Of a DNA stretch of 64,000 nt, positions 1 to 64,000 are shown piece after piece. The position numbers were made by a program, and so were the translations under genes. This DNA is from Streptomyces sp. DHE7-1 (GTDB lineage: Bacteria > Actinomycetota > Actinomycetes > Streptomycetales > Streptomycetaceae). Numbering within the stretch: position 1 is the stretch's first letter; each line of letters starts with the position of its first letter. Under the pieces are notes generated by a model. It saw only the letters and a list, made by a program, of their open reading frames with translations, had not been told where the DNA came from and did no database searches. The stretch lies in assembly GCA_016432725.1 (NCBI GenBank), contig JACJDG010000003.1, forward strand, positions 1,116,001-1,180,000, given 5' to 3'.

Positions 1-685
1 TCCCGCTCGGTGACGTGCGCCAGGAGTGCCGGGGGCTCGCCCGGGCCGCGGTACGGCTGGACGCCCGGAGCTGGAGAACCGGCTGCTGGACGCGGTCAGG
101 CAGCACGGCCTGGTGACGGCGTGGGAGGAGGTCATGGTCCCGACGCTGCGGGCGGTGGGCCGCAAGTGGGAGTCGTCCGGCGACCGTTACGTGGAGGTGG
201 AGCACCTGCTGTCCTGGCAGATCTCCACCGCTCTGCGCCGTGCGCCGATGGTGCTGCCGCGTCCCGCCGACGCCCCCGGTACCGAGCCGGTGGTACTGGC
301 CTGCGCGCCCGGCGAGCAGCACTCGCTGCCGCTGGAGGCGCTGGACGCGGCGCTGGCCGAGCAGGGGGTTCCGACGCGCATGCTGGGTGCCGCCGTGCCG
401 GTGGAGGCGCTGCTGGCCTGTGTCCGGCGTACCGGTCCGGTGGCCGTCGTGCTCTGGGCGCAGACCCGGTCGACGGCGTCCGGGCCGCTGGCCCGGCACG
501 TGGCGGGCCTGCAGTGGGGGTCGGCGGGTGCCCGCAGGCGCCCGCTCGTCCTGCCGACGGGACCGGGCTGGGACCGCAGGGCAACCGGGGACTTCCCGCG
601 GTGCGGCGGCCTCCGGGACGCGGTGCGGACGCTGTGCGGTCTGTACGGCGCGGAGGGGACCGTCCGCTCGGCCGGGCGGGGATGA
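1..685 (+). CDS. litR: LitR, MerR-family B12-dependent light-responsive regulator (3' part)
   Basis: C-terminal part of a CarH/LitR-type regulator; the MerR DNA-binding domain lies before the window. The visible part holds a helical domain with a Trp..Glu-His element (KWESSGDRYVEVEH) that in CarH contacts adenosylcobalamin, and a cobalamin-binding domain with the lower-ligand motif GEQHSL. Family knowledge: AdoCbl-bound LitR represses carotenoid genes in the dark and light releases it. Its position beside the crt genes supports this role. One base is missing near 66-69: the frame reading ARAAVRLDA up to there must join the frame reading ELENRLLDAV after it. The stop is at 683-685. Confidence 0.85.
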
Positions 686-998
686 GCGCGGCGGGCCGGA
701 AGCGGGTGACGGACCCGTTCCTCCCGCCGGCCGACCGCCTCTCGCGGGAGCCGTCGGCGGCCGGCTCACACGCGCTCACCCACGCACTCACCCACGCCGC
801 CCGGGCCGTGCCGCTCGGACCGGGGCCCGCTCCCCCGCCCGCCGCGCACCCGCCGGGCGTCACGGCCGCCAGACCGCGCGGGACGCGCACCGCAAGCGTC
901 ACTCCGGGTGCGCGCGGGCGACGCCGCCGGGCACGTCCCGCGCGCCGGAGCGGACCGGGAGCCTCAGGGCGGCGGGCCCCCGGTCGGCGGCCGGGTGC
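686..998. other. Intergenic region between litR and the Rieske gene
   Basis: 313 bp between the convergent ends of litR and the Rieske/DUF5914 gene. I see no supported gene. It contains an imperfect tandem of a 12-bp unit (acgcrctcaccc) near 769-798, but no clear hairpin terminator. Confidence 0.5.
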
Positions 999-2007
999 TC
1001 ACCCGGGGAAGCGCCCGGTGGAACGCAGCTCCCAGCGTCGTTCGGCGTAGGCCAGGTCGTCGCGCCAGAGGCGGCCGGCCGCGAGGCGCATGAGAGGGCG
1101 GAGGACGGGGGCGGTCCGGCGGGCGACGGCGAAGCCGGGGCGTTCGGAGGTGGCCATGACCGCCTCCACCACGGCGGTGCGCGGCCTGCCCCCGCCGTCC
1201 GGGCCGAGCGGTGTCGCGTGGGTCTCCACGACGGACCCCTCCCCTTCGCCGCCGGTGATCCGCATGAGGACCGTGCGGGGTCCGGGGGCCGTGAAGACGG
1301 CGCGGACCGGGACGACGAGCCGGCCGGCAACCTTGAAGGAGACGTCGACCGTGAACGCGTCCTCGCCGTCGTCGCGGCCCGGGGCGTCCACCACGGTGAG
1401 GTCGACGAAGGAGTACGGGTGGAACCAGGCCCCGTGCCAGGGATCGAGGCGGTTGGCGACCACGTCGGCCGGCTCGCAGACGCCCTGCCCGGTGTAGACG
1501 GCGGTCAGCGCGCCGGCCACGGCGGGCCGGTCGGGTACCGGCGGCCGGGGGTGGGTTCCTCGCCCCCGACGCCGTCCAGCCGCACCCACAGCAGTACCCC
1601 GTCGTCGTACGCGGGCCAGGGCTCCCAGCCACCGAACGGCGCGCCGTTCAGGGCGAGTCCGTGCCAGTGGCAGACCAGGGTGCCGCACCGCACCGGGCTG
1701 TCCCGCAGCGGCGCGCCCAGGTGCGGGCAGATACCGGGCCGGCGACCAGGCTGCCCTGTCCGTCGCGCCAGAGCACGACCTCCTGGCCGGCGACGGTCCG
1801 GCCCAGCGGGCGGTCCCGGGGCAGGTCGCGGGAGGCCCCGACGACGTACCAGTTGCCGCCGGGCCGCTGCTGCGCCCGCTTGAGCGCGTCGGCGATGAGC
1901 GCGGGCCGCGCATCGCGCCACGTCGGCCGCTGGCGTTCCCAGGCGACGGGATCGCGGCGCAGGCGCAGGGGCAGACGGGCTCGGCGGAACGGACGATCGG
2001 ACGTCAC
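999..2007 (-). CDS. Rieske [2Fe-2S] protein with DUF5914-like C-terminus, last gene of the crtEIB operon
   Basis: Repaired length about 336 residues. The N-terminal half carries a Rieske cluster motif: CPHLGAP, then a Cys-x2-His pair in TLVCHWHGL. This implies a [2Fe-2S] electron-transfer or oxygenase-type domain. The C-terminal half resembles the DUF5914 domain seen downstream of crtB in other Streptomyces (from memory). It occupies the place called crtV in S. griseus, but I do not assign that symbol because crtV was described as a methylesterase. The GTG start at 2005-2007 overlaps the upstream stop by 4 bp. Two one-base losses, near 1740 and 1530, break the frame. Its role in the pathway is unknown; tailoring of the carotenoid is an inference. 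Confidence 0.8.
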
Positions 2008-2259
2008 GCGGCCTCCTCACAGGGTGCGGACGGGTACGCGGCGGGGGCGGAGCCGCCACGGGTGGCAAGGGCGGCCGCGGCCACCCGCGGCCGGCCGTCG
2101 GCGGCGGCCAGGGCCCGGCGCCGGTGCGACACCGAAGCGCGGCGGGCGCCCGCCCCGCCCCGCGGACGAGGACGCAGACCCGCTCGGCGCCACGGACGAT
2201 CGGACGTCACGCGGCCTCCTCACAGGGTGCGGACGGGTACGCGGCGGGGGCGGAGCCGC
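1991..2259. repeat. Direct repeat pair, 66 bp exact, offset 203 bp
   Basis: Bases 1991-2056 and 2194-2259 are identical. Beyond them the similarity continues but decays: about 75% over the crtB-tail portion, and only partly over the first Rieske codons. This is an old or gene-converted tandem duplication at the crtB/Rieske junction. Confidence 0.9.
2004..2210 (-). CDS. 68-codon ORF formed by tandem duplication of the crtB/Rieske junction
   Basis: Its start ([11 protein letters not shown]) copies the start of the Rieske gene ([11 protein letters not shown]). Its end ([15 protein letters not shown]) is identical to the end of CrtB, and the residues before that are a diverged copy of the CrtB tail. 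It overlaps the crtB stop and the Rieske start by 4 bp each, so translational coupling along the operon is kept. It is probably not a functional enzyme; it could be translated as a linker ORF. No family is assigned. Confidence 0.5.
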
Positions 2260-3210
2260 GACGGGCGGTCAGGCGGGCCGCCGCCACGCGCAGCAGGCCG
2301 TCCGCCGCGACCAGGGCGCGGCGTCTGCGGGGGACCGCCGAGCGGCGGTTCAGTACGGTCCAGCCGTCGTCGGCGACGGCGTCCAGGATGCCGCCGTAGA
2401 GCACGAACGCCGTGCGGATGCAGGGCCGGGCGACGGGGTCGAGCATCGGTACGCCGGGCGCGGCGCGCCGGTAGGCGGCGCGGGTGAGGTCGGCGAAGGC
2501 GCGCAGGGCCGCGGTGACCCGGGGGTCGGTGCGGCCTTCGTCGCGGCAGCGGCGCAGCAGTTCGCGGTCGACGCCGTGTGCGGCGAGCAGGTCCTGCGGC
2601 AGGTAGACCCGGCCCCGGTCGAGGTCCTCGCCGACGTCCCGCAGGAAGTTCGTGAGCTGGAAGGCGACGCCCAGTTCCGCCGCGTACGGGGCGGCCTCCT
2701 CACGGGGCACCACGGTGCCGAGGACCGGCAGCATCTGCAGGCCGATCACCGCCGCCGAGCCGTGCATGTAGCCGCGCAGCGCCGCGTAGTCGGCGTACTC
2801 GGTGACCGTCAGGTCGCTGCGCATGGAGGCCAGGAAGTCGATGAAGTGACGCGGGTCGATGGCGTACCGGCCGCTGGTGTCGGCGAGGGCGGTGACCACC
2901 GGCTCGGCGCCCTGTCCGCCCGCCAGGCCCCGGACCAGGTCGGCGCTCAGGCGGTCCAGGGCGGCGGCCCTCCGTGCCGCCTCGTCACCGGTGGGGGCGC
3001 CGGGGCCGTCCTCGAGCGAGTCGACGATGTCGTCGGCCCAGCGGGCGAAGCCGTACAGCGCGTGCACGGCGGGGCGCCGGTCGGGGGCAGCAGGCGGGTG
3101 GCGAGGAAGTAGGTGCGGCCGTGCCGGGCGTTCAGGTCCCGGCAGTGGGTGTAGGCGGCGCGCAGCTCCGGGTCGGTGATGCGAGCGGCGTCCAGCTCGC
3201 GGGTGGTCAT
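2207..3210 (-). CDS. crtB: Phytoene synthase
   Basis: Condenses two GGPP to phytoene, the first committed carotenoid step. Squalene/phytoene synthase signatures are visible: the first Asp-rich motif in [16 protein letters not shown], and the second region [17 protein letters not shown] with its DxxxD aspartates. Repaired length is 334 residues. The ATG at 3208-3210 overlaps the crtI stop by 4 bp (ATGA). One C is missing from a C run near 3083-3087, joining LLPP to [11 protein letters not shown]. The C-terminal tail is duplicated downstream. Confidence 0.92.
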
Positions 3211-4746
3211 GGCCGTACTCCTTCTGCGGTCTGCCGGGCGGCCCGGCCTGAGGTGGTGCGGACACGGGTGCCGCCGGTGACGCGGGCCGCGGCCAGCTTC
3301 CCGGACAGCAGCACGGGCGGTACGCCCACGCCGGGGGTGGTGCCGCAGCCGGCGAGGACGGCGTTGGCGGTGCCGCGCACCAGGTTGCGCGGGCGGAAGG
3401 GGCCGGTCTGGGCGAAGGTGTGCGCGGCGGAGAACGGCGTGCCGGCGGCGTGTCCCTGCGCGCTCCAGTCGGCGGGGGTCACCAGGCACTCCTCCTCGAT
3501 GGCGGACGCGATGCCCGCGAGGCCGCGGCGGTCGAGTTCGCGCAGCAGACCGTCGCGGTAGCGCGCGCCGAGCCCGGCCCACTCGGCGTTGTCCGGCCCG
3601 ATGTCGGTGTTGGGGCACGGGCGAGGACGTAGTGGAGATGGCGGCCCGGCGGGGCCAGGGCGGGGTCGGTCGCGGTCGGCCGGGTGATCAGCAGGGAGGG
3701 GTCGCTCATCAGCTCACCGGTGTGGGTGAGTTCGCGGAAGGTGCGCCGCCACTCCTGGCCGAAGGACAGGGTGTGGTGGGCCAGTTCGGGCCAGGTGCGG
3801 TCGCAGCCGGCGTGCAGGATGACGGCCGAAGGGAGTGCCTGAGGCGTGCCGGGCGGCGCGGGGAGCGGCCGAGCAGACGGTACGTCACCGGCAGTTCGGG
3901 GGTCAGGACGACGGCGTCGCAGGGGATGCGCTGGTCGTCGGTCACCACCGCGGTGACGCGATCGCCGGAGCGCTCCAGGCGGGTCACCCCCTGCCCGTAG
4001 TGGAACGTCGCCCCCGCCTCGGCCGCCGCCTCGGCCATGGCCCGCGGCAGGGCGTACATGCCGCCGCGCGGGAAGTACACCCCGGCGACGGTGTCCATGT
4101 AGGCGATCACCGCGTAGGCGGCCATCGCCCGCTCCGGCGGCACCCCGGCGTACAGGGCCTGGAAGGAGAAGACACGGCGCAGCCGCTCGTCGCGCACGTG
4201 GCGGGCGATCTGCGCCTCCCAGCGGCCGAAGCCGCCCAGCGCGGCGAGCCGGAGCAGGTCGGGGCCGAGCAGTTGCAGCGGTGAGTCGAAGTCGGCGTCG
4301 AGGAAACGGCCCCGCTCCGCCTGGTAGAGCTGCCCCAGCCAGTGGCGCAGCCGCCGGTAGCCCGCCGCTTCGGCGCCGCCGGCGAACCGCTCGATCTCCG
4401 CCTCCATCGCCTCGCCGTCGGTGTGCACGTCGAGGGTGCTGCCGTCGGCGAAGCGTGCCCGGTAGGCCGGGTGGAGCTCGATCAGCTCGACGCGGTCGCG
4501 CAGCGAGGTGCCGACCGCGGCGAACGCCTCGTCGGCGATCTCGGGCATGGTGAGCACGGTGGGGCCGGTGTCGATCAGATAGTCACCGAGTTCCATCCGG
4601 CCGGCGCGCCCGCCGGGCCTGGGGTCGCGTTCGACGACGGTGACCCGGCGGCCGGCGCCGAGCAGGTGCAGCGCGGCGGACAGGCCCGCCAGTCCGGCGC
4701 CGACCACGACCACGTGGTCGGTGGGTCCCGTGATGGTCCGGGTCAC
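3207..4746 (-). CDS. crtI: Phytoene desaturase
   Basis: FAD-dependent desaturation of phytoene to lycopene. The N-terminal dinucleotide fold is [16 protein letters not shown], followed by the RPGGRAG element typical of CrtI-type flavoproteins. The C-terminal region ([20 protein letters not shown]) is the conserved FAD-contact segment of this family. Repaired length is 513 residues. The GTG start at 4744-4746 overlaps the crtE stop by 4 bp. Two one-base losses, near 3830 and 3618, split it into three frames. Confidence 0.93.
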
Positions 4747-6014
4747 CGGCCCGCCTCCGTTCCGGCGGCGGCCATGGCGGCGGGGCGCGGGGCCGCGGCC
4801 GGCTCGGGCACCTGGCCGGCCGTGCCGGTGATCTCCGCCAGCAGGCCGCGCAGCCGGGCGGCCGCGCCGGGTTCCAGGGAGGCTTCGCCGAGGTGGCGCA
4901 GGCAGCGCCGGGTGAGCCGGGCGATCCGCGCCTCGACGTGGTCGCGGGCTCCGGTGGCGACGACGGCCTCGCGCACTTCCGCCAGTTCGCCGTCCGTGAG
5001 GTCGGCGCGGCCCATGGCGTGCTCGAGCACGCCGAGCGCGTGCTGGTCGCCGGCGGCGGTGGCGAGGGACCGGGCCACGGCCAGCGGGTAGGTCGGGGTG
5101 CCCTCGCGGACGTCGCCGCCGGACGGCTTGCCGGTGACCCGGGGGTCGGCGAAGAGGTCGTCGAGGTCGTCCCGAAGCTGGAAGGCGAGGCCCGCGCAGC
5201 GTCCCGCGCGGCGCAGGGTCCGGATGGTGAGGTCGTCGGCTCCGGCTAGCACCGCGCCCAGTTGCAGGGGCCGTTCCACCGTGTACAGGGCGCTCTTGAG
5301 GCAGGCGGCCCGGATCGACCGGGCCGGGGTCCCGGAGGACACGGCCTGGCCGCGCACGTCGAGGTACTGGCCGGCCACCATCTCCGTGCGCAGCACCCGC
5401 CACACCTCGTGCAGCCGGTGCGCGGTGTCGCGCGGCAGCCCGGGGTCCAGCAGCAGTCCGGACAGGGCGTCGTCCGCCCAGGCCAGGGCGAGGTCACCGG
5501 CGAGCACGGCGGTGGAGGCGCCGAGCCGCTGGGCGGCGGGGCCGGCCGCGGCGCCGGCGTACTGCTCGGCCACGTCGGCGTGCAGCGCCGGCGCGCCGCG
5601 GCGGGTCGGCGCCTGGTCCATCAGGTCGTCGTGGACCAGGGCGCAGGTCTGGAGCAGTTCCAGCGCCGCCGCCGTCCGCAGCGCCAAGCGCACCTGGGCC
5701 GGGTCTCCGCCGCCGCAGGCGCGCAGCGACCACCACAGCAGCCGGGGGCGGATGCGGCGGCCGCCGCTCCGGGTGAAGCGGGCGGTCCGCTCGGCGACGT
5801 CCCGCGCGAACACCGGGTCGAGCCCGTGGCAGCCCGCGAGACGGTCGGCGAGCAGTTCGCGCAGTTCACGGCCGACGGCGCCCGGCACGTCCTCGTCGAC
5901 GGCGCGAGCGCCGCCGGTGGCGGGCTGGTCCCCGGTGGTCTGGGGGCCTGCCGCGGCGGGCGGCCTGCGCGGCGGGTCTGCCGTGAGACGGCCGATCGCC
6001 TGGGTGGAACGCAT
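4743..6014 (-). CDS. crtE: Geranylgeranyl diphosphate synthase
   Basis: Polyprenyl synthase giving C20 GGPP for the carotenoid pathway; first gene of the minus-strand operon. Both Asp-rich motifs are visible: VHDDLMDQAPTRRG (first, with Mg-binding Asp residues) and FQLRDDLDDLF (second). Length is 423 residues, longer than bacterial homologues mainly through a low-complexity N-terminal extension of about 45 residues and a Pro/Ala-rich C-terminus. I chose the ATG at 6012-6014 because the motif-bearing domain begins soon after it; the frame stays open further upstream without a good start. Confidence 0.92.
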   Translation of the reverse strand: MRSTQAIGRLTADPPRRPPAAAGPQTTGDQPATGGARAVDEDVPGAVGRELRELLADRLAGCHGLDPVFARDVAERTARFTRSGGRRIRPRLLWWSLRACGGGDPAQVRLALRTAAALELLQTCALVHDDLMDQAPTRRGAPALHADVAEQYAGAAAGPAAQRLGASTAVLAGDLALAWADDALSGLLLDPGLPRDTAHRLHEVWRVLRTEMVAGQYLDVRGQAVSSGTPARSIRAACLKSALYTVERPLQLGAVLAGADDLTIRTLRRAGRCAGLAFQLRDDLDDLFADPRVTGKPSGGDVREGTPTYPLAVARSLATAAGDQHALGVLEHAMGRADLTDGELAEVREAVVATGARDHVEARIARLTRRCLRHLGEASLEPGAAARLRGLLAEITGTAGQVPEPAAAPRPAAMAAAGTEAGR

Positions 6015-6306
6015 CGCGAATCCTCTCGCCGGTCGGTGAGCCGGACCACCTGTCGGTGAGCCGGCCGAGTCGCGCTGTGGTGAGCCGGCACGGGTGGCGC
6101 CCGGTGCCGGCACCGTCGCGACCGGTACGTCGTCGTGACACATTCCGCGCGGGTCGCCCCGTCGGATGCGCCATTCGGTGGACATACCGGCGCCTTGGGT
6201 ACCCACCCGCACGACACGCTTACCGCTGCATCCGGCGGGGCCGGTGCGCGGGAAGACTGGCCGGATCCGCAGGTCCGCAGAGAGATCCGCCGTGGAGGGA
6301 GCCGCC
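6015..6306. promoter_or_regulatory. Divergent crtE/crtY control region with three direct repeats
   Basis: This 292-bp region separates the two crt operons and must hold both promoters. Three copies of ggtgagccgg stand in the same direction: the unit gtcggtgagccgg at 6032-6044 and 6052-6064, and a variant gtggtgagccgg at 6077-6088. In S. coelicolor both crt operons are transcribed by the ECF sigma factor LitS and controlled by LitR (family knowledge). I cannot assign the -35/-10 elements with confidence. A shine-dalgarno GGAGGGA at 6294-6300 serves crtY. Confidence 0.45.
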
Positions 6307-7502
6307 GTGGAGGTGGAGTCGGACGTCGCCGTCGTGGGCGCCGGGGCCGCCGGGCTGTCGCTGGCGCTGCGGCTGGCCCGCCCGCCCGCGGACGGGCGCC
6401 GGGTGACGGCGGTGCTGCTGGCGGCGCCGCCGGGGCCGCTTCGCGCGCCCCGGCGCACCTGGTGCTTCTGGGAGGCGGGCGCGGGACCGTACGACGCCGC
6501 GCTGACGGCTTCCTGGCGGCGGCTGCGGGTGCGTTCCGCCGACGGACGGACGGTGGACGCGGCCATCGAGCCGCTGCGCTACAAGATGCTGCGCTCCGAC
6601 GCGCTGGAGGACCTGGCCGGCCAAGTGCTCGCGGAGAGCCCCTGGGTGACGACCGTGAAGGCCGCCGCCGAGCGGGTGGAGTCCACGCCCGGTGGCGCGG
6701 TGGTGCACGCCCGCCGGGCCGACGGCGGCCCGGTGGCGGTGCGCGCCCGCTGGGTGTTCGACTCACGGCCGCCGGAGCGGCTGCCACCGGCCCGCACGAC
6801 GCTGCTGCAGCACTTCCGTGGCTGGTTCGTGCGCACCCGCCGCCCGGTGTTCGATCCCGGCGTCGTGGAGCTGATGGACTTCCGCACCCCGCAGCCCGCG
6901 CACGGCCTGTCGTTCGGCTACGTGCTGCCCACCGGCTCCCGGGAGGCGCTGGTGGAGTACACCGAGTTCTCCCGCAGCCCTCTCGGCCGGGAGGCCTACG
7001 ACCGGGCGCTGCGGCACTACCTCACCGGCGTGCTGGGCGCGGGCGAGTACGAGGTGCTGGACTGCGAACAGGGTGTGATCCCGATGACGGACGCCGACTT
7101 CCCGCGGCGGACGGGCCCCTCGGTGTTCCGCATCGGGGCCGCGGCCGGGCCACCCGTCCCGCGACCGGCTACACCTTCAGCGCCGTGCAGCGCCAGACGG
7201 ACGCGGTCGCCGCGGCGCTGCACGCCGGCCGCCGTCCCGTTCCGCCGCGCGCCCACTCGGCCCGCTCCCGGCTCATGGACGCGGTGCTGCTGCACGCACT
7301 GGACCGCGGCAGGGTGGACGGTCCGGCCTTCTTCACCCGCCTGTTCACCCACGTGCCCGCGCCGCGTCTGCTGCGTTTCCTGGACGGGCGCACGGGCCTC
7401 GCGGAGGACCTGTCCATCGGGCTGCACGTGCCCGTCCCCGCGATGCTCGGCTCGGCGCTCGCCCTGCCGTTCGCCCCGCGCCGCGGCGCCCCGGCCACCT
7501 GA
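6307..7502 (+). CDS. crtY: Lycopene cyclase
   Basis: Cyclises lycopene to beta-carotene. The N-terminal FAD/NAD fold is VAVVGAGAAGLSLALRL, with the CrtY-type motifs RTWCFWE and PLRYKMLRSDALE, and GYVLPTGSREALVEYTEFS further on. Repaired length is 398 residues, usual for CrtY. The GTG at 6307 was chosen because GGAGGGA sits 6 bp upstream. One base is missing near 7148-7150, joining FRIGAAAG to the frame containing TRPATGYTFSAVQRQ. It heads the plus-strand crtYTU operon, divergent from crtE. Confidence 0.92.
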
Positions 7503-7542
7503 CCCCCGTCACCACCTGCCCCCGTCATCATCCGACCGCCGA

Positions 7543-7566
7543 CCCCGTATCCCCGTATCCCCGTAT
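7543..7566 (+). repeat. Three tandem 8-bp units in the crtY-crtT gap
   Basis: The unit ccccgtat occurs three times without interruption, 40 bp before crtT. It is short; slippage is the simplest explanation. No function assigned. Confidence 0.8.
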
Positions 7567-7607
7567 CCGACGACCACCCCGTACCGACGACCTTCCACGG
7601 AGATGGC

Positions 7608-8342
7608 ATGCCCGTGCTGCGCGACGCCGAGCTGGCGACCGCGTTCGACCACGCCGCCAAGAGCTACGACACGCTCGTGGCGGCGAATCCCGGTTACCAC
7701 GCCCACCTGCGCCGCTCAGCCCGGCGCCTCGGCCTTCCCGGCGGCGTTCCGGGCCCGAGGGTGCTGGACCTCGGCTGCGGTACCGGCGCCTCGACCGCGG
7801 CTCTGGCCGCCGCGCTGCCCGGCGCGGACATCACGGCCGTCGACGCCTCCGCCGGGATGCTGCGGCGGGCGTCCCGGCGCCGCTGGCCGACGCCGGTGCG
7901 CTTCGTGCAGGCGTCTGCGGAGCGGCTGGCGGCGGCCGGGGTGCGCGGCCCGTTCGACGCGGTCTTCGCCGCCTACCTGCTGCGCAACACCGCCGATCCG
8001 GACGCGGTGCTCGCCCAGGCGTACCGGCTGCTGGCACCGGGCGGCCGGCTGGCGGTGCACGAGTACGCGCTGAGCGGGCGGGCGACGCACCGCGCGGTGT
8101 GGAACACCGTGTGCGGCGGGGTCGTCCTGCCGGTCGCCACGCTGCTCGGCGACGGGCCGCTCTACCGGCATCTGCGGCGCAGCGTCGTCTCCTTCGACAC
8201 CGCCGGGCAGCTCGCACGGCGGGTGGAGCGGGCGGGGTTCGAACGGGTGCGGGTGCTGCCGCTGCCCGGCTGGCAGACCGGCATCACCCACACCGTCGTC
8301 GCCCGCCGTCCGTTCGCCGACGGCGGGGAGGCGGGCCGATGA
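7608..8342 (+). CDS. crtT: SAM-dependent methyltransferase of the isorenieratene cluster
   Basis: Intact, 244 residues. The class I methyltransferase fold is clear: motif I VLDLGCGTGASTAALA, then ITAVDASAGML (motif II region) and LLAPGGRLAVHEYALSG. It lies between crtY and crtU as in S. griseus and S. coelicolor, and overlaps crtU by 4 bp. Family knowledge names it CrtT, but its substrate is not established. The start is ATG 7608, preceded by an A/G-rich stretch (cacggagat). Confidence 0.85.
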   Translation: MPVLRDAELATAFDHAAKSYDTLVAANPGYHAHLRRSARRLGLPGGVPGPRVLDLGCGTGASTAALAAALPGADITAVDASAGMLRRASRRRWPTPVRFVQASAERLAAAGVRGPFDAVFAAYLLRNTADPDAVLAQAYRLLAPGGRLAVHEYALSGRATHRAVWNTVCGGVVLPVATLLGDGPLYRHLRRSVVSFDTAGQLARRVERAGFERVRVLPLPGWQTGITHTVVARRPFADGGEAGR

Positions 8343-9918
8343 CCGGGCCGCGCCGTCCTTCCGCGTCCGGCGTCCGCACGGCCCGTCCCGGCCGGGACCG
8401 GCTGGCCCGGCTGCTGCCCGCATCGCCCGGCGCCGGCCGTGCCGAGGAGTCCACCGCGCCGCGGGTGGCGGTGGTGGGCGGCGGCATCGCCGGGCTGACC
8501 GCCGCCACCGCGCTGGCCGAGCGCGGGGCGCGGGTCACCGTGTACGAACGCGACGCGCAGCTCGGCGGCCGGCTGGCCGGCTGGTCCACGCGGCTGGCCG
8601 ACGGCTCGACGGTCACGATGAGCCGCGGCTTCCACGCGTTCTTCCGGCAGTACTACAACCTGCGCGCGCTGCTGCGCCGGACCGACCCCGCCCTGGCCCG
8701 CCTGACCGGCCTGCCCGACTACCCGCTGCGGCACGGCAGCGGGCGGCAGGACAGCTTCCGGCACGTGCCGCGCACCCCGCCGCTGAGCGCGCTCGGGTTC
8801 GTGGCGCTGAGCGAGTCGTTCTCCGTGCGCGACCTGGCCCGGATGCGCCCGCGCGCGGCCCTGCCACTGCTCGACGTGCGGGTGCCCGAGGTGTACGAAC
8901 GGCTCGACGGCGTCAGCGCGTACGACTTCCTCGAGGACATCCGGTTCCCGCCGGCGGCGCGGCACCTGGCCTTCGAGGTGTTCTCCCGCAGCTTCTTCGC
9001 GGACCCCCGGAAGCTGTCTGCGGCCGAGATGGCGCTGATGTTCCACATCTACTTCCTCGGCTCGTCCGAGGGCCTGCTGTTCGACGTGCCCAGGGAGCCC
9101 TTCCCGCAGGCACTGTGGGATCCGATCGCCGCGCGTCTGGAGCGCCTTCGCGCGCGCGTCCGCACGAGCACCGCTGTGGAGGGTGTCTCCGTCCTCCCGT
9201 CGGGCGGCTTCACCGTGGCCGCCGCGGGCGGCGAGGAGCCGTACGACGCCGTGGTGCTCGCTCTGGACCCGGGGGGCCTGCGCTCCCTGGTGGGCCGCTG
9301 CGACGGTCTCGGGGACGCCGAGTGGCGCGAGCGCGTGGCGCGGCTGCGCACCGCACCGCCGTTCCTGGTGTCCCGCCTGTGGCTGGACCGGCCGGTGCGC
9401 GCGGACCGGCCCGGGTTCCTCGGCACCAGCGGTTTCGGGGCCCTGGACAACGTCAGTGTGCTCAGCGACTGGGAGGGCGAGGCGGCGCGGTGGGCGGCCC
9501 GCACCGGCGGCTCGGTCGTCGAACTGCACGCCTACGCCGTGCCCGAGGACGCCGACCGGGAGACCACGGAGAAGGAGTTGCTCGGCGAACTGCACCGTGT
9601 GTACCCGGAGACGGCCCTGGCCCGGGTGGTGGACGCCCGGCACGAGTGGCGGGCCGACTGCCCCCTGTTCCCGGTGGGCGGCCATGCCGACCGGCCCACG
9701 GTCGGCACTCCCACGCCGGGACTGGTCGTCGCGGGCGACACGGTCCGCACCGGCCTGCCGGTGGCCCTGATGGAACGGGCCGCCACCAGCGGCTTCCTCG
9801 CCGCCAACGCGCTGCTTCGGCGCTGGGGCCTGCGCGGGCACGCGCTGTGGACCGTACCCGACCAGGGCCGGCTCGCCTCCCTGCGCTGGGCGGCGGCCCG
9901 GGCGGGGGCGCCGGCTGA
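8339..9918 (+). CDS. crtU: Carotene desaturase/methyltransferase forming aromatic rings
   Basis: Converts the beta-ionone rings of beta-carotene to the aromatic rings of isorenieratene by desaturation and methyl migration (family knowledge). The FAD-binding N-terminus is VAVVGGGIAGLTAATALAER, with the GGRLAGW element and RGFHAFFRQYYNLRALL characteristic of CrtU. The ATG at 8339 overlaps the crtT stop. The frame runs on without a stop to about 10813, across the opposite-strand SDR. One base lost near 9900-9910 explains this: restoring it gives the ending ARAGGAG with a stop at 9916-9918 and a protein of 526 residues. Confidence 0.88.
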
Positions 9919-10114
9919 GAACACCGGGCGGCGCCGGGGGCGGGGCGCGGCCGGGGCCCGCGCGGACGGACTCCGCGTCAGGGGCCGGTCCCGACCGCTT
10001 GGGCGACCGAGGTGGGCCGGCGCCTCCGTCACCGTTCGGCTCGCGGCCATCACGTGGGCGGCGGCTCAATACGCCGAACGGGGCACGGCCGGGGCTCTCG
10101 CGGGGATATCCACC

Positions 10115-10828
10115 TCAGCGGCCGGTCCCGTCCGCCCGGGCGTCCGGGGTCCCGGCCGGGTGCCGGACGACGCCGTCTCCGTGGGCCAGTGCCTCCGTCA
10201 CCGTGCGGACCGCGTCGGAGAGCTCCAGTCCCGGGGGCAGCCGGGGCGGGGTCCCGGTCACGGCGCGGTCGGCGAAGGCGGTCGCGACGTGGGGCAGGCG
10301 CACGTCCGCCACCCGTACGCCCGCCGCGCGCAGTTCCCGGCGCAGCGCGTCCAGCCAGGCCGCGAGCGCCGACTTGGCCGCGCTGTAGTCGGCCATCCGA
10401 GGCATGGGCCGGTCGACGACGACACCGGTGACGGCGGCCAGCGCCCCGCCCCGGCCGACGAGCGCAGCGGCGGCCCGGAGCAGTGCCATGGGCGCGAGCG
10501 CGTTGACGCAGAGGAGGTGCTCGGCCACGGCGTCGTCCATCTCCGAGGCGGGGCCGAAGGCGGTGACGCCGACGCAGACCACGACCGCGTCCAGGCCGTC
10601 CCACCGCCGTGCGGCGTCGCGCACGACGGCGGCGCAACCGTCGGGGCGGTAGGCGTCGATGCCGAACGCCGGGGCACCGCCGCACTCCCGGGCGACGCGG
10701 GCGAGCCGGTCCGGGTCCCGGCCGGCCACGGCGACCCTGGCGTCGCGCCGGTGCAGTTCGAGGGCGAGGCCCGAGCCGATCTCGCCGGTGGCGCCGGCGA
10801 CGAGCACCCGTGATCCGGTCAGTTCCAT
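10115..10828 (-). CDS. Short-chain dehydrogenase/reductase
   Basis: Intact, 237 residues, the classical SDR length. The NAD(P)-binding Gly motif is VLVAGATGEIGSGLAL, the Arg in VAGRDPDRLARV suggests NADP preference, and the catalytic Tyr/Lys are in ADYSAAKSALAAW. The usual NAG motif is replaced by VCVGV. A GGAGG lies 6-10 bp before the ATG at 10828. The substrate is unknown. It converges with crtU, and no terminator is clear in the 196-bp gap between them, which otherwise holds nothing I can name. Confidence 0.85.
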   Translation of the reverse strand: MELTGSRVLVAGATGEIGSGLALELHRRDARVAVAGRDPDRLARVARECGGAPAFGIDAYRPDGCAAVVRDAARRWDGLDAVVVCVGVTAFGPASEMDDAVAEHLLCVNALAPMALLRAAAALVGRGGALAAVTGVVVDRPMPRMADYSAAKSALAAWLDALRRELRAAGVRVADVRLPHVATAFADRAVTGTPPRLPPGLELSDAVRTVTEALAHGDGVVRHPAGTPDARADGTGR

Positions 10829-11011
10829 GTCGTGCCTCCGAAGATGTGACGCCGTCCCGCACCGGGCACCCGCCGGCGCGTCCCGGCGGGGCGTGTCCGC
10901 CGCATCCGGTGGTCCGGCCGGCCCGGAAGAGTTCGGGAGGATCCGGTTCGCCGAGGCGCGTCACGGCCTCTGTGAACGGCTCCCACCGCCCGAACCCTGG
11001 AGGTGGAAACG

Positions 11012-11191
11012 ATGACCGATCCCCTGCGCCCTCCCGGAGAGACGCCGCCCGTCGAGGGATCGACGGCGGAAGCGCACCCCGAGCGGCCGGACGGCGGCAT
11101 CTGGGAACATCCCGGTGTCTGGATGGCCCTGATCGTGATCGGCTGCCTGCTCGTCGCCGCGTTCTTCGTGGTGCGAATGATCGATCTGTGA
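11012..11191 (+). CDS. Small membrane protein, DUF6480-like
   Basis: 59 residues. A polar, Pro/Glu-rich N-terminal half (RPPGETPPVEGST) is followed by one transmembrane helix (WMALIVIGCLLVAAFFVV) near the C-terminus. The GETPP..ST pattern and single C-terminal helix match the DUF6480 small proteins of Streptomyces, from memory. I chose ATG 11012 over an in-frame GTG at 11003 because TGGAGG lies about 8 bp before it. No function known. Confidence 0.7.
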   Translation: MTDPLRPPGETPPVEGSTAEAHPERPDGGIWEHPGVWMALIVIGCLLVAAFFVVRMIDL

Positions 11192-11218
11192 GCCGTCGGG
11201 GCAGGGCTCCCGTCGTGC

Positions 11219-11249
11219 GGGGCGGCACCGCCGGTGGCGGTGCCGCCCC
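11219..11249. terminator. Strong hairpin between convergent genes
   Basis: Perfect 14-bp inverted repeat (ggggcggcaccgcc) at 11219-11232 and 11236-11249 with a 3-nt loop. It can serve the DUF6480 gene and, on the other strand, the DUF4383 gene. Confidence 0.85.
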
Positions 11250-11327
11250 TGTCGTTCCAGGAGACGGCCGTGGGTTCCGGGAGACCGCCGCGCCGGGACG
11301 CCACGGCCGTCGTGCGGCACGGCGGGT

Positions 11328-11895
11328 TCAGCCGTGCGACCTGGTGGCCGGGTACCGGGCCGGGGCCTCCTGCGCCGGGGCCAGGGCGGTGCGGGCCCGC
11401 TCCCGGCGCCGGGCGGCCAGGGACTCCCTCGCCGCCTCCCTCGGGTGGCGGCGGCGCCAGTACGGGTTGTCGTGCGGAAGCCCGCCCGTGACACGGCCGT
11501 ACATCCCGAAGGTGATGATGAGCAGGCCCATGACGAAGGTGAAGATCACGTTCGTCATGCCGAAGTCGAGGATGTTGGCGCTCCGGTCCAGGACGAAGAT
11601 GTGGACGAACCCGCTCACGAGGAACAGCGCCCCCACGGCCATGTTGAGTGTGGAGGCGAAGTTCCCCCGACCACGGCGCCGCCGATCAGCAGCAGCCCGA
11701 AGAACACCGAGATCAGGCTCAGCAGCCCGTTCGTCGACATGCCCGCGATTCGGGTGCCGTCGGTGCCGAAGGGGTGAGTTCGTCGGCGAAGCCGAGACAG
11801 CCGAAGAGCAGCAGGACGCCACCGCAGATTCCGGCGCCGTACCGGTAGACCGTCGCCAGCCTGTGGTCCACCGGCCATTCGTCGCGAAGCCTCAT
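11328..11895 (-). CDS. DUF4383-type integral membrane protein
   Basis: Repaired length 189 residues. Four hydrophobic helices are visible: YGAGICGGVLLLFGCLGFA, LLSLISVFFGLLLIGGAVVG, LNMAVGALFLVSGFVHIFVL and NVIFTFVMGLLIITFGMYG. They are followed by a basic cytoplasmic tail rich in Arg and Ala. This four-helix layout and the FASTLNMAVGALFLVSG segment match DUF4383. Two one-base losses (near 11776 and 11665) split it. Start is the ATG at 11893-11895. Function unknown. Confidence 0.78.
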
Positions 11896-12148
11896 GACAC
11901 ATCCTTTCCGATGCGTGCCAGGCCCCCCAGGGGGTGGAGCGGGCTCGGACCGCCCTCCCACCCACGTCGCCACCTCTTCCGGCGGCGGGCGCGAAACGGT
12001 TGCACCCCGACGGCCGACGGCCGTCCCTCAGGTCTACCGCGCCGGTCCCCGACGCCGACCGCATCCACCCCCGGCCCCCGCCCGGAAGTGTGGAGTGCGG
12101 GGCTTCGCGCAGGGTGGAGCCCGCGATCCACCTCATCCGGGAGGCGTC

Positions 12149-12589
12149 ATGGACTCCACCGACCCCGACCGGACCAGGCGTCTCCACACCGATCTGGACA
12201 TCGACCTGGTCCTCAGCGATGCGGAGGCCCTCCGGCTCGAGGTCCGCTTCAGCTACGACCCGGCCGACCCCTTCGCCGTGCGCATGGACTTCCGCGACGG
12301 CCCCGCGACCGTCGCGCCCTGGCTGTTCTCACGCGACCTGCTCGACGCCGGCCTGCGTGTTCCGTCCGGCGAGGGCTCGGTGCGCGTCTGGCCGCCCTGC
12401 CGCTGCCACGGTGCCACCACGCTGCGGGTCCTGCTGCGCGGTCCGGGCGGTGCGGCCGTGCTGTACATACCGGCCGATCCGTTCGAGGGCTGGCTGGCCG
12501 AGACGTTCGAGGCGGTGCCCGCGGGCACCGAGAGCTCCCACCTGCCCTGGGCCGACATCCTGGCGGAGCTGCTGCGGCGCCGCGACTGA
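12149..12589 (+). CDS. SsgA/SsgB-like sporulation and cell-division regulator
   Basis: 146 residues, usual for SsgA-like proteins (SALPs), which in Streptomyces direct septum placement and peptidoglycan processes during sporulation. Family features: ALRLEVRFSYDPADPFAVRM near the N-terminus, WLFSRDLLDAGLRVPSGEG in the middle and SVRVWPPC. The ATG at 12149 follows GGGAGGCGTC. Which SALP subclass it belongs to cannot be told by eye; it is not obviously SsgB. Confidence 0.88.
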   Translation: MDSTDPDRTRRLHTDLDIDLVLSDAEALRLEVRFSYDPADPFAVRMDFRDGPATVAPWLFSRDLLDAGLRVPSGEGSVRVWPPCRCHGATTLRVLLRGPGGAAVLYIPADPFEGWLAETFEAVPAGTESSHLPWADILAELLRRRD

Positions 12590-12627
12590 CCGGTGACATC
12601 GGGCTCCGCCCGGGAAGACGTGAGGAC

Positions 12628-13134
12628 ATGAAGGTGATCAGTGAACGTGGAGGCACCCGGCGGCCCCGCCCCTGGCTTCGGTACGGCGCGGCCGCGGCGG
12701 CGGTGGCCGCGACGGCCGTCGCCGGTGCCACGGCGACCGATCCGGACAGCGACTGGTACGCCGCGCTGCGCAAACCGTCCTGGCAGCCGCCGTCCTGGGC
12801 GTTCGGCGTGGTGTGGACGCCGCTGTACGCGTCGATCGCCTACGCGGCGGGCCACGCGCTCGGGCGCGCCCAGGATCCGCGCCGGCGGGCCGGCATCGTG
12901 CGTGACCTGGCCGCGAACCTGGCGCTGAACGCGGCCTGGAGCCGGCTGTTCTTCGCCCACCGTTCCCCGAAGGCCGCCCTCGCCGACAACGTGCTGCTGA
13001 ACCTCGGCAACGCGCAGCTCATCCGGCAGATCGCCCGCACCGACCGGGCCGCGGCCGGGGCCCTGCTGCCCTACGCCGCCTGGTGCGCCTTCGCGGCCGC
13101 ATTGAACGCCTCCATCGTCCGGCTCAACCCCTGA
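12628..13134 (+). CDS. tspO: TspO/MBR family tryptophan-rich sensory protein
   Basis: 168 residues with about five hydrophobic helices. Signature of the TspO/peripheral benzodiazepine receptor family: WYAALRKPSWQPPSWAFGVV followed by WTPLYASIAYAAGHALG, then NLALNAAWSRLFFAHRSP. Bacterial TspO proteins bind tetrapyrroles and are linked to light and oxidative responses, which fits its place next to carotenoid and UV-repair genes (inference). It has an N-terminal extension of about 30 residues. ATG 12628 follows GTGAGGAC. Confidence 0.88.
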   Translation: MKVISERGGTRRPRPWLRYGAAAAAVAATAVAGATATDPDSDWYAALRKPSWQPPSWAFGVVWTPLYASIAYAAGHALGRAQDPRRRAGIVRDLAANLALNAAWSRLFFAHRSPKAALADNVLLNLGNAQLIRQIARTDRAAAGALLPYAAWCAFAAALNASIVRLNP

Positions 13135-13212
13135 CGGCCTTCGCTCCGGTGCACCCCGGCTGCGTACAGTGGGGCGCATGGGACGTCGGACAGGAAACTC
13201 GGCGAAGCACAC

Positions 13213-14403
13213 ATGAGGGACTTCTCCGCCACGCCGGACGACGGCGCGCTCTTCGGACTCGACGCCCTGCCCGGCGCCGCGCCCGCCACGGACGAGCCGG
13301 GACGGACGCGGGCCGCCGGTCCGCCGTTCCGCGACTCCGACGCCGCCCGCCGGCTCCTGCCGGTGCGGACGATCTACGCCGAGCCCGCTGCCGCCGCGTC
13401 GCCCCGCGGCCGCCAGATCCTCGCCCGCCACCCCGCCGCGCGCGTCGTCGAGGTGGACTCCCACTGGCGCATTCCGGAGCTGCACGGGAACGAGGGGAAC
13501 GTCGGCCGCTGGGTGCGGGTGAAGGGCGAGACGCTGGTGCTGGGCGAACGCAAGACGCTCACCACACGGCCCAACGGCCGGTCCGCCGACTGGATCGCCC
13601 CCGGTCCCTCCAACGGCTGCGCGATGGCCTGCGTGTACTGCTACGTGCCGCGGCGCAAGGGGTACGCCAACCCCGTCACCGTCTTCACCAACATCGAACG
13701 GATCATCGCCCACCTGGGCCGCCACATCGCGCGACAGGGCCCCAAGCGGGAACCCAACCAGTGCGACGAACGGGCGTGGGTCTACGACATCGGGGAGAAC
13801 GGCGACTGCTCGGTGGACGCGCTGATCTGCGACAACACCGCCGACCTCGTGAACGCCTTCCGGCAGTGGCCCACCGCCAAGGCGTCCTTCGCCACCAAGT
13901 TCGTCAACCCCGATCTGCTGGCACTGGATCCGCGGGGCCGCACCCGCGTCCGCTTCTCCGTCATGCCCGGCGAGGACTCCCGGCTGCTGGACATCAGGAC
14001 GTCACCGGTGGCCGAGCGCGTCGCCGCCGCGGCCGACTTCCTGGACGCGGGGTACGAGTTGCACTTCAACCTCTCCCCCGTGGTGCTGCGCCCCGGGTGG
14101 CAGGAGGCCTGGGCCGAGCTGCTCCGGCGGCTCGACGACGTGCTCCCGGACCGGGTCAAGCGGCAGGCGGCCGCCGAAGTGATCATGCTGACCCACAACC
14201 GGGAGCTGCACGAGGTCAACCTCGGCTGGCATCCGCGTGCCGAGGACATGCTCTGGCAGCCGGGCATCCAGCAGGGCAAACGCTCCGAGAACGGGGCGCT
14301 GAACGTGCGCTACGACCACCTGGTCAAAGCGCGGGCCCTGGACGAACTGCGCGGGCTCGTCGCGGCGCACGCCCCCTGGCTGCGTATCCGGTACGCCTTC
14401 TGA
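13213..14403 (+). CDS. Spore photoproduct lyase family radical SAM protein
   Basis: 396 residues. Radical SAM enzyme expected to reverse the UV-induced spore photoproduct in DNA. The [4Fe-4S]-binding cysteines are in NGCAMACVYCYVPRRKGY (C-x3-C-x2-C, as in SPL). A conserved Cys in VYDIGENGDCSVDALICDN may be the H-donor region, and RVRFSVMPGEDSRLLDIRT and EVIMLTHNRELHEVNLGW are family blocks. Intact reading frame. The upstream -10-like TACAGT near 13166 may drive it. Context with the carotenoid genes suggests a UV/light protection neighbourhood. Confidence 0.85.
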   Translation: MRDFSATPDDGALFGLDALPGAAPATDEPGRTRAAGPPFRDSDAARRLLPVRTIYAEPAAAASPRGRQILARHPAARVVEVDSHWRIPELHGNEGNVGRWVRVKGETLVLGERKTLTTRPNGRSADWIAPGPSNGCAMACVYCYVPRRKGYANPVTVFTNIERIIAHLGRHIARQGPKREPNQCDERAWVYDIGENGDCSVDALICDNTADLVNAFRQWPTAKASFATKFVNPDLLALDPRGRTRVRFSVMPGEDSRLLDIRTSPVAERVAAAADFLDAGYELHFNLSPVVLRPGWQEAWAELLRRLDDVLPDRVKRQAAAEVIMLTHNRELHEVNLGWHPRAEDMLWQPGIQQGKRSENGALNVRYDHLVKARALDELRGLVAAHAPWLRIRYAF

Positions 14404-14411
14404 ACAGGGCC

Positions 14412-14491
14412 CCGCGGACCGCTCCTGACGACGGTCGCGGGGTCCGCGGCGGCCACGCGAGGCACCGGCCGCGAGCGGGCCGGTGCCTCGC
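14412..14491. terminator. Two hairpins between convergent SPL and cbtA genes
   Basis: A first stem pairs 14412-14420 with 14441-14449 (ccgcggacc/ggtccgcgg). A second, perfect 14-bp stem pairs 14457-14470 with 14478-14491 (gcgaggcaccggcc). They probably terminate transcription from both sides. Confidence 0.8.
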
Positions 14492-14509
14492 ACCGGGGCG
14501 CCGGGCGTC

Positions 14510-15274
14510 TCAGTGGTGCGCGGCCGGGGTGCCCAGGCCGGCGGCCTGCCGCTCACCGGCCCCGCGCTCCGCGGTGAGCACACGTTCCGCGAGGACGCCG
14601 AAGACCAGCCCGAACGCGGTCCACAGGGTCGCCTGGACGGCCAGCGCCGCCAGGCGGAACTGCCAGAGCAGGCTCGCGGAGAAGTCCTTGGGTACCTCGT
14701 CCACGGCCGGCAGGAACGCGTAGGCGAGCCCGGCGGCCAGGAGGAAGAACGCGCCCGCGGCCATCGTCGCGTTCCAGTTGCCCAGCCGGGGGGCGAGCCG
14801 CTTGCCGAGGATCACCGTGGCGACCGCCAGCAGCACGCTCAGGACCGTCATCAGGAAGTACAGCGCCGTGCGCTTGCCGATCGTGTCGGGGTCGCCGACG
14901 GACGGCGGGTTGGCCGGATACTTCAGGAACGGCACGACGTAGACGGCGAGGAGGCCGGCGGCCGCCAGGAGCAGCGCGCTCGCGCGCGGCCCGAAGCGGC
15001 CGATGCGGCCGAGCGCGAAGCAGTAGGCGAGGGCGGCGATCCCGCCGAACGCGATGCCGTAGACGAGCACGCCGGTGGACAGGCCGGCGGTCGACTGCAT
15101 CGTGCGGGAGACCGCCTCCATGCCGTGTTCGTGGGAGTGCGCCTCTTCGTAGGCGATGGCCGAGTCGACCCGCGGCTCACCGAGGAAGTAGGCGACGACG
15201 AGGGCGAGCAGGCCCGCGGCGAGTCCCGCGAGCATGCCACGCACCAACAGGTTCCGGACAGTTGCCGAATTCAT
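14510..15274 (-). CDS. cbtA: CbtA-type predicted cobalt transporter subunit
   Basis: 254 residues with six or more hydrophobic helices, for example LLVRGMLAGLAAGLLALVVA and STGVLVYGIAFGGIAALAYC. A His/Glu-rich loop (YEEAHSHEHGMEAV) after the first helix could bind metal. Family knowledge: CbtA with the one-helix CbtB forms a predicted cobalt importer often under cobalamin riboswitches. It lies 25 bp behind cbtB, and a cobalamin riboswitch precedes cbtB here, so cobalt supply for B12 is the likely role. Confidence 0.9.
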   Translation of the reverse strand: MNSATVRNLLVRGMLAGLAAGLLALVVAYFLGEPRVDSAIAYEEAHSHEHGMEAVSRTMQSTAGLSTGVLVYGIAFGGIAALAYCFALGRIGRFGPRASALLLAAAGLLAVYVVPFLKYPANPPSVGDPDTIGKRTALYFLMTVLSVLLAVATVILGKRLAPRLGNWNATMAAGAFFLLAAGLAYAFLPAVDEVPKDFSASLLWQFRLAALAVQATLWTAFGLVFGVLAERVLTAERGAGERQAAGLGTPAAHH

Positions 15275-15299
15275 GGGCTCGTGCGTTTCCTCGCCCCGG

Positions 15300-15521
15300 T
15301 CAGTGGCAGGGGAAGCCGAGCAGGTGCCGGGCGTCGTGCACCCACTCGTGCACGTTCTCGCCGGACGTCACGGACGTCGCGCCCTGTTCGGCGCCGACGA
15401 AGTACAGCAGGACCAGCATCATGACGCCGAAGAAGACCGCCCACGGGGCGATGGCGCCGATCGGCAGCTTGGCGGGGATGGCGGTGGGGTTGGTGCTGGG
15501 CTGAACGGCGGACTGCGCCAT
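15300..15521 (-). CDS. cbtB: CbtB-type predicted cobalt transporter subunit
   Basis: 73 residues: one transmembrane helix (IAPWAVFFGVMMLVLLYFVG) and a short C-terminal tail with several histidines and one Cys (HEWVHDARHLLGFPCH), the expected metal-binding tail of CbtB. The ATG at 15519-15521 follows AGGAGGTCCTGCC. First gene of the riboswitch-controlled cbtBA unit. Confidence 0.9.
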   Translation of the reverse strand: MAQSAVQPSTNPTAIPAKLPIGAIAPWAVFFGVMMLVLLYFVGAEQGATSVTSGENVHEWVHDARHLLGFPCH

Positions 15522-15564
15522 GGCAGGACCTCCTGGGGAACTCGCGTCCCTGCTCGGTGGTGCA

Positions 15565-15690
15565 CGGGACGACGGGCGGGTCTGACTTGCCCGGCCCGCA
15601 CCAGGAGTGGTGTGGACGGGGCTTACAGTGGCGCGACCGTGCCGGATTCCCACCGGCTTCCGCATTCCGTCGTCGGTATCGCCGAGAAGG
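15565..15690 (-). ncRNA. Cobalamin (B12) riboswitch in the cbtB leader
   Basis: Read on the minus strand, the leader contains the conserved core of the B12 riboswitch: GGAAGCCGGTGGGAATCCGG (about 15659-15640), then CGGTCGCGCCACTGTAAGCC, and later AAGTCAGACCCGCC, the B12-box side. This is the usual order and spacing. The boundaries are approximate because the outer P1 stem is hard to place by eye. It should lower cbtBA expression when adenosylcobalamin is plentiful. The 5' end lies close to the start of the divergent phosphatase-like gene. Confidence 0.9.
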
Positions 15691-15807
15691 TACCGCGAAG
15701 CGCGGGTGCGGCCAAGGGCGCACGGGTGCGGGCCGATGCGCCCCCGCACCCGCCGTACCCTGTGGAATCCCCGTGCCGAAAGGGCCGTTGACCATGCAGG
15801 CGACCTC

Positions 15808-16384
15808 GTGACGACCCGAGTGATGTTGATCTCACCGGCGATGAACCCGGCCCTGCGGGAGGCCCGGTTCGACGACGGGTGCTCACTCGATGCGGCCGGC
15901 GCGGCGCGCGCCCGCTCGGCGGCGGACAGGCTGCGGCCGGCCGCCACGGTCCTCGTCTCCCCCACCGTCCGCTGCCGGGAGACGGCGGCCGCGCTGGGTC
16001 TCGGCGCACGCCCCGAACCCGCCCTGGCCGGGCTGGACATGGGCCGCTGGCGGGGCGGACCCTCGACGAGGTCGGTGCCGGGGAACCGGAGGCGCTGGCC
16101 CGGTGGCTGGCCGACCCGGCGGCGAGCCCGCACGGCGGAGAGTCGGTGCGCCTGCTGTGCGCCCGGGTCGGGGCTGGCTGGAGGAGGCCGCCCGGTCCGC
16201 CGGCCGCACGGTGGCGGTCGTCGAGCCGGAGATCGTGCGGGCCGTGACCGTGCGGGTGCTCGGCGCTCCGGAGGCCGCCTTCTGGCGGATCGACGTACGG
16301 CCCCTGACCGCTGCGGAGTTCACCGGCCGGGCGGGGCGCTGGAACGTCGCGCTGGGCACGGAGCTGGGCCAGGACCGAATCTGA
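15808..16384 (+). CDS. Histidine phosphatase-like protein without catalytic histidines
   Basis: Repaired length 192 residues. The overall pattern is that of the phosphoglycerate mutase/CobC superfamily: LVSPTVRCRETAAALGL, LDMGRWRG, PHGGESVRLL. The N-terminal RHG box is replaced by LISPAMNP and the second His block by VAVVEPEIVRAVT, so catalysis is unlikely. It lies divergent from the riboswitch-controlled cbtBA genes, which suggests a link to B12 or cobalt. A second, similar gene lies at 47397-48113. Two bases are missing (near 16060 and 16173). The GTG at 15808 aligns with the paralogue's start. Confidence 0.75.
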
Positions 16385-16458
16385 GCGGCGTCCGTCGTTC
16401 GTGCGATCATTCGGTCAGCTCCGAGGCACGAAGCGTTCCCGTGAGGAAAGAGACCGCA

Positions 16459-17058
16459 TTGAGCAGCGCAGTCGAGGCGTGGTCCCGTATCGCCCGATGG
16501 ATCTCCGCGAACGCCCCCGCGCATGCCGAGGCCCTGAACCCTCCGGCCACGCGGGAGGAAATCGGGCGGGCCGAGTCCCGGATGGGGCTGGACCTGCCGG
16601 CCGACCTGCGGCAGGTCCTGATGGTGAACAACGGCAGCACGGCCGGGCACCGGGCCGCGGCCGGCGGCGCCCTCCAGGACGGCGGCGACGCCCCGTTCCC
16701 CTCCGGTCTGGTGTTCAACGACGTCGAGCTCATCGGCTCGCTCTACACGGGCAACAGGCGGGCCAGCCTCTCCCTGCAGGAGCCGGGGTCCCGCTACGAG
16801 TACTGGAAGGAGGGCTGGATCCCCGCCTTCCGGCAGCGGGAGGCGCACTCCGGGCTGTTCCTCGACGTGTCCGGCGGGCAGGATCCGGCGCCGGTGTACA
16901 CGTACGAGGAGGAGAGCTTCCCCGAGCCGGCCTTCCCGTCCCTGGCCGAATACCTGGGCACCGTGGCGGACGCGCTGGAGGGCGTCGGCCCGTTCACGGT
17001 GATGGGCCGTCGGGCCCCGCACCTGCCGACCGTGCGCGAGGGTCTCGTCCGCTGGTAG
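16459..17058 (+). CDS. SMI1/KNR4 (SUKH) family protein, possible immunity protein
   Basis: 199 residues. Features of the SUKH superfamily: an N-terminal helix pair with PPATREEIGRAESRMGLDLP and ADLRQVLMVNNGS, then a mixed beta region ending in PSLAEYLGTVADAL. SUKH proteins in bacteria are known as immunity proteins against nuclease and other polymorphic toxins. The next gene, convergent and 72 bp away, encodes a secreted protein ending in a NucA/NucB-type DNase domain, so an immunity role is plausible. The TTG at 16459 was chosen over GTG 16441 because GAGGAAAG lies 8 bp before it. Confidence 0.78.
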   Translation: MSSAVEAWSRIARWISANAPAHAEALNPPATREEIGRAESRMGLDLPADLRQVLMVNNGSTAGHRAAAGGALQDGGDAPFPSGLVFNDVELIGSLYTGNRRASLSLQEPGSRYEYWKEGWIPAFRQREAHSGLFLDVSGGQDPAPVYTYEEESFPEPAFPSLAEYLGTVADALEGVGPFTVMGRRAPHLPTVREGLVRW

Positions 17059-17075
17059 CCGGTCCCCGGACAGGG

Positions 17076-17110
17076 CTGTGGCCCGGGAGCGGGAGGCTTC
17101 CGGGCCACAG
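17076..17110. terminator. Bidirectional hairpin between SUKH and NucA/NucB genes
   Basis: Perfect 11-bp inverted repeat (ctgtggcccgg / ccgggccacag) at 17076-17086 and 17100-17110, 13-nt loop, in the 72-bp gap between two convergent stops. Confidence 0.85.
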
Positions 17111-17130
17111 TGCTGTTCAGCGGTTCACGG

Positions 17131-20100
17131 TCACGGGGTGAACCCGTCGAGGTCGAGCCAGTACTGGTCCTTGTCCGTCAGCCTGTTGCGGACGATGAAC
17201 TGTCCGAAGGGCCGCATGGACTGGGTGTTCTGGTTGTTGGAGATGGTGGCCCGGCCGCACTTCTCGTTCCACTCGGGCAGCGGGTAGCGGGGGTCGGACA
17301 GCAGGTGCCAGACGCCGTCGCCGCCCTTCTTGGCGTAGGTCTGCAGGCACTCGTCACCGGAGGCGACCGGGTTGTATCCGTTTGCCATGCCGGCGCTGTC
17401 GTAGCTGGCGGCGAAGGCGAACTCGTCGCAGGACGGCCGGTCGTCCTTGGGCGGGTCCCCTCGTTCAGTTCCGGGGACAGGGTGACGTCCTGGTTGCGTG
17501 GCCAGCTGGTGGGGCAGATGACCTCGCGGTTGGCGGTGCTCTGCTTCTTGGTGGGATCGCTCGCCGACATCACGTTGCTGCCGAGGTAGGTGAGCGGCGT
17601 GCCCAGGGTCTTGCTGCCGAAGTGCCCGGGGAGCTTGTTCTGGACGAGCCAGGCGTGGGCGGCCGCGGCGGGGAACTTCTTGGAGTTCATCACGTAGGTC
17701 GGCTTGTACCGGTCGAACACGCAGCCCGGGTAGGCCTGCGGGACGGTGGAGTCGCAGCGGATCTGCGCCTCGGCGCCGCTGGTGACGTCCGTGTCGTTGG
17801 AGGACATGACACCGCCGATCTCGCCCCGCATGGACCACTTGAGGAACGCCAGGTCGGACGGCCTGGACTCACCCCAGTTCCAGATCTGCGACATGGAGTA
17901 CACGTGGTGGTCGCCCAGGCCGTACTCCCACCACAGGTTGCCGGAGTCGGAGCGCGGGCCGTTCTTCTTGCAGTCCAGGGAGCAGGAGTCGTCGACGGTG
18001 AGGTAGATCGGCTCGGTCGCCGCTTCGCCGGACGCGTCGACGATCCGGAACTTGAACGCGGTGTTCCAGCCGATCTCGTCGGAGTACAGCTTCATCTCGG
18101 CCTGGAACTCGAAGGTCGCGGTACCGGTGACCTCCCCGTTGACCGACTTGACGAACCCGAAGCGGCCCTTGATGCAGCCTTCGGTGCGGTTGGTCCAGAT
18201 CTTGCGGCTGGTCCCCCAGCCGAAGGGCTTGGCCGCGCACCAGGGGACGTAGGTGTGCTTCGGGTCGGAGTACTGCTGCTGGATGGAGTCCAGCGGGTCA
18301 CCGATGCTCACCCCGTCGGGGTCATGTCCTGCGGAGTGGTGAGGTCGCCGGGCTGCGGAGAGCTGACGTCCGGGTCGGAGAAGGCGATGTTCGGCATGCC
18401 GTCGTAGTTGCCGGGCACGAACGCGACGGCGTCGTAGGCGATGTCCTTGTCGCCGGTGCCACCGCTGTTGAAGTTCGACAGGCTGACTTCCGGGATGCTG
18501 TCGTTGAACCGGTAGGCGCCCAGGTCGACCCACTTGTTCGACTGGTTGGCGGACTGGGAGACCGTCTTGGTCTTCACACCGAACGCCGTCTTGATGCGGT
18601 AGTCGGCCTCGCCGGTCTGGGCCCCGTGGTCGGGGATGTGCGCGTACACCTTCGCCTGGCCGCCGGGGACCGCCTTGCCCAGCTTCCAGGTGCCGGTGAC
18701 CTCCATCCGGTCGGCCTTGTCGCCGGACTCGGGCTGGCGGGTGTGGGCGAACCAGAAGTGGTTGCCGTAGCCGGCACCGATCTGGTGCGTGTCCATCTTG
18801 CCGGGGTAGGTGCCGTTCCACGCGTGGTAGCTGAGGGTGAACGTGCCGTCCGACTTGACGGGACCGCAACTGCGGCCGGCGGAGCCGGCGGGGGTGACAC
18901 CGTCGTCGACGTCGTCGACGATCAGGGCGTCGGAGGCCAGACCGCTGCTGCAGCGCGGCGGGTAGGAGTTGGCGTCCGGCTGCTCGGGGTAGCTGGTGTT
19001 GAAGCGGTGCACCTGGTTGCCGCACTGCGCGCCGGTGGTGCAGTTCTTCCACTGGACGGACTTGTTCCACCAGCAGTGCAGCCAGTGCGGGTTGGTGTCA
19101 CTGGTGCCGGAGTCGAGCGTGCAGGCGCCCTGGCCGGGGTCGTTGGAGTCGTTGTCGCCGATCTTGGACGGCTCGCAGCTGTTGGAGGAGTCGCAGAACA
19201 GGTCGACGGGCGGCTTGGCGTTGCTGCGGTCGCCGATGGTGTTCCACCAGGCGGGGCGGTATCCGGCCTGCATGTCGCCCGGGGCGAACATGGCGGAGAT
19301 GGGGCGGGCGGCCCAGCCGATCACCTTCTCCTCGTACGGCCAGTCCTGCGGGTGCGCGGCGTGGCTGTAGTCGTCGCCGCCGACCGCGCTCTCCAGGAAG
19401 GGCAGCCGGTTGGCCTTCCACAGCGGGTTGGCCGGGTTGTTGGTCCAGCCCACGCCCTGGTGCCCGGCGGAGTCCGCGTCGGCGTAGAAGCCGGAGTTGT
19501 ACGCCCACAGGGCGAAGAACCAGTTCTCGATCCACTGCGGGTGGCCGTCGTTGACCTTGAGCCCGGCCTTGCGGGTCTCGTTCCACTTCTGGGAGAGGAT
19601 CTGCGCGCCGGCCGCGATGTTCGCGGTGTAGTCGAGTGCGACGGCCTCCTGCTGGAGGACGGACTTGGTGGGCTGGTCGTGGCCGGGCAGGCGCATGCCG
19701 TCCGTGGCCTGGGTGATGCCGTAGCCGCAGTCCGCCTTGGACCAGTCGATCTTCCAGGGGTCGTTCTGGGTGCCGTCGGCGGAGTACTTGATGCCGTAGA
19801 AGTTGCCGATGAGGCTGTTGGCGGTCACGCCGGGGACGGCGTAGCGGCCCGCCTGCCACATGTTGGACTCCTGGGCGGTGACGCCGAGGAGGATCTGCGC
19901 GGGGATGTGCCAGCGGTCGTTGGTGCCGTCCTCGGTGTCGAGCCGGCCGTTGGGGTCGCCCTCAAGTACCGTCGCCGGGAACAGGCCCTGCGGCTGGTAG
20001 CCGCCCATCCCGGTGCCCTTCCAGTTGGGCGAGCGGTAGAAGTCGAGCTTGCCGACGACGGCCTGGTCCACGGCCCATTCCACCTGGCGCGGGGTGGGCT

Positions 20101-21508
20101 GGAAGGCCATCTTGCGCACGTCGTTGCGGGCCACGCCGCAGGTGCGTTCCGTCTCGTCCTCGCTGGGCCCGGTGGGCGACGCCGACAGCGGCTGGAGGCG
20201 CACGGTCTGTGTGGACGGGCCCCCGGACGTCTTCTCGGGCCGCGGCAGCGCGGGCGAGAAGGCCGCTCCCTGCCGGGCCGCCTTCCGCCCGCCGATCCGG
20301 TTCTTCCCGGGGCGGGAGTCCAGGGTGACGGTCGTGCCGCTGTGCAGCAGGCGCATTGTCATGCGGGCCGTGCGGGCGCCGGCCGCCTCGTCGCCGCGCA
20401 GGGGTGCCGCCTCGCCGTCCGCCCATGCCGTGGTGACGGCGGCGTGGCCGTGGCTGGAGATCAGGGCGCCCTTGGCGATGTGGCCGGGGTTCCTGACGGT
20501 CCCGGGCAGGGTGCCGGTGGTCTTCGCCCTGCCGGTGACGAACACGGTTCCGTCGGCCGAGGACGCCAGGTCCCAGTCGGTCAGCCTGCCTTGGGCGACG
20601 GTGGTGGCCCTGGCGTGCTTCCGGCCGAGCCGGGCCGCGTCCAGGTGGAGCGCGTAGCCGGTGGACGTCTTCCGGGTGCCGCTGGTCCTGGTGCGGTCGA
20701 TGTAGGTCACACCGCCCGCGCTGTCCACGGTGAGCTGGAAGGGGACCGTCCGCGTGGCGGCGATCTCGGTGAGCCTGCCCTTGGCGCGCGCGCTCACCAG
20801 CCGGTTGCCGTGCGCGGCGACGATGCCGTTCCGGGTGGGCACGGCCGAGGTGACCTCGCCGGGATAGGTGAGCGGCGCGTCCTGCCGGCCGGTGGCCGCG
20901 TCGACCCGGATCAGGCGGGACCGCTGGCTCTTGTCGCCGTCGTCCGAGAGCTGGGTGAAGACGGCCTGCTCACCGGTGCCGCAGCCCGGGGAGAAGTAGG
21001 CGAGCGACGCGGTGAAGGGCAGCTTGGTGACCTTGCCCGTGGTGAGGTCCACGAGGGCGGTGAACGCGCCCCGGGCCATCAGTTCGGGCTTGTTGGTGAA
21101 CGTGCGCGGCGCGTAGGCGACGGCGGCGCGCCTGCCCGAGGCGGTCAGGCAGGCGTTGCCGATCCAGCCGTCCGTGTCGAAGCCCGGCTCGCTGAGCGTG
21201 GCGGCGGTCTTCCACGCGTAGCCGTCCTTCTCGCCGGCCACGAGCAGGTGGAATCCGGTGGCGTCGCCGGAGGTGGTGAAGGCGCGGTCGGAGGACTTCC
21301 GGTAGTGCTCGCCGAGTGCCTTGGACCGGTTCCCGGCGGGTACCGAGGCGGGCTTGTCGACGTCCTTGGTGTGGGGAGCCCTCCACTGGGTGGCGCCCTT
21401 GGGCGGTGCGGGTTCGGCCGCTTGCGCGGGCAGGGTGAGCGGCAGTGTGAGCGCGGTGGCCACCAGGGTGACGACCGGCACCGACAGCCGCTGTCTTATC
21501 GGCTTCAA
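17131..21508 (-). CDS. Secreted multidomain SLT / golvesin / NucA-NucB nuclease protein
   Basis: Repaired length 1,459 residues. Signal peptide: MKPIRQRLSVPV then a hydrophobic core ending LPAQAA. Next is a repeat-rich region resembling a beta-propeller (about 40-430). A transglycosylase SLT-like domain follows at about 530-700 (ILLGVTAQESNMWQAGRY, CGYGITQATDGM). A golvesin-like cell-wall domain lies at about 890-1050 (AKVYAHIPDHGAQTGEADY, SNKWVDLGAYRF). The last 150 residues match NucA/NucB DNases (SCDEFAFAASYDSAGM, FGQFIVRNRLTDKDQYWLD). The TTG at 21506-21508 has AAGGAA 6 bp upstream. Two bases are lost in G runs, near 18313 and 17458. It may act on neighbouring cells or during its own development. 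Confidence 0.85.
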
Positions 21509-21874
21509 CGGTTTCCTTCGGATGGTCGGAGTTCGCCGTGGCGGTGGCCGCCGCGCGCACCGGCGCCCGCGTCCGGACGCGGCGTCCTCGACCCGAAAAG
21601 ACTGCCATGAACATGCCAATAGCTGGCGGAATCGCGCACATCGCCCCCTTGCCACGTGCACCCTCTCGGGTTACATGATCAATTCAGGCGGGATCCTATA
21701 CAGCGCCGGAAACGGAAGTCGAACACTCGTCCAAGGCTCCCGCCGGCGCGCTCACCGGGGGCGGCGGACGTCCTCAACTCCCGTCGGCGGCACCGGACGT
21801 GGCCCCGCGTGCTGGACGCGCGGCCGGGGAGACGTGAGACTCGACGGGATCCCAGCTCCCGGTGCTCCAGGACG
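21509..21874. other. Divergent control region, nuclease protein / DUF779 gene
   Basis: 366 bp, clearly richer in A+T than its surroundings around 21600-21720. It must hold the promoter of the minus-strand secreted protein; a TTGATC and a TATAGGAT occur on that strand near 21680-21705, but their spacing does not settle a promoter. No ORF here is supported. Confidence 0.45.
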
Positions 21875-22240
21875 GTGACCGTGCAAGAGGAACTGCCCCG
21901 CGTCGAACTCACCCCGCAGGCGGCCGAGCTGGTCCGCCGGCTGCGTGCCGCGCACGGACCGCTGATGTTCCATCAGTCCGGCGGCTGCTGCGACGGCAGC
22001 GCGCCCATGTGCTACCCGGACGGCGAGTTCCGCACCGGCGGTTCCGACGTGCTGCTGGCCGAACTGGCGGTGGACGGCGTCGAGGAGCCCGTGACCTTCT
22101 GGATGTCGCGGAGCCAGTACGAGGTCTGGAGCCACACCCGGCTGATCGTGGACGTCGTACCCGGACGAGGGAGCGGTTTCTCGCTGGAGGCACCCGAGGG
22201 GGTGCGTTTTCTCACCCGTTCTCGCGTAGTCGACGCCTAG
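21875..22240 (+). CDS. DUF779 domain protein
   Basis: 121 residues. Cys-rich block typical of DUF779: MFHQSGGCCDGSAPMCYPDG, then EEPVTFWMSRSQYEVWSHTR and RGSGFSLEAPEGVRFLTRS. DUF779 genes usually sit beside aldehyde dehydrogenase genes (family knowledge); here the nearest such gene is 9 kb away. The cysteines suggest metal binding. The GTG at 21875 is the likely start, with a weak Shine-Dalgarno; GTG 21881 is an alternative. Function unknown. Confidence 0.82.
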   Translation: MTVQEELPRVELTPQAAELVRRLRAAHGPLMFHQSGGCCDGSAPMCYPDGEFRTGGSDVLLAELAVDGVEEPVTFWMSRSQYEVWSHTRLIVDVVPGRGSGFSLEAPEGVRFLTRSRVVDA

Positions 22241-22316
22241 CCGTCCCGTACGTCACCGTCGTCTGGTGCACTTCCCCTGAGTGCTGACGGCAGTTGACGA
22301 GTCATCAGGGGGCGCG

Positions 22317-23557
22317 ATGAAACGGGACGGACGGCGGACGAGGGCGGGCAGATCGGCTCTCACGGTGCTCACGGCGTTCGGTGTGCTGGCCGGCGCGGCC
22401 CTGACGGGGCGGCGCCGGCCAGTGGCGTACCGGAGGGCGGCACCGGCAGGCGGATCGCCCCGGGGGTCACGTACCGGGAGTTCGACATCACGGCGGCGGC
22501 CGGGCGCACCCACGCCCATCTGCTTACCGTCGACCTGGGCAACCCGCACGTCCGGGTGGACCTGCTGCACCCCGGGCGGTGGCCGCCCGGGCGACCGTGT
22601 CCCGGCTGGCGGACACGGCCGGCGCGGTCGCCGGAGTCAACGGCGACTTCTTCGACATCACCGAGACCCAGCACCCGGGCGTCGAGGCCACCGGGGCCAC
22701 CGTGGGTCCGGCGGTGGCGGGCGGGCGGGTGCTCAAGGCGGCGGTGCCCGACGGACAGCGGTTCGGGCCGGCGCTGCCGCCCGGGACCACCACACGGGAG
22801 GTGCTCGGGGTGGGCACCGACCGGCGGGCCCGCCTGGACCGCCTCTCCCTCACCGGCTCCGTGACGACACCCGGGGGAGGCTCCGGCTGGGCGGCCTCAA
22901 CCAGTACGCGCTGCCGCAGAACTCGGTGGGCGCGTTCACCTCCCGGTGGGGCGGCGTCTCCCGGGCGCGCGCCGTCTGCGGCACGGACACCGACCGGGCG
23001 GCGCCCTGCGGCACCGACGCCTACGAGGTGACGGTGCGCGGTGGCCGGGTGGTCGCCGGCGCCGGCAGACCGGGCAGCGGTCCGATCCCCTCGGGCACCA
23101 CGGTGCTGGTGGGCCGCGAGCGGGGGCGCGGGAGCTGCGCGAGCTGGCCGTGGGCGACCCGGTGTCCGTGACTCACGGCCTGGTGGCGGCCACCGCCAAG
23201 GTGCCCTACGCGTTCGCGATCGGCGGCTGTCCGGTGCTCCGTGACGGCACGCCGCTGTCCGGACTCGACGACAGCACCTCCGCCGTCCGCACCGTCGCCG
23301 GCCTCCGGGGCGGCGGACGGCAGATGCTGCTGCTGGCGCTGGACGGCGCCGACGACTCCCGTACCGGCCTGACGATCGCCGAGGAGGCGGCCACCATGCG
23401 CGGCCTGGGCGCCTCCGACGCGTTCAACCTCGACGGCGGCGGGTCGAGCGAGATGGTCACCCGCGACAGGGGCGCGAGCGGCGTGACGGTCCGCAACCAT
23501 CCGAGCGGCGGCGCCGAACGCCCGGTGCCGAACGGCATCGGGGTCTTCTCCCGCTGA
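22317..23557 (+). CDS. Secreted phosphodiester glycosidase (NAGPA family)
   Basis: Repaired length about 414 residues. N-terminal signal peptide (SALTVLTAFGVLAGAALTG). The NAGPA-type core is visible in pieces: AVAGVNGDFFDITETQHPG, GTTTREVLGVG, LLLALDGADDSRTGLTI and SDAFNLDGGGSSEMV, the last being the family's signature. Expected to cleave glycosyl-phosphodiester bonds in extracellular or wall polymers. Four one-base losses (near 22405, 22578, 22880 and 23125) make it the most damaged gene in the window; restoring four bases gives a whole number of codons. Confidence 0.8.
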
Positions 23558-23566
23558 CCTCGCGGG

Positions 23567-23761
23567 TCACGGCCGCAGGCTGCTCACCAGGTCGGCCGTC
23601 GCGGTGAGCCCGCTGTGGATGGTCGGCGCCATGCTGGTGCTGGCCAGGTAGAACCCGAGCAGCATGCAGACCAGGGCGTGCGACATCTTCAGCGCGCCGT
23701 TGCGGATGAACACCACCGCCAGGATCAGGAGCAGCAGCACCACAGAGATGGAAATGGCCAT
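23567..23761 (-). CDS. Small membrane protein of unknown function
   Basis: 64 residues, start ATG at 23759-23761 with a very strong Shine-Dalgarno (GGAGGAGG). Two hydrophobic stretches: ISISVVLLLLILAVVFIR and ALVCMLLGFYLASTSM, separated by a short basic loop. The end, APTIHSGLTATADLVSSL, is amphipathic. I believe similar small proteins are common in actinobacteria but I do not recognise a named family. It faces the glycosidase gene tail to tail, 9 bp apart. Confidence 0.7.
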   Translation of the reverse strand: MAISISVVLLLLILAVVFIRNGALKMSHALVCMLLGFYLASTSMAPTIHSGLTATADLVSSLRP

Positions 23762-23863
23762 CGTCAACCTCCTCCGCCACGCCCCTTGAGCGGCGTTCGG
23801 CCGCAAGTGTGGCGTAGTGGAGGGTTTGTGCGGGTGGCTGACGTGTCCTCCGATCGTGTGATG

Positions 23864-24040
23864 TCAGACGGACGGGTGTGCGTCGAGGAAGGCCTTCAGG
23901 CCGGTGAGGTCGTCGGTGTCGAGGTGGTCGACGCCGGCCGCGAGGAGTTCCGCCCACGGCGCGTCGCGGGCCGGTCCGGCTGTGTCCGGGGTGGCCCGGA
24001 ACCTGACGCGCTGCCCGCGCGCGTGCGCGGCACCGGGGAT
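23864..24040 (-). pseudogene. C-terminal remnant of a phosphatidylinositol phospholipase C-like phosphodiesterase
   Basis: Minus-strand frame ending at 23864 reads GAAHARGQRVRFRATPDTAG followed by WAELLAAGVDHLDTDDLTGL and KAFLDAHPSV. This is the usual ending of secreted GDPD/PI-PLC-like phosphodiesterases. The frame loses similarity upstream of about 24040 and meets a terminator at 24103, so only about 60 residues of the gene remain. No start codon or signal peptide is present. Confidence 0.65.
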
Positions 24041-24102
24041 GCCGAAGGATTGGGCCGGACTGCCGCCCCCTGTTCACTCCGTCGCGCGGGCCCGCGCACG
24101 CG

Positions 24103-24131
24103 GAAGCCCGCCCCGGGGCGGGGCGGGCTTC
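24103..24131. terminator. Hairpin after the acyl-CoA dehydrogenase operon
   Basis: Perfect 12-bp inverted repeat (gaagcccgcccc) at 24103-24114 and 24120-24131, just beyond the stop of the minus-strand operon at 24144. Confidence 0.85.
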
Positions 24132-24143
24132 ACACGCCGTGCG

Positions 24144-25226
24144 TCAGGGTGCCCGCAGGTCGACCAGCGCGACCAGTGCCTCGCGGTGGGCGCCCGCCGT
24201 GCCGTAGGCGATCGAGCCGGCCTTGGCGCGCTTCAGGTGCAGGTGCGCGGGGTGTTCCCAGGTCATCCCGATCCCGCCGTGGAGCTGGACCGCCTCCTCG
24301 GTGGCGCGGACGGCCACCGGCCCGGCGTAGGCCTGGGCGACGGCCACCGTGACGTCGGTGTCCGCGCCGGTGGCGAGGGCGTCGGCGGCGGCCCGGGCGG
24401 CGGCCCGGAGGCTGACGACCTCGAGCCAGAGCTGGGCGAGCCGGTGCTTGAGCGCCTGGAAGCCGCCGACCGGCCGGTTGAACTGCTTGCGTTCCTTCAG
24501 GTACCGCACGGTCTCGGTCAACGCCCAGTCGGCCACGCCCAGTTGTTCGGAGGCGAGCAGTCCGGCGCCGGCCCGCAGGGCCCGTCGCACGGCCGGTTCC
24601 GCGTCGCCGACGCGGCGTCCGGGCGCTCCGTCGAGCGTGACGGTGGCGACCGGACGGGTCAGGTCGAGGGAGACCTGCGCGGTGACGGTCGCCGTCCCGG
24701 CGGCCACGGCGTACAGCCCGCCGTCGTCGGCCGGGACGAGCAGGACGTCGGCCGCGGTCGCGTCCGCCACGCCGGTCAGCTCACCGTGCAGCGAGCCGTT
24801 CTCCACCCGCGCGGTGCGAGGGCGGGCGTCCGGGGCCGCGTGCAGTCCCACCGCGAGGACGCCGACCGTCCGGCCGGACGCCAGGCGGCCGAGCAACTCC
24901 TCGTCCCCGCAGGCCAGCAGGGCCTCGGTGGCGACGACCGCGCTGCTGAGATACGGCACCGGCGCGACGGCGCGCCCCAGTTCCTCGAGGACGACGGCGG
25001 CCTCGCGGTGGGTCGCGCCCTGGCCGCCCAGCGCCTCGGGCACCAGCAGTCCGGCCAGGCCCATGCCGTCGGCGAGGGACTTCCACAGCGCGAGGTCGTG
25101 CGGGGCGTCCGACTCGGTGCGGGCGATCACGCCGGCCGCGTCGCAGTGGTCCGTGAGCAGATCGCGGACGGCGGCGCGCAGCGCCTCTTCCTCCTCGGAG
25201 TAGAGGAGATCCGGCTGGGTGCTCAT
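24144..25226 (-). CDS. Acyl-CoA dehydrogenase, short subunit
   Basis: 360 residues, shorter than the typical 380-390 and similar to the second subunit of heteromeric FadE pairs. Family blocks: GMGLAGLLVPEALGGQGATH near the N-terminus, KERKQFNRPVGGFQALKHRL and VQLHGGIGMTWEHPAHLHLK near the C-terminus. FAD-dependent alpha,beta-desaturation of an acyl-CoA is expected. It overlaps the longer partner by 4 bp (25223-25226), so a heterotetramer is likely. The acyl substrate is unknown. Confidence 0.88.
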   Translation of the reverse strand: MSTQPDLLYSEEEEALRAAVRDLLTDHCDAAGVIARTESDAPHDLALWKSLADGMGLAGLLVPEALGGQGATHREAAVVLEELGRAVAPVPYLSSAVVATEALLACGDEELLGRLASGRTVGVLAVGLHAAPDARPRTARVENGSLHGELTGVADATAADVLLVPADDGGLYAVAAGTATVTAQVSLDLTRPVATVTLDGAPGRRVGDAEPAVRRALRAGAGLLASEQLGVADWALTETVRYLKERKQFNRPVGGFQALKHRLAQLWLEVVSLRAAARAAADALATGADTDVTVAVAQAYAGPVAVRATEEAVQLHGGIGMTWEHPAHLHLKRAKAGSIAYGTAGAHREALVALVDLRAP

Positions 25227-26407
25227 CGGGCCAGGTCCTTCCAGGCGACGTCCTTGTCGGTGCGCGGCTCGGCCGGCAGGCCGAGGACACGCTCGGCGAC
25301 GATGTTCAGCAGGACCTCGCTGGTCCCGCCCTCGATGCTGTTGCCCTTGGAGCGCAGGTAGCGGTATCCGGCGTCGCGGCCGGTGAAGTCCACCAGTTCG
25401 GGGCGGCGCATGGTCCAGTCGTCGTACAGCAGCCCTTCCTCACCGCGGAGTTCGACCTCCAGGCCGCTGATCTCCTGGTTGAGGCGGGCGAAGGCGAGCT
25501 TCATGCCGGCGCCCTCGGGGCCGGGCTGGCCGGCGACGAGCTGCTGGCGCAGGCGTTCACCGGTGAGGCGGGCCACCTCGGCCTCGACCCAGAGCTTCAG
25601 CAGCCGTTGGTGCAGGTCGTGGGTGCGCAGCTCCGGCCGCTCGCGCCAGGTCTTCGTCACCGGGCCGATCATGCCGCCCTCGCGGGGCAGCCGCATGCCG
25701 CCGATGGCGACCCGCTCGTTGTTCAGCGTGGTCTGCGCGACCCGCCAGCCGTCCCCGATCTCGCCGAGGCGCCGGCTGTCGGGGATGCGGACGTCCGTCA
25801 GGAAGACCTCGTTGAACTCGGCCTCGCCGGTGATCTGGCGCAGCGGGCGCACCTCGACGCCCGGGTCGGTCATGTCGCAGAGGAAGTAGGTGATGCCCCG
25901 GTGCTTCGGCAGGTCCGGGTCGGTGCGGGCGATGAGGATGGCCCAGCGGGCGAGGTGGGCGCTGGAGGTCCACACCTTCTGCCCGTTGACCACCCAGTCC
26001 CCTTCGCTCCCGCGGACCGCCCGGGTGCCGAGCGCGGCCAGGTCGGAGCCGGCGCCCGGCTCGCTGAAGAGCTGGCACCAGACCTCCTCGCCGGTCCACA
26101 GGGGCCGCAGGAAGCGCCGCTTCTGCTCCTCCGTGCCGTACCTGAGGATCGTCGGCGCCGCCATGCCGAGGCCGATGCCGATGCGCCGGGGGTCGTTGTC
26201 CGGGGCGCCGGCGGCCTCGAGTTCGGCGTCCACGACGGCCTGCAGGGAACGTGGGGCGTCCAGCCCGCCGAGGCCGGCCGGGAAGTGCACCCAGGCCAGG
26301 CCCGCGTCGAACCGGGCCCGCAGGAAGTCCAGGCGCCCGGTGCCGGCCGGCGGGTGTGCGGCCAGCAAATCCTGTGTACGGCGGCGCAGTTCCGCTGCGT
26401 CGGTCAT
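25223..26407 (-). CDS. Acyl-CoA dehydrogenase, long subunit
   Basis: 394 residues. ACAD signatures: CQLFSEPGAGSDLAALGTRA, DWVVNGQKVWTSSAHLARW and SIEGGTSEVLLNIVAERVLG, where the Glu is the probable catalytic base. It is the middle gene of a three-gene minus-strand operon with 4-bp overlaps on both sides (MDR reductase upstream, short ACAD downstream). The arrangement matches fatty-acid or sterol side-chain beta-oxidation modules of actinobacteria. Confidence 0.9.
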   Translation of the reverse strand: MTDAAELRRRTQDLLAAHPPAGTGRLDFLRARFDAGLAWVHFPAGLGGLDAPRSLQAVVDAELEAAGAPDNDPRRIGIGLGMAAPTILRYGTEEQKRRFLRPLWTGEEVWCQLFSEPGAGSDLAALGTRAVRGSEGDWVVNGQKVWTSSAHLARWAILIARTDPDLPKHRGITYFLCDMTDPGVEVRPLRQITGEAEFNEVFLTDVRIPDSRRLGEIGDGWRVAQTTLNNERVAIGGMRLPREGGMIGPVTKTWRERPELRTHDLHQRLLKLWVEAEVARLTGERLRQQLVAGQPGPEGAGMKLAFARLNQEISGLEVELRGEEGLLYDDWTMRRPELVDFTGRDAGYRYLRSKGNSIEGGTSEVLLNIVAERVLGLPAEPRTDKDVAWKDLAR

Positions 26408-27374
26408 GCGGCGGCTCCCTTGTCCAGGACCACGGCCACCCGGCCGGTGGTCACCCCGTCGGCGACCCGCTGGACGGCGTCGGCGGCGCCGTCCAGCGGC
26501 ACCCGCTCGCTCACCAGCGGCTTGATCGCGCCCGCCGCGGCCAGCTCGGTGAGCTGTTCGTGGCAGTGCAGGACCAGCCCGGGGTCCTTGGTGTTGTACA
26601 GGCCCCAGTGCAGGCCGAGGATCGCGTAGTTCTTCACCAGGGCGTGGTTGAGGGCGGGGCTCGGGATGGCGCCGCTGGCGAACCCGACGACGACGATCCG
26701 CCCCTCGAAGGCGACGAGCTTGGCGGACTGGGCGTAGGCCTCGCCGCCGACGGGGTCGTAGATCACGTCGGCGCCCCGGCCGCCGGTGGCCTCCTTCACG
26801 GCCGCGACGACGTCCTCGGCGCGCCGGTCGACGACCACGTCGCAGCCCAGCTCGCGGGCGACGGCGGCCTTCTCGGCGCCGCCGACCACGCCGATGACGG
26901 TGGCGCCCGCGGCCTTGCCGAGCTGTACGGCCGCGCTTCCGACCCCACCGGCGGCGGCGTGCACCAGCAGGGTCTCCCCCGCCTCCAGGCGGGCCCGGCG
27001 GTGCAGCCCGAACCAGCCGGTCTGGTAGCCGATGTGCAGCGCGGCGGCCTCGGCGTCGTCAAGGGAGCCGGGCGCGGGCAGCAGCGCGCGGGCGTCGGCG
27101 ACGGCGTACTCGGCGAAACCGCCGTACGGCAGCGCGGGGTTGGCGATCACCCGGCGGCCGTCCTCGGTCTCGGCGCAGATCTCCACGCCGGGCGTGAACG
27201 GCAGCGGGGGCGCACCTGGTAATGCCCCCGGCAGAGCAGGGCGTCCGGGAAGTTGATGTTGGCGGCACGCACGCGCAGCAGCACCTGGCCGTCACCGGGC
27301 GTGGGCCGCTCCACCTCCGCCAGGCGCATCACCTCGCGCGGCTCGCCGTTCTCGTGCACTTGCCATGCCTGCAT
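26404..27374 (-). CDS. Quinone oxidoreductase-like zinc-independent MDR protein
   Basis: Repaired length 323 residues. The NADPH-binding motif LVHAAAGGVGSAAVQLGKAA and the segment ANINFPDALLCRGHYQ are typical of the QOR branch of medium-chain reductases. No structural-zinc cysteine cluster is seen, as usual for QOR. ATG 27374 starts the operon with the two acyl-CoA dehydrogenases. One C is lost in a run near 27210, joining VRPP to LPFTPGVEICAET. Probable NADPH-dependent enoyl or quinone reduction; substrate unknown. Confidence 0.87.
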
Positions 27375-27461
27375 GCGGGGCCTCCACGGGACTGCTTCGT
27401 CTGACCGGGTTCCGACGGCATACTAAGCGGTCGCTTGCCGATCAGGGAACAGTAGTCCGCG

Positions 27462-28077
27462 TCACTTGCGTGTGGGCCGCGCCCGTACGTGCATCCGTTC
27501 CCCTGGGGTCCGAACAGGCTGAGGAACTCCACCGGCCCCTCCCCGTCGACCCGAACCAGTGCGGCACCCGGGTGTCGAACTCCGCCGCCTCCCCCGCCGA
27601 GAGCACCACGTCGTGCTCGCCGAGCACGAGCCGCAGCCGCCCCGAGAGCACGTACAGCCACTCGTAGCCCTCGTGGGTGCGCTGGTCCGGCTCCTGGTTG
27701 CGCTGCGGTTCGAGGATCTTGAACGCCTGCAGTCCGCCGGGCTGGCGGGTCAGCGGCCAGAAGACGCGGCCGCCTCGTTCGACCGGTTTCGCCCGCACCA
27801 CGGGGTCGCCGACCGGCGGGGCGCCGACCAGTTCGTCCAGCGCCACCTGGTGGGCCCGCGCGATGGGCAGCAGCAGCTCGAGACTGGGCCGGCGCAGGCC
27901 GGACTCCAGCCGGGACAGGGTGCTGACCGAGATGCCGGTGGCCTCGGACAGCGCCGCAAGCGTCACCTCCCGCTCCTTGCGGATCCGCCGCAGTCTCGGC
28001 CCGACGCCCGCCAGGACGCCGTCGGCGTCCTCGGCGCCTTGGCCGCTGCGCGCACTCCCGGTTCGTTCACCACTCAT
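27462..28077 (-). CDS. XRE-family regulator with C-terminal cupin
   Basis: Repaired length 205 residues. N-terminal HTH_3 domain (LRRIRKEREVTLAALSEATG, SVSTLSRLESGLRRPSL), then a cupin fold (HEGYEWLYVLSGRLRLVLGE, AAEFDTRVPHWFGSTG) that may sense a small ligand. Two one-base losses, near 27548 and 27508, break the end; repaired it reads GEGPVEFLSLFGPQGERMHV and stops at 27462. It is divergent from an FAD oxidoreductase, a pairing common in Streptomyces, and probably controls it. Confidence 0.88.
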
Positions 28078-28084
28078 GACCTCA

Positions 28085-28099
28085 TTGCAGAATCGGCAA
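28085..28099. promoter_or_regulatory. Candidate operator for the XRE-cupin regulator
   Basis: Interrupted palindrome ttgc-N7-gcaa in the 77-bp divergent gap, next to an A+T-rich stretch. Short arms, so this is only a candidate. Confidence 0.3.
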
Positions 28100-28154
28100 A
28101 GAAGTTTGTCAACACGGCAGCCTCCGCGCGACCGTCGGCGGCGGAGGTGGTCAC

Positions 28155-29102
28155 ATGACCGAGAGCTACGAAGCCGTCGTGGTCGGCGGCGGGGCGGCCG
28201 GGCTGTCCGCGGCGCTGGTGCTGGGCCGGGCCAGGCGGCGCACGCTGGTCGTCGACGCGGGTGAGCCGCGCAACGCGCCGTCCGCGCACCTGCAGGGCTA
28301 TCTGTCCCGGGACGGGATGTCCCCGGCGGAGTTCCTGGCGACCGGACGCGAGGAGATCGCCCGGTACGGCGTGGAACTGGTCCGGGACCGGTCGGTGGAC
28401 GCGGCGCGGGACGGGGACTTCACCGTGACGCTCGCGGGCGGCGGCGTGGCCCGGGCCCGGCACCTGGTCGTCGCGACCGGGCTCGCGGACGAGCTCCCGC
28501 CGATCCCCGGCCTCGCCGAACGGTTCGGCCGGGACGTGGTCCACTGCCCGTACTGCCACGGCTGGGAGGTCCGCGACCTGGCGACCGGCGTGGTCGCGAG
28601 CAGTCCCCTGAGCGTGCACCAGGCGCTGATGGTCACCCAGTGGTCCAAGGACGTGCGGCTCTTCCTGCACCAGGTGCGGGAGGCGGAACTGACGGACGTC
28701 GACCGGCGCAGGCTCGACGCCGCCGGGGTCGAGGTCGTGCCCGGCGAGGTGGCCGAGGTGCTGGCCGACGGAGACCGGCTCACCGGCGTCCGGCTCGCCG
28801 GGGACGGCCCCTCCGGGGCGGGCGCGGTCCACGAGCGCGAGGTGCTCTACGTCGCCCCGCGCGCCGTCCCGCGCAACGAGCTGTTCGTGCGGCTGGGCGC
28901 GGAGCTCCAGGAGACGCCGTTCGGCGGCTACCCGGTGGTAGACGAGCGGGGCCTGACGAGCGTGCCGGGGCTGTGGGCGGCGGGCAACGCGAGCGGCTTC
29001 GCCGAGCAGGTGGTGAACGCGGCCAGCCGAGGCTACCGGGCCGGGGCAGCGATCAACGCGGAACTGCTCTTCGCCGACCTCGACGCGGCCGCGCAGGTGT
29101 AG
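28155..29102 (+). CDS. Thioredoxin reductase-like FAD/NAD(P) oxidoreductase
   Basis: 315 residues. FAD-binding motif VVVGGGAAGLSAALVLGRAR at the N-terminus, CxxC in VHCPYCHGWEVRD, and the C-terminal FAD contact VPGLWAAGNASGFAEQVVNA. It resembles stand-alone TrxR-like proteins rather than TrxB; the second, NADPH-binding Gly motif is degenerate (VVASSPLSVHQALM). Probably regulated by the divergent XRE-cupin protein. Electron acceptor unknown. Confidence 0.88.
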   Translation: MTESYEAVVVGGGAAGLSAALVLGRARRRTLVVDAGEPRNAPSAHLQGYLSRDGMSPAEFLATGREEIARYGVELVRDRSVDAARDGDFTVTLAGGGVARARHLVVATGLADELPPIPGLAERFGRDVVHCPYCHGWEVRDLATGVVASSPLSVHQALMVTQWSKDVRLFLHQVREAELTDVDRRRLDAAGVEVVPGEVAEVLADGDRLTGVRLAGDGPSGAGAVHEREVLYVAPRAVPRNELFVRLGAELQETPFGGYPVVDERGLTSVPGLWAAGNASGFAEQVVNAASRGYRAGAAINAELLFADLDAAAQV

Positions 29103-29131
29103 ACCCCGCCCCCGCGGTGCACCATGACTGC

Positions 29132-30670
29132 ATGCTGCTGACCCGGCTGGCCGAGGTGTCCGGGGAGGTCGCCGCGACGGCGGCCCGATCCCGCAAGACC
29201 GCCCTGCTCGCGGAGCTGTTCCGGGAGGCGGAGGCGGACGACGTCCCGATCGTCATCCCCTACCTGGCCGGGCGGCTCCCGCAGGGCCGGATCGGTGTGG
29301 GCTGGAAGGTGCTGAGCCGTCCCGTCCCGCCGGCCGCCGGACCGGCGCTCACGGTGCGGGAGGTCGACGCCCGGCTCGGCGAGCTGGGCAAGGTGTCCGG
29401 GCCCGGCTCCCAGGCGGAGCGGCTCCGGCTCGTCGAGGAACTGATGGGCGCGGCCACCGAGACCGAACAGCGCTTCCTGCGCGGCCTGCTCACCGGCGAG
29501 GTCCGGCAGGGCGCCCTGGACGCGGTGGCGGTGGAGGGGCTCGCCCGGGCCACCGGCGCGGACCCGGCGGACGTGCGGCGGGCGGTGATGCTCGCCGGAT
29601 CGCTGCAGACGGTGGCGCAGGCACTGCTGGCCGAGGGACCCGGGTCGCTGGAGCGGTTCAGGCTGACCGTCGGCCGGCCGGTGCATCCGATGCTCGCGCA
29701 CAGCGCCTCCTCGGTCGCCGAGGCGGTGGAGAAGCTGGGGTCCTGCGCGGTGGAGGAGAAGCTGGACGGCATCCGCGTCCAGGTCCACCGGGACGGCGAC
29801 AGCGTCCGGATCCACACCCGCACCCTGGACGACATCACCGACCGGCTGCCCGAGGTGAGCGCCGCCGCGCTCGGTCTCGCGGGCGAGAAGTTCATCCTGG
29901 ACGGTGAGGTGATCTCCTTCGACGCGGCCGGCCGGCCCCGCTCCTTCCAGGAGACGGCCGGCCGGGTCGGCTCCCGCACGGACGTGGCACGGGCGGCCGG
30001 CGAGGTCCCCGTCTCCCCCGTGTTCTTCGACGCCCTGTCGGTCGACGGACGCGACCTGCTGGACCTGCCGTTCGCCGAGCGGCACGCCGAGCTGGCCCGG
30101 CTGGTGCCGGAGCCCATGCGGGTCCGCAGGACGGTGGTGTCCGGGCCCGGGGAGGCCGGCGCGGCGGAGCGGTTCCTCGCGGACACGCTGGCCCGCGGCC
30201 ACGAGGGCGTGGTGGTCAAGGCGCTGGACGCCGCCTACAGCGCGGGCCGGCGCGGCGCCTCCTGGCTGAAGGTCAAGCCGGTGCACACCCTCGACCTGGT
30301 GGTGCTCGCCGCCGAGTGGGGCCACGGCCGCCGCACCGGCAGGCTGTCCAACCTCCACCTCGGCGCCCGGACCCCGGACGGCGGCTTCGCGATGCTCGGC
30401 AAGACCTTCAAGGGCATGACCGACGCGATGCTCGCCTGGCAGACGCGGAGACTGCGGGAACTGGCCGTCGAGGACGGGGCCTGGGGGGTCAGGGTGCGCC
30501 CCGAACTCGTCGTGGAGATCGCCTACGACGGTCTGCAGCGCTCCTCGCGCTACCCGGCCGGCGTCACCCTTCGCTTCGCCCGGGTGATCCGCTACCGCGA
30601 GGACAAGCGGCCCGAGGACGCCGACACCGTCGAGGCCCTGCTGGCGGCCCACCCGGAGGTCGGGCCATGA
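29132..30670 (+). CDS. ATP-dependent DNA ligase
   Basis: 512 residues, usual length for the single-polypeptide ATP-dependent ligases (LigB-type) of actinobacteria. N-terminal DNA-binding region, adenylation domain with the nucleotidyl Lys in VEEKLDGIRVQVHRDGDSV, motif IIIa/IV regions (PVFFDALSVDGRDLLDLPF, GHEGVVVKAL), motif V in ASWLKVKPVHTLDLVV and the OB domain after it. An accessory ligase besides LigA; a repair role is likely. It overlaps the downstream NUDIX gene by 4 bp. Confidence 0.93.
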   Translation: MLLTRLAEVSGEVAATAARSRKTALLAELFREAEADDVPIVIPYLAGRLPQGRIGVGWKVLSRPVPPAAGPALTVREVDARLGELGKVSGPGSQAERLRLVEELMGAATETEQRFLRGLLTGEVRQGALDAVAVEGLARATGADPADVRRAVMLAGSLQTVAQALLAEGPGSLERFRLTVGRPVHPMLAHSASSVAEAVEKLGSCAVEEKLDGIRVQVHRDGDSVRIHTRTLDDITDRLPEVSAAALGLAGEKFILDGEVISFDAAGRPRSFQETAGRVGSRTDVARAAGEVPVSPVFFDALSVDGRDLLDLPFAERHAELARLVPEPMRVRRTVVSGPGEAGAAERFLADTLARGHEGVVVKALDAAYSAGRRGASWLKVKPVHTLDLVVLAAEWGHGRRTGRLSNLHLGARTPDGGFAMLGKTFKGMTDAMLAWQTRRLRELAVEDGAWGVRVRPELVVEIAYDGLQRSSRYPAGVTLRFARVIRYREDKRPEDADTVEALLAAHPEVGP

Positions 30671-31140
30671 CCGTCAGGGCGACGAGGCGCAGCGCGGGCC
30701 TGCTGCTGTTCCGGCGCGCCGACGACGGACTCCAGGTGCTGCTCGGCCACATGGGCGGGCCGTTCTTCGCCCGGAAGGACGCCGGTGCGTGGACCGTGGT
30801 CAAGGGCGAGTACGACGCCGCCGAGCCCGCCTGGGAGGCGGCCCGGCGGGAGTTCCGCGAGGAACTGGGGCTGGCGCCGCCCGACGGGGAGGCCGTGCCC
30901 CTGGGCGAGGTCGTGCAGCGGGGCGGCAAGGTCGTCACCGCGTGGGCGGTGGAGGCGGACCTGGACCCGGAGACCATCGAGCCGGGCACCTTCACCATGG
31001 AGTGGCCGCCGAGGTCCGGCCGCACCCAGGAGTTCCCGGAGCTGGACCGGGTCGCGTGGTTCGGTCTCGACCGGGCCCGCGAGGTGATCATCACGGCGCA
31101 GGCGGTGTTTCTCGACCGGCTGGCGGAGCATTCGGTCTGA
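30667..31140 (+). CDS. NUDIX hydrolase coupled to the DNA ligase
   Basis: 157 residues. Complete NUDIX box in GEYDAAEPAWEAARREFREE followed by LGL. The N-terminus (TRRSAGLLLFRRADDGLQVL) and the late ELDRVAWFGLDRAREVI are like the DNA-repair-associated NUDIX group. ATG overlaps the ligase stop (ATGA), so the pair is co-translated. Likely hydrolysis of a nucleoside diphosphate derivative; substrate not deducible. Confidence 0.9.
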   Translation: MTVRATRRSAGLLLFRRADDGLQVLLGHMGGPFFARKDAGAWTVVKGEYDAAEPAWEAARREFREELGLAPPDGEAVPLGEVVQRGGKVVTAWAVEADLDPETIEPGTFTMEWPPRSGRTQEFPELDRVAWFGLDRAREVIITAQAVFLDRLAEHSV

Positions 31141-31215
31141 ACAGCGGCGTACGCGTTGCGACGGGCGGTGTCGCGCGCGAAGGTCGAAGCAAGCCCGCTC
31201 CCAGGGAGGTCAGCC

Positions 31216-32601
31216 ATGCCCATCGCGACGGTGAACCCGGCGAACGGCGAGACGCTCAAGACGTACGAGGCCATGGGCGAGGAGGAGCTGGAGCGCCGGC
31301 TCCAGCTCGCCGAGGCCACGTTCCGCACGTACCGGACGACCACGTTCGCCGAACGCGCGACGATGATGAACAGGGCCGCCGACCTGCTGGACGAGGACCA
31401 GCGGGAGATCGGCCGGGTGATGACCACCGAGATGGGGAAGCCGGTCGCGCAGGCCCGCGCGGAGGCCGCCAAGTGCGCCAAGGCGATGCGCTGGTACGCC
31501 GAACGCGCGGAGGGACTGCTGGCCGACGAGGAGCCGCCCGAGCAGGACGTGCGGGACTCCGGCGCCTCCCGGGTCCGGGTCCGCTACCGGCCGCTCGGCC
31601 CGGTGCTCGCCGTGATGCCCTGGAACTTCCCGCTGTGGCAGGTGATCCGCTTCGCCGCGCCCGCGCTGATGGCCGGCAACGTGGGACTGCTCAAGCACGC
31701 CTCGAACGTGCCGCAGACGGCGCTGTACCTGGAGGACCTGTTCCACCGGGCGGGCTTCACCGAGGGGTGCTTCCAGACGCTCCTGATCGGCTCGGCCGCG
31801 GTGGACGACGTCCTGCGCGACGAGCGGGTCAGGGCCGCGACGCTGACCGGCAGCGAACCGGCCGGGCGGGCCGTCGCCTCCACCGCCGGCGAGATGATCA
31901 AGAAGACGGTGCTGGAGCTGGGCGGCAGCGACCCGTACGTCGTCATGCCCTCCGCCGACCTCGACCGCGCGGCCGCCGTCGCCGTGACCGCCCGCGTCCA
32001 GAACAACGGGCAGTCCTGCATCGCGGCCAAGCGGTTCATCGTGCACGGCGACGTCTACGACGCCTTCGCGGAGAGGTTCGTCGCGGGCATGGCGGCGCTG
32101 CGGACGGGCGACCCGCTGGAGGAGGACACGGAGGTCGGCCCGCTGGCCAGCGAGCAGGGGCGCAGGGACCTGGAGGAGCTGGTCGACGACGCGAAGCGCG
32201 CGGGGGCCGAGGTGCTCTGCGGCGGCGAGCGCCCGGACGGACCGGGCTGGTACTACCCGCCGACCGTCCTGGCGGGCATCACCCGGGAGATGCGCATCCA
32301 CCGCGAGGAGGCGTTCGGGCCGGTCGCCACGCTGTACCGGGCCGGCGACCTCGACGAGGCGGTGCTCATCGCCAACGACTCGCCGTTCGGCCTGAGTTCG
32401 AACGTGTGGACCCGGGACGAGCGCGAGGTGGAGCGGTTCTCCCGGGACCTGGAGGCGGGCGCCGTCTACGTGAACGGGATGACGGCGTCCCATCCGGCGT
32501 TCCCCTTCGGCGGGGTGAAGCGCTCCGGCTACGGGCGTGAGCTGTCCGGGCACGGAATCCGGGAGTTCTGCAACATCACCACGGTTTGGCAGGGTGCGTG
32601 A
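31216..32601 (+). CDS. NAD(P)-dependent succinate-semialdehyde/aldehyde dehydrogenase
   Basis: 461 residues. ALDH signatures: PLGPVLAVMPWNFPLWQVIR, catalytic Glu in VLELGGSDPYVV and catalytic Cys in NNGQSCIAAKRFIVHG. The short N-terminus and the MPWNFPLWQ pattern are those of the SSADH-like (GabD/Sad) group. AGGGAGGT lies 6 bp before ATG 31216. No GABA transaminase lies beside it, so the exact aldehyde is uncertain. Confidence 0.88.
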   Translation: MPIATVNPANGETLKTYEAMGEEELERRLQLAEATFRTYRTTTFAERATMMNRAADLLDEDQREIGRVMTTEMGKPVAQARAEAAKCAKAMRWYAERAEGLLADEEPPEQDVRDSGASRVRVRYRPLGPVLAVMPWNFPLWQVIRFAAPALMAGNVGLLKHASNVPQTALYLEDLFHRAGFTEGCFQTLLIGSAAVDDVLRDERVRAATLTGSEPAGRAVASTAGEMIKKTVLELGGSDPYVVMPSADLDRAAAVAVTARVQNNGQSCIAAKRFIVHGDVYDAFAERFVAGMAALRTGDPLEEDTEVGPLASEQGRRDLEELVDDAKRAGAEVLCGGERPDGPGWYYPPTVLAGITREMRIHREEAFGPVATLYRAGDLDEAVLIANDSPFGLSSNVWTRDEREVERFSRDLEAGAVYVNGMTASHPAFPFGGVKRSGYGRELSGHGIREFCNITTVWQGA

Positions 32602-32626
32602 GGGCCGCGCGGCTACCATCCCGATT

Positions 32627-32857
32627 GTGAACCGCGAAGTGACCCTGCCTCTGATCGTCGACGACCGAGGTACCTTGCAGGTGGCAGCGGCCGACGTGAG
32701 CAAGTTGCTGCGGACCGTGGGCGGGCGGTGGCTGCATCTCGTCGAGGCCGGGGAGCGGCTCGACGAGGACACGGTGGCCGCGCTGACCATCGAACTGGCG
32801 AAGCTCGCGGACCGTATCGACGTGGCGTGCATCGCCCACAGCAGCGGGGCGCCGTAG
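32627..32857 (+). CDS. Small conserved Streptomyces protein, DUF6213-like
   Basis: 76 residues starting with GTG 32627 (reading NREVTLPLIVDDRGTLQVA). The end, DEDTVAALTIELAKLADRID, looks helical. From memory this is the DUF6213 group. A -10-like TACCAT at 32613-32618 ends 8 bp before the GTG and there is no Shine-Dalgarno, so the mRNA is probably leaderless. Function unknown. Confidence 0.72.
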   Translation: MNREVTLPLIVDDRGTLQVAAADVSKLLRTVGGRWLHLVEAGERLDEDTVAALTIELAKLADRIDVACIAHSSGAP

Positions 32858-33013
32858 CGGTTCCGGGGGGTTTCGCAGCGTGGCCGTCCCTGACCCCTTG
32901 TCACCGGTTCGGAGTAGTCCGACGCGAGATCGTCGCCCCGTCGGGTGAACCTGGGTGGACCACCTTCTGACGGCGGGCGAAGGCCTGCCGGACGGCGAAA
33001 GCAGGGACGGCTC

Positions 33014-34078
33014 ATGGCGACTTTGTGCAGACCCTCGGTGTCCGTACCAGAGCATGTGATCACGATGGAGGAGACGCTGGAGCTGGCGCGCCTGCACCAC
33101 GCGGACCACCCCCAGCTCCCGCTGGCCCTCCGGCTGATCGAGAACACGGGCGTCCGCACCCGGCACATCGTGCAGCCCATCGAGGAAACCCTGAAGCATC
33201 CGGGCTTCGAGGACCGCAACAAGCTCTACGAGGCGGAGGCCAAGGCTCGCGTCCCCGCGGTCATCCAGCGGGCGCTCGACGACGCCGAGCTCCTGACCAC
33301 CGACATCGATGTCATCATCTACGTGTCGTGCACGGGCTTCATGATGCCCTCGCTCACCGCGTGGCTGATCAACGCGATGGACTTCTCCAGCACCACCAGG
33401 CAGCTCCCGATCGCCCAGCTCGGCTGCGCGGCCGGCGGCGCGGCCATCAACCGGGCGCACGACTTCTGTTCGGCCTACCCCGAGGCCAACGCACTCATCG
33501 TGGCCTGCGAGTTCTGCTCGCTGTGCTACCAGCCCACCGACCTGGGCGTCGGCTCGCTGCTGTCCAACGGCCTGTTCGGTGACGGCATCGCCGCCGCCGT
33601 GGTGCGCGGGCGCGGCGGCACGGGCGTCCAACTCGAGCGCAACGGCTCGTACCTGATCCCGAAGACCGAGGACTGGATCGCGTACGACGTCCGGGCGACC
33701 GGGTTCCACTTCCTGCTGGACAAGCGAGTGCCGACCACCATGGAGCCGCTCGCCCCGGCGCTCCAGGACCTCGCGGGAAACCACGGCTGGGACGCCTCCG
33801 ACCTGGACTTCTACATCATCCACGCCGGCGGGCCCCGAATACTCGACGACCTCAGCAAGTTCCTGCGGGTCGAACCGCACGCGTTCCGGTTCAGCCGGTC
33901 GACGCTCACCGAGTACGGCAACATCGCCAGCGCCGTCGTCCTGGACGCGCTGCGCCGGCTCTTCGACGAGGGCGGTGCCGAGCACCGGGCTCGCGGGCTG
34001 CTGGCCGGGTTCGGGCCCGGCATCACCGCCGAGATGACCGTGGGCCGCTGGGTCCAGGACGGCGAGACGGCACGATGA
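33014..34078 (+). CDS. rppA: Type III polyketide synthase, 1,3,6,8-tetrahydroxynaphthalene synthase
   Basis: 354 residues. Builds THN from five malonyl-CoA. The chalcone-synthase-fold catalytic triad is visible: Cys in QLGCAAGGAAINRAHDF, His in FYIIHAGGPRILDD, Asn in EYGNIASAVVLDALRR. Its start (MATLCRPSVSVPEHVITMEE) and the CEFCSLCYQPTDLGVGS block match RppA enzymes. It overlaps the P450 gene by 4 bp. The product feeds flaviolin/biflaviolin pigments, thought to protect against UV. Confidence 0.95.
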   Translation: MATLCRPSVSVPEHVITMEETLELARLHHADHPQLPLALRLIENTGVRTRHIVQPIEETLKHPGFEDRNKLYEAEAKARVPAVIQRALDDAELLTTDIDVIIYVSCTGFMMPSLTAWLINAMDFSSTTRQLPIAQLGCAAGGAAINRAHDFCSAYPEANALIVACEFCSLCYQPTDLGVGSLLSNGLFGDGIAAAVVRGRGGTGVQLERNGSYLIPKTEDWIAYDVRATGFHFLLDKRVPTTMEPLAPALQDLAGNHGWDASDLDFYIIHAGGPRILDDLSKFLRVEPHAFRFSRSTLTEYGNIASAVVLDALRRLFDEGGAEHRARGLLAGFGPGITAEMTVGRWVQDGETAR

Positions 34079-35289
34079 CCGAGGAGACCCTCACCGAGAC
34101 CATGCCCCCGGTCCGGCACTGGCCGGTGGCCGACCTGACCGGGACGGACTTCGACCCGGTGCTGGCCGACCTGATGAGCGAGGGCCCGGTCACCCGCATC
34201 CAGCTCCCCAACGGCGAGGGCTGGGCCTGGCTGGTCACCCGGTACGACGACGTGCGCATGGTGGCCAACGACCCGCGCTTCGGCCGCGAGGCCGTCATGG
34301 AGAAGCAGGTCACGAGGCTCGCCCCGCACTTCATCCCGGACCGGGGCGCGGTCGGCTTCCTCGACCCGCCCGACCACACCCGGCTGCGCCGCTCGGTGGC
34401 CGCCGCGTTCACCGCCAAGGGCGTGGAGCGGATCCGCGACAGGGCGCGCGCGATGCTGGACGAGCTGGTGGACGAGCTGCTGCAGGACGGGCCGCCCGCC
34501 GACCTGACCAGTGCGGTGCTCAGCCCCTTCCCCATCGCGGTGATCTGCGAGCTGATGGGCGTGCCGGCCGCCGACCGGCACAGCATGCACACGTGGACCC
34601 AGCTCATCCTGTCCTCCGCGCACGGAAAGGAGCTCAGCGAGAAGGCCAAGCGCGAGATGAGCGCCTACTTCTCCGATCTCGTCGCCCTGCGCGAGAACAG
34701 CGCGGGCGAGGACGTGACCTCGCTCCTCGGCGCCGCCGTGGGCCGCCAGGAGGTCACTCTGGAGGAGGCCGTCGGCCTCGCGGTCCTGCTCCAGATCGGC
34801 GGCGAGGCGGTCACCAACAACAGCGGGCAGATGTTCTACCTGCTGCTGACCCGTCCCGAACTGGCCGCGCGGCTGCGCTCCGACCCGGGGATCAGACCGA
34901 GGGCGATCGACGAGCTGCTGCGGTACATCCCGCACCGCAACGCCGTCGGGCTGTCCCGGATCGCCCTGGAGGACGTGGAGATCTCCGGCACCCGCATCCG
35001 GGCCGGGGACGCGATCTACGTCTCCTACCTGGCCGCCAACCGCGATCCGGAGGTCTTCCCCGACCCGGAGACGATCGACGTCACCCGCAGCCCCAACCCG
35101 CACGTGGCGTTCGGTTTCGGCCCGCACTACTGCCCCGGCGGCATGCTGGCCAGGCTGGAGTCGGAGCTGCTGGTGGACGCCCTGCTGGACCGGATGCCGG
35201 GCCTCCGGCTGGCCGTGGCCCCGGCCCAGGTGCCCTTCAGGAAGGGCGCGTTGATCCGCGGGCCCGCGGCCCTGCCGGTGACGTGGTGA
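34075..35289 (+). CDS. Cytochrome P450, CYP158A-type biflaviolin synthase
   Basis: 404 residues. Heme-binding loop FGFGPHYCPGGMLARLE with the thiolate Cys; ExxR-type helix in AIDELLRYIPHRNAVGLSR. The I-helix reads IGGEAVTNNSGQ, with Ala where most P450s have a Thr; CYP158A2 has the same change (family knowledge). Oxidative C-C coupling of flaviolin to biflaviolin and triflaviolin is expected. It lies between rppA (4-bp overlap) and a cupin gene 7 bp downstream. Confidence 0.92.
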   Translation: MTEETLTETMPPVRHWPVADLTGTDFDPVLADLMSEGPVTRIQLPNGEGWAWLVTRYDDVRMVANDPRFGREAVMEKQVTRLAPHFIPDRGAVGFLDPPDHTRLRRSVAAAFTAKGVERIRDRARAMLDELVDELLQDGPPADLTSAVLSPFPIAVICELMGVPAADRHSMHTWTQLILSSAHGKELSEKAKREMSAYFSDLVALRENSAGEDVTSLLGAAVGRQEVTLEEAVGLAVLLQIGGEAVTNNSGQMFYLLLTRPELAARLRSDPGIRPRAIDELLRYIPHRNAVGLSRIALEDVEISGTRIRAGDAIYVSYLAANRDPEVFPDPETIDVTRSPNPHVAFGFGPHYCPGGMLARLESELLVDALLDRMPGLRLAVAPAQVPFRKGALIRGPAALPVTW

Positions 35290-35296
35290 GCCCCCG

Positions 35297-35905
35297 ATGA
35301 CCACGACGGAGGGGCTGGCGGTACCCGAAGGGCCCGCGGCACGGGGAGCCGCGCCGGCCCAGGCGGATCCGCCGGCCCAGGAGGTGGCGCCGGCCGAGGG
35401 GCTGCTGGTGCCACCGGGCCACGGCCGGGTCGTCGAGACACCGGCCCAGCGGGTGACGTTCAAGGTCACCGGCACGCACTCGCGGATGGCCTCCACCTTC
35501 GAGGTGGAGGTTCCGCCGGGGTTCGACGTCGGCGCCCACGTGCACACGCGCAGCGAGGAGCTGTTCTACGTCCTCGACGGCGAACTGGACGTGCTGGCCT
35601 TCGAGCCGCGCATCCGCACTCCCGACAACTGGCAGCGCTGGGAGTCGAGTTCGGGCAACAGGGTGGTCCGGGCGACGCCGGGCACGGTCATCGTCGTACC
35701 GCCCGGCTGTCCCCACGCGTTCGCCAATCCGACGGACACGCCGGCGAGGATGTTCTTCCAGGCGTCCCCGCCGCCGGACCACGAGCGCTACTTCGAGGAG
35801 CTGCTGGAGATCCTGGGCGACGGCGGACCGCCGGACCGCGAGGCGATCGAGCGGCTGCGCCGGCGCTATGACATCGAGCAGCTCACACCGCTGCGGCACA
35901 GATGA
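35297..35905 (+). CDS. Cupin protein, MomA-like quinone-forming monooxygenase
   Basis: 202 residues. Pro/Ala-rich N-terminal 45 residues, then a cupin core with metal-ligand His/Glu in VGAHVHTRSEELFYVLDGEL and the second motif VIVVPPGCPHAFANPTD. In S. antibioticus the cupin MomA next to rppA oxidises THN to flaviolin; position and length agree. Non-enzymatic THN oxidation also occurs, so the gene may only raise the yield. Followed by a 15-bp tandem repeat (accgacgacgacagc x2, about 35904-35933). Confidence 0.82.
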   Translation: MTTTEGLAVPEGPAARGAAPAQADPPAQEVAPAEGLLVPPGHGRVVETPAQRVTFKVTGTHSRMASTFEVEVPPGFDVGAHVHTRSEELFYVLDGELDVLAFEPRIRTPDNWQRWESSSGNRVVRATPGTVIVVPPGCPHAFANPTDTPARMFFQASPPPDHERYFEELLEILGDGGPPDREAIERLRRRYDIEQLTPLRHR

Positions 35906-35938
35906 CCGACGACGACAGCACCGACGACGACAGCGCAG

Positions 35939-35967
35939 GGGCGCGGGGCCGCACGGCGCCCGCGCCC
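35939..35967. terminator. Hairpin between convergent cupin and acyl-CoA dehydrogenase genes
   Basis: Inverted repeat gggcgcggg / cccgcgccc at 35939-35947 and 35959-35967 in the 69-bp gap between two convergent stops. Confidence 0.65.
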
Positions 35968-35974
35968 TCGCGCG

Positions 35975-37201
35975 CTACCGGATCGGCATCCCGGCGAGGG
36001 TGCGGGCGATGACCAGGCGCTGGATCTCGCTCGTGCCCTCGAAGATGGTGTAGATCGCGCTGTCGCGGTGCATCCGCTCCACCGGGTACTCGCGGGTGTA
36101 GCCGTTGCCGCCCAGGATCTGGATGGCCTGCGCGGTGACCTTCTTCGCCGTCTCACTGGCGAAGAGCTTGGACATGGAGCCCTCGGCCGCGGTGAACGGC
36201 TTGCCGTTGACCGCCATCCAGGACGCCCGCCACACCAGCAGCCGGGCGGCGTCGATCTGCGTCCGCATGTCCGCGAGCTGGAAGGCCACGCCCTGGTTGT
36301 CGATGATCGGCCGGCCGAACTGCTCGCGGGTCTTCGCGTAGTCGAGCGCGACCTCGTAGGCGGCCCGGGCGGTGCCGACCGCCATCGCGCCCACGGCGGG
36401 CCGCGAGGCCTCGAACGTGGCCATGGCCGCGTTCTTCACCCGCTCGCCGCCGGCCCTGGCCCGCTCCCGGGCCCGGGCGAGCCGCTCGTCCAGCTTCTCC
36501 TTGCCGCCGAGCAGGCAGGAACCGGGGACCCGGACGTTGTCGAGGATGACCTCGGCGGTGTGCGAGGCGCGGATGCCGTGCTTCTTGAACTTCTGGCCCT
36601 GGGCGAGTCCCGGCGTGCCGGCCGGCACGATGAAGGACGCGTGGCCCTTGGAGCCCAGCTCCGGGTCGACGACCGCGACGACGACGTGGACGTTGGCGAT
36701 GCCCCCGTTGGTCGCCCAGGTCTTCGTGCCGTTGATCACCCACTCGTCCTTGGCCTCGTCGTAGACCGCGCGCGTGCGCATGGAGGCCACGTCGGAGCCG
36801 GCGTCGGGCTCGGAGGAGCAGAAGGCGGCCACCTTCACGTCGTTCTGGTCGCCGTACATCTGCGGGATCCAGGTGCCGATCTGCTCCTCGGTTCCGTTGG
36901 CGAGAACGCCCACGGCGGCCAGCCCGGTGCCCACAATGGAGAGGGCGATGCCCGCGTCGCCCCAGAACAGCTCCTCCATGGCCATCGGGATGCCGAGGCC
37001 GGTGGGGTCGAAGTACTGCTGCGCGTAGAAGTCGAGGGAGTAGATGCCTACCTTCGCGGCCTCCTGGATGACCGGCCAGGGAGTCTCCTCACGCTCGTCC
37101 CATTCGGCGGCCGCGGGGCGGATGACGTCGGCCGCGAAGCCGTGCAGCCAGTCCCGGACCTCCTTCTGTTCGTCGTTGAGCTCCATGGTGAACTCGGCCA
37201 T
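35975..37201 (-). CDS. Acyl-CoA dehydrogenase
   Basis: 408 residues. Complete ACAD family blocks: AAFCSSEPDAGSDVASMRTR, EWVINGTKTWATNGGIANVH, AIQILGGNGYTREYPVERMH and IYTIFEGTSEIQRLVIARTL, with the probable catalytic Glu in FEGTSEI. Likely a homotetrameric enzyme of fatty-acid beta-oxidation. It is divergent from a TetR regulator, with palindromic sites in between, so FadR-like control by that regulator is expected. Confidence 0.93.
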   Translation of the reverse strand: MAEFTMELNDEQKEVRDWLHGFAADVIRPAAAEWDEREETPWPVIQEAAKVGIYSLDFYAQQYFDPTGLGIPMAMEELFWGDAGIALSIVGTGLAAVGVLANGTEEQIGTWIPQMYGDQNDVKVAAFCSSEPDAGSDVASMRTRAVYDEAKDEWVINGTKTWATNGGIANVHVVVAVVDPELGSKGHASFIVPAGTPGLAQGQKFKKHGIRASHTAEVILDNVRVPGSCLLGGKEKLDERLARARERARAGGERVKNAAMATFEASRPAVGAMAVGTARAAYEVALDYAKTREQFGRPIIDNQGVAFQLADMRTQIDAARLLVWRASWMAVNGKPFTAAEGSMSKLFASETAKKVTAQAIQILGGNGYTREYPVERMHRDSAIYTIFEGTSEIQRLVIARTLAGMPIR

Positions 37202-37240
37202 GTCCCCTCCAGCGGCGGTACGTGCGGCCCTACCAGTGAT

Positions 37241-37255
37241 GTTACTAGCGGTAAC
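37241..37255. promoter_or_regulatory. Candidate TetR operator
   Basis: Palindrome GTTAC-N5-GTAAC at 37241-37255, followed by a second half-site pair (gtgttac at 37262-37268). It stands about 40 bp upstream of the acyl-CoA dehydrogenase start in the divergent region, as expected for an autoregulatory TetR site. Confidence 0.5.
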
Positions 37256-37384
37256 GTGAGTGTGTTACCGACCAGTAGGAAAAGTCAACTCCTGATGACG
37301 CCTCGGCATCCCGTTCGATGCCAGGCGCGCGGACAGTGTTAGTTTGCGCAGGCGTCACCGAATCAGCACGGGTGGGGAGACCAC

Positions 37385-38029
37385 ATGGACACCACGCAGC
37401 GGACCGATCAGCAGCGGTCCGCCGACCGCCGACGGCGCGAGCTGCTGGAGGCCGCCGACCGGGTGGTGCTGCGCGACGGCCCGCAGGCGTCGATGAACGC
37501 GATCGCCGCCGAGGCCGGCATCACGAAGCCGATCCTGTACCGGCACTTCGGCGACAAGGGCGGCCTGTACGCGGCCCTGGCCAAGCGGCACACGGACGCG
37601 CTGCTCGACTCGCTGCGCGCCGCGCTGGACGCGCCCGCCGAGCGGCGCGAGCGGGTGGAGTCCACCCTGGACACCTACCTCGCGGCGATCGAGGCCCGGC
37701 CCCAGGTGTACCGGTTCCTCATGCACCCGGCCGAGGGCAGCACCGGCGGCGACCAGGGGTTCGACGTCGGCAAGCACAGCGCCCCGCTGCTTCGCCGGAT
37801 GGGCGAGGAACTGGCCCAGGTCATCGAGGAGCGGCTGGACCTCGGACCGGGCAGTCAGCAGCTCGCCCGGGTCTGGGGACACGGGATCGTCGGGATGATG
37901 CACGCGGCCGGCGACTGGTGGCTCGGCGAACGCCCCTGCTCCCGGGCCGAGTTGGTCCGCTCGCTCGCCGACCTGCTGTGGGGCAGGCTCGCCGCGGCCG
38001 GGGACCGGGTCGGCGGCCCGGGCTTCTGA
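37385..38029 (+). CDS. TetR-family transcriptional regulator
   Basis: 214 residues. N-terminal HTH: ELLEAADRVVLRDGPQASMN, AIAAEAGITKPILYRHFGDK, GGLYAALAKRH. The remainder is an all-helical ligand domain with ending resembling TetR_C regulators of fatty-acid genes. Divergent from the acyl-CoA dehydrogenase gene, which it probably represses, with an acyl-CoA or related ligand (inference). Its stop is 17 bp before a very long hairpin. Confidence 0.9.
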   Translation: MDTTQRTDQQRSADRRRRELLEAADRVVLRDGPQASMNAIAAEAGITKPILYRHFGDKGGLYAALAKRHTDALLDSLRAALDAPAERRERVESTLDTYLAAIEARPQVYRFLMHPAEGSTGGDQGFDVGKHSAPLLRRMGEELAQVIEERLDLGPGSQQLARVWGHGIVGMMHAAGDWWLGERPCSRAELVRSLADLLWGRLAAAGDRVGGPGF

Positions 38030-38046
38030 CCGCGGGCCCCGGCCCC

Positions 38047-38211
38047 AGGGGGCGTCTCCCCGGTCTTCGTGGATCAGGCCGCGGCGTCCGGTGCGGCGCC
38101 TCGGCGTGCGGTCGAGTCGCCCCCGTACCGGGCGTACGTGGGCGATTCGAACGTGCGGCGAGGTGCCGCACCGGGCGTCGCGGACCCGCGAAGACCGGGG
38201 GGACGCCCCCT
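38047..38211 (+). ncRNA. 165-nt near-complete hairpin, possible structured RNA or bidirectional terminator
   Basis: Nearly the whole segment folds on itself. The outer arm pairs 38047-38074 with 38184-38211; after a 4-nt bulge (38075-38078) the inner arm pairs 38079-38128 with 38134-38183, leaving a 5-nt loop (38129-38133). By hand I count about 74 pairs, of which 8 are G-U on the plus strand, against four mismatches (A-C, G-G, G-A, C-U). It fills most of the gap between the convergent tetR and def stops; the def stop codon (38210-38212) sits at its edge. It far exceeds a usual terminator. Family not recognised. Confidence 0.7.
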
Positions 38212-38770
38212 AAGTCCCGGCCCGGCCGCCCGCGCGGTGCCAGGCGGCCCGGTCGATCCGCCGCCGCAGCCGCCGGTGGCGCAGACCCGTCAGACGGTCG
38301 GCGTACACCGTGCCCGCCAGGTGGTCGCACTCGTGCTGGAGACACCTGGCGAAGAATCCCGTGCCGTGGACGGTGACCGGTTCCCCGGCCGCCGTGAAGC
38401 CCTCGACCACCGCGTGGTCGTACCGTTCCGTCCCCGCCTCCAGTCCTGGCAGGGAGAGACAGCCCTCAGGGCCCCGGATCACCACGCCGTCCGCCGCCAC
38501 CAGGCGCGGATTGACCACGTGGCCGAGGTGCCGGACGTCCTCGTCGTCGGGACAGTCGTAGACGAACACCCGCAAAGGGACACCGATCTGGTTCGCGGCC
38601 AGGCCCACCCCCTGGGCCGCGTACATGGTCGCGAACAAGTCCTCCACGAGTGCGGACAGTTCGGGGCCGAAGTCGGTGACGTCCGCGCAGGGCCCGTGCA
38701 GAACGGGGTCCCCGAGCAGGGAAAGGGGCCGGACGCGCCCGTGGGCGCCCGGGATGGGGCGGTGTCGCAT
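38210..38770 (-). CDS. def: Peptide deformylase
   Basis: 186 residues. Removes the N-terminal formyl group from new proteins. All three PDF motifs are present: GVGLAANQIG (I), EGCLSLPG (II, metal Cys) and QHECDHLAG (III, metal His pair and catalytic Glu). ATG 38768-38770. It is the kind of accessory def copy common in Streptomyces. It ends at the edge of the 165-nt hairpin, which probably terminates it. Confidence 0.94.
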   Translation of the reverse strand: MRHRPIPGAHGRVRPLSLLGDPVLHGPCADVTDFGPELSALVEDLFATMYAAQGVGLAANQIGVPLRVFVYDCPDDEDVRHLGHVVNPRLVAADGVVIRGPEGCLSLPGLEAGTERYDHAVVEGFTAAGEPVTVHGTGFFARCLQHECDHLAGTVYADRLTGLRHRRLRRRIDRAAWHRAGGRAGT

Positions 38771-38920
38771 GGCGGCAAGGGTACGGTTCGTTCGGCCCCT
38801 GCCCGCCGCGAGGCGTGGGCCGCGATTCGGGTGTGCGAATGGATCTCGATAGGCTGAGGTCCACACCACGCTGCCGGATGGCCCCAGGCGCGGCGCGTAC
38901 GCAAGGAGGATCGAGAACTG

Positions 38921-40159
38921 ATGGCAGGCAACTCGGACCCGCTCTCGCCGCGGGCCAAGCTGGCCGTGACCGCGGGCAAGGCGGTCGCCGCGGCATCGCG
39001 CGCCGCGGGACGCGGCAGCGGGTCGGTGATCGGTGGCCGGGTCGCGCTGAAACTCGACCCCGACCTCCTCGGACGGCTGGCCCAGAACCTGGACGTCACC
39101 CTGGTGTCCGCCACCAACGGCAAGACCACGACCACCCGGCTGATCGCCGAGGCGCTGCGCGCCGCGGGTCCCGTGGTGTCGAACGCGCTCGGCGCCAACA
39201 TGCCCGCGGGCATCACCTCGGCGCTGGCCGGCGGCTCGGACGCGAAGTTCGGCGTCATCGAGGTCGACGAGAAGTACCTGGCCGGGGTGGCCCGGGACAC
39301 CGGCCCGAAGTGCATCGCCCTGCTGAACCTCTCGCGGGACCAGCTCGACCGCGCCGCCGAGACCCGGATGCTCGCCGAGAACTGGCGCGAGGGTCTGGCC
39401 GGCTCCAAGGCCGTCATCGTCGCCAACTGCGACGACCCGCTGGTGGTGTGGGCCGCGTCGTCCTCCCCCAATGTGATCTGGGTCGCGGCCGGCCAGATGT
39501 GGAAGGACGACGCCTGGTCCTGCCCGTCCTGCGGTGGCGTGATGCAGCGTCCGGGCGACGACTGGTTCTGCGGCGAGTGCGGCTTCCGGCGGCCCACGCC
39601 GAGCTGGGCGCTGTCCGGGGACCACGTCCTCGACCCGCACGGCTCCGCCTGGCCGATCCACCTGCAGCTGCCGGGCCGGGCCAACAAGGCGAACGCGGCC
39701 AGCTCCGCGGCGGTCGCCGCCGTCTTCGGAGTGCCCCCGCAGGTCGCCCTGGAGCGGATGTACCAGGTGCAGGCCGTGGCCGGCCGGTACGACGTCGTCC
39801 AGTTCATGAACCGTGACCTCCGGCTGCTGCTGGCCAAGAACCCGGCCGGCTGGCTGGAGACGTTCTCCCTGATCGACCCGCCGCCCACCCCGGTGATCCT
39901 CTCCGTGAACGCGCGCGGAGCCGACGGCACCGACACCTCCTGGCTGTGGGACGTCGACTACACGCGGCTGACCGGCCACCCGATCTTCGTGATCGGTGAC
40001 CGCAAGCTGGACCTCGCCGTCCGCCTCGAAGTCGCGAACCAGCAGTTCCAGGTGTGCGACAACCTCGACCAGGCCGTCCAGGCGGCCCCGCCGGGACGCA
40101 TCGAGGTCATCGCGAACTACACCGCGTTCCAGGACCTGCGCCGCCGCGTCGGCAACTGA
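38921..40159 (+). CDS. murT: Lipid II isoglutaminyl synthase, MurT subunit
   Basis: 412 residues. Mur-ligase fold: ATP-binding loop VSATNGKTTTTRLIAEAL, and a central metal-ribbon insertion with four cysteines (CPSCGG and CGECGF) that is characteristic of MurT. DUF1727-type C-terminal domain (YTRLTGHPIFVIGDRKLDLA). With GatD, 21 bp downstream, it amidates the D-Glu of lipid II using glutamine. ATG 38921, preceded by AAGGAGGATCG. Confidence 0.94.
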   Translation: MAGNSDPLSPRAKLAVTAGKAVAAASRAAGRGSGSVIGGRVALKLDPDLLGRLAQNLDVTLVSATNGKTTTTRLIAEALRAAGPVVSNALGANMPAGITSALAGGSDAKFGVIEVDEKYLAGVARDTGPKCIALLNLSRDQLDRAAETRMLAENWREGLAGSKAVIVANCDDPLVVWAASSSPNVIWVAAGQMWKDDAWSCPSCGGVMQRPGDDWFCGECGFRRPTPSWALSGDHVLDPHGSAWPIHLQLPGRANKANAASSAAVAAVFGVPPQVALERMYQVQAVAGRYDVVQFMNRDLRLLLAKNPAGWLETFSLIDPPPTPVILSVNARGADGTDTSWLWDVDYTRLTGHPIFVIGDRKLDLAVRLEVANQQFQVCDNLDQAVQAAPPGRIEVIANYTAFQDLRRRVGN

Positions 40160-40180
40160 TCTTCGAAGGGCGATCACCTC

Positions 40181-40908
40181 ATGAGCGACAACCAACTGCG
40201 GCTGGTGTGGATCTACCCCGACCTGCTGAGCACCTACGGCGACCAGGGCAACGCGCTCGTCGTGGAACGCCGGGCGCGCCAGCGCGGCCTGGACGTGGCC
40301 CGGCTGGACGTGCGCAGCGACCAGCCGATCCCGACGTCCGGTGACATCTACCTGATCGGCGGCGGCGAGGACCGGCCGCAGCGGCTCGCGGCCGAGCGCC
40401 TGCGTCGCGACGGCCATCTGCACCGGGCGGTGGAGAACGGCGCGATCGTGTTCTCGGTCTGCGCCGGCTACCAGATCCTCGGCCACGAGTTCATCAACGA
40501 CCTCGGCCAGCGCGAGCCGGGCCTCGGCCTGCTCGATGTGACGTCGGTGCGCGGCGAGGGCGAGCGGTGCGTCGGCGACGTCCTCGCGGACATCGACCCG
40601 CAGCTCGGCCTGCCCCCGCTGACGGGCTTCGAGAACCACCAGGGCGTCACCCACATCGGCCCCGGCGCCCGCCCGTTCGCCCGCACCCGGATCGGCAAGG
40701 GCAACGGCACCGGGACGGCACCGAGGGCGCGTTCAACGGGACCGTCTTCGGCACGTACATGCACGGCCCGGTCCTCGCGCGAAACCCGCAGATCGCCGAC
40801 CTGCTGCTGAAGCTGGCGCTCGACGTCAACGCGCTGCCGCCGGTCGACGACCGCTGGTACGAGGCGCTGCGCAACGAGCGCATCGCGTCCGCGCAGCAGC
40901 CCGCGTGA
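40181..40908 (+). CDS. gatD: Lipid II isoglutaminyl synthase, GatD glutamine amidotransferase subunit
   Basis: Repaired length 242 residues. CobB/CobQ-like class I glutaminase: IYPDLLSTYGDQGNALVVER at the start, nucleophile Cys in IVFSVCAGYQILGHEF, and His in TVFGTYMHGPVLARNP. Supplies ammonia to MurT. One G is missing near 40714, joining GKGNGTG to TEGAFNG. It forms an operon with murT. Confidence 0.94.
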
Positions 40909-41057
40909 GACGCGCGTAAGGCTCGCGTCAGGGTCCTCTCAGCGCTCTCCGGCAGGCTCGTGACGGGCCCGCCTGACGGCTCGTCCGCTCACATGTGCGG
41001 GCGCGTCCATCAGGCGGACGCCCGCTACGGAGCCACCCCCTCACGCCGGTAGGGTGA

Positions 41058-41094
41058 CCGGGAATCCGCCGGACGACGTGGTCCGGTTTCCCGG
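41058..41094 (+). promoter_or_regulatory. Hairpin in the pfkA leader
   Basis: Inverted repeat ccgggaatccg...ccggac / gtccgg...tttcccgg between a -10-like TAGGGT (41050) and the ATG at 41121. It may be a terminator remnant for gatD or a leader structure. Role not established. Confidence 0.4.
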
Positions 41095-41120
41095 CCCACG
41101 TTGAGAAGGTATTTCGGGCT

Positions 41121-42146
41121 ATGCGCATTGGTGTCCTCACGTCCGGCGGCGACTGCCCCGGCCTGAACGCCGTCATCCGGTCCGTCGTGCACCGTGCCGT
41201 GGCCGACCACGGTGACGAGGTCATCGGTTTCCGGGACGGCTGGAAGGGCCTCCTGGAATGCGACTACACGAAGCTCGACCTCGATGCCGTGGGCGGCATC
41301 CTGGCGCGCGGCGGCACCATCCTGGGCTCCTCCAGGGTCCGTCCCGAGCACCTGCGTGACGGCGTGGAGCGGGCCCGGGGCCATGTCGCGGAGCTCGGCC
41401 TGGACGCGATCATCCCGATCGGCGGCGAGGGCACGCTGAAGGCGGCCCGGCTGCTGTCGGACCACGGGCTGCCCATCGTGGGCGTGCCGAAGACCATCGA
41501 CAACGACATCGCGGTCACGGACGTCACCTTCGGCTTCGACACGGCGGTCGGGGTCGCCACTGAGGCGCTGGACCGGCTGAAGACCACCGCCGAGTCCCAC
41601 CAGCGGGTGCTGATCGTCGAGGTCATGGGCCGCCACACCGGCTGGATCGCGCTGCACTCGGGCATGGCGGCCGGCGCCCACGCCATCGTCGTCCCGGAAC
41701 GGCCCTTCGACATCGACGAGCTGACGCGGAAGGTGGGCGCGCGGTTCGAGGCGGGCAAGCGGTTCGCCATCGTGGTCGCCGCGGAGGGCGCCAAGCCGCG
41801 GCCCGGCGCCATGGAGTTCGACGAGGGCGGCAAGGACATCTACGGCCACGAACGCTTCGCGGGCATCGCGCGGCAGCTCTCGGTCGAGCTGGAGCAGCGG
41901 CTCGGCAAGGAGGCACGGCCGGTGATCCTCGGGCACGTGCAGCGCGGCGGCACGCCGACGGCGTACGACCGGGTGCTGGCCACGCGCTTCGGATGGCACG
42001 CGGTGGAGGCCGTGCACCGGGGCGAGTTCGGGCGGATGACGGCGCTGCGCGGCACCGACATCGTGATGGTGTCGCTGGCCGAGGCCGTGGAGACCCTGAA
42101 GACGGTGCCCGCCGAGCGGTACGACGAGGCGGAGTGCGTCCTGTAG
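41121..42146 (+). CDS. pfkA: ATP-dependent 6-phosphofructokinase
   Basis: 341 residues, the actinobacterial group III PFK. Nucleotide/phosphate loop MRIGVLTSGGDCPGLNAVIR, the IIPIGGEGTLKAA motif with Gly at the ATP/PPi-discriminating place (ATP use), catalytic PKTIDNDIAVTD and VEVMGRHTGWIALH. Converts fructose 6-phosphate to the 1,6-bisphosphate. Streptomyces carries up to three pfkA copies; from gene order this looks like the copy I remember as pfkA3. Confidence 0.92.
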   Translation: MRIGVLTSGGDCPGLNAVIRSVVHRAVADHGDEVIGFRDGWKGLLECDYTKLDLDAVGGILARGGTILGSSRVRPEHLRDGVERARGHVAELGLDAIIPIGGEGTLKAARLLSDHGLPIVGVPKTIDNDIAVTDVTFGFDTAVGVATEALDRLKTTAESHQRVLIVEVMGRHTGWIALHSGMAAGAHAIVVPERPFDIDELTRKVGARFEAGKRFAIVVAAEGAKPRPGAMEFDEGGKDIYGHERFAGIARQLSVELEQRLGKEARPVILGHVQRGGTPTAYDRVLATRFGWHAVEAVHRGEFGRMTALRGTDIVMVSLAEAVETLKTVPAERYDEAECVL

Positions 42147-42164
42147 TCGTCCGCTCCGGACCAC

Positions 42165-42196
42165 CCGCCCCCGGTCACGGCGACGACCGGGGGCGG
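42165..42196. terminator. Rho-independent-type terminator after pfkA
   Basis: Perfect 12-bp inverted repeat (ccgcccccggtc / gaccgggggcgg) at 42165-42176 and 42185-42196 with an 8-nt loop, followed by a short T-rich stretch. Confidence 0.88.
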
Positions 42197-42252
42197 TTCT
42201 ACTCTTGTGGGCGGACAGACGCGTACAACCCCCACGAATCAGGAGCCGGCGG

Positions 42253-43203
42253 ATGGATCACAGCGGCCATGGCATGACGATGGACCTGCCGCCGTTCACG
42301 CTGGCGCGGGGTCTGCACTGGTCGGCCGACCCGTTCTTCCTCGTCGCCTGCCTGGCCGGGCTGGCCCTGTACGGATGGGGTGTCGTGCGGCTGCGGCGGC
42401 GCGGGGACTCCTGGCCGGCCGGCCGGACGGTGTCCTACGTCGTCGGCGTCCTCACCATCGCCCTGATGATGTGCACCCGGCTGAACGACTACGGCATGGT
42501 CATGTTCAGCGTGCACATGGTGCAGCACATGGTGATCAGCATGCTGTCGCCGATCCTGGTGCTGCTCGGCGCCCCGGTGACCCTGGCGCTGCGCGCGCTG
42601 CCGACCGCCGGCCGGGGCCGCAAGGGCCCGCGTGAGCTGCTGCTGGCGCTGCTGCACAGCCGCTACATGCGCGTGATCACGCACCCGGTGTTCACCATCC
42701 CGCTGTTCATCGCGAGCCTGTACGCCCTGTACTTCACCCCGCTGTTCGACTTCCTCATGGGCTCCCGGACCGGGCACGTCGCGATGATGGTGCACTTCCT
42801 CGCCGTGGGCGTCGTCTTCTTCTGGCCGATCATCGGCGTGGACCCCGGCCCGCACCGGCCGGGCTACCTCATGCGGATGCTGGAGCTGTTCGCGGGCATG
42901 CCGTTCCACGCCTTCTTCGGCATCGCGCTGATGATGGGGTCCACGCCGATGGTGGCCACGTTCCGGGACCCGCCGGCCTCGCTCGGCATCGACGCGCTCG
43001 CCGACCAGAACGCGGCCGGCGGCATCGCCTGGGCGTTCAGCGAGATCCCGTCCGTGCTGGTGCTGATCGCGCTGCTGTTCCAGTGGTACGGCTCCGAGCA
43101 GCGGCAGGCCAGGCGCAAGGACCGGGCCGCGGACCGGGACGGCGACAAGGAGCTGGAGGCGTACAACGCCTACCTGGCCTCCCTCAACGCGCGCGAGGGC
43201 TGA
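42253..43203 (+). CDS. CtaG-type cytochrome c oxidase assembly membrane protein
   Basis: 316 residues with about seven hydrophobic helices. His residues within helices (VMFSVHMVQHMVISMLSPIL, HVAMMVHFLAVGVVFFWPII) and the GVDPGPHRPGYLMRM loop are typical of the caa3_CtaG family. A His/Met-rich N-terminus (MDHSGHGMTMD) suggests copper binding, in line with delivery of copper to heme-copper oxidase. ATG 42253 follows AGGAGCCGGCGG. Confidence 0.9.
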   Translation: MDHSGHGMTMDLPPFTLARGLHWSADPFFLVACLAGLALYGWGVVRLRRRGDSWPAGRTVSYVVGVLTIALMMCTRLNDYGMVMFSVHMVQHMVISMLSPILVLLGAPVTLALRALPTAGRGRKGPRELLLALLHSRYMRVITHPVFTIPLFIASLYALYFTPLFDFLMGSRTGHVAMMVHFLAVGVVFFWPIIGVDPGPHRPGYLMRMLELFAGMPFHAFFGIALMMGSTPMVATFRDPPASLGIDALADQNAAGGIAWAFSEIPSVLVLIALLFQWYGSEQRQARRKDRAADRDGDKELEAYNAYLASLNAREG

Positions 43204-43274
43204 GCACGCGGTATGCCTTCCGGGCGGAAACCGGGGCACCATGGTGGTGGACGGACCATGAGGAGGGTGTCGCG

Positions 43275-43442
43275 ATGCCCGGTTCCACGAACGGTTCCAC
43301 CAAGGCCATGGGGGCGATGACGGTCGGCGGGCTCGTCGTCGTGACGGCGTACACCGTCGCGCTCGGCAGCAACGGCTGGCTGTGGTTCGGCTGGGTGGTC
43401 CTCGGGCTGCTGACACTCGCGATGATCGTCACCCAGTCGTAG
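43275..43442 (+). CDS. Small two-helix membrane protein
   Basis: 55 residues starting at ATG 43275 (GAGGAGGGTGTCGCG upstream). Two hydrophobic stretches: AMTVGGLVVVTAYTVALG and WLWFGWVVLGLLTLAMIVT. It lies 71 bp behind the ctaG-type gene, in the same direction, and may be co-transcribed. Family not recognised. Confidence 0.68.
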   Translation: MPGSTNGSTKAMGAMTVGGLVVVTAYTVALGSNGWLWFGWVVLGLLTLAMIVTQS

Positions 43443-43496
43443 GCACGGTCGCGGGCACGGATCCCGGCCGCGGGCACGGCTGATTACAGTGCCCGC

Positions 43497-43982
43497 ATGA
43501 ACAGCAGGGCCGCGTCGTTCGACGACCTCGACCGGAAGATCATCACCGCGCTGATGGCGAACGCCAGGACCAGCTTCGCCGAGATCGGCGCGGCGGTCGG
43601 GCTGTCGTCCACGGCGGTCAAGCGGCGCGTGGACCGGCTGCGGGAGACCGGGGTGATCACCGGCTTCACGGCGACCGTGCAGCCCTCGGCGCTGGGCTGG
43701 CGCACCGAGGCGTACGTCGAGGTGTACTGCGAGGGCGCGGCCCCGCCGCGGCGCCTGGCGGAGGTCGTCCGCAACCATCCGGAGATCGCGGCGGCCATGA
43801 CGGTGACCGGCGGGGCGGACGCGCTGCTGCACGTACGGGCGCGGGACGTGGAGCACTTCGAGGAGGTGCTGGAGCGGATCCGCGCCGAGCCCTTCATCCG
43901 GAAGACGATCAGCGTGATGGTGCTCTCCCATCTGCTCCCCGAGAGCCCCGAGGCGGGCGCGACCCAGGCCGCGCCGGAATGA
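43497..43982 (+). CDS. Lrp/AsnC-family transcriptional regulator
   Basis: 161 residues. N-terminal HTH (LDRKIITALMANARTSFAEI, GAAVGLSSTAVKRRVDRLRE) and C-terminal RAM-type ligand domain (EIAAAMTVTGGADALLHVRA). A -10-like TACAGT at 43485-43490 ends 6 bp before the ATG and there is no Shine-Dalgarno, so the transcript is probably leaderless. It precedes ddaH and rocD in the same direction and is their likely regulator, sensing an amino acid such as arginine or ornithine (inference). Confidence 0.9.
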   Translation: MNSRAASFDDLDRKIITALMANARTSFAEIGAAVGLSSTAVKRRVDRLRETGVITGFTATVQPSALGWRTEAYVEVYCEGAAPPRRLAEVVRNHPEIAAAMTVTGGADALLHVRARDVEHFEEVLERIRAEPFIRKTISVMVLSHLLPESPEAGATQAAPE

Positions 43983-44004
43983 GTGCGTGCCAAACCCATT
44001 CTCG

Positions 44005-44056
44005 CGCAGCGATGATGCGTTTGCGTCGACGCGGACGCAGCGATGCTGCACATGTG
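44005..44056 (+). promoter_or_regulatory. Candidate AsnC operator upstream of ddaH-rocD
   Basis: Two direct copies of cgcagcgatg (44005-44014 and 44036-44045, 31 bp or three helical turns apart) run into the perfect palindrome gcacatgtgc (44047-44056). The setting between an AsnC-type regulator and its probable targets suggests an operator. Confidence 0.45.
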
Positions 44057-44146
44057 CGCAGCCTTTGTTTCTTGTCGTCCGTCTGCGTCGCTTTCTACCG
44101 TGGTGTCATCCTTCAGTGACACACAGGAAAGCGGAGGGAACCCTCT

Positions 44147-44956
44147 GTGCCCGAGAGCCGTGTGCCGCGCCATCGGCGCTTCCTCGTCTGCGAACCCAGA
44201 CACTTCGCCGTGCAGTACGCGATCAATCCGTGGATGCATCCCGACAAGCCGGTCGACGTGGACCTGGCCCGGGAGCAGTGGCAGGCCCTGATCGGCGCCT
44301 ACCGCGGCCACGGCCACACCGTGGACGCGGTCGATCCGGTCCCGGGCCTGCCCGACATGGTCTTCTCCGCCAACGCCGCGTTCGTGGTCGGCGGGCGGGT
44401 CTTCGGGTCCCTGTTCCACGCCGCGGAGCGGCGCCCCGAGTCGGTCCACTACGACACCTGGTTCAAGGCTGCCGGGTTCGACGTCCACCGCCCCGAGTCG
44501 GTCACCGAGGGTGAGGGCGACCTGGTGTGGACGGGCCGCTACGTACTGGCCGGCACCGGCTTCCGCACCACCCGCGAGGCCCACCGCGAGGCCCAGGAGT
44601 TCCTCGGCCACCCGGTGATCGGCCTGACGCTGGTGGACCCGTACTTCTACCACCTGGACACGGCGCTGTTCGTCCTGGACGACGACAATATCGTCTACTA
44701 CCCGGAGGCGTTCTCCCCGGGCAGCCGGGAGGTGCTGCGGCGCCTGTACCCGGACGCCGTGCTCGCCACGCGCGACGACGCGATGGCCTTCGGCCTGAAC
44801 TCCGTGTCCGACGGCAGGCACGTCTTCATCGCCCCGCAGGCCGAGGCGCTGGCCGAGCGCCTGGACGGCCACGGCTACGTTCCCGTCCCCGTCGACCTGT
44901 CCGAGTTCCACAAGGCCGGCGGTGGCATCAAGTGCTGCACCCAGGAGATCCGCTGA
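44147..44956 (+). CDS. ddaH: Dimethylarginine dimethylaminohydrolase
   Basis: 269 residues. Guanidino-group-modifying (pentein) enzyme; hydrolyses methylated arginine or arginine to citrulline. Substrate and catalytic blocks: INPWMHPDKPVD, PDMVFSANAAFVV, catalytic His in DPYFYHLDTALFVLDD and catalytic Cys in GGGIKCCTQEI. The start is GTG 44147 behind GGAGGGAACC. The stop overlaps rocD by one base (TGATG), so the pair is coupled for arginine/ornithine catabolism. Confidence 0.9.
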   Translation: MPESRVPRHRRFLVCEPRHFAVQYAINPWMHPDKPVDVDLAREQWQALIGAYRGHGHTVDAVDPVPGLPDMVFSANAAFVVGGRVFGSLFHAAERRPESVHYDTWFKAAGFDVHRPESVTEGEGDLVWTGRYVLAGTGFRTTREAHREAQEFLGHPVIGLTLVDPYFYHLDTALFVLDDDNIVYYPEAFSPGSREVLRRLYPDAVLATRDDAMAFGLNSVSDGRHVFIAPQAEALAERLDGHGYVPVPVDLSEFHKAGGGIKCCTQEIR

Positions 44957-46173
44957 TGACCGCACCCGCGCGCACCCGTACGTCCGAGGACCTGATCCGG
45001 GCGGAGGAACCGGTACTCGCGCACAACTACCACCCGCTGCCCGTGGTCGTCGCCCGGGCCGAGGGCACCTGGGTGGAGGACGTCGAGGGCCGCCGCTACC
45101 TCGACATGCTGGCCGGTTACTCGGCCCTCAACTTCGGCCACCGGCACCCGGAGCTGATCGAGGCCGCGCACCGGCAGCTCGACCGGCTGACCCTGACCTC
45201 CCGCGCCTTCCACAACGACCGGCTGGCCGAGTTCGCGGAGCGGCTCGCCGCACTGACCGGGCTCGACATGGTGCTGCCCATGAACACGGGCGCCGAGGCC
45301 GTGGAGAGCGGCATCAAGGTGGCCCGCAAGTGGGCGTACGACGTCAAGGGCGTCCCCGCCGACCGGGCCACGATCGTGGTGGCGGCCGAGAACTTCCACG
45401 GCCGTACGACGACGATCGTCAGCTTCTCCACGGACGAGTCGGCCCGCGCGGGCTTCGGCCCCTTCACGCCCGGCTTCCGGGTCGTGCCGTACAACGACCT
45501 GGCCGCGCTGGAGGCGGCGGTCGACGAGACGACGGCCGCGGTACTGATCGAACCGATCCAGGGCGAGGCCGGGGTCGTCATCCCGGACGAGGGCTATCTG
45601 ACCGGTGTCCGTGAGCTGACCCGCCGCGAGGGCTGCCTGTTCATCGCGGACGAGATCCAGTCGGGCCTCGGCCGCACCGGCCGCACCCTCGCCGTCGAGC
45701 ACGAGGGCGTCGTCCCCGACGTGCTGCTCCTAGGCAAGGCACTGGGCGGCGGCATCGTGCCGGTGTCGGCGGTGGTGGCCCGGCGCGAGGTGCTGGGCGT
45801 GCTGCACCCGGGTGAGCACGGCTCCACGTTCGGCGGCAATCCGCTGGCCGCGGCGGTCGGCACGGCGGTCGTCGGGCTGCTGGAGACGGGCGAGTACCAG
45901 AGCCGGGCGGCCGAGCTGGGCCTGGTGCTGCGGGACGGCCTGTCCGAGCTGGTCGGCAAGGGCGTGACCGGCTTCCGGGCGCGCGGCCTGTGGGCGGGCG
46001 TCGACGTCGACCCGGCGATCGGCACCGGCCGTGAGATCAGCGAGCGGCTCATGCGGGAGGGCGTCCTGGTCAAGGACACCCACGGCTCCACGATCCGGCT
46101 GGCGCCCCCGCTGACCATCACCGCCGAGGAGCTGCGCTCGGCGCTGGGCTCCCTGGAGAAGGTACTGGGCTGA
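44956..46173 (+). CDS. rocD: Ornithine-oxo-acid transaminase
   Basis: 405 residues. PLP-dependent class III aminotransferase; converts ornithine to glutamate semialdehyde. Key sites: NTGAEAVESGIKVARKWAYD, FHGRTTTIVSFSTD, LFIADEIQSGLGRTGRTLA with the PLP-binding Asp, and the Schiff-base Lys in VLLLGKALGGGIVPVSA. Translationally coupled to ddaH. Confidence 0.94.
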   Translation: MTAPARTRTSEDLIRAEEPVLAHNYHPLPVVVARAEGTWVEDVEGRRYLDMLAGYSALNFGHRHPELIEAAHRQLDRLTLTSRAFHNDRLAEFAERLAALTGLDMVLPMNTGAEAVESGIKVARKWAYDVKGVPADRATIVVAAENFHGRTTTIVSFSTDESARAGFGPFTPGFRVVPYNDLAALEAAVDETTAAVLIEPIQGEAGVVIPDEGYLTGVRELTRREGCLFIADEIQSGLGRTGRTLAVEHEGVVPDVLLLGKALGGGIVPVSAVVARREVLGVLHPGEHGSTFGGNPLAAAVGTAVVGLLETGEYQSRAAELGLVLRDGLSELVGKGVTGFRARGLWAGVDVDPAIGTGREISERLMREGVLVKDTHGSTIRLAPPLTITAEELRSALGSLEKVLG

Positions 46174-46177
46174 GGGC

Positions 46178-46210
46178 AGCGGGGGGCCGGACCGGTGCCG
46201 GCCCCCCGCT
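46178..46210. terminator. Hairpin between convergent rocD and DUF305 genes
   Basis: Perfect 13-bp inverted repeat (agcggggggccgg / ccggccccccgct) at 46178-46190 and 46198-46210, with a 7-nt loop. Confidence 0.9.
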
Positions 46211-46215
46211 CCGCG

Positions 46216-46839
46216 TCAGCTCCCGCCGAGGATCCGCTTCATCTCCAGGATCTCGGCGTTCTGCGCCCGGACGATGTCGCCGGCCATGGTCCGGGCGGGG
46301 CCGTAGGCTCCCCCGGACTTCTCGGTGCCGGCCATCTCGACGGCGCCCCGGTGGTGCTCCACCATCAGGGACAGGAACCTCCTGTCGAAGTCCGCGCCGG
46401 TGGCCTTCCTCAGGGCCGCCATGTCGTCGTCGCTCATCATCCCGGCCATGCCGGTCATGCCGGCGTGCCCCGAGTGGTCCATGCCGGCCATGGGCACCTG
46501 CTCGCCCCAGGCGGTCAGCCAGCCGGTCATGGTGCGGATCTCCGGGTCCTGTGCCTTCTCGATCCGGGCGGCGAGGTCCTTCACCCGGGCCGAGGAGGCC
46601 CGGCCGTCGGCGAGCTTCGCCATCTCCAGGGCCTGCCGGTGGTGCGGGATCATGCCCTGGGCGAAGGTGACGTCCTGGGCGTTGTGGGTGCCGGCCGTGG
46701 CGGACGCGGCGGGCGACGCCGAACCGCCGTGTCCCGCGTGGGCCGCGCCGTCGCCGCCACCGCAGGCGGCGAGGGCCAGCGAGGCGGCCGCAGTGGCGGC
46801 GAGAAGGGCGGCGCGGCGCGTCAGGGTACGGATGGTCAT
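46216..46839 (-). CDS. DUF305 lipoprotein
   Basis: 207 residues. Lipoprotein signal: TIRTLTRRAALLAATAAASL, then the lipobox ALAAC, so it is anchored outside the membrane. Two DUF305 blocks follow: NAQDVTFAQGMIPHHRQALE and FDRRFLSLMVEHHRGAVEMA, ferritin-like helices with His pairs, plus a Met/His-rich middle (GMDHSGHAGMTGMAGMM) able to bind copper. It clusters with a DUF6153 gene as in other Streptomyces. A copper-handling role is likely but not proven. Confidence 0.92.
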   Translation of the reverse strand: MTIRTLTRRAALLAATAAASLALAACGGGDGAAHAGHGGSASPAASATAGTHNAQDVTFAQGMIPHHRQALEMAKLADGRASSARVKDLAARIEKAQDPEIRTMTGWLTAWGEQVPMAGMDHSGHAGMTGMAGMMSDDDMAALRKATGADFDRRFLSLMVEHHRGAVEMAGTEKSGGAYGPARTMAGDIVRAQNAEILEMKRILGGS

Positions 46840-46919
46840 GCTGGGATCTCCTGCTGTCGGAAGGTCTTTCGGGCACGCGTGGGTGGACGGCCGCCGTTGC
46901 CGGCGGTCGTCGGGTGCCT

Positions 46920-47324
46920 CTAGATCCGCAGGAGTTGCAGTTCGGCCAGGGTGGGCGGTGCGCGGGCGCCGTCCGGTGCGGTGACGGCGCGGGAGCCGCA
47001 CGCGCCGGCCGGCGCCGGGGAGGTCACCGGGCCGGGGACCGGAGCGGGCGGCTGTGGGCCGTCCTCGACGGCGCCGGACGCGCAGGCCGGGTCGGCGTGG
47101 TGCAGGTGGTCGCCGCCGCAGTGGCCGTCCGGACAGGCGTCCTGGGCCATGGCGGCGACCGTACGGGACTCGGCGTGGGCCCGTGCCGGGTGCCCGGCGC
47201 CGCCGCCGGGCGCCAGGGCGTGCATGCCCAGCAGGCCGGCCAGTACCGCCAGCACGAGCAGCGCACGACGGGACCGCCGGGGCGGTCGCGGGGCGCGCTG
47301 CTGGTTGCGGGGCATCGCGGACAT
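46920..47324 (-). CDS. DUF6153 family protein
   Basis: 134 residues. Basic N-terminus and one membrane helix (ALLVLAVLAGLLGMHALAP), then a His/Cys-rich segment (DACPDGHCGGDHLHHADPAC) and a C-terminal LAELQLLRI. This is the layout of DUF6153 proteins next to DUF305 genes (from memory). The His/Cys cluster suggests metal binding outside the membrane. It lies 80 bp upstream of the DUF305 gene on the same strand. Confidence 0.82.
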   Translation of the reverse strand: MSAMPRNQQRAPRPPRRSRRALLVLAVLAGLLGMHALAPGGGAGHPARAHAESRTVAAMAQDACPDGHCGGDHLHHADPACASGAVEDGPQPPAPVPGPVTSPAPAGACGSRAVTAPDGARAPPTLAELQLLRI

Positions 47325-47396
47325 CGTACGGGGGCGGGCGGCGCGAGCGGCGCCGGGACTCGCCCCACGGCCGCGACGGCCGGCGAGGGGGCGCCG

Positions 47397-48113
47397 TTAC
47401 GGGCGCGTGGACGCGTAGCCGGCTCCGTCGCCCCGGGGGTACCGCAGAGGGTCGGTCCAGTTCCCGGTGGCCGGGACGAGGGCGTGAACGGCCTCCTGGG
47501 CGGCGTGCCGGCGCGGGTTCCGGTGGATCACGGTGCATCGCCGGGTCGCCTCGAAGGCGGCGGAGCCGGTACTGACGTCCCAGTGACCGCGCTGCCAGGT
47601 GAGGGACACCGGGGACAGGGGCGGTACGTCGAAGCGCCAGAACGCTCTCGCCGGCGCGGCCAGGGCGTGCACCAGCGCGGCCCGGACGACGGCCGGTTCG
47701 GTGACGGCCAGTACGTGGCCCGGCTCGTCGGCGACCGCGTCGAGCCAGTTCGCGGTGCGCCGGCAGAACCGGCGTACCGACTCCCCGCCGTGCGGTGCGG
47801 CGTCCGGGTCCGTCAGCCAGGCGGTGAAGGCGTGGGGGTCGGTGGCGACGAGTTCGTCGACCGTCCGGCCGCGCCACGCGCCGAGGCCGAGGTCGCGCAG
47901 CGCGGGCTCGCTCGCCGCCGCCAGGCCCAGTGCCTCGGCGGTCCGCCGGCAGCGCAGGGACGGCGCGCGCACGGCCCGGGTGTGGGACGGGAGGTCGGCC
48001 CGGGCGGCGCGTGCCTCGTCCAGTTCGCGTTCGGTCGGTGAGAAGTCACCGAAGCGAGTGCCGGGGGTGGGCTCCCCGCCGCTCGCGCTCAGGAACGTGA
48101 GGCGGATCGTCAT
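47397..48113 (-). CDS. Second histidine phosphatase-like protein without catalytic histidines
   Basis: 238 residues, intact. Paralogous to the gene at 15808: LRCRRTAEALGL, LGLGAWRGRTVDELVA, PHGGESVRRF and FWRFDVPPLSPVSLTW. The RHG box is replaced by LTFLSASGGE and the second His block by LAVTEPAVVRAAL, so both catalytic histidines are missing here too. The last 45 residues (after about 190) have no counterpart in the paralogue and may reflect a hidden frameshift. Function unknown; a binding rather than catalytic role is inferred. Confidence 0.75.
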   Translation of the reverse strand: MTIRLTFLSASGGEPTPGTRFGDFSPTERELDEARAARADLPSHTRAVRAPSLRCRRTAEALGLAAASEPALRDLGLGAWRGRTVDELVATDPHAFTAWLTDPDAAPHGGESVRRFCRRTANWLDAVADEPGHVLAVTEPAVVRAALVHALAAPARAFWRFDVPPLSPVSLTWQRGHWDVSTGSAAFEATRRCTVIHRNPRRHAAQEAVHALVPATGNWTDPLRYPRGDGAGYASTRP

Positions 48114-48361
48114 GCGGCTGACCTCCTTGGTGCACCGGCACGGCACTCGGTCGGGGCGGACCGGGCGCGGACCGGCTCCGGGCTCATGCGTACCAGGTTC
48201 CGTGGCCGCCACGGCTCCCCACCATCCGGCGAATGTCCACAACCGCCCCGCCGACCGGCTGGGACGGCCCGCCGCCCGGCTGAAACCGGCGCCGGGCGGT
48301 CACGGCGCGCCACTCGGCGCGGTACGGATCAGACTGGAAACCGGCAGCGAGTGGAGCGCAC

Positions 48362-49014
48362 GTGATCCGGGTACTGGTGGTCGACGACGAGGCCCTCATC
48401 CGTACGGGCTTCCAGCACATCCTCGACGCCGCGGACGACATCGAGGTCGTGGCGGCGGTGCCCGGCGGCCAGGCGCTCGCCGCCCTGCGGGAGACGGGGC
48501 CCGACGTCGTCCTGCTGGACATCCGGATGCCGGACGTGGACGGGCTGACGGTGCTGGCGGAGATCCGCCGGCTGCCGCGGCCCCCGGTCGTGGCCATGCT
48601 GACCACGTTCGACATGGACGAGTACGTGGAGACGGCCCTGCGCTCGGGCGCGGCGGGCTTCCTGCTCAAGGACACCGACCCCGAGGAGCTGCCCTTCCTG
48701 GTGCGGGCCCTGGCCGACGGCGGCACCGTCCTGTCGTCCAAGGTGACCCGGACGGTCGTGGACGGCTTCCTGGGCGCCGGCTCGCAGGAGGCCGCCGCGC
48801 GCACCATCGAACGGCTGACCGAGCGTGAGCGCCATGTCCTGCTTCTGGTCGCGGAGGGGCTGTCCAACGGTGACATCGCCTCCCGGATGCACCTGAGCAC
48901 GGGGACGGTCAAGGACCATGTCAGCGCCATCCTCACCAAACTGGAGGTGGGCGGCCGTGTCCAGGCCGCCCTGCTGGCTCAACGGGCCGGCCTCCTCGAG
49001 AAGGGGAGGGATGA
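48362..49014 (+). CDS. NarL/LuxR-type response regulator
   Basis: Repaired length 217 residues. Receiver domain with the acidic pocket VLVVDDEALIR, the phospho-Asp in PDVVLLDIRMPDVDGLTVLA and the Lys in GFLLKDTDPEELP; HTH_LuxR in LTERERHVLLLVAEGLSNGD and TVKDHVSAILTKLEV. Start GTG 48362. The frame stays open for 1.5 kb unless one G is restored near 49005; then it ends EKGEG with a stop at 49012-49014, overlapping the kinase ATG by 4 bp. Confidence 0.9.
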
Positions 49015-50114
49015 CAGCCCGCCGTCCGCCCGCGCCGCTGCTGGACGCCGCCGTCGTCGTCTGCTCGCTGTTCGACGTCTGGGTGCACTTCGACAGCGAC
49101 GAGCCGCTGCGCATGACCTTCGCACTGATCGCCGCCTTCGCGCTGCTGCTGCGCCGCCGCCTGCCGCTGCTGACGTTCCTGCTCACCCTGCCGTCCGTCC
49201 TGCTCTCCGACGCCGTCTTCGCCGCGCTGGCCGCGCTGTACACCCTGGCCTCGCTCACCCGCCGCCGTGCACTGCTGGTCCTGTGCGGCCTGGCGTTCAC
49301 GTTCAGCGACGTCACCCGATGGCCGTCGCCGGCGATAGACCTGCTGGGCACCTCGACCCTGATCACCCTGACCTACACCGCGGCGATGGCCGCCGCTCCC
49401 CTGTTCCTCGGCCAGCTCGTCCAGACCCGGCGCGACCTGTCGCTGCGGCTCACGGAGATCTCCGAGGCGCGCGACCACGAGCAGCTGCTGACCGCGCAGG
49501 CGGCGCTGTCCAAGGAACGCGCGCAGCTCGCCCGCGAGATGCACGACGTCGTCTCCCACCAGGTGAGCCTGATCGCGGTACGGGCGGGCGCGTTGCAGGT
49601 GGGCAGCCGGGACCCGGAGGCCAAGGAGGCGGCCGCCACGATCCGGCGGCTGAGCGTCCAGACCCTGGACGAGCTGCGGCACATGGTCAACGTCCTGCGG
49701 GCCTCCGGCGGCCGCCCGACCGAGCTGACTCCGCAGCCGTCCCTGGCCGACCTCCGGCAGCTCGTCGCGGGCAGCGGCATCGAGACCAAACTGCGCATGG
49801 ATCTCCCGGAGGACCTTCCGCCGACCGTGCAGCGCGCCGTCTACCGCACCATCCAGGAGGCGCTGACCAACATCCGCAAGCACGCACCGGGCGCCGCCGC
49901 GACCGTCTGCCTGGGCCACGAGGACGGCACCGTTCACGTCACGGTGACGAACTCCGCGCCGACCCGCCCCGGACTCCCGCTGCCCAGCTCGCACTACGGC
50001 CTCGTCAGCCTGGGCCAGCGCGCCTCGCTGCTCGGCGGCACCATCACGTCCGGACCGACGACGGACGGCGGCTACGAGCTGCGTCTGGAGCTGCCCGCGA
50101 CGGGCGCGCCCTGA
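49011..50114 (+). CDS. Two-component sensor histidine kinase (HisKA_3)
   Basis: 367 residues. Four to five hydrophobic helices in residues 10-130 and no large extracellular domain, then the dimerisation/phospho-acceptor block AQLAREMHDVVSHQVSLIAV (His in EMHDVV) and an HATPase domain (TIQEALTNIRKHAPGA N-box, HYGLVSLGQRASLLGG G-box). It forms an operon with the LuxR-type regulator just upstream. This intramembrane-sensing class often senses envelope stress; the signal here is unknown. Confidence 0.92.
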   Translation: MTARRPPAPLLDAAVVVCSLFDVWVHFDSDEPLRMTFALIAAFALLLRRRLPLLTFLLTLPSVLLSDAVFAALAALYTLASLTRRRALLVLCGLAFTFSDVTRWPSPAIDLLGTSTLITLTYTAAMAAAPLFLGQLVQTRRDLSLRLTEISEARDHEQLLTAQAALSKERAQLAREMHDVVSHQVSLIAVRAGALQVGSRDPEAKEAAATIRRLSVQTLDELRHMVNVLRASGGRPTELTPQPSLADLRQLVAGSGIETKLRMDLPEDLPPTVQRAVYRTIQEALTNIRKHAPGAAATVCLGHEDGTVHVTVTNSAPTRPGLPLPSSHYGLVSLGQRASLLGGTITSGPTTDGGYELRLELPATGAP

Positions 50115-50824
50115 ACGCCCGGCATGGCCGTCCGGCGCCGCGGCCGGCCGCCCGCACGGGTCATGGCGTCCGGGCCGCGCGGGGCGCCGGGCCGCGCGGG
50201 GCGTGGGCCATGAGCGCCGTGCCCTGTCGGCCGGAGACGTGGAGACGGGCCGAGTCCGCCGGGCCGGGCAGGGTCGGCTCGCGGTACCGGCCGGCGCCCG
50301 GTCCGGCAGCCGCCGCGGCACCGCCCCGGTCTCCGCGGCCGGGGCCGCCCGGGCCCGCTCGCCGGGCTCGGCGGGCGGCGTGCCGCTGGGGCGGTGGCGC
50401 CGGGCTCGCCGGGCGGCGTGCCGGTGGGGCGGCCGTGGCGGGCGCCGGTGTCCCGCCGCTCCACCCGGGACCCGGCCGTCGCCTACGGGAACACCGGACG
50501 GGTGCGTGGCGTCGGCGTGGGTGGTGCGTTCGGCCCGCGGCTCGTGCGGCACCCGGCCCGCCGCGGCGGTGAGCGGTGCCGCTCGGCCGAGGCCCGTGCC
50601 GGACGGCCCGCCGAGTCGGCCGTCCGGCCGGCCGCAGGCGGCACCGGGGCCCCGCGGCGTTCGGGCGGCACCCGTTCGGGGCAGCCGGTCAGGACCGGAC
50701 CCGACACGGTCCGGACCGGTGCCGGAGGGCCGCGCCTGCACCTACACTGACATCCCACGACGGGCCGAATGACGTGGAAGAACGCGGTGGTTGAGCCAGT
50801 CCGCCAGGAGTGAGGAGCGACCCG
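50115..50824. other. 700-bp gene-poor, extremely G+C-rich spacer
   Basis: No frame here shows a recognisable protein or consistent third-position bias. It contains an imperfect tandem repeat of 38 bp (50362-50399 and 50400-50437, beginning ccgggctcg) and several short G+C palindromes, one pair near 50694-50715 (ggaccgg/ccggacc). A -10-like TACACT at about 50745-50750 may serve the acyltransferase gene. Otherwise I see nothing. Confidence 0.5.
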
Positions 50825-51544
50825 TTGTTCTACTACCTGCTCAAGTACGTCCTTCTGGGCCCGCTGCTCAGGCTGGTCTTCCGGCCCCGGATCGAGGGCC
50901 TCGAACATGTGCCGGCGTCGGGTCCGGCGATCGTCGCCGGGAATCATCTGTCCTTCTCGGACCACTTCCTGATGCCGGCGATCCTGAAGCGGCGCATCAC
51001 CTTCCTCGCCAAGGCCGAGTACTTCACCGGTCCGGGCGTGAAGGGCCGGCTCACCGCGTTCTTCTTCCGCAGCGCCGGACAGATCCCGGTGGACCGCTCG
51101 GGCAAGGAGGCGGGGCAGGCCGCGATCCGCGAGGGGCTGGGGGTGCTGGGCAAGGGCGAGCTGCTCGGCATCTACCCGGAGGGGACCCGGTCGCACGACG
51201 GCCGGCTGTACAAGGGCAAGGTCGGGGTCGCGGTCATGGCGCTGAGGGCCGGGGTGCCGGTCGTGCCCTGCGCGATGATCGGCACCTTCGAGGCGCAGCC
51301 GCCGGGCAAGGTCGTCCCCCACGTCCGCCGCGTCACGATCCGCTTCGGCGAGGCTCTCGACTTCTCCCGCTACGCCGGCATGGAGAAGGAGAAGGCCGTG
51401 CTGCGGGCCGTGACCGACGAGATCATGTACGCGATCCTCTCCCTGTCCGAGCAGGAGTACGTCGACCAGTACGCGGCCGTCGTCAAGGCGGAGCAGGCGG
51501 ACGCGAAGAAGGAGCGCAAGTTCCCCCGGACGCCGCGCGGTTGA
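50825..51544 (+). CDS. 1-acyl-glycerol-3-phosphate acyltransferase (PlsC-like)
   Basis: 239 residues. Acyltransferase motif I in IVAGNHLSFSDHFLMPAIL (NHxxxxD) and motif III in LLGIYPEGTRSHDGRLYKGK. An N-terminal hydrophobic segment (FYYLLKYVLLGPLLRLVF) anchors it to the membrane. I chose the TTG at 50825 because GAGGAG lies 7 bp before it and the family usually starts at this point; GTG 50810 is an alternative. Role in phospholipid assembly. Confidence 0.9.
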   Translation: MFYYLLKYVLLGPLLRLVFRPRIEGLEHVPASGPAIVAGNHLSFSDHFLMPAILKRRITFLAKAEYFTGPGVKGRLTAFFFRSAGQIPVDRSGKEAGQAAIREGLGVLGKGELLGIYPEGTRSHDGRLYKGKVGVAVMALRAGVPVVPCAMIGTFEAQPPGKVVPHVRRVTIRFGEALDFSRYAGMEKEKAVLRAVTDEIMYAILSLSEQEYVDQYAAVVKAEQADAKKERKFPRTPRG

Positions 51545-51602
51545 TCTCTGCCCTCGGCAGAACGGCTCGGAACCGGGGGTGCTCCGTACCTAGGCTCGCC
51601 GC

Positions 51603-52631
51603 ATGAAGAGGGCACTGGTGATCGGGGCGAGCGGACAGATCGGCCGCCCGGTGGTGGCGGCGCTGGCACGGGACGGCTGGGAGGTGACGGCCGCCTCCCG
51701 GGGCGGCGGCCGGGACGAGACGTGGGACGGCGGCGTGCGGGTGGCGCGGCTGGACCGCTCGGACGACGGCGCGCTCGCCGCCGTGGTGGGCGGCGGTTGC
51801 GACCTGGTGGTCGACGTGGTGGCGTACGACGCCTCGCACGCACGGCAGTTGACGTCCCTCGCCGACCGGATCGGCTCCGCGGTCGTCGTCTCCAGCGTGT
51901 CGGTGTACGAGGACGGCGCGGGGCGGGGCTTCGACACCTCCGGCGAGCCGGGCGGCTTCCCCGAGTATCCGGTGCCGGTCCCCGAGTCCCAGCCGGCGGT
52001 GGCGCCGGGCGCGGCGACCTACTCCACCCGCAAGGCGGCCCTGGAACACGAACTCCGCCTCGCCGAGACGGCGTTGCCGACGACGGTGCTGCGGGCGGGC
52101 GCGGTGCACGGTCCGCACAGCCCGCTCCCCCGCGAGCTGTACTTCGTGAAGCGCAACCTGGACGGCAGGCGCCGTCGGGTGCTCGCGTACCGCGGGGAGA
52201 GCCGCTTCCATCCGGCGGGCGCCCGGAACATCGCCGAACTGGTGCGGCTGGCGGCGGCCCGGCCGGGATCGCGGGTGCTGAACGCCTGTGACGGCGAGGC
52301 ACCGACGGCGGCGGAGATCGGGGCGGCGATCGACGCGGTCATGGGCGTCCGCACGGAGACGACGCTGCTGGACGGTCCGCCGCCCGGCGGAACCGTGGGC
52401 GGGAGCCCGTGGTCGATGCCGCTGCCGGTGGTCTTCGACATGTCCGCCGCCGAACGGGAGTTGGGCTACCGGCCCGTGGTGTCGTACCGGGACAGCCTGC
52501 CGGAGACGGTGGAGTGGCTGACGGCCGCGCTGGGCGACGGGGACTGGCGGGAACGCTTCCCGGTCATGGCCCGGGCGTACCCCGGTGCCTTCGACTACGC
52601 GGCCGAGGACGCCTGGTCGGCCGGGGCATGA
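51603..52631 (+). CDS. NAD-dependent epimerase/dehydratase family protein
   Basis: 342 residues. Atypical/extended SDR: MKRALVIGASGQIGRPVVAA (NAD-binding Gly motif), VVVSSVSVYEDGAGRGFDTS, and the Tyr/Lys pair in AATYSTRKAALEHELR. The C-terminal half resembles NAD-dependent reductases acting on nucleotide sugars or isoflavone-like substrates; substrate unknown. A -10-like TAGGCT (51591-51596) ends 6 bp before the ATG and no Shine-Dalgarno is seen, so the transcript is probably leaderless. Confidence 0.85.
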   Translation: MKRALVIGASGQIGRPVVAALARDGWEVTAASRGGGRDETWDGGVRVARLDRSDDGALAAVVGGGCDLVVDVVAYDASHARQLTSLADRIGSAVVVSSVSVYEDGAGRGFDTSGEPGGFPEYPVPVPESQPAVAPGAATYSTRKAALEHELRLAETALPTTVLRAGAVHGPHSPLPRELYFVKRNLDGRRRRVLAYRGESRFHPAGARNIAELVRLAAARPGSRVLNACDGEAPTAAEIGAAIDAVMGVRTETTLLDGPPPGGTVGGSPWSMPLPVVFDMSAAERELGYRPVVSYRDSLPETVEWLTAALGDGDWRERFPVMARAYPGAFDYAAEDAWSAGA

Positions 52632-52634
52632 CGA

Positions 52635-52663
52635 AGGGGCGGCCGGGAAGCCCGGCCGCCCCT
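52635..52663. terminator. Bidirectional hairpin between epimerase and hydrolase genes
   Basis: Perfect 13-bp inverted repeat (aggggcggccggg / cccggccgcccct) at 52635-52647 and 52651-52663 with a 3-nt loop, between two convergent stops. Confidence 0.9.
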
Positions 52664-52684
52664 CGTGGTCCGAACCGTCGCCCG

Positions 52685-54292
52685 TTACGGCTTGGGCGTC
52701 GCGTGCGGCGCGCAGGTCACGTCGGCGGAGTCCAGCTTGCCGCCGAGGAGATAGGCGTCGACCCGGTCGTTGATGCAGGGGTTGACCAGGCCCGTCACAC
52801 CGTGGGAGCCGGCGTCCCGCTCGGTGATGAGACGGGAGCCCTTGAAGCGCTTGTGCAGTTCGACGGCGCCCTGGTAAGGGGTCGCGGCGTCATGCGTCGA
52901 CTGGACGATCAGCACCTGCGGAAGACCGCGGTGGGTGCCCACCTCGACGGGCGTGTGCTGCTTGGCCGGCCAGGTGGCGCAGGGCAGGTTCATCCAGGCG
53001 TTGGCCCAGGTCATGAACGGGTGGTCCCGGTGGAGCCGGGTGTTGTCCCGGTCCCACTTGCTCCAGCTGGTGGGCCACTTGGCGTCGGCGCACTCGACGG
53101 CGGTGTAGACCGCGTTGCTGTTCTCCGACGCGGCGTTTCCGGCCGTGTCCGCCATGTCCGGCGCGGCGGCGTCGACGAGGGCCTGGGTGTCACCGGCGAC
53201 GTACTTGCTGAACACCGAGGCGACCGGCACCCACGAGGAGTCGTAGTACGGGGCGCTCTGGAAGAACGAGATCAGCTCGGCCGGGCCGACGACCCCGCCG
53301 AGGGGGCTCTTCTTGGCGGTGGCGCGCAGCTCCAGCCACTTGGCCTGGACGGCGGCGCGGGTGGTGCCCAGGTGGAAGGCGGCGTCGTTGGCGGCGACCC
53401 ATTCCTCCCAGTCCTTCCAGCGGCCCTCGAAGGCGACGTCCTGGTCCAGGTTGGCCTGGTACCAGATGCTCCGCTTCGACGGGTTCACCACGCTGTCCAC
53501 GATCATGCGGCGCAGGTGGCCCGGGAAGAGGGTGCCGTAGACGGCGCCGAGGTAGGTGCCGTAGGAGACGCCGAGGTAGTTGAGCTTGCGCTCACCGAGC
53601 GCGGCGCGGATGACGTCCAGGTCGCGGGCGGTGTTCGGCGTGGTCATGTGCGGCAGCATGGTGCCGCTGCGCTCGGCGCAGCCCTGCGCGTACGCGCGGG
53701 CGAGCTTGCGCTGGGCGGTCTTGTCGGCCTCGGTGTCCGGCACCGGGTCGGCCTTGGGCGCCTTGGCGAACTCCTGCGGGTCCACGCAGGAGATGGGCGC
53801 GGAGTGGCCGACGCCGCGCGGGTCGAAGCCCACGAAGTCGTAGGCCTTCGCCGCGTTCGCCCAGACGGCGCTCTTGGTGGTGACCCGGCGCGGGAAACGC
53901 AGGCCGGACCCACCGGGGCCGCCCGGGTTGTAGACGAGCGCGCCCTGGCGCTCCTTCTCGGTCCCCGTGTTCCCGATGCGGTCGACGGCGAGCTCGATCT
54001 GCTTGCCGTTGGGCTTGCTGTAGTCGAGCGGCACGGAGACCCAGCCGCACTGGATGGGCTTCTCCAGCCCCCAGTCGGCGGGGCAGTCCCGCCAGTCGAT
54101 GCCGGCCTTGGCGGCGCGGGCGGCGGCGATCTCGGCGCCGACGGCCTCGCGGTCCCGTCCGTGGCGGCTGTCGGCGCTGGCCGCGGGCGCCGACACCGCG
54201 CCGGCTATCAGGGTCGCCGTGACGAGCGCTCCGGCCGAACCGAGCGCCAGCAGGCGGCTCTTCGGTCTGTTGTCCCTCAAGTGGGCTCCCAT
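52685..54292 (-). CDS. Secreted alpha/beta hydrolase, tripeptidyl aminopeptidase-like
   Basis: 535 residues. Signal peptide (LLALGSAGALVTATLIAGAV, cut near APAASA), then an alpha/beta-hydrolase fold: ALVYNPGGPGGSG (oxyanion region), nucleophile Ser in NYLGVSYGTYLGAVYGTLFP, and acid/His in the C-terminal TAP-like domain (VLIVQSTHDAATPYQGAV, RDAGSHGVTG). It belongs to the Streptomyces SlpD/SlpE/Tap group of exported proline-type or tripeptidyl aminopeptidases. Start ATG 54290-54292. Confidence 0.9.
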   Translation of the reverse strand: MGAHLRDNRPKSRLLALGSAGALVTATLIAGAVSAPAASADSRHGRDREAVGAEIAAARAAKAGIDWRDCPADWGLEKPIQCGWVSVPLDYSKPNGKQIELAVDRIGNTGTEKERQGALVYNPGGPGGSGLRFPRRVTTKSAVWANAAKAYDFVGFDPRGVGHSAPISCVDPQEFAKAPKADPVPDTEADKTAQRKLARAYAQGCAERSGTMLPHMTTPNTARDLDVIRAALGERKLNYLGVSYGTYLGAVYGTLFPGHLRRMIVDSVVNPSKRSIWYQANLDQDVAFEGRWKDWEEWVAANDAAFHLGTTRAAVQAKWLELRATAKKSPLGGVVGPAELISFFQSAPYYDSSWVPVASVFSKYVAGDTQALVDAAAPDMADTAGNAASENSNAVYTAVECADAKWPTSWSKWDRDNTRLHRDHPFMTWANAWMNLPCATWPAKQHTPVEVGTHRGLPQVLIVQSTHDAATPYQGAVELHKRFKGSRLITERDAGSHGVTGLVNPCINDRVDAYLLGGKLDSADVTCAPHATPKP

Positions 54293-54413
54293 TGCACATC
54301 GCTGCGAGTGGTCAGACGGGGATCCTCGCGGCTGTGAGCCACCTGAGAACAGAGGAGGCAGACCTTCTTTACCAATCCGATAAACGGATCAGTGCGTCTC
54401 CTGAGCGGAACAC

Positions 54414-55170
54414 CTAGGTGAGCAGGGCGAGCGCCTCGTCGAGCAGCCGGCGCAGCTTCAGCGCGTCGGGGGCGACGGCACTGACGAGCACCGCCGGTCC
54501 GGCGAGCGGCATCAGCGCAGCGCACTCCCCCAGCACCCGCGCGGCGGGCGGCCGTTCCCCGAACTCGGGCTTCACGACCACCAGTTGTCCCACGGCTCGA
54601 CGGCCGCCGAGCACGGCCGGGCCGTCCCAGCCGCCCGGCGCGCCGGGCCCGCAGCTCAGCTCCTGGTCCAGCAGGACCCGGCCGGCGAGCCGCACGGTGA
54701 GCCGGCTGGTCAGCCGCCCGGGTTCCTCCCCGTCCGTCCGAGCACCTGCTCCTCGCGCAGCACGAGCCGTGCCCCGGGGGCGAGTTCGGCCCGCGTGGTG
54801 ACGTGCAGATCGCTGCCACCGGCCGAAATGAGCTGTTCAGGAAGCCAGTCGAGCCGGGCGCCCCGGCCACGTCGAGCCGTACGTCGTACCGCGCCTCGCC
54901 CTTGTGCTGGCCCGGCAGCGCGATGGTGGCGGCGGCCGAGCCGACGTGCAGCCGGGCACCCTCCTCCACCCGCGTCCGCACTCCGAAGCGGTCGCCGCCG
55001 AGCGGGCCGCTCATCGCGCCGACGACCATCACCCGTGCCTCGTCGCCGCTCGCGCGGACACGGCGGAGCGCGAGCGGGCCCCCGCCGTCCAGTACGGGCA
55101 GGGCGGTGCCGCCCCGGCCGTCGCTCCGGGCGACGATCCGCGCGTCCGCCCGGACGCCGGCCGCCGTCAC
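54414..55170 (-). CDS. ureD: Urease accessory protein UreD
   Basis: Repaired length 252 residues. Acts with UreF and UreG to deliver nickel to apo-urease. UreD/UreH features: [33 protein letters not shown] and the ending [20 protein letters not shown]. The GTG at 55168-55170 overlaps the ureG stop by 4 bp. Two one-base losses (near 54865 and 54737) break the frame. Last gene of ureABCFGD. Confidence 0.9.
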
Positions 55171-55844
55171 GCCGTCCACGCGGCCAGCCGCCCCCGCACC
55201 CACTCGGCCACGTCCGAGACTCCCGCGTCCTCGCGCAACGACTGCAGGATCACCGGGAGTTCGGCCCGCTGCGCCTTGGCGTCGGCGGCCATCCGGGCCA
55301 GGTCGGAGCCGACGTAGGGCGCCAGGTCGGTCTTGTTGACGACGAGCAGGTCGGCGGTGGTGACCCCGGGTCCGCCCTTGCGCGGGATGTCGTCGCCGCC
55401 GGCCACGTCGATCACGAAGATCTGCGCGTCGACGAGACCCTTGGAGAAGGTGGCGGTGAGGTTGTCCCCGCCGGACTCCACGAGGATCAGGTCCAGCGGC
55501 CCGACGGCGTCCTCCAGGTCCTCCACCGCCTCCAGGTTGGCGGAGATGTCGTCGCGGATCGCGGTGTGCGGGCAGGCGCCGGTCTCCACCGCCGTGATCC
55601 GCTCGGGCGGCAGCACGGCCTCCCGGAGCAGGAACTCGGCGTCCTCCCGGGTGTAGATGTCGTTGGTGACGACGGCCAGGGACAACTCCGCGCGCAGGGC
55701 CCGGCAGAGCGCGGCGACCGTGGCGGTCTTCCCGGACCCGACGGGACCGCCGAGCCCGATGCGCAGGGCGCGCCGGACCCCGTCGGGCCGGTGGGCGTCG
55801 GCGCTCACGGCGGCGGGACCGTGATGGATGTGGTCGAGGTGCAT
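55167..55844 (-). CDS. ureG: Urease accessory GTPase UreG
   Basis: 225 residues. GTPase that powers nickel insertion: P-loop [20 protein letters not shown], metal-binding CPH in [20 protein letters not shown], switch [12 protein letters not shown] and the base-recognition NKTD in [15 protein letters not shown] His-containing N-terminus (HLDHIHHG) may bind nickel. ATG 55842-55844. Confidence 0.95.
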
Positions 55845-55922
55845 GTACGGCTCCTGTCTGAGACGCTCGCCCGGAGGAGACGGCGTCCCCGTCCAACGGC
55901 AGCGGTTGCGGGTGGTGGTTCC

Positions 55923-56596
55923 TCAGGACGCGAACAGGCGCACGGGCCAGGCCGCGTGCCACTCGGCGCCCGTCTCCAGCAGCGGTCCCGACCCGGCCGG
56001 CAGTTCGTCCACGCCCCCGTCGGGAACCCTCCGCGCGGCCGCCACCGCGCGGTCCACGACCTGGTCCAGTTCCGGCGCCAGCCGCGCCAGCACACCGGTC
56101 GCGTCGAACGGGTCGAGGCTCAGCAGCCGCACCGTCGCCGTCGCCGGGCCGCTGACGCTCTCGTACGCCGCGCAGTAGGCCGCGTCCGCGGGTTCGAGAC
56201 CGGCCGCGCGGGCGGCGAGGCCGAGCACGACCGGCTGGTGCGCGCCCTTGGGGAACTCACGTGCCAGCGCGTCGAGTTCCTCGCCGGGCCAGCAGGCACG
56301 GACGGCTCGCAGCAACTGCCGCCCGAGCCGCCGCGCGGCCGCTCGCAGCGCGGGTGAGGGGGTACGGGCGTCGGCGGCCGCGTCCAGTTCCCGCGGTTCG
56401 ACGCCCAGAGCGGCGGCCGCCGCGAGCGCGCCCGCGACCAGCCCGGCGGTGTGCAGCCGTCCTCGGCAGAAGTCCTCCAGGCAGGCGGCGGAGGTGATCC
56501 GGCCCGCCTTGACGGCGGCCTCCGCCCCGCCGGAGTGGGCGTGCCCTCCGGCGGGAAGCGGCCGTCGGCCAGGACGAGCAGTGCTCCCCTGGACAT
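55923..56596 (-). CDS. ureF: Urease accessory protein UreF
   Basis: Repaired length 224 residues, all-helical. UreF features: LLVLADGRFPPEG then HAHSGGAEAAVKAGRI near the start, YCAAYESVSGPATATVRLLS near the end. One G is missing near 56543, separating these two N-terminal pieces. The ATG overlaps the ureC stop by one base (TGATG), so it is translated with ureC. Confidence 0.9.
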
Positions 56597-58317
56597 CAGA
56601 AGAGGAAGTAACGCTGGGCCATGGGCAGTTCGGCGGCCGGAACCGCCTCGACCAGCTCACCGTCGATGTGCACGGCGAAGCTGTCCGGGTCGACGCGCAC
56701 CCGCGGGCGCGCGTCGTTCTCCCGCATGTCGGCCTTGGTGACCGATCGCGTCGAGTCGATGGCGACGAGCCGCTTGCCGAGCCCGAGCCGCTCCGACAGC
56801 CCGTCCTCGAGGGCGAGCGGTGCCACGAAGTTGAACGAGTTCCCGGCCGGTGCCCGTCCGATCGCCCCGTACATCGGGCGGGGCAGGACGGGCTGCGGGG
56901 TGGGGATGGAGGCGTTGGCGTCGCCCATCTGCGCGTACGCGATCTGGCCGCCCTTGATGACGAGGAGCGGCTTGACGCCGAAGAACGCCGGCTCCCACAG
57001 CACCAGGTCGGCGAGCTTGCCGGTCTCCACCGACCCGATCTCCCGGGCGAGGCCCTGGGCGAGCGCGGGGTTGATCGTGTACTTGGCGACGTAGCGCCGC
57101 ACCCGGTGGTTGTCCGCCCGGCCGTCGCCGGGCAGCGCGCCGCGCCGCCGCTTCATGACGTGGGCGGTCTGCCAGGTGCGCAGGACGACCTCGCCGACAC
57201 GGCCCATGGCCTGCGAGTCCGAGGAGATGATCGAGATCGCGCCCAGGTCGTGCAGGACGTCCTCGGCGCCGATGGTGGACGGCCGGATGCGGGACTCGGC
57301 GAAGGCCAGGTCCTCCGGGACCGCCGGGTTCAGGTGGTGGCAGACCATCAGCATGTCGAGGTGTTCCTCGGCGGTGTTGACGGTGAAGGGCCGGGTCGGG
57401 TTCGTCGAGCTCGGCAGCACGTGCGGCTCGGAGACGACCGTCATGATGTCCGGCGCGTGCCCGCCGCCCGCGCCCTCGGTGTGGTAGGCGTGGATCCCCC
57501 GCCCGGCGATCGCGGCGAGCGTGTCGCCGACGAATCCGGCCTCGTTCAGGGTGTCGGTGTGGATGGCGACCTGGATGCCGGTCCGGTCGGCCACGGTCAG
57601 CGAGGCGTCGATGACGGCCGGGGTCGAACCCCAGTCCTCGTGCAGCTTGAGCCCGAGGGCGCCGCCGCGGATCTGGGAGAGCATCGCCTCGTGCGAGACC
57701 GTGTTGCCCTTGCCCAGCAGGCCGATGTTGAGCGGGTACTGCTCCATCGCCGCGAACATCCGGGCCAGGTGCCAGGGGCCGGGCGTCACGGTGGTCGCCT
57801 TGGAGCCCTCGGCGGGGCCGGTGCCGCCGCCGACCAGGGTGGTGATGCCGGCGGCCAGGGCCTCGTCGGCGACCTGCGGGCAGATGAAGTGCACATGGGC
57901 GTCGATCGCGCCCGCGGTGAGGATCCGCCCGTTGCCAGCGATGATCTCGGTCTCGGGGCCGATCACCAGGTCGGGGTGGACGCCGTCCATGGTGTCCGGG
58001 TTGCCGGCCTTGCCGATACCGGTGATCCGGCCGTCGCGGATGCCGACGTCGGCCTTGACGACGCCCCAGTGGTCGACGACGACCACTCCGGTGACGACGG
58101 TGTCGGGGGTGCCCTCGGCGCGGGTGGCCCGGGACTGGCCCATGGACTCGCGGATGACCTTGCCACCGCCGAAGACCGCCTCGTCCCCGGCGAGTCCGGG
58201 CCCGCCGGAGCGGTCCTCCTCGATCTCGATCAGCAGATCGGTGTCGGCCAGCCGGATGCGGTCGCCGGTGGTGGGGCCGAACAGGTCGGCGTACGCGGCG
58301 CGGGAGATCTCAGGCAT
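56596..58317 (-). CDS. ureC: Urease subunit alpha
   Basis: 573 residues. Catalytic subunit that hydrolyses urea. Di-nickel site residues: HVHF in [14 protein letters not shown], the carbamylated Lys in [16 protein letters not shown], His in [15 protein letters not shown] and [17 protein letters not shown]; the flap His is in [20 protein letters not shown]. The ATG at 58315-58317 overlaps the ureB stop by 8 bp. Confidence 0.97.
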
Positions 58318-58621
58318 CCAGGGCACCTCCGGTCGCGCCGCGCAGTCCGGGCACGATCCGGGCGCCGGCCAGGGGCACGAGTTCCACGTCCACGGGGATG
58401 CCGGGTTCGAAGCGCACAGCCGTGCCTGCGGCGACGTTCAGCCGCTTGCCGTGCGCGGCGGCACGGTCGAACTCCAGGCCGGGGTTGGCCTCGGCGAAGT
58501 GGTAGTGGGAGCCGACCTGGACCGGCCGGTCGGCGGCGTTGAGGACGGTCAGGCGGGTGACCTCGCGGCCCTCGTTGCAGACGACGGGGCCGTCCGCGAA
58601 CAGGACTTCTCCGGGAATCAT
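58310..58621 (-). CDS. ureB: Urease subunit beta
   Basis: 103 residues, normal for a separate UreB. Typical blocks: [37 protein letters not shown] and [10 protein letters not shown]. Structural subunit. It overlaps ureC by 8 bp and follows ureA by 11 bp. Confidence 0.96.
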
Positions 58622-58632
58622 CGCGGGCCCCC

Positions 58633-58935
58633 TCAGACGATCGGCTCGTGCACGGTGACGAGCTTCGTGCCGTCCGGGAAGGTGGCCTCCACCTGGACGT
58701 CGTGGATCATCTCCGGGATACCGTCCATGACGTCGGCCCGGGTGAGCAGCCCCCGGCCGGACGACATCAGCTCGGCGACGGTGCGGCCGTCCCGTGCGCC
58801 TTCGAGGATGTGCGAGGTGATGAGGGCGACCGCCTCGGGGTGGTTGAGCCGCAGCCCGCGGGCCCGGCGCTTCTCGGCGACGTCGGCCGCCACATGGATC
58901 AGCAGCCGCTCTTGCTCGTGCGGGGTCAGTTGCAC
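58633..58935 (-). CDS. ureA: Urease subunit gamma
   Basis: 100 residues. UreA signature: [58 protein letters not shown] and [23 protein letters not shown] at 58933-58935 is the usual family start; GAGGTGGG lies just upstream. First gene of the operon; a GlnR-like site lies about 150 bp upstream. Confidence 0.95.
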
Positions 58936-59082
58936 GTCCCACCTCACAGTCCTCGCTCCGGACCGTGCGGGATCCGGTTGCCGCAGCCACCGCGACGGGG
59001 ACAGATGTAACACACAGACAAATTGCCCCGATGGTGATCAACGCGGGCAGAAAAACCCCTGGTGGCGTGGATCGGCAGGCTA

Positions 59083-59109
59083 GTTCGCCGGAGTTTCAGC
59101 GACGTTAAC
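59083..59109 (-). promoter_or_regulatory. Candidate GlnR box upstream of ureA
   Basis: Read on the minus strand: GTTAAC-N6-GAAAC-N6-GAAC. This fits the GlnR half-site pattern gTnAc-n6-GaAAc. The ureA operon is a known GlnR target in S. coelicolor (family knowledge), so nitrogen control is likely. Confidence 0.5.
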
Positions 59110-59185
59110 CAGCCTTTGATCGGCCCATGACCACGCAATGGGCCGCCCCATACGCGGGCGCCGAAGGGCCCACGGCACGCCGCGA

Positions 59186-59464
59186 CTAGGAGACGCCGGG
59201 CCCCCGGTGCTCGGCGGCGATGCCGAACCGCTGCCGCTCCTGGGCCGCGGGCGCGGCTTCGCGGACCTTGGACACGGAGCTGACGACCTCCTTATCGGCC
59301 GGCTGCTCCAGGGCGTCCAGGTGCTCCAGATCGGCGGCCGAGACCAGTGCGACGAGCGGCTTGCCGTGCCGCGTCACGACGACGCGCTCGCCGCCGTACA
59401 CCACCCGGTTGATCAGGTCGGCGAACTCAGCCCTGGCTTGCGTCACCGGAATCTCGTAGGCCAT
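59186..59464 (-). CDS. Orphan Phd/YefM-family antitoxin
   Basis: 92 residues. N-terminal Phd/YefM DNA-binding domain: [51 protein letters not shown]. The C-terminal 35 residues, where the toxin would bind, are polar and disordered-looking. No RelE/YoeB/Doc-type toxin lies on either side, so it is an orphan. A perfect TGTACA palindrome lies 25 bp upstream of its ATG, in the gap to a ClpP-like gene. Confidence 0.9.
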
Positions 59465-59489
59465 GCCCCATCATAACGTCACGTACTTC

Positions 59490-59506
59490 CTGTACATTTT
59501 GTACAG
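59490..59506. promoter_or_regulatory. TGTACA palindrome, likely YefM-type operator
   Basis: Perfect palindrome CTGTACA-TTT-TGTACAG in the 85-bp gap between the divergent antitoxin and ClpP-like genes. TGTACA is the core recognised by the E. coli YefM antitoxin (established knowledge), so the antitoxin probably binds here and may control both genes. Confidence 0.7.
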
Positions 59507-59549
59507 AAGCGGGGCCGCCGGAGGCCTCGTCGCGAGGAGGGGTACGCCC

Positions 59550-60188
59550 ATGGCACGACCGTCCGCCCGTCACGTCCTGCCCGAGTTCACCGAACGCACC
59601 GGCACCGGCGGGCACCGCACGCTCGATCCCTACTCGAAGCTGTTCGAGAGCCGGGTGGTCTTCCTCGGGACACCGCTCGACGACACCGCGGCGACCGATG
59701 TGATCACTCAGTTCATGCACCTCGAACACGCGGCGCCGGGCCGGGACATCACGCTGTACCTCAACTGCCCGGGCGGCTCGTTCGGCGCCATGACGGCCGT
59801 CTACGACACGATGCGCTACGTCCACTGCGACGTGGAGACCTACTGCCTGGGCCAGGCCGCCTCCGGCGCCGCGGTCCTGCTCGCGGCCGGCACGCCGGGC
59901 AAGCGGTTCATCCTGCCGGGGGCGCGCGTGGTGCTCGAGCAGCCCGCGCTGGCCGAACCGGCCCAGGGACGGCCGAGCGACCTCCTTGTTCAGGCCGGGG
60001 AGCTGACCCGGATGCGGGCGCTGATGGAGGAGATGCTGGTCCGGCACACCGGGCGCGCGCCGCGACAGGTCGCCCAGGACCTGGAGCGGGACCTGGTGCT
60101 GGACGCGCCGGGCGCGCTGGCGTACGGCCTGGTGGACGGCGTCGTACCGAGCCGCAAGGCCGGTCCCGGCGCCGAGCGGGCGGAGTGA
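59550..60188 (+). CDS. ClpP-like protease subunit with His-to-Glu change in the catalytic triad
   Basis: 212 residues, normal for a mature ClpP. The fold is clear: [40 protein letters not shown], nucleophile Ser in [16 protein letters not shown], and Asp in [20 protein letters not shown]. The third triad residue, His in the usual IHQP motif, is Glu here ([10 protein letters not shown]). So activity may be lost or altered; it could be a non-catalytic ring partner. GAGGAGGGG precedes ATG 59550. It is divergent from the orphan YefM antitoxin. Confidence 0.88.
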
Positions 60189-60195
60189 GCCGCCG

Positions 60196-60504
60196 ATGCC
60201 GCCACCGGAGCTTCCGCCGCTGCCGGCGCTGACCAGGGCCGAGGGCGAGCTGATCGACCGCTACCTGGAGGCGGCCGACCTGCTCGGCCGGATCAACCCG
60301 GCGCGGCCGGGCGACACCTACAGCGGGCTGCGCGCGGCGCAGGCCCTGGTACGCAAGGCGGCCGAGCTGCGCGACGCGCTCGCCCTGATGCACCGGCGAG
60401 GCGAGACGGAGCTGCACGGGGACACGCTGGCACGGGCGCTGCGGGTGCTCGACGGCGAGCGCCGTACCGCGCGCGTCGTGCTCCCGCCCGACGGTGTGGG
60501 CTGA
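60196..60504 (+). CDS. Small helical protein of unknown function, coupled to the ClpP-like gene
   Basis: 102 residues, 7 bp behind the ClpP-like gene, in the same direction. Pro-rich start (PPPELPPLPALTRAE), then helices with many Glu/Arg/Leu (ELIDRYLEAADLLGRINPAR, AAQALVRKAAELRDALALMH). I do not recognise the family. The close spacing suggests co-transcription and a partner or substrate role (inference). Confidence 0.65.
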   Translation: MPPPELPPLPALTRAEGELIDRYLEAADLLGRINPARPGDTYSGLRAAQALVRKAAELRDALALMHRRGETELHGDTLARALRVLDGERRTARVVLPPDGVG

Positions 60505-60522
60505 CCAGGACACCGGCTCCGG

Positions 60523-60555
60523 CGGGGCGGACCTCTTCGTCGACGGTCCGCCCCG
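60523..60555 (+). terminator. Hairpin after the ClpP-like operon
   Basis: Perfect 11-bp inverted repeat (cggggcggacc / ggtccgccccg) at 60523-60533 and 60545-60555. Confidence 0.8.
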
Positions 60556-60586
60556 CGCCGAGTCGAAACGGCCCGAACGACGTACC

Positions 60587-60616
60587 CCCGGCCGGCGTAT
60601 CTCCGGGCTTTTTTTC
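60587..60616 (+). terminator. Second terminator with a T7 tract
   Basis: Short stem cccgg/ccggg (60587-60591, 60603-60607) followed by seven Ts, a tract that stands out in this G+C-rich DNA. Confidence 0.6.
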
Positions 60617-60849
60617 TGACGTCCCGACTTGCGCGATCGGCGGACCGGAGAGGTGCGCCGAGGTGCTCCGCCCCAGGTCCGGGGCTACGCGCGGAAGTTG
60701 ACGACGACTCGAACAGAGCATTGTCCACCCGAACGGGTGAGTGGTGAGTAACGCCACAAATCCCCGGTTCCGTTGGGATTTTCGGACACCTGTGAGTGAA
60801 GATCCCTGTCTGACGACAAGACCCCGCCACCGCGGCGGGGCGATCCGTG

Positions 60850-61054
60850 CGGACGCCGAGTCCTGCCGCCGCCCGGATGACCGGTCGACAGGAGTGGATC
60901 GGCAGGAGTGGAGGACCCAATCAAGACGGGTCGCCGGGACGGACGTTCGTCGCAGACGGACGGTCGTGCCGAGCAGCCCTTGGGGTGAAGCCGCGGCAAC
61001 GCGGCCGGGCCACTTCGCCAGCCCGAATCCGACAGGTCATCCTTCACAGGCGGC
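60850..61054 (+). ncRNA. c-di-AMP (ydaO-type) riboswitch
   Basis: The leader of the NlpC/P60 gene carries the conserved ydaO elements in order: gccgagtcctgcc (about 60854), gtggaggacccaatc (about 60908), cttggggtgaagcc (about 60978), agcccgaatccgacaggtca (about 61020-61039) and cacaggcgg (61045-61053). In Streptomyces this riboswitch controls cell-wall hydrolase genes such as rpfA and shuts them off when c-di-AMP is bound. The 60505-60849 stretch before it holds two terminators and presumably the promoter, and no gene. Confidence 0.9.
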
Positions 61055-61070
61055 TGACGAAGGGTTGCGC

Positions 61071-61544
61071 ATGACTGCGCTGAATCGTGTCCCGTCGATG
61101 ATGGCCCGAGCCGGTACGGCCTCGGCTCTCACGCTCGCCGCGGTGGGCGGCTCCATCGCCGTGCCCGGCCTGGCCGGCGAGGCCTCGGCCGCCACCATGG
61201 CGACCAAGGCCCTGCACATCGCCGCGTCCAAGAAGGGCGCTCCTTACCAGTACGGGGCAACCGGTCCGCGCCGGTTCGACTGCTCGGGGCTGACGCTCTA
61301 CTCGTTCAAGAAGGCGGGCAAGAAGCTGCCGCGCACGGCGGCCCAGCAGTACAACAAGACCCGTCATATCTCCGCCGGTCACCGCAGGGCCGGTGACCTG
61401 GTCTTCTTCCACTCTGGATCCAGCGTCTACCACGTCGGCATCTACGCCGGGAAGGGCAAGATCTGGCACGCCCCGAAGACCGGGTCCGTGGTGCGGCTCG
61501 AGAAGATCTGGACCCGAAGCGTCTGGTACGGCCGGGTGAGCTGA
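61071..61544 (+). CDS. Secreted NlpC/P60 peptidoglycan endopeptidase
   Basis: 157 residues: signal peptide (ARAGTASALTLAAVGGSIAV, cut near GEASAAT) and one NlpC/P60 domain. Catalytic Cys in GPRRFDCSGLTLYSFKKAGK, His in SVYHVGIYAG and the third polar residue (His) in IWHAPKTGSVV. Cuts stem peptides in peptidoglycan. No separate wall-binding domain. Controlled by the c-di-AMP riboswitch in its leader, which fits germination or osmotic wall remodelling. Confidence 0.92.
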   Translation: MTALNRVPSMMARAGTASALTLAAVGGSIAVPGLAGEASAATMATKALHIAASKKGAPYQYGATGPRRFDCSGLTLYSFKKAGKKLPRTAAQQYNKTRHISAGHRRAGDLVFFHSGSSVYHVGIYAGKGKIWHAPKTGSVVRLEKIWTRSVWYGRVS

Positions 61545-61732
61545 CCCCGCCCGACGCCAAAGCGGCTCCAGCAGCAGGGCCGCCCCCTGACCGTCGGCGC
61601 CGTCCCGGCGCCCGCCTGAAGCACGCGGGCGGCCCGGGGCGGCGCAGCCGCGTCCGGCTCCGTGACGGGCCGTGAGGGCCGCCCGCGAAGCCGCGCGCGG
61701 GGCCCGGCCACCCGGCCTCCGGAGTACCTCGT

Positions 61733-62191
61733 CTAGGGCTCCTGCTGCCCGGCCGCGGTGAGCGGCTCCGCCCGGAGGGTCCACGGCAGTTCGATCGACA
61801 CCGTCTTGCCGCCCTCGCGGGTGGGGCGGACGCGGAGTCTGCCGCCGCACTCGGCGGTGAGCCAGCGGATGATGACCATGCCGCGCCCGTTGTCCTGCTG
61901 GACGGCGGCGGGCAGTCTCTTCGGAAAGCGCGGATGACTGTCCGTGACGCCGATGCGCAGCTGTTCGTCACGGTCCAGCGCGATGTCGACCGTGAAGGTG
62001 GGTGACTGACCGAAGGTGTGCTGCACGGCGTTGGTGGCGAGTTCCGAGACGATGAGCCGCACGGTGTCGGCCATGTCGGTGTCCGACGGCAGGCCCCACT
62101 CCGCGAGGGTGCCCGCGACGTAGGAGCGGGCCGCGGAGACCGAGGCGGGATCGCTCGGCAGAGTGACGGATGCTTCCAGGTGGTCTGCCAT
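61733..62191 (-). CDS. Anti-sigma-factor-like ATP-binding protein
   Basis: 152 residues. GHKL-type ATPase (HATPase_c_2): LIVSELATNAVQHTFGQ (N-box), GVTDSHPRFPKR and NGRGMVIIRWLTAECGG (G-box). This class (RsbW/SpoIIAB-like) often accompanies DUF5753-HTH and DUF397 genes in Streptomyces, as here. It is divergent from those two genes. ATG 62189-62191. Role probably in developmental regulation. Confidence 0.9.
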   Translation of the reverse strand: MADHLEASVTLPSDPASVSAARSYVAGTLAEWGLPSDTDMADTVRLIVSELATNAVQHTFGQSPTFTVDIALDRDEQLRIGVTDSHPRFPKRLPAAVQQDNGRGMVIIRWLTAECGGRLRVRPTREGGKTVSIELPWTLRAEPLTAAGQQEP

Positions 62192-62402
62192 GGCGACGTC
62201 GTCCCTTTCCCACGGGACCGCAGTCCGACGAGGAGCGGATGGTTCGAGTACGGTCCCGGACTGGTGCTTCTTCGTCAGACTGCCACCACCGGGCCGGTCG
62301 GGGGAGCGATCCACCAAGATATGCATATATCTGTCGCCCGAAGCGGTGAACTCTGCGACGCGAGACCGTATCCGGGCGGCCCGGAAGGAGTAAGGAGTTC
62401 CC

Positions 62403-63263
62403 ATGCAGAACGGTCCCGCGGTGCGGCGCCGCAAGCTGGGCGCCGAACTGCGCGCGCTGCGCACCGGGGCCGGGCTCACCAGTGGCGAGGCGGCCCTCCT
62501 GGTGGGCTGGCACCAGTCGAAGGTGAGCCGCATCGAGACCGGCGCCAGCGGGGTGCGGCCGGCCGACGTGCGGTTGCTCCTGGACGCCTACGAGGTCCAC
62601 GACCGGCAGCTGCGCGAGATGCTGCTGATGCTGACCGGCTCGGAGGACGCGGGCGGCCGCAATCGCTGGTGGCACGCCTACCGGGGCGTACTGCCGCCCA
62701 CCTACCGCGACTTCATCAGTCTGGAGTCGCAGGCGAGCGGGATGCGCACCCTGGAGACCACGGTGGTTCCCGGCCTTCTGCAGACGCCCGAATACGCGCG
62801 CGCGGTCACCCGGGCGGCGGTGGAGGGCGTCGACGAGGAACGGCTGGACGCGCTGGTGGAGGTGCGGCTGGCGAGGCAGGACGTGCTCCGGTCCGAGCCG
62901 CCGCTGGAGCTGACCGCGGTGCTGGACGAGGCGGTGCTCAGGCGCGAGGTCGGCGGTCCGGAGGTGATGGCGCGGCAACGGGAACGCCTGGTGGAGGCCG
63001 CGCGACTGCCCCAAGTACGGCTCCAGGTGCTGCCGTTCACTGCGGGGGCGCATGTCGGCCTCACTGGGCCTTTCGTTATTTTCTCATTTCCGAGCACTTC
63101 TGATCTGGACGTTGTTGTTCTCGACCAGTTGACGAGTAGCCTCTATCTGGAACGGAAAGAAGACCTCATGGCCTACGCCGAGGCCTTCGACACCCTTCAG
63201 TTCCACGCCCTTTCGCCCGAGGAATCGTCGGACTACATCGCCGGGATAGGTGACGGCGCGTAA
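62403..63263 (+). CDS. XRE-family regulator with DUF5753 domain (WhiJ-like)
   Basis: 286 residues. N-terminal HTH (LGAELRALRTGAGLTSGEAA, LLVGWHQSKVSRIETGASGV), then DUF5753 (FISLESQASGMRTLETTVVP, GLLQTPEYARAVTRAAVEG). Such proteins act with a DUF397 partner, encoded 9 bp downstream, to hold back development or antibiotic production. GGAAGGAG lies upstream of ATG 62403. The region about 63060-63150 is locally A+T-rich for this genome. Confidence 0.92.
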   Translation: MQNGPAVRRRKLGAELRALRTGAGLTSGEAALLVGWHQSKVSRIETGASGVRPADVRLLLDAYEVHDRQLREMLLMLTGSEDAGGRNRWWHAYRGVLPPTYRDFISLESQASGMRTLETTVVPGLLQTPEYARAVTRAAVEGVDEERLDALVEVRLARQDVLRSEPPLELTAVLDEAVLRREVGGPEVMARQRERLVEAARLPQVRLQVLPFTAGAHVGLTGPFVIFSFPSTSDLDVVVLDQLTSSLYLERKEDLMAYAEAFDTLQFHALSPEESSDYIAGIGDGA

Positions 63264-63272
63264 GGAGGCACC

Positions 63273-63497
63273 ATGACAGCTCTGCCTCGGAACGTCCCAG
63301 CCAGTACCGATCTGCACGACGTGCGGTGGCTGCGCAGCAGCTACAGCACGGGAGCGAACAACTGCGTGGAGACGGCCCGGCCGCGCTCCGGCCCGTGGGC
63401 CGGACTGCTCGCCGTGCGCGACTCCAAGGCCACCGCCGGACCCGCGCTGCTCTTCTCCCCCGAGAGCTGGGCGGGCTTCGTGGCCACCCTGCGGTGA
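63273..63497 (+). CDS. DUF397 protein, partner of the WhiJ-like regulator
   Basis: 74 residues. DUF397 pattern: WLRSSYSTGANNCVETA, LAVRDSKATAGPALLFSPES, WAGFVATLR. AAGGAGG precedes ATG 63273. Small acidic-type partner that probably modulates the HTH protein encoded just upstream. Confidence 0.93.
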   Translation: MTALPRNVPASTDLHDVRWLRSSYSTGANNCVETARPRSGPWAGLLAVRDSKATAGPALLFSPESWAGFVATLR

Positions 63498-63592
63498 CCG
63501 GGTCGAACCCGACCTGACCACCGATCAGCGGACCGACCCCGCCTGATCACATCCGATTACTTTCGCCAGATACGCGGCCGTGTCACGCCGAC

Positions 63593-64000
63593 TCATGGTC
63601 GCGCCTCGCGAATCACACGTACAGCGCGTTCGATCTCGGCCCCGGAGAGGTCTGCGCGGGCGGTCAGCCGCAGCCGCGAGATGCCGTCGGGCACGGAAGG
63701 AGGACGGAAACAGCCCACGGCCAGACCTGCCGTACGGCAGTCGGCCGCCCAGCGCACGGCCTGCTCCGGGGACGGAGCCCGCACGGAGACCACCGCGGCG
63801 TCCGGTCGCACCGCCTCCAGGCCCGCGGCGGTCAGCCGTGCGTGCAGGTCGGCGGCGACCGCGCGGGCGCGCTCCGCCCGCGCCGGCTCGCGCCGCAGCA
63901 GCCGCAGCGCCGCGAGCGCGGCGCCCACGGCCGCGGGGGCGAGACCGGTGTCGAAGATGAACGTGCGGGCCGCGTTGACCAGATGGGCGACGACCCGGGC
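63593..64000 (-). CDS. bioF: 8-amino-7-oxononanoate synthase (C-terminal part)
   Basis: C-terminal 135 residues of the PLP enzyme that joins alanine and pimeloyl-ACP/CoA in biotin synthesis; the gene runs off the window end. Visible: VNAARTFIFDTGLAPAAVGA, AAVVSVRAPSPEQAVRWAAD, FRPPSVPDGISRLRLTARAD, the typical BioF ending. The PLP Lys lies beyond 64000. Confidence 0.9.
   Translation of the reverse strand, partial: ARVVAHLVNAARTFIFDTGLAPAAVGAALAALRLLRREPARAERARAVAADLHARLTAAGLEAVRPDAAVVSVRAPSPEQAVRWAADCRTAGLAVGCFRPPSVPDGISRLRLTARADLSGAEIERAVRVIREARP

What the first reader, a model, noticed from the sequence alone, without database searches (positions are those of the whole stretch)
38047..38211. 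A 165-nt nearly complete hairpin between tetR and def, with a plus-strand wobble bias
By hand alignment the segment forms one stem of about 74 pairs with a 5-nt loop, a 4-nt bulge and only four mismatches. Among positions that differ from perfect complementarity by a transition, eight are G-U on the plus strand and one is A-C. A neutral palindrome would give equal numbers, because each G-U on one strand is A-C on the other. The bias suggests selection on a plus-strand RNA, such as a tetR 3' UTR or a free double-stranded-like RNA. It may also act as a terminator on both sides, since def ends at its edge.
Basis: partly seen in the sequence, partly recalled or inferred. Interest (0 to 1): 0.75.

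Follow-up and report, generated by a model that had tools for sequence, protein, structure and literature searches.

The report
Mobile hairpin riding several transposons' ends
The hairpin between tetR and def is one of at least 18 full-length copies in this Streptomyces genome of a small piece of repeated DNA that is likely moved by other transposons' enzymes; related copies in most genomes of the genus sampled keep the same hairpin core but carry end sequences that match different, unrelated transposons, and one strand of the hairpin pairs much better than the other, which would mean that its folded form is under selection.

Summary
In detail: the plus strand folds into 73 pairs with 8 G-U and no A-C. 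It is not a private feature of tetR-def. It is one of at least 18 full-length copies in this genome and is absent from 80 of 80 relatives' def loci. It is a 161-bp non-autonomous fold-back element (MITE-like). Its ~101-nt hairpin core occurs in 99 of 121 same-genus genomes. The outer arms are exchangeable: in other families they match ends of IS5/IS427-group, IS5-type and IS630 transposons, in whose bodies the core was not found. Insertion is at CTAG, often a stop codon; here def's TAG. The wobble bias is family-wide (core G-U:A-C 241:34 over 33 arm clusters; 12 of 34 pairs with double changes, 95 cells against 33 in shuffles). Private mutations show no such excess, so mutation pressure explains it poorly. 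Selection on one strand's fold is likely, at the level of the element, not of tetR. RNA or single-stranded DNA is open. No partner was found for family A's own ends.

The parts
38049..38209 (+). full element, family A copy, 161 bp, near-perfect hairpin; + is the better-folding (top) strand
38045..38048 (.). left junction tetramer CCAG (read as a decayed CTAG target)
   Evidence: alignment: left tetramer CTAG 7, CCAG 7, CTGG 4 of 18; inference
38210..38213 (.). right junction tetramer CTAA; its CTA (38210-38212) is def's TAG stop codon
38049..38080 (+). 5' outer arm, begins GGGGCGTCTCCCC; resembles IS5-type ends (11 of 16)
38182..38209 (+). 3' outer arm, ends GGGGGGACGCCCC
38081..38181 (+). conserved core, 101 nt, shared by the element families compared
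38129..38133 (+). apical pentaloop CGGGC, closed by a GTAC/GTAC stem, in a highly conserved segment
37385..38029 (+). tetR (TetR_N and TetR_C_32), convergent neighbour
38210..38770 (-). def, polypeptide deformylase, convergent neighbour

Best explanation
The 165-nt hairpin is one copy of a dispersed fold-back element (at least 18 full-length copies in this genome) that is likely a non-autonomous transposon, moved in trans by DDE transposases that would recognise its exchangeable outer arms, and it sits at a CTAG-type site that gives def its stop codon. Shown: the copies; a shared ~101-nt core in families whose ends match IS5-type or IS630-type transposons; an empty relative of one insertion with CTAG at the target in most relatives; CTAG on both sides of young copies. 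Inferred: the transposase step, and the duplication of CTAG (or only its TA). The wobble bias belongs to the element: the families keep the same strand able to pair, while changes private to single inserted copies show no such bias. I think it most likely that the selected product is the transcript's hairpin (about 0.6, against 0.25 for single-stranded DNA), because wobbles are kept and even swapped (U-G to G-U), not merely tolerated.
For: 18 full copies, the other 17 88-96% identical to the window copy (40 of 217 candidates scored). Same core with other arms: families B (13 copies) and C (3) in the same genome; top strand folds better in 55 of 56 cores. Core in 99 of 121 same-genus and 27 of 296 class genomes, 8 of the 27 in four other genera. 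Ends: 21 of 21 terminal bases of family B equal one end of two ~893-bp IS427-type elements, 1-2 mismatches in 21 at the other end; the G070 element matches the two ends of a 1,237-bp IS630 element at 26 and 25 of 27 or 27 and 26 of 30; family C matches the ends around another IS630 gene at 27 and 25 of 30; an 869-bp IS5-type element shares 14 of 16 end bases with the G024 family. In the six IS sequences (two identical) the apical motif is absent and 56 cores give only three 19-29-nt matches at E 0.01. Empty site of copy L048 in 28 relatives: CTAG 20, TCAG 7, TTAG 1. CTAG on both sides: G400 12 of 13, G062 9 of 10, G070 5 of 5. Bias, arms aligned symmetrically: 12 elements 106:13, outer arms 14:2; 33 arm clusters, core 241:34, outer arms 45:14. 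Covariation: 12 of 34 pairs, 95 double-changed cells, shuffles 32.9 +/- 4.2, 0 of 500 as high. Singletons in 18 family A copies: Watson-Crick to A-C 12, to G-U 7.
Against: No autonomous partner with family A's own ends was found: not in the 18 G000 loci that hold its 21 PF13340 hits, no plasmid match covering 80% of the end; best IS end 11 of 16. G000 was not searched for IS630 (PF13358) or PF13613/PF13359 transposases. The window copy's junctions (CCAG, CTAA) form no intact duplication, and 11 of 18 family A left junctions are not CTAG. The nearest relative with an empty L048 site, G306, reads TCAG, not CTAG. G090 copies fetched with the young families read CTAA/TTAG in 3 of 5, which fits a TA rather than a four-base duplication; copies from other genera have less regular ends. 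The family C partner is weaker: its right end lies 455 bp past the IS630 gene and overlaps another annotated gene, and two other C-type ends (L385, L387) lie near IS5 genes without an inverted pair around them. Arm clusters are not independent. Counting all differences, not only singletons, family B has C>T 11 against G>A 4 (A: 21 and 21). No transcript data. L053 folds better on the other strand. No movement was observed; the genomes compared are different species.
Confidence: 0.85

Rival explanations
1. A host-evolved structure of this locus: tetR 3' UTR, free RNA or two-sided terminator between convergent genes.
For: Convergent genes on both sides; by crude ORF scoring 12 of 18 family A and 3 of 3 family C copies lie between convergent genes; strong fold.
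Against: Same element beside other genes; no family A match (E below 1e-5) in 80 of 80 relatives' def loci, 77 of which show tetR convergent with def; no U-tract pattern; family B gave 3 convergent of 13. Convergent 3' gaps are also where insertion would do least harm.
Confidence: 0.05
2. Single-stranded DNA, not RNA, is the selected form: the top strand must fold as DNA during transposition or replication, as in IS200/IS605 or REP systems.
For: The same strand is better as DNA; one-strand bias is expected for top-strand ssDNA transposition (recalled).
Against: No Y1 transposase match (PF01797) in the genome; ends match DDE elements, which move as double strands (recalled); wobbles are conserved at fixed pairs (4-99 G-U in 20 of 25; 13-90 in 23 of 25) and swapped U-G/G-U at 17-86, more than tolerance of a DNA mismatch would predict.
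Confidence: 0.25
3. The wobble bias is a by-product of mutation, such as C-to-T deamination of one transcribed strand.
For: Every G-U against a perfect palindrome can be written as C-to-T on the plus strand or A-to-G; counting all differences from the consensus, family B has C>T 11, G>A 4.
Against: Singletons are even or run the other way: family A C>T 3, G>A 11; family B 2 and 2; all differences in family A 21 and 21. Both-sided changes keep pairing, above all 500 shuffles by cells.
Confidence: 0.08
4. Each family is an ordinary internal-deletion relic of its own IS, and the similar cores arose by decay or recombination without function.
For: [quoted passage not shown] arms do match IS ends.
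Against: The core is not found in the six IS sequences tested, yet it is shared across IS5- and IS630-type ends and beyond the genus; 44 of 102 columns are invariant in 25 cores chosen from 56.
Confidence: 0.1

Closest known systems
YPAL / RU-2 (Yersinia palindromic element, ~168 bp)
   Same: Mobile palindromic intergenic repeat of nearly the same length, RNA stem-loop, empty/filled sites in relatives (PMC2229807, passages).
   Different: YPAL lacks TA at its termini and makes 3-26 bp duplications (same passages); here CTAG flanks most young copies, and ends belong to known transposon families.
ERIC / IRU / RU-1 (127 bp, enterobacteria)
   Same: Repeat with TA at its termini; its orientation matters for its effect on mRNA (PMC2229807, passages).
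   Different: Here one core goes with many end types. No sequence comparison with ERIC was made.
Correia / NEMIS (Neisseria) and RUP (S. pneumoniae)
   Same: Short elements with TIRs and TA termini whose transcripts form stem-loops; Correia RNA is cut by RNase III (PMC10969869 and PMC2229807, passages). RUP's IS630-type partner is recalled.
   Different: Other host and, as far as recalled, each tied to one transposon type; no sequence comparison made.
REP elements with RAYT (Y1) transposases
   Same: Dispersed palindromes carrying a tetranucleotide tag (PMC3733652, title and start of abstract).
   Different: 20-40 bp, GTAG/CGTC tags (same source); Y1 enzyme (recalled); no PF01797 in this genome.
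IS5 (IS427 group) and IS630 family insertion sequences
   Same: Same ends and CTAG sites.
   Different: They encode DDE transposases and the hairpin core was not found in the six examined.

Membership tests
MITE (miniature inverted-repeat transposable element) | short, dispersed, without transposase gene | tested here: met
   161 bp, 18 full copies
MITE (miniature inverted-repeat transposable element) | terminal inverted repeats shared with an autonomous element | tested here: inconclusive
   met for families B, G070 and G024, weaker for C; not found for family A itself
MITE (miniature inverted-repeat transposable element) | target-site duplication | tested here: met
   CTAG both sides in 26 of 28 copies of three young families; 3 of 5 copies of a fourth (G090) read CTAA/TTAG; the window copy is CCAG/CTAA, so not intact there
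MITE (miniature inverted-repeat transposable element) | empty sites in relatives | tested here: met
   (28 loci for copy L048); for tetR-def (0 of 80 loci with the family A element)
MITE (miniature inverted-repeat transposable element) | movement by the partner's transposase | not testable with these tools
   needs a transposition assay
REP/RAYT or IS200/IS605 satellite | Y1 (HUH) transposase present | tested here: not met
   0 matches to PF01797 in G000 at E 0.001
YPAL / ERIC | sequence kinship to the enterobacterial families | not tested
   no direct comparison made; no Rfam match at E up to 1
intrinsic (rho-independent) terminator | stem followed by a U-tract | tested here: not met
   0 found in 37900-38400 (the scan counts at most 20 pairs and loops of 3-8)
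structured RNA | compensatory base changes | tested here: met
   12 of 34 pairs; 95 double-changed cells against 32.9 in shuffles
structured RNA | transcription of the top strand | not testable with these tools
   no RNA-seq here

The most novel reading that the evidence does not exclude
A transposase-agnostic hairpin parasite: one conserved hairpin core, selected as folded RNA, that keeps itself mobile by taking up the ends of whichever CTAG-targeting DDE transposon is active (IS5/IS427, IS5-type, IS630). Because the core is itself a hairpin, fold-back copying across it would turn a single acquired transposon end into a matching pair, which would explain the near-perfect outer arms and the narrow size range of about 160-180 bp.
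Probability: 0.4. Interest if true: 0.85.

Novelty: new variant of a known kind. Interest (0 to 1): 0.7.

Why it matters
Bacterial MITEs are usually read as relics of one IS. Here one core with strand-specific structural conservation is carried on the ends of unrelated transposase families across Streptomyces, a genus central to antibiotic production; on 13 of 14 plasmid records with a match no feature is listed under it (that gene table is incomplete). It makes an old question testable: do short bacterial mobile repeats carry a selected RNA (or ssDNA) function of their own? It would also explain some long hairpins at gene ends, and how stop codons become insertion sites.

Tried and rejected
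(1) tetR-specific UTR or RNA: rejected by the 18 copies and the 80 def loci. (2) A pair of family B-like ends 907 bp apart (5361035-5361941) taken for an autonomous IS: it spans what reads as a host gene, so a chance match. (3) IS200/IS605 or REP-type mobilisation: no Y1 transposase. (4) IS701 ends as source of the T-starting arms: no resemblance; IS630 fits. (5) IS481 as mobiliser: 3 of its 4 near-identical full-length copies sit in family B junction CTAGs, but its ends differ and it duplicates NCTAGN; it uses the junctions as target. (6) A left-side-only target (HUH-like), suggested by CCAG/CTGG left junctions: dropped after the empty site of L048 and the young families. (7) Known Rfam family: none. 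(8) Partners for family A and for the G088-type ends in plasmids: none found in what was fetched. (9) Papers: eight searches listed no description of this family; only listings were seen, plus passages of PMC4681348, PMC10969869 and PMC2229807. Most subscription papers are not held, so absence is weak. (10) Superseded counts: one search held two mis-trimmed copies (L043, L041 at 3787518), recounted for all 18; one search ignored locus strand (G-U 32, A-C 44) and was redone as (39 and 9; 4 of 30 loci gave no core and were dropped). In one search, 1 of 12 family B sequences (L064) was dropped for lack of recognised ends and L099 was not included. In one search, 96 of 111 candidate loci passed the alignment cut-offs, and each cluster is represented by its best-preserved member. 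One search gave 29 and 28 of 30 for the G070 ends because I had typed the last bases of that end wrongly; read from the locus it is 27 and 26 of 30.

Full report
Observation. The plus strand gives -159.4 kcal/mol against -131.2 for the minus strand, and no shuffle of 200 folds as well in either case. The window copy has 73 pairs, 8 of them G-U; with G-U and A-C scored alike there are 8 G-U, 0 A-C and 4 other mismatches.

It is a repeat. A search of the window's own 8.14-Mb genome found 18 full-length copies (40 of 217 candidates scored). The other 17 match the window copy at 88-96% in one orientation, and all 18 at only 73-78% in the other, so the element has a direction of its own. Aligned, they run from GGGGCGTCTCCCC to GGGGAGACGCCCC between two tetramers that are mostly CTAG, CCAG or CTGG. 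The same genome holds two further families with other arms, B (13 copies) and C (3 copies), and shortened derivatives down to CTAG-GGGGCGTCTCCCC-CTAG. All three families share an inner core. Of 56 cores and partial cores from this genome and relatives, oriented by sequence, 55 fold better on the top strand; the exception is copy L053. The genus is taken as Streptomyces because all 80 best def matches bear that name.

Distribution. A covariance model of 25 of these cores found the core in 99 of 121 same-genus genomes at E 0.001 (33 candidates scored per genome). Of 296 genomes drawn from the class, 27 match at E 1e-5: 19 of the same genus and 8 in four other genera, with weaker scores. One search had shown nucleotide matches in 25 of 61 relatives. 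It also occurs on 14 plasmid records of Streptomyces and Embleya, with no listed feature under 13 of them and no annotation on the fourteenth, and on none of 50,697 phage records.

Ends. Many IS5/IS427-type transposons of these genomes begin with CTAG followed by G..TGTC. I compared 18 element end types with 17 hand-picked IS ends over 16 bases; 14 resemble an IS5-group end at p below 0.05 in a single-base shuffle test, uncorrected; the three that start with T (C, G070, G400) and G449 do not. The L255 end was itself found by searching with the G024 element's end. Partners were then sought in plasmids. Family B's 21 terminal bases are those of two ~893-bp elements with DUF4096 and DDE_Tnp_1 transposase parts; their other ends have 2 and 1 mismatches. 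The G070 ends match those of a 1,237-bp element with an IS630 transposase (DDE_3) at 26 and 25 of 27, or 27 and 26 of 30; an identical copy lies on a second plasmid and a more distant one in Rhodococcus. Family C resembles ends around a second IS630 gene (27 and 25 of 30), but that right end lies 455 bp past the gene and overlaps another annotated gene; two other C-type ends, L385 and L387, lie near IS5 genes without an inverted pair around them. The G024 family shares its end with an 869-bp element whose broken ORFs match HTH_Tnp_4 and weakly DDE_Tnp_1. The core's apical motif is in none of these six IS sequences, and 56 cores give only three matches of 19-29 nt at E 0.01. So the core is not simply what is left of one of these IS elements. 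For family A no partner was found, though G000 was not searched for IS630 or HTH_Tnp_4 genes.

Target. Flanks of seven copies, with the element taken out, were searched in 392 same-genus genomes. For copy L048 many relatives match straight across the junction. In 28 of the 29 relatives' loci fetched that could be aligned, the target reads CTAG in 20, TCAG in 7 and TTAG in 1: the stop codon of the neighbouring gene, TAG, TGA or TAA. The nearest relative, G306, is one of the seven with TCAG. Listed rows also span the junction for L042 and L046. In young families CTAG stands on both sides in 12 of 13, 9 of 10 and 5 of 5 copies; a fourth family in the same call, G090, reads CTAA/TTAG in 3 of 5, which fits a duplication of TA alone, and seven copies from other genera have less regular ends. 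Family A's many CCAG and CTGG junctions are read as decay of the copy that is not needed as a stop codon (inference). At tetR-def, 77 of 80 relatives' loci show the convergent pair, and none of the 80 has a family A match at E below 1e-5; L175 and L236 seem by eye to hold decayed remnants of other families beginning at def's stop.

Bias. Three tests separate selection from chance. First, with symmetric scoring, 12 elements give G-U:A-C 106:13, and their outer arms alone 14:2, p 0.004. Second, 96 elements (of 111 candidates) fall into 33 arm clusters; G-U leads in the core of all 33 (241:34), and in the outer arms 45:14, with 17 clusters for, 5 against, 11 tied; 26 of the loci, treated apart, give 39:9 in the outer arms. 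The clusters share ancestry in the core and some arms are related, so these are not independent events. Third, singletons, which most likely arose after insertion, show no G-U excess: Watson-Crick to A-C 12, to G-U 7 in family A; 3 and 4 in family B. Counting all differences, C>T and G>A are 21 and 21 in family A but 11 and 4 in family B. In the 25-core alignment 12 of 34 pairs have both sides changed with pairing kept; 98.0% of cells pair against 86.1% in shuffles, and 95 cells have double changes against 32.9 +/- 4.2, 0 of 500 shuffles as high. The structure came from the same alignment, and shuffles ignore relatedness, so this is support and not a probability. One pair (17-86) has U-G in 12 and G-U in 11 sequences. 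Selection on one strand's fold in the active source copies is the simplest reading. DNA energies favour the same strand, so energies do not decide the molecule; the kept wobbles and the DDE partners make RNA the better bet.

Function at this site. No U-tract terminator or sigma-70-like promoter pattern is present. By crude ORF scoring 12 of 18 family A copies lie between convergent genes, 4 between tandem genes and 2 inside a predicted ORF; for B 3, 5 and 5 of 13; for C 3 of 3 convergent. Of the 9 tandem cases the element points with the genes in 4 and against them in 5 (read). A terminating or insulating effect on tetR and def is possible but untested, and would be incidental.

Novelty. Short mobile palindromes with folded RNA are known (YPAL, ERIC, Correia, RUP; passages of PMC2229807 and PMC10969869). 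What seems new is one core on the ends of unrelated transposases, with strand-specific structural conservation. The MITE review's text does not mention Streptomyces, and eight searches listed no description of this family. I file it as a new variant of a known kind.

Noticed in passing
G000 C1:7228376-7229468, 5338820-5339912, 1262963-1264055 (L039, L059, L065): A 1,093-bp IS481-family element has 4 near-identical full-length copies in the genome; 3 sit exactly in the terminal CTAG of a family B hairpin, with NCTAGN duplications. Hairpin ends act as IS481 landing sites.
   Followed up: partly
L182, L197, L202, L212 and others, def-tetR gap: Other recurrent Streptomyces hairpins (AGGGGCGCGGGGAACTGCGCGAC...AGCCCC and GGGGCTGTATCGATATGCGGCTCCGCCGCGTGGGCGCGACCAGCCCC) fill the same convergent gap in many relatives.
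   Followed up: no
L256-L262 (G024), L023, L025: Elements with a further short hairpin-like insert in one or both arms of the core, giving for instance 199- and 232-bp forms that keep the same ends.
   Followed up: no
L077, L078 (two), L080: Minimal derivatives of about CTAG-GGGGCGTCTCCCC-CTAG (some with altered junction letters), fit by deletion between CCCC repeats of the two arms.
   Followed up: no
window 57864-58156 (+) and 15575-15694 (-): Rfam matches: 5' ureB sRNA (RF02514) and a cobalamin riboswitch (RF00174).
   Followed up: no
family A left junctions: Non-CTAG left junctions are only CCAG (7) or CTGG (4) of 18, both single transitions of CTAG; a repair bias against CTAG (Vsr-like, recalled) may be at work.
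   Followed up: no
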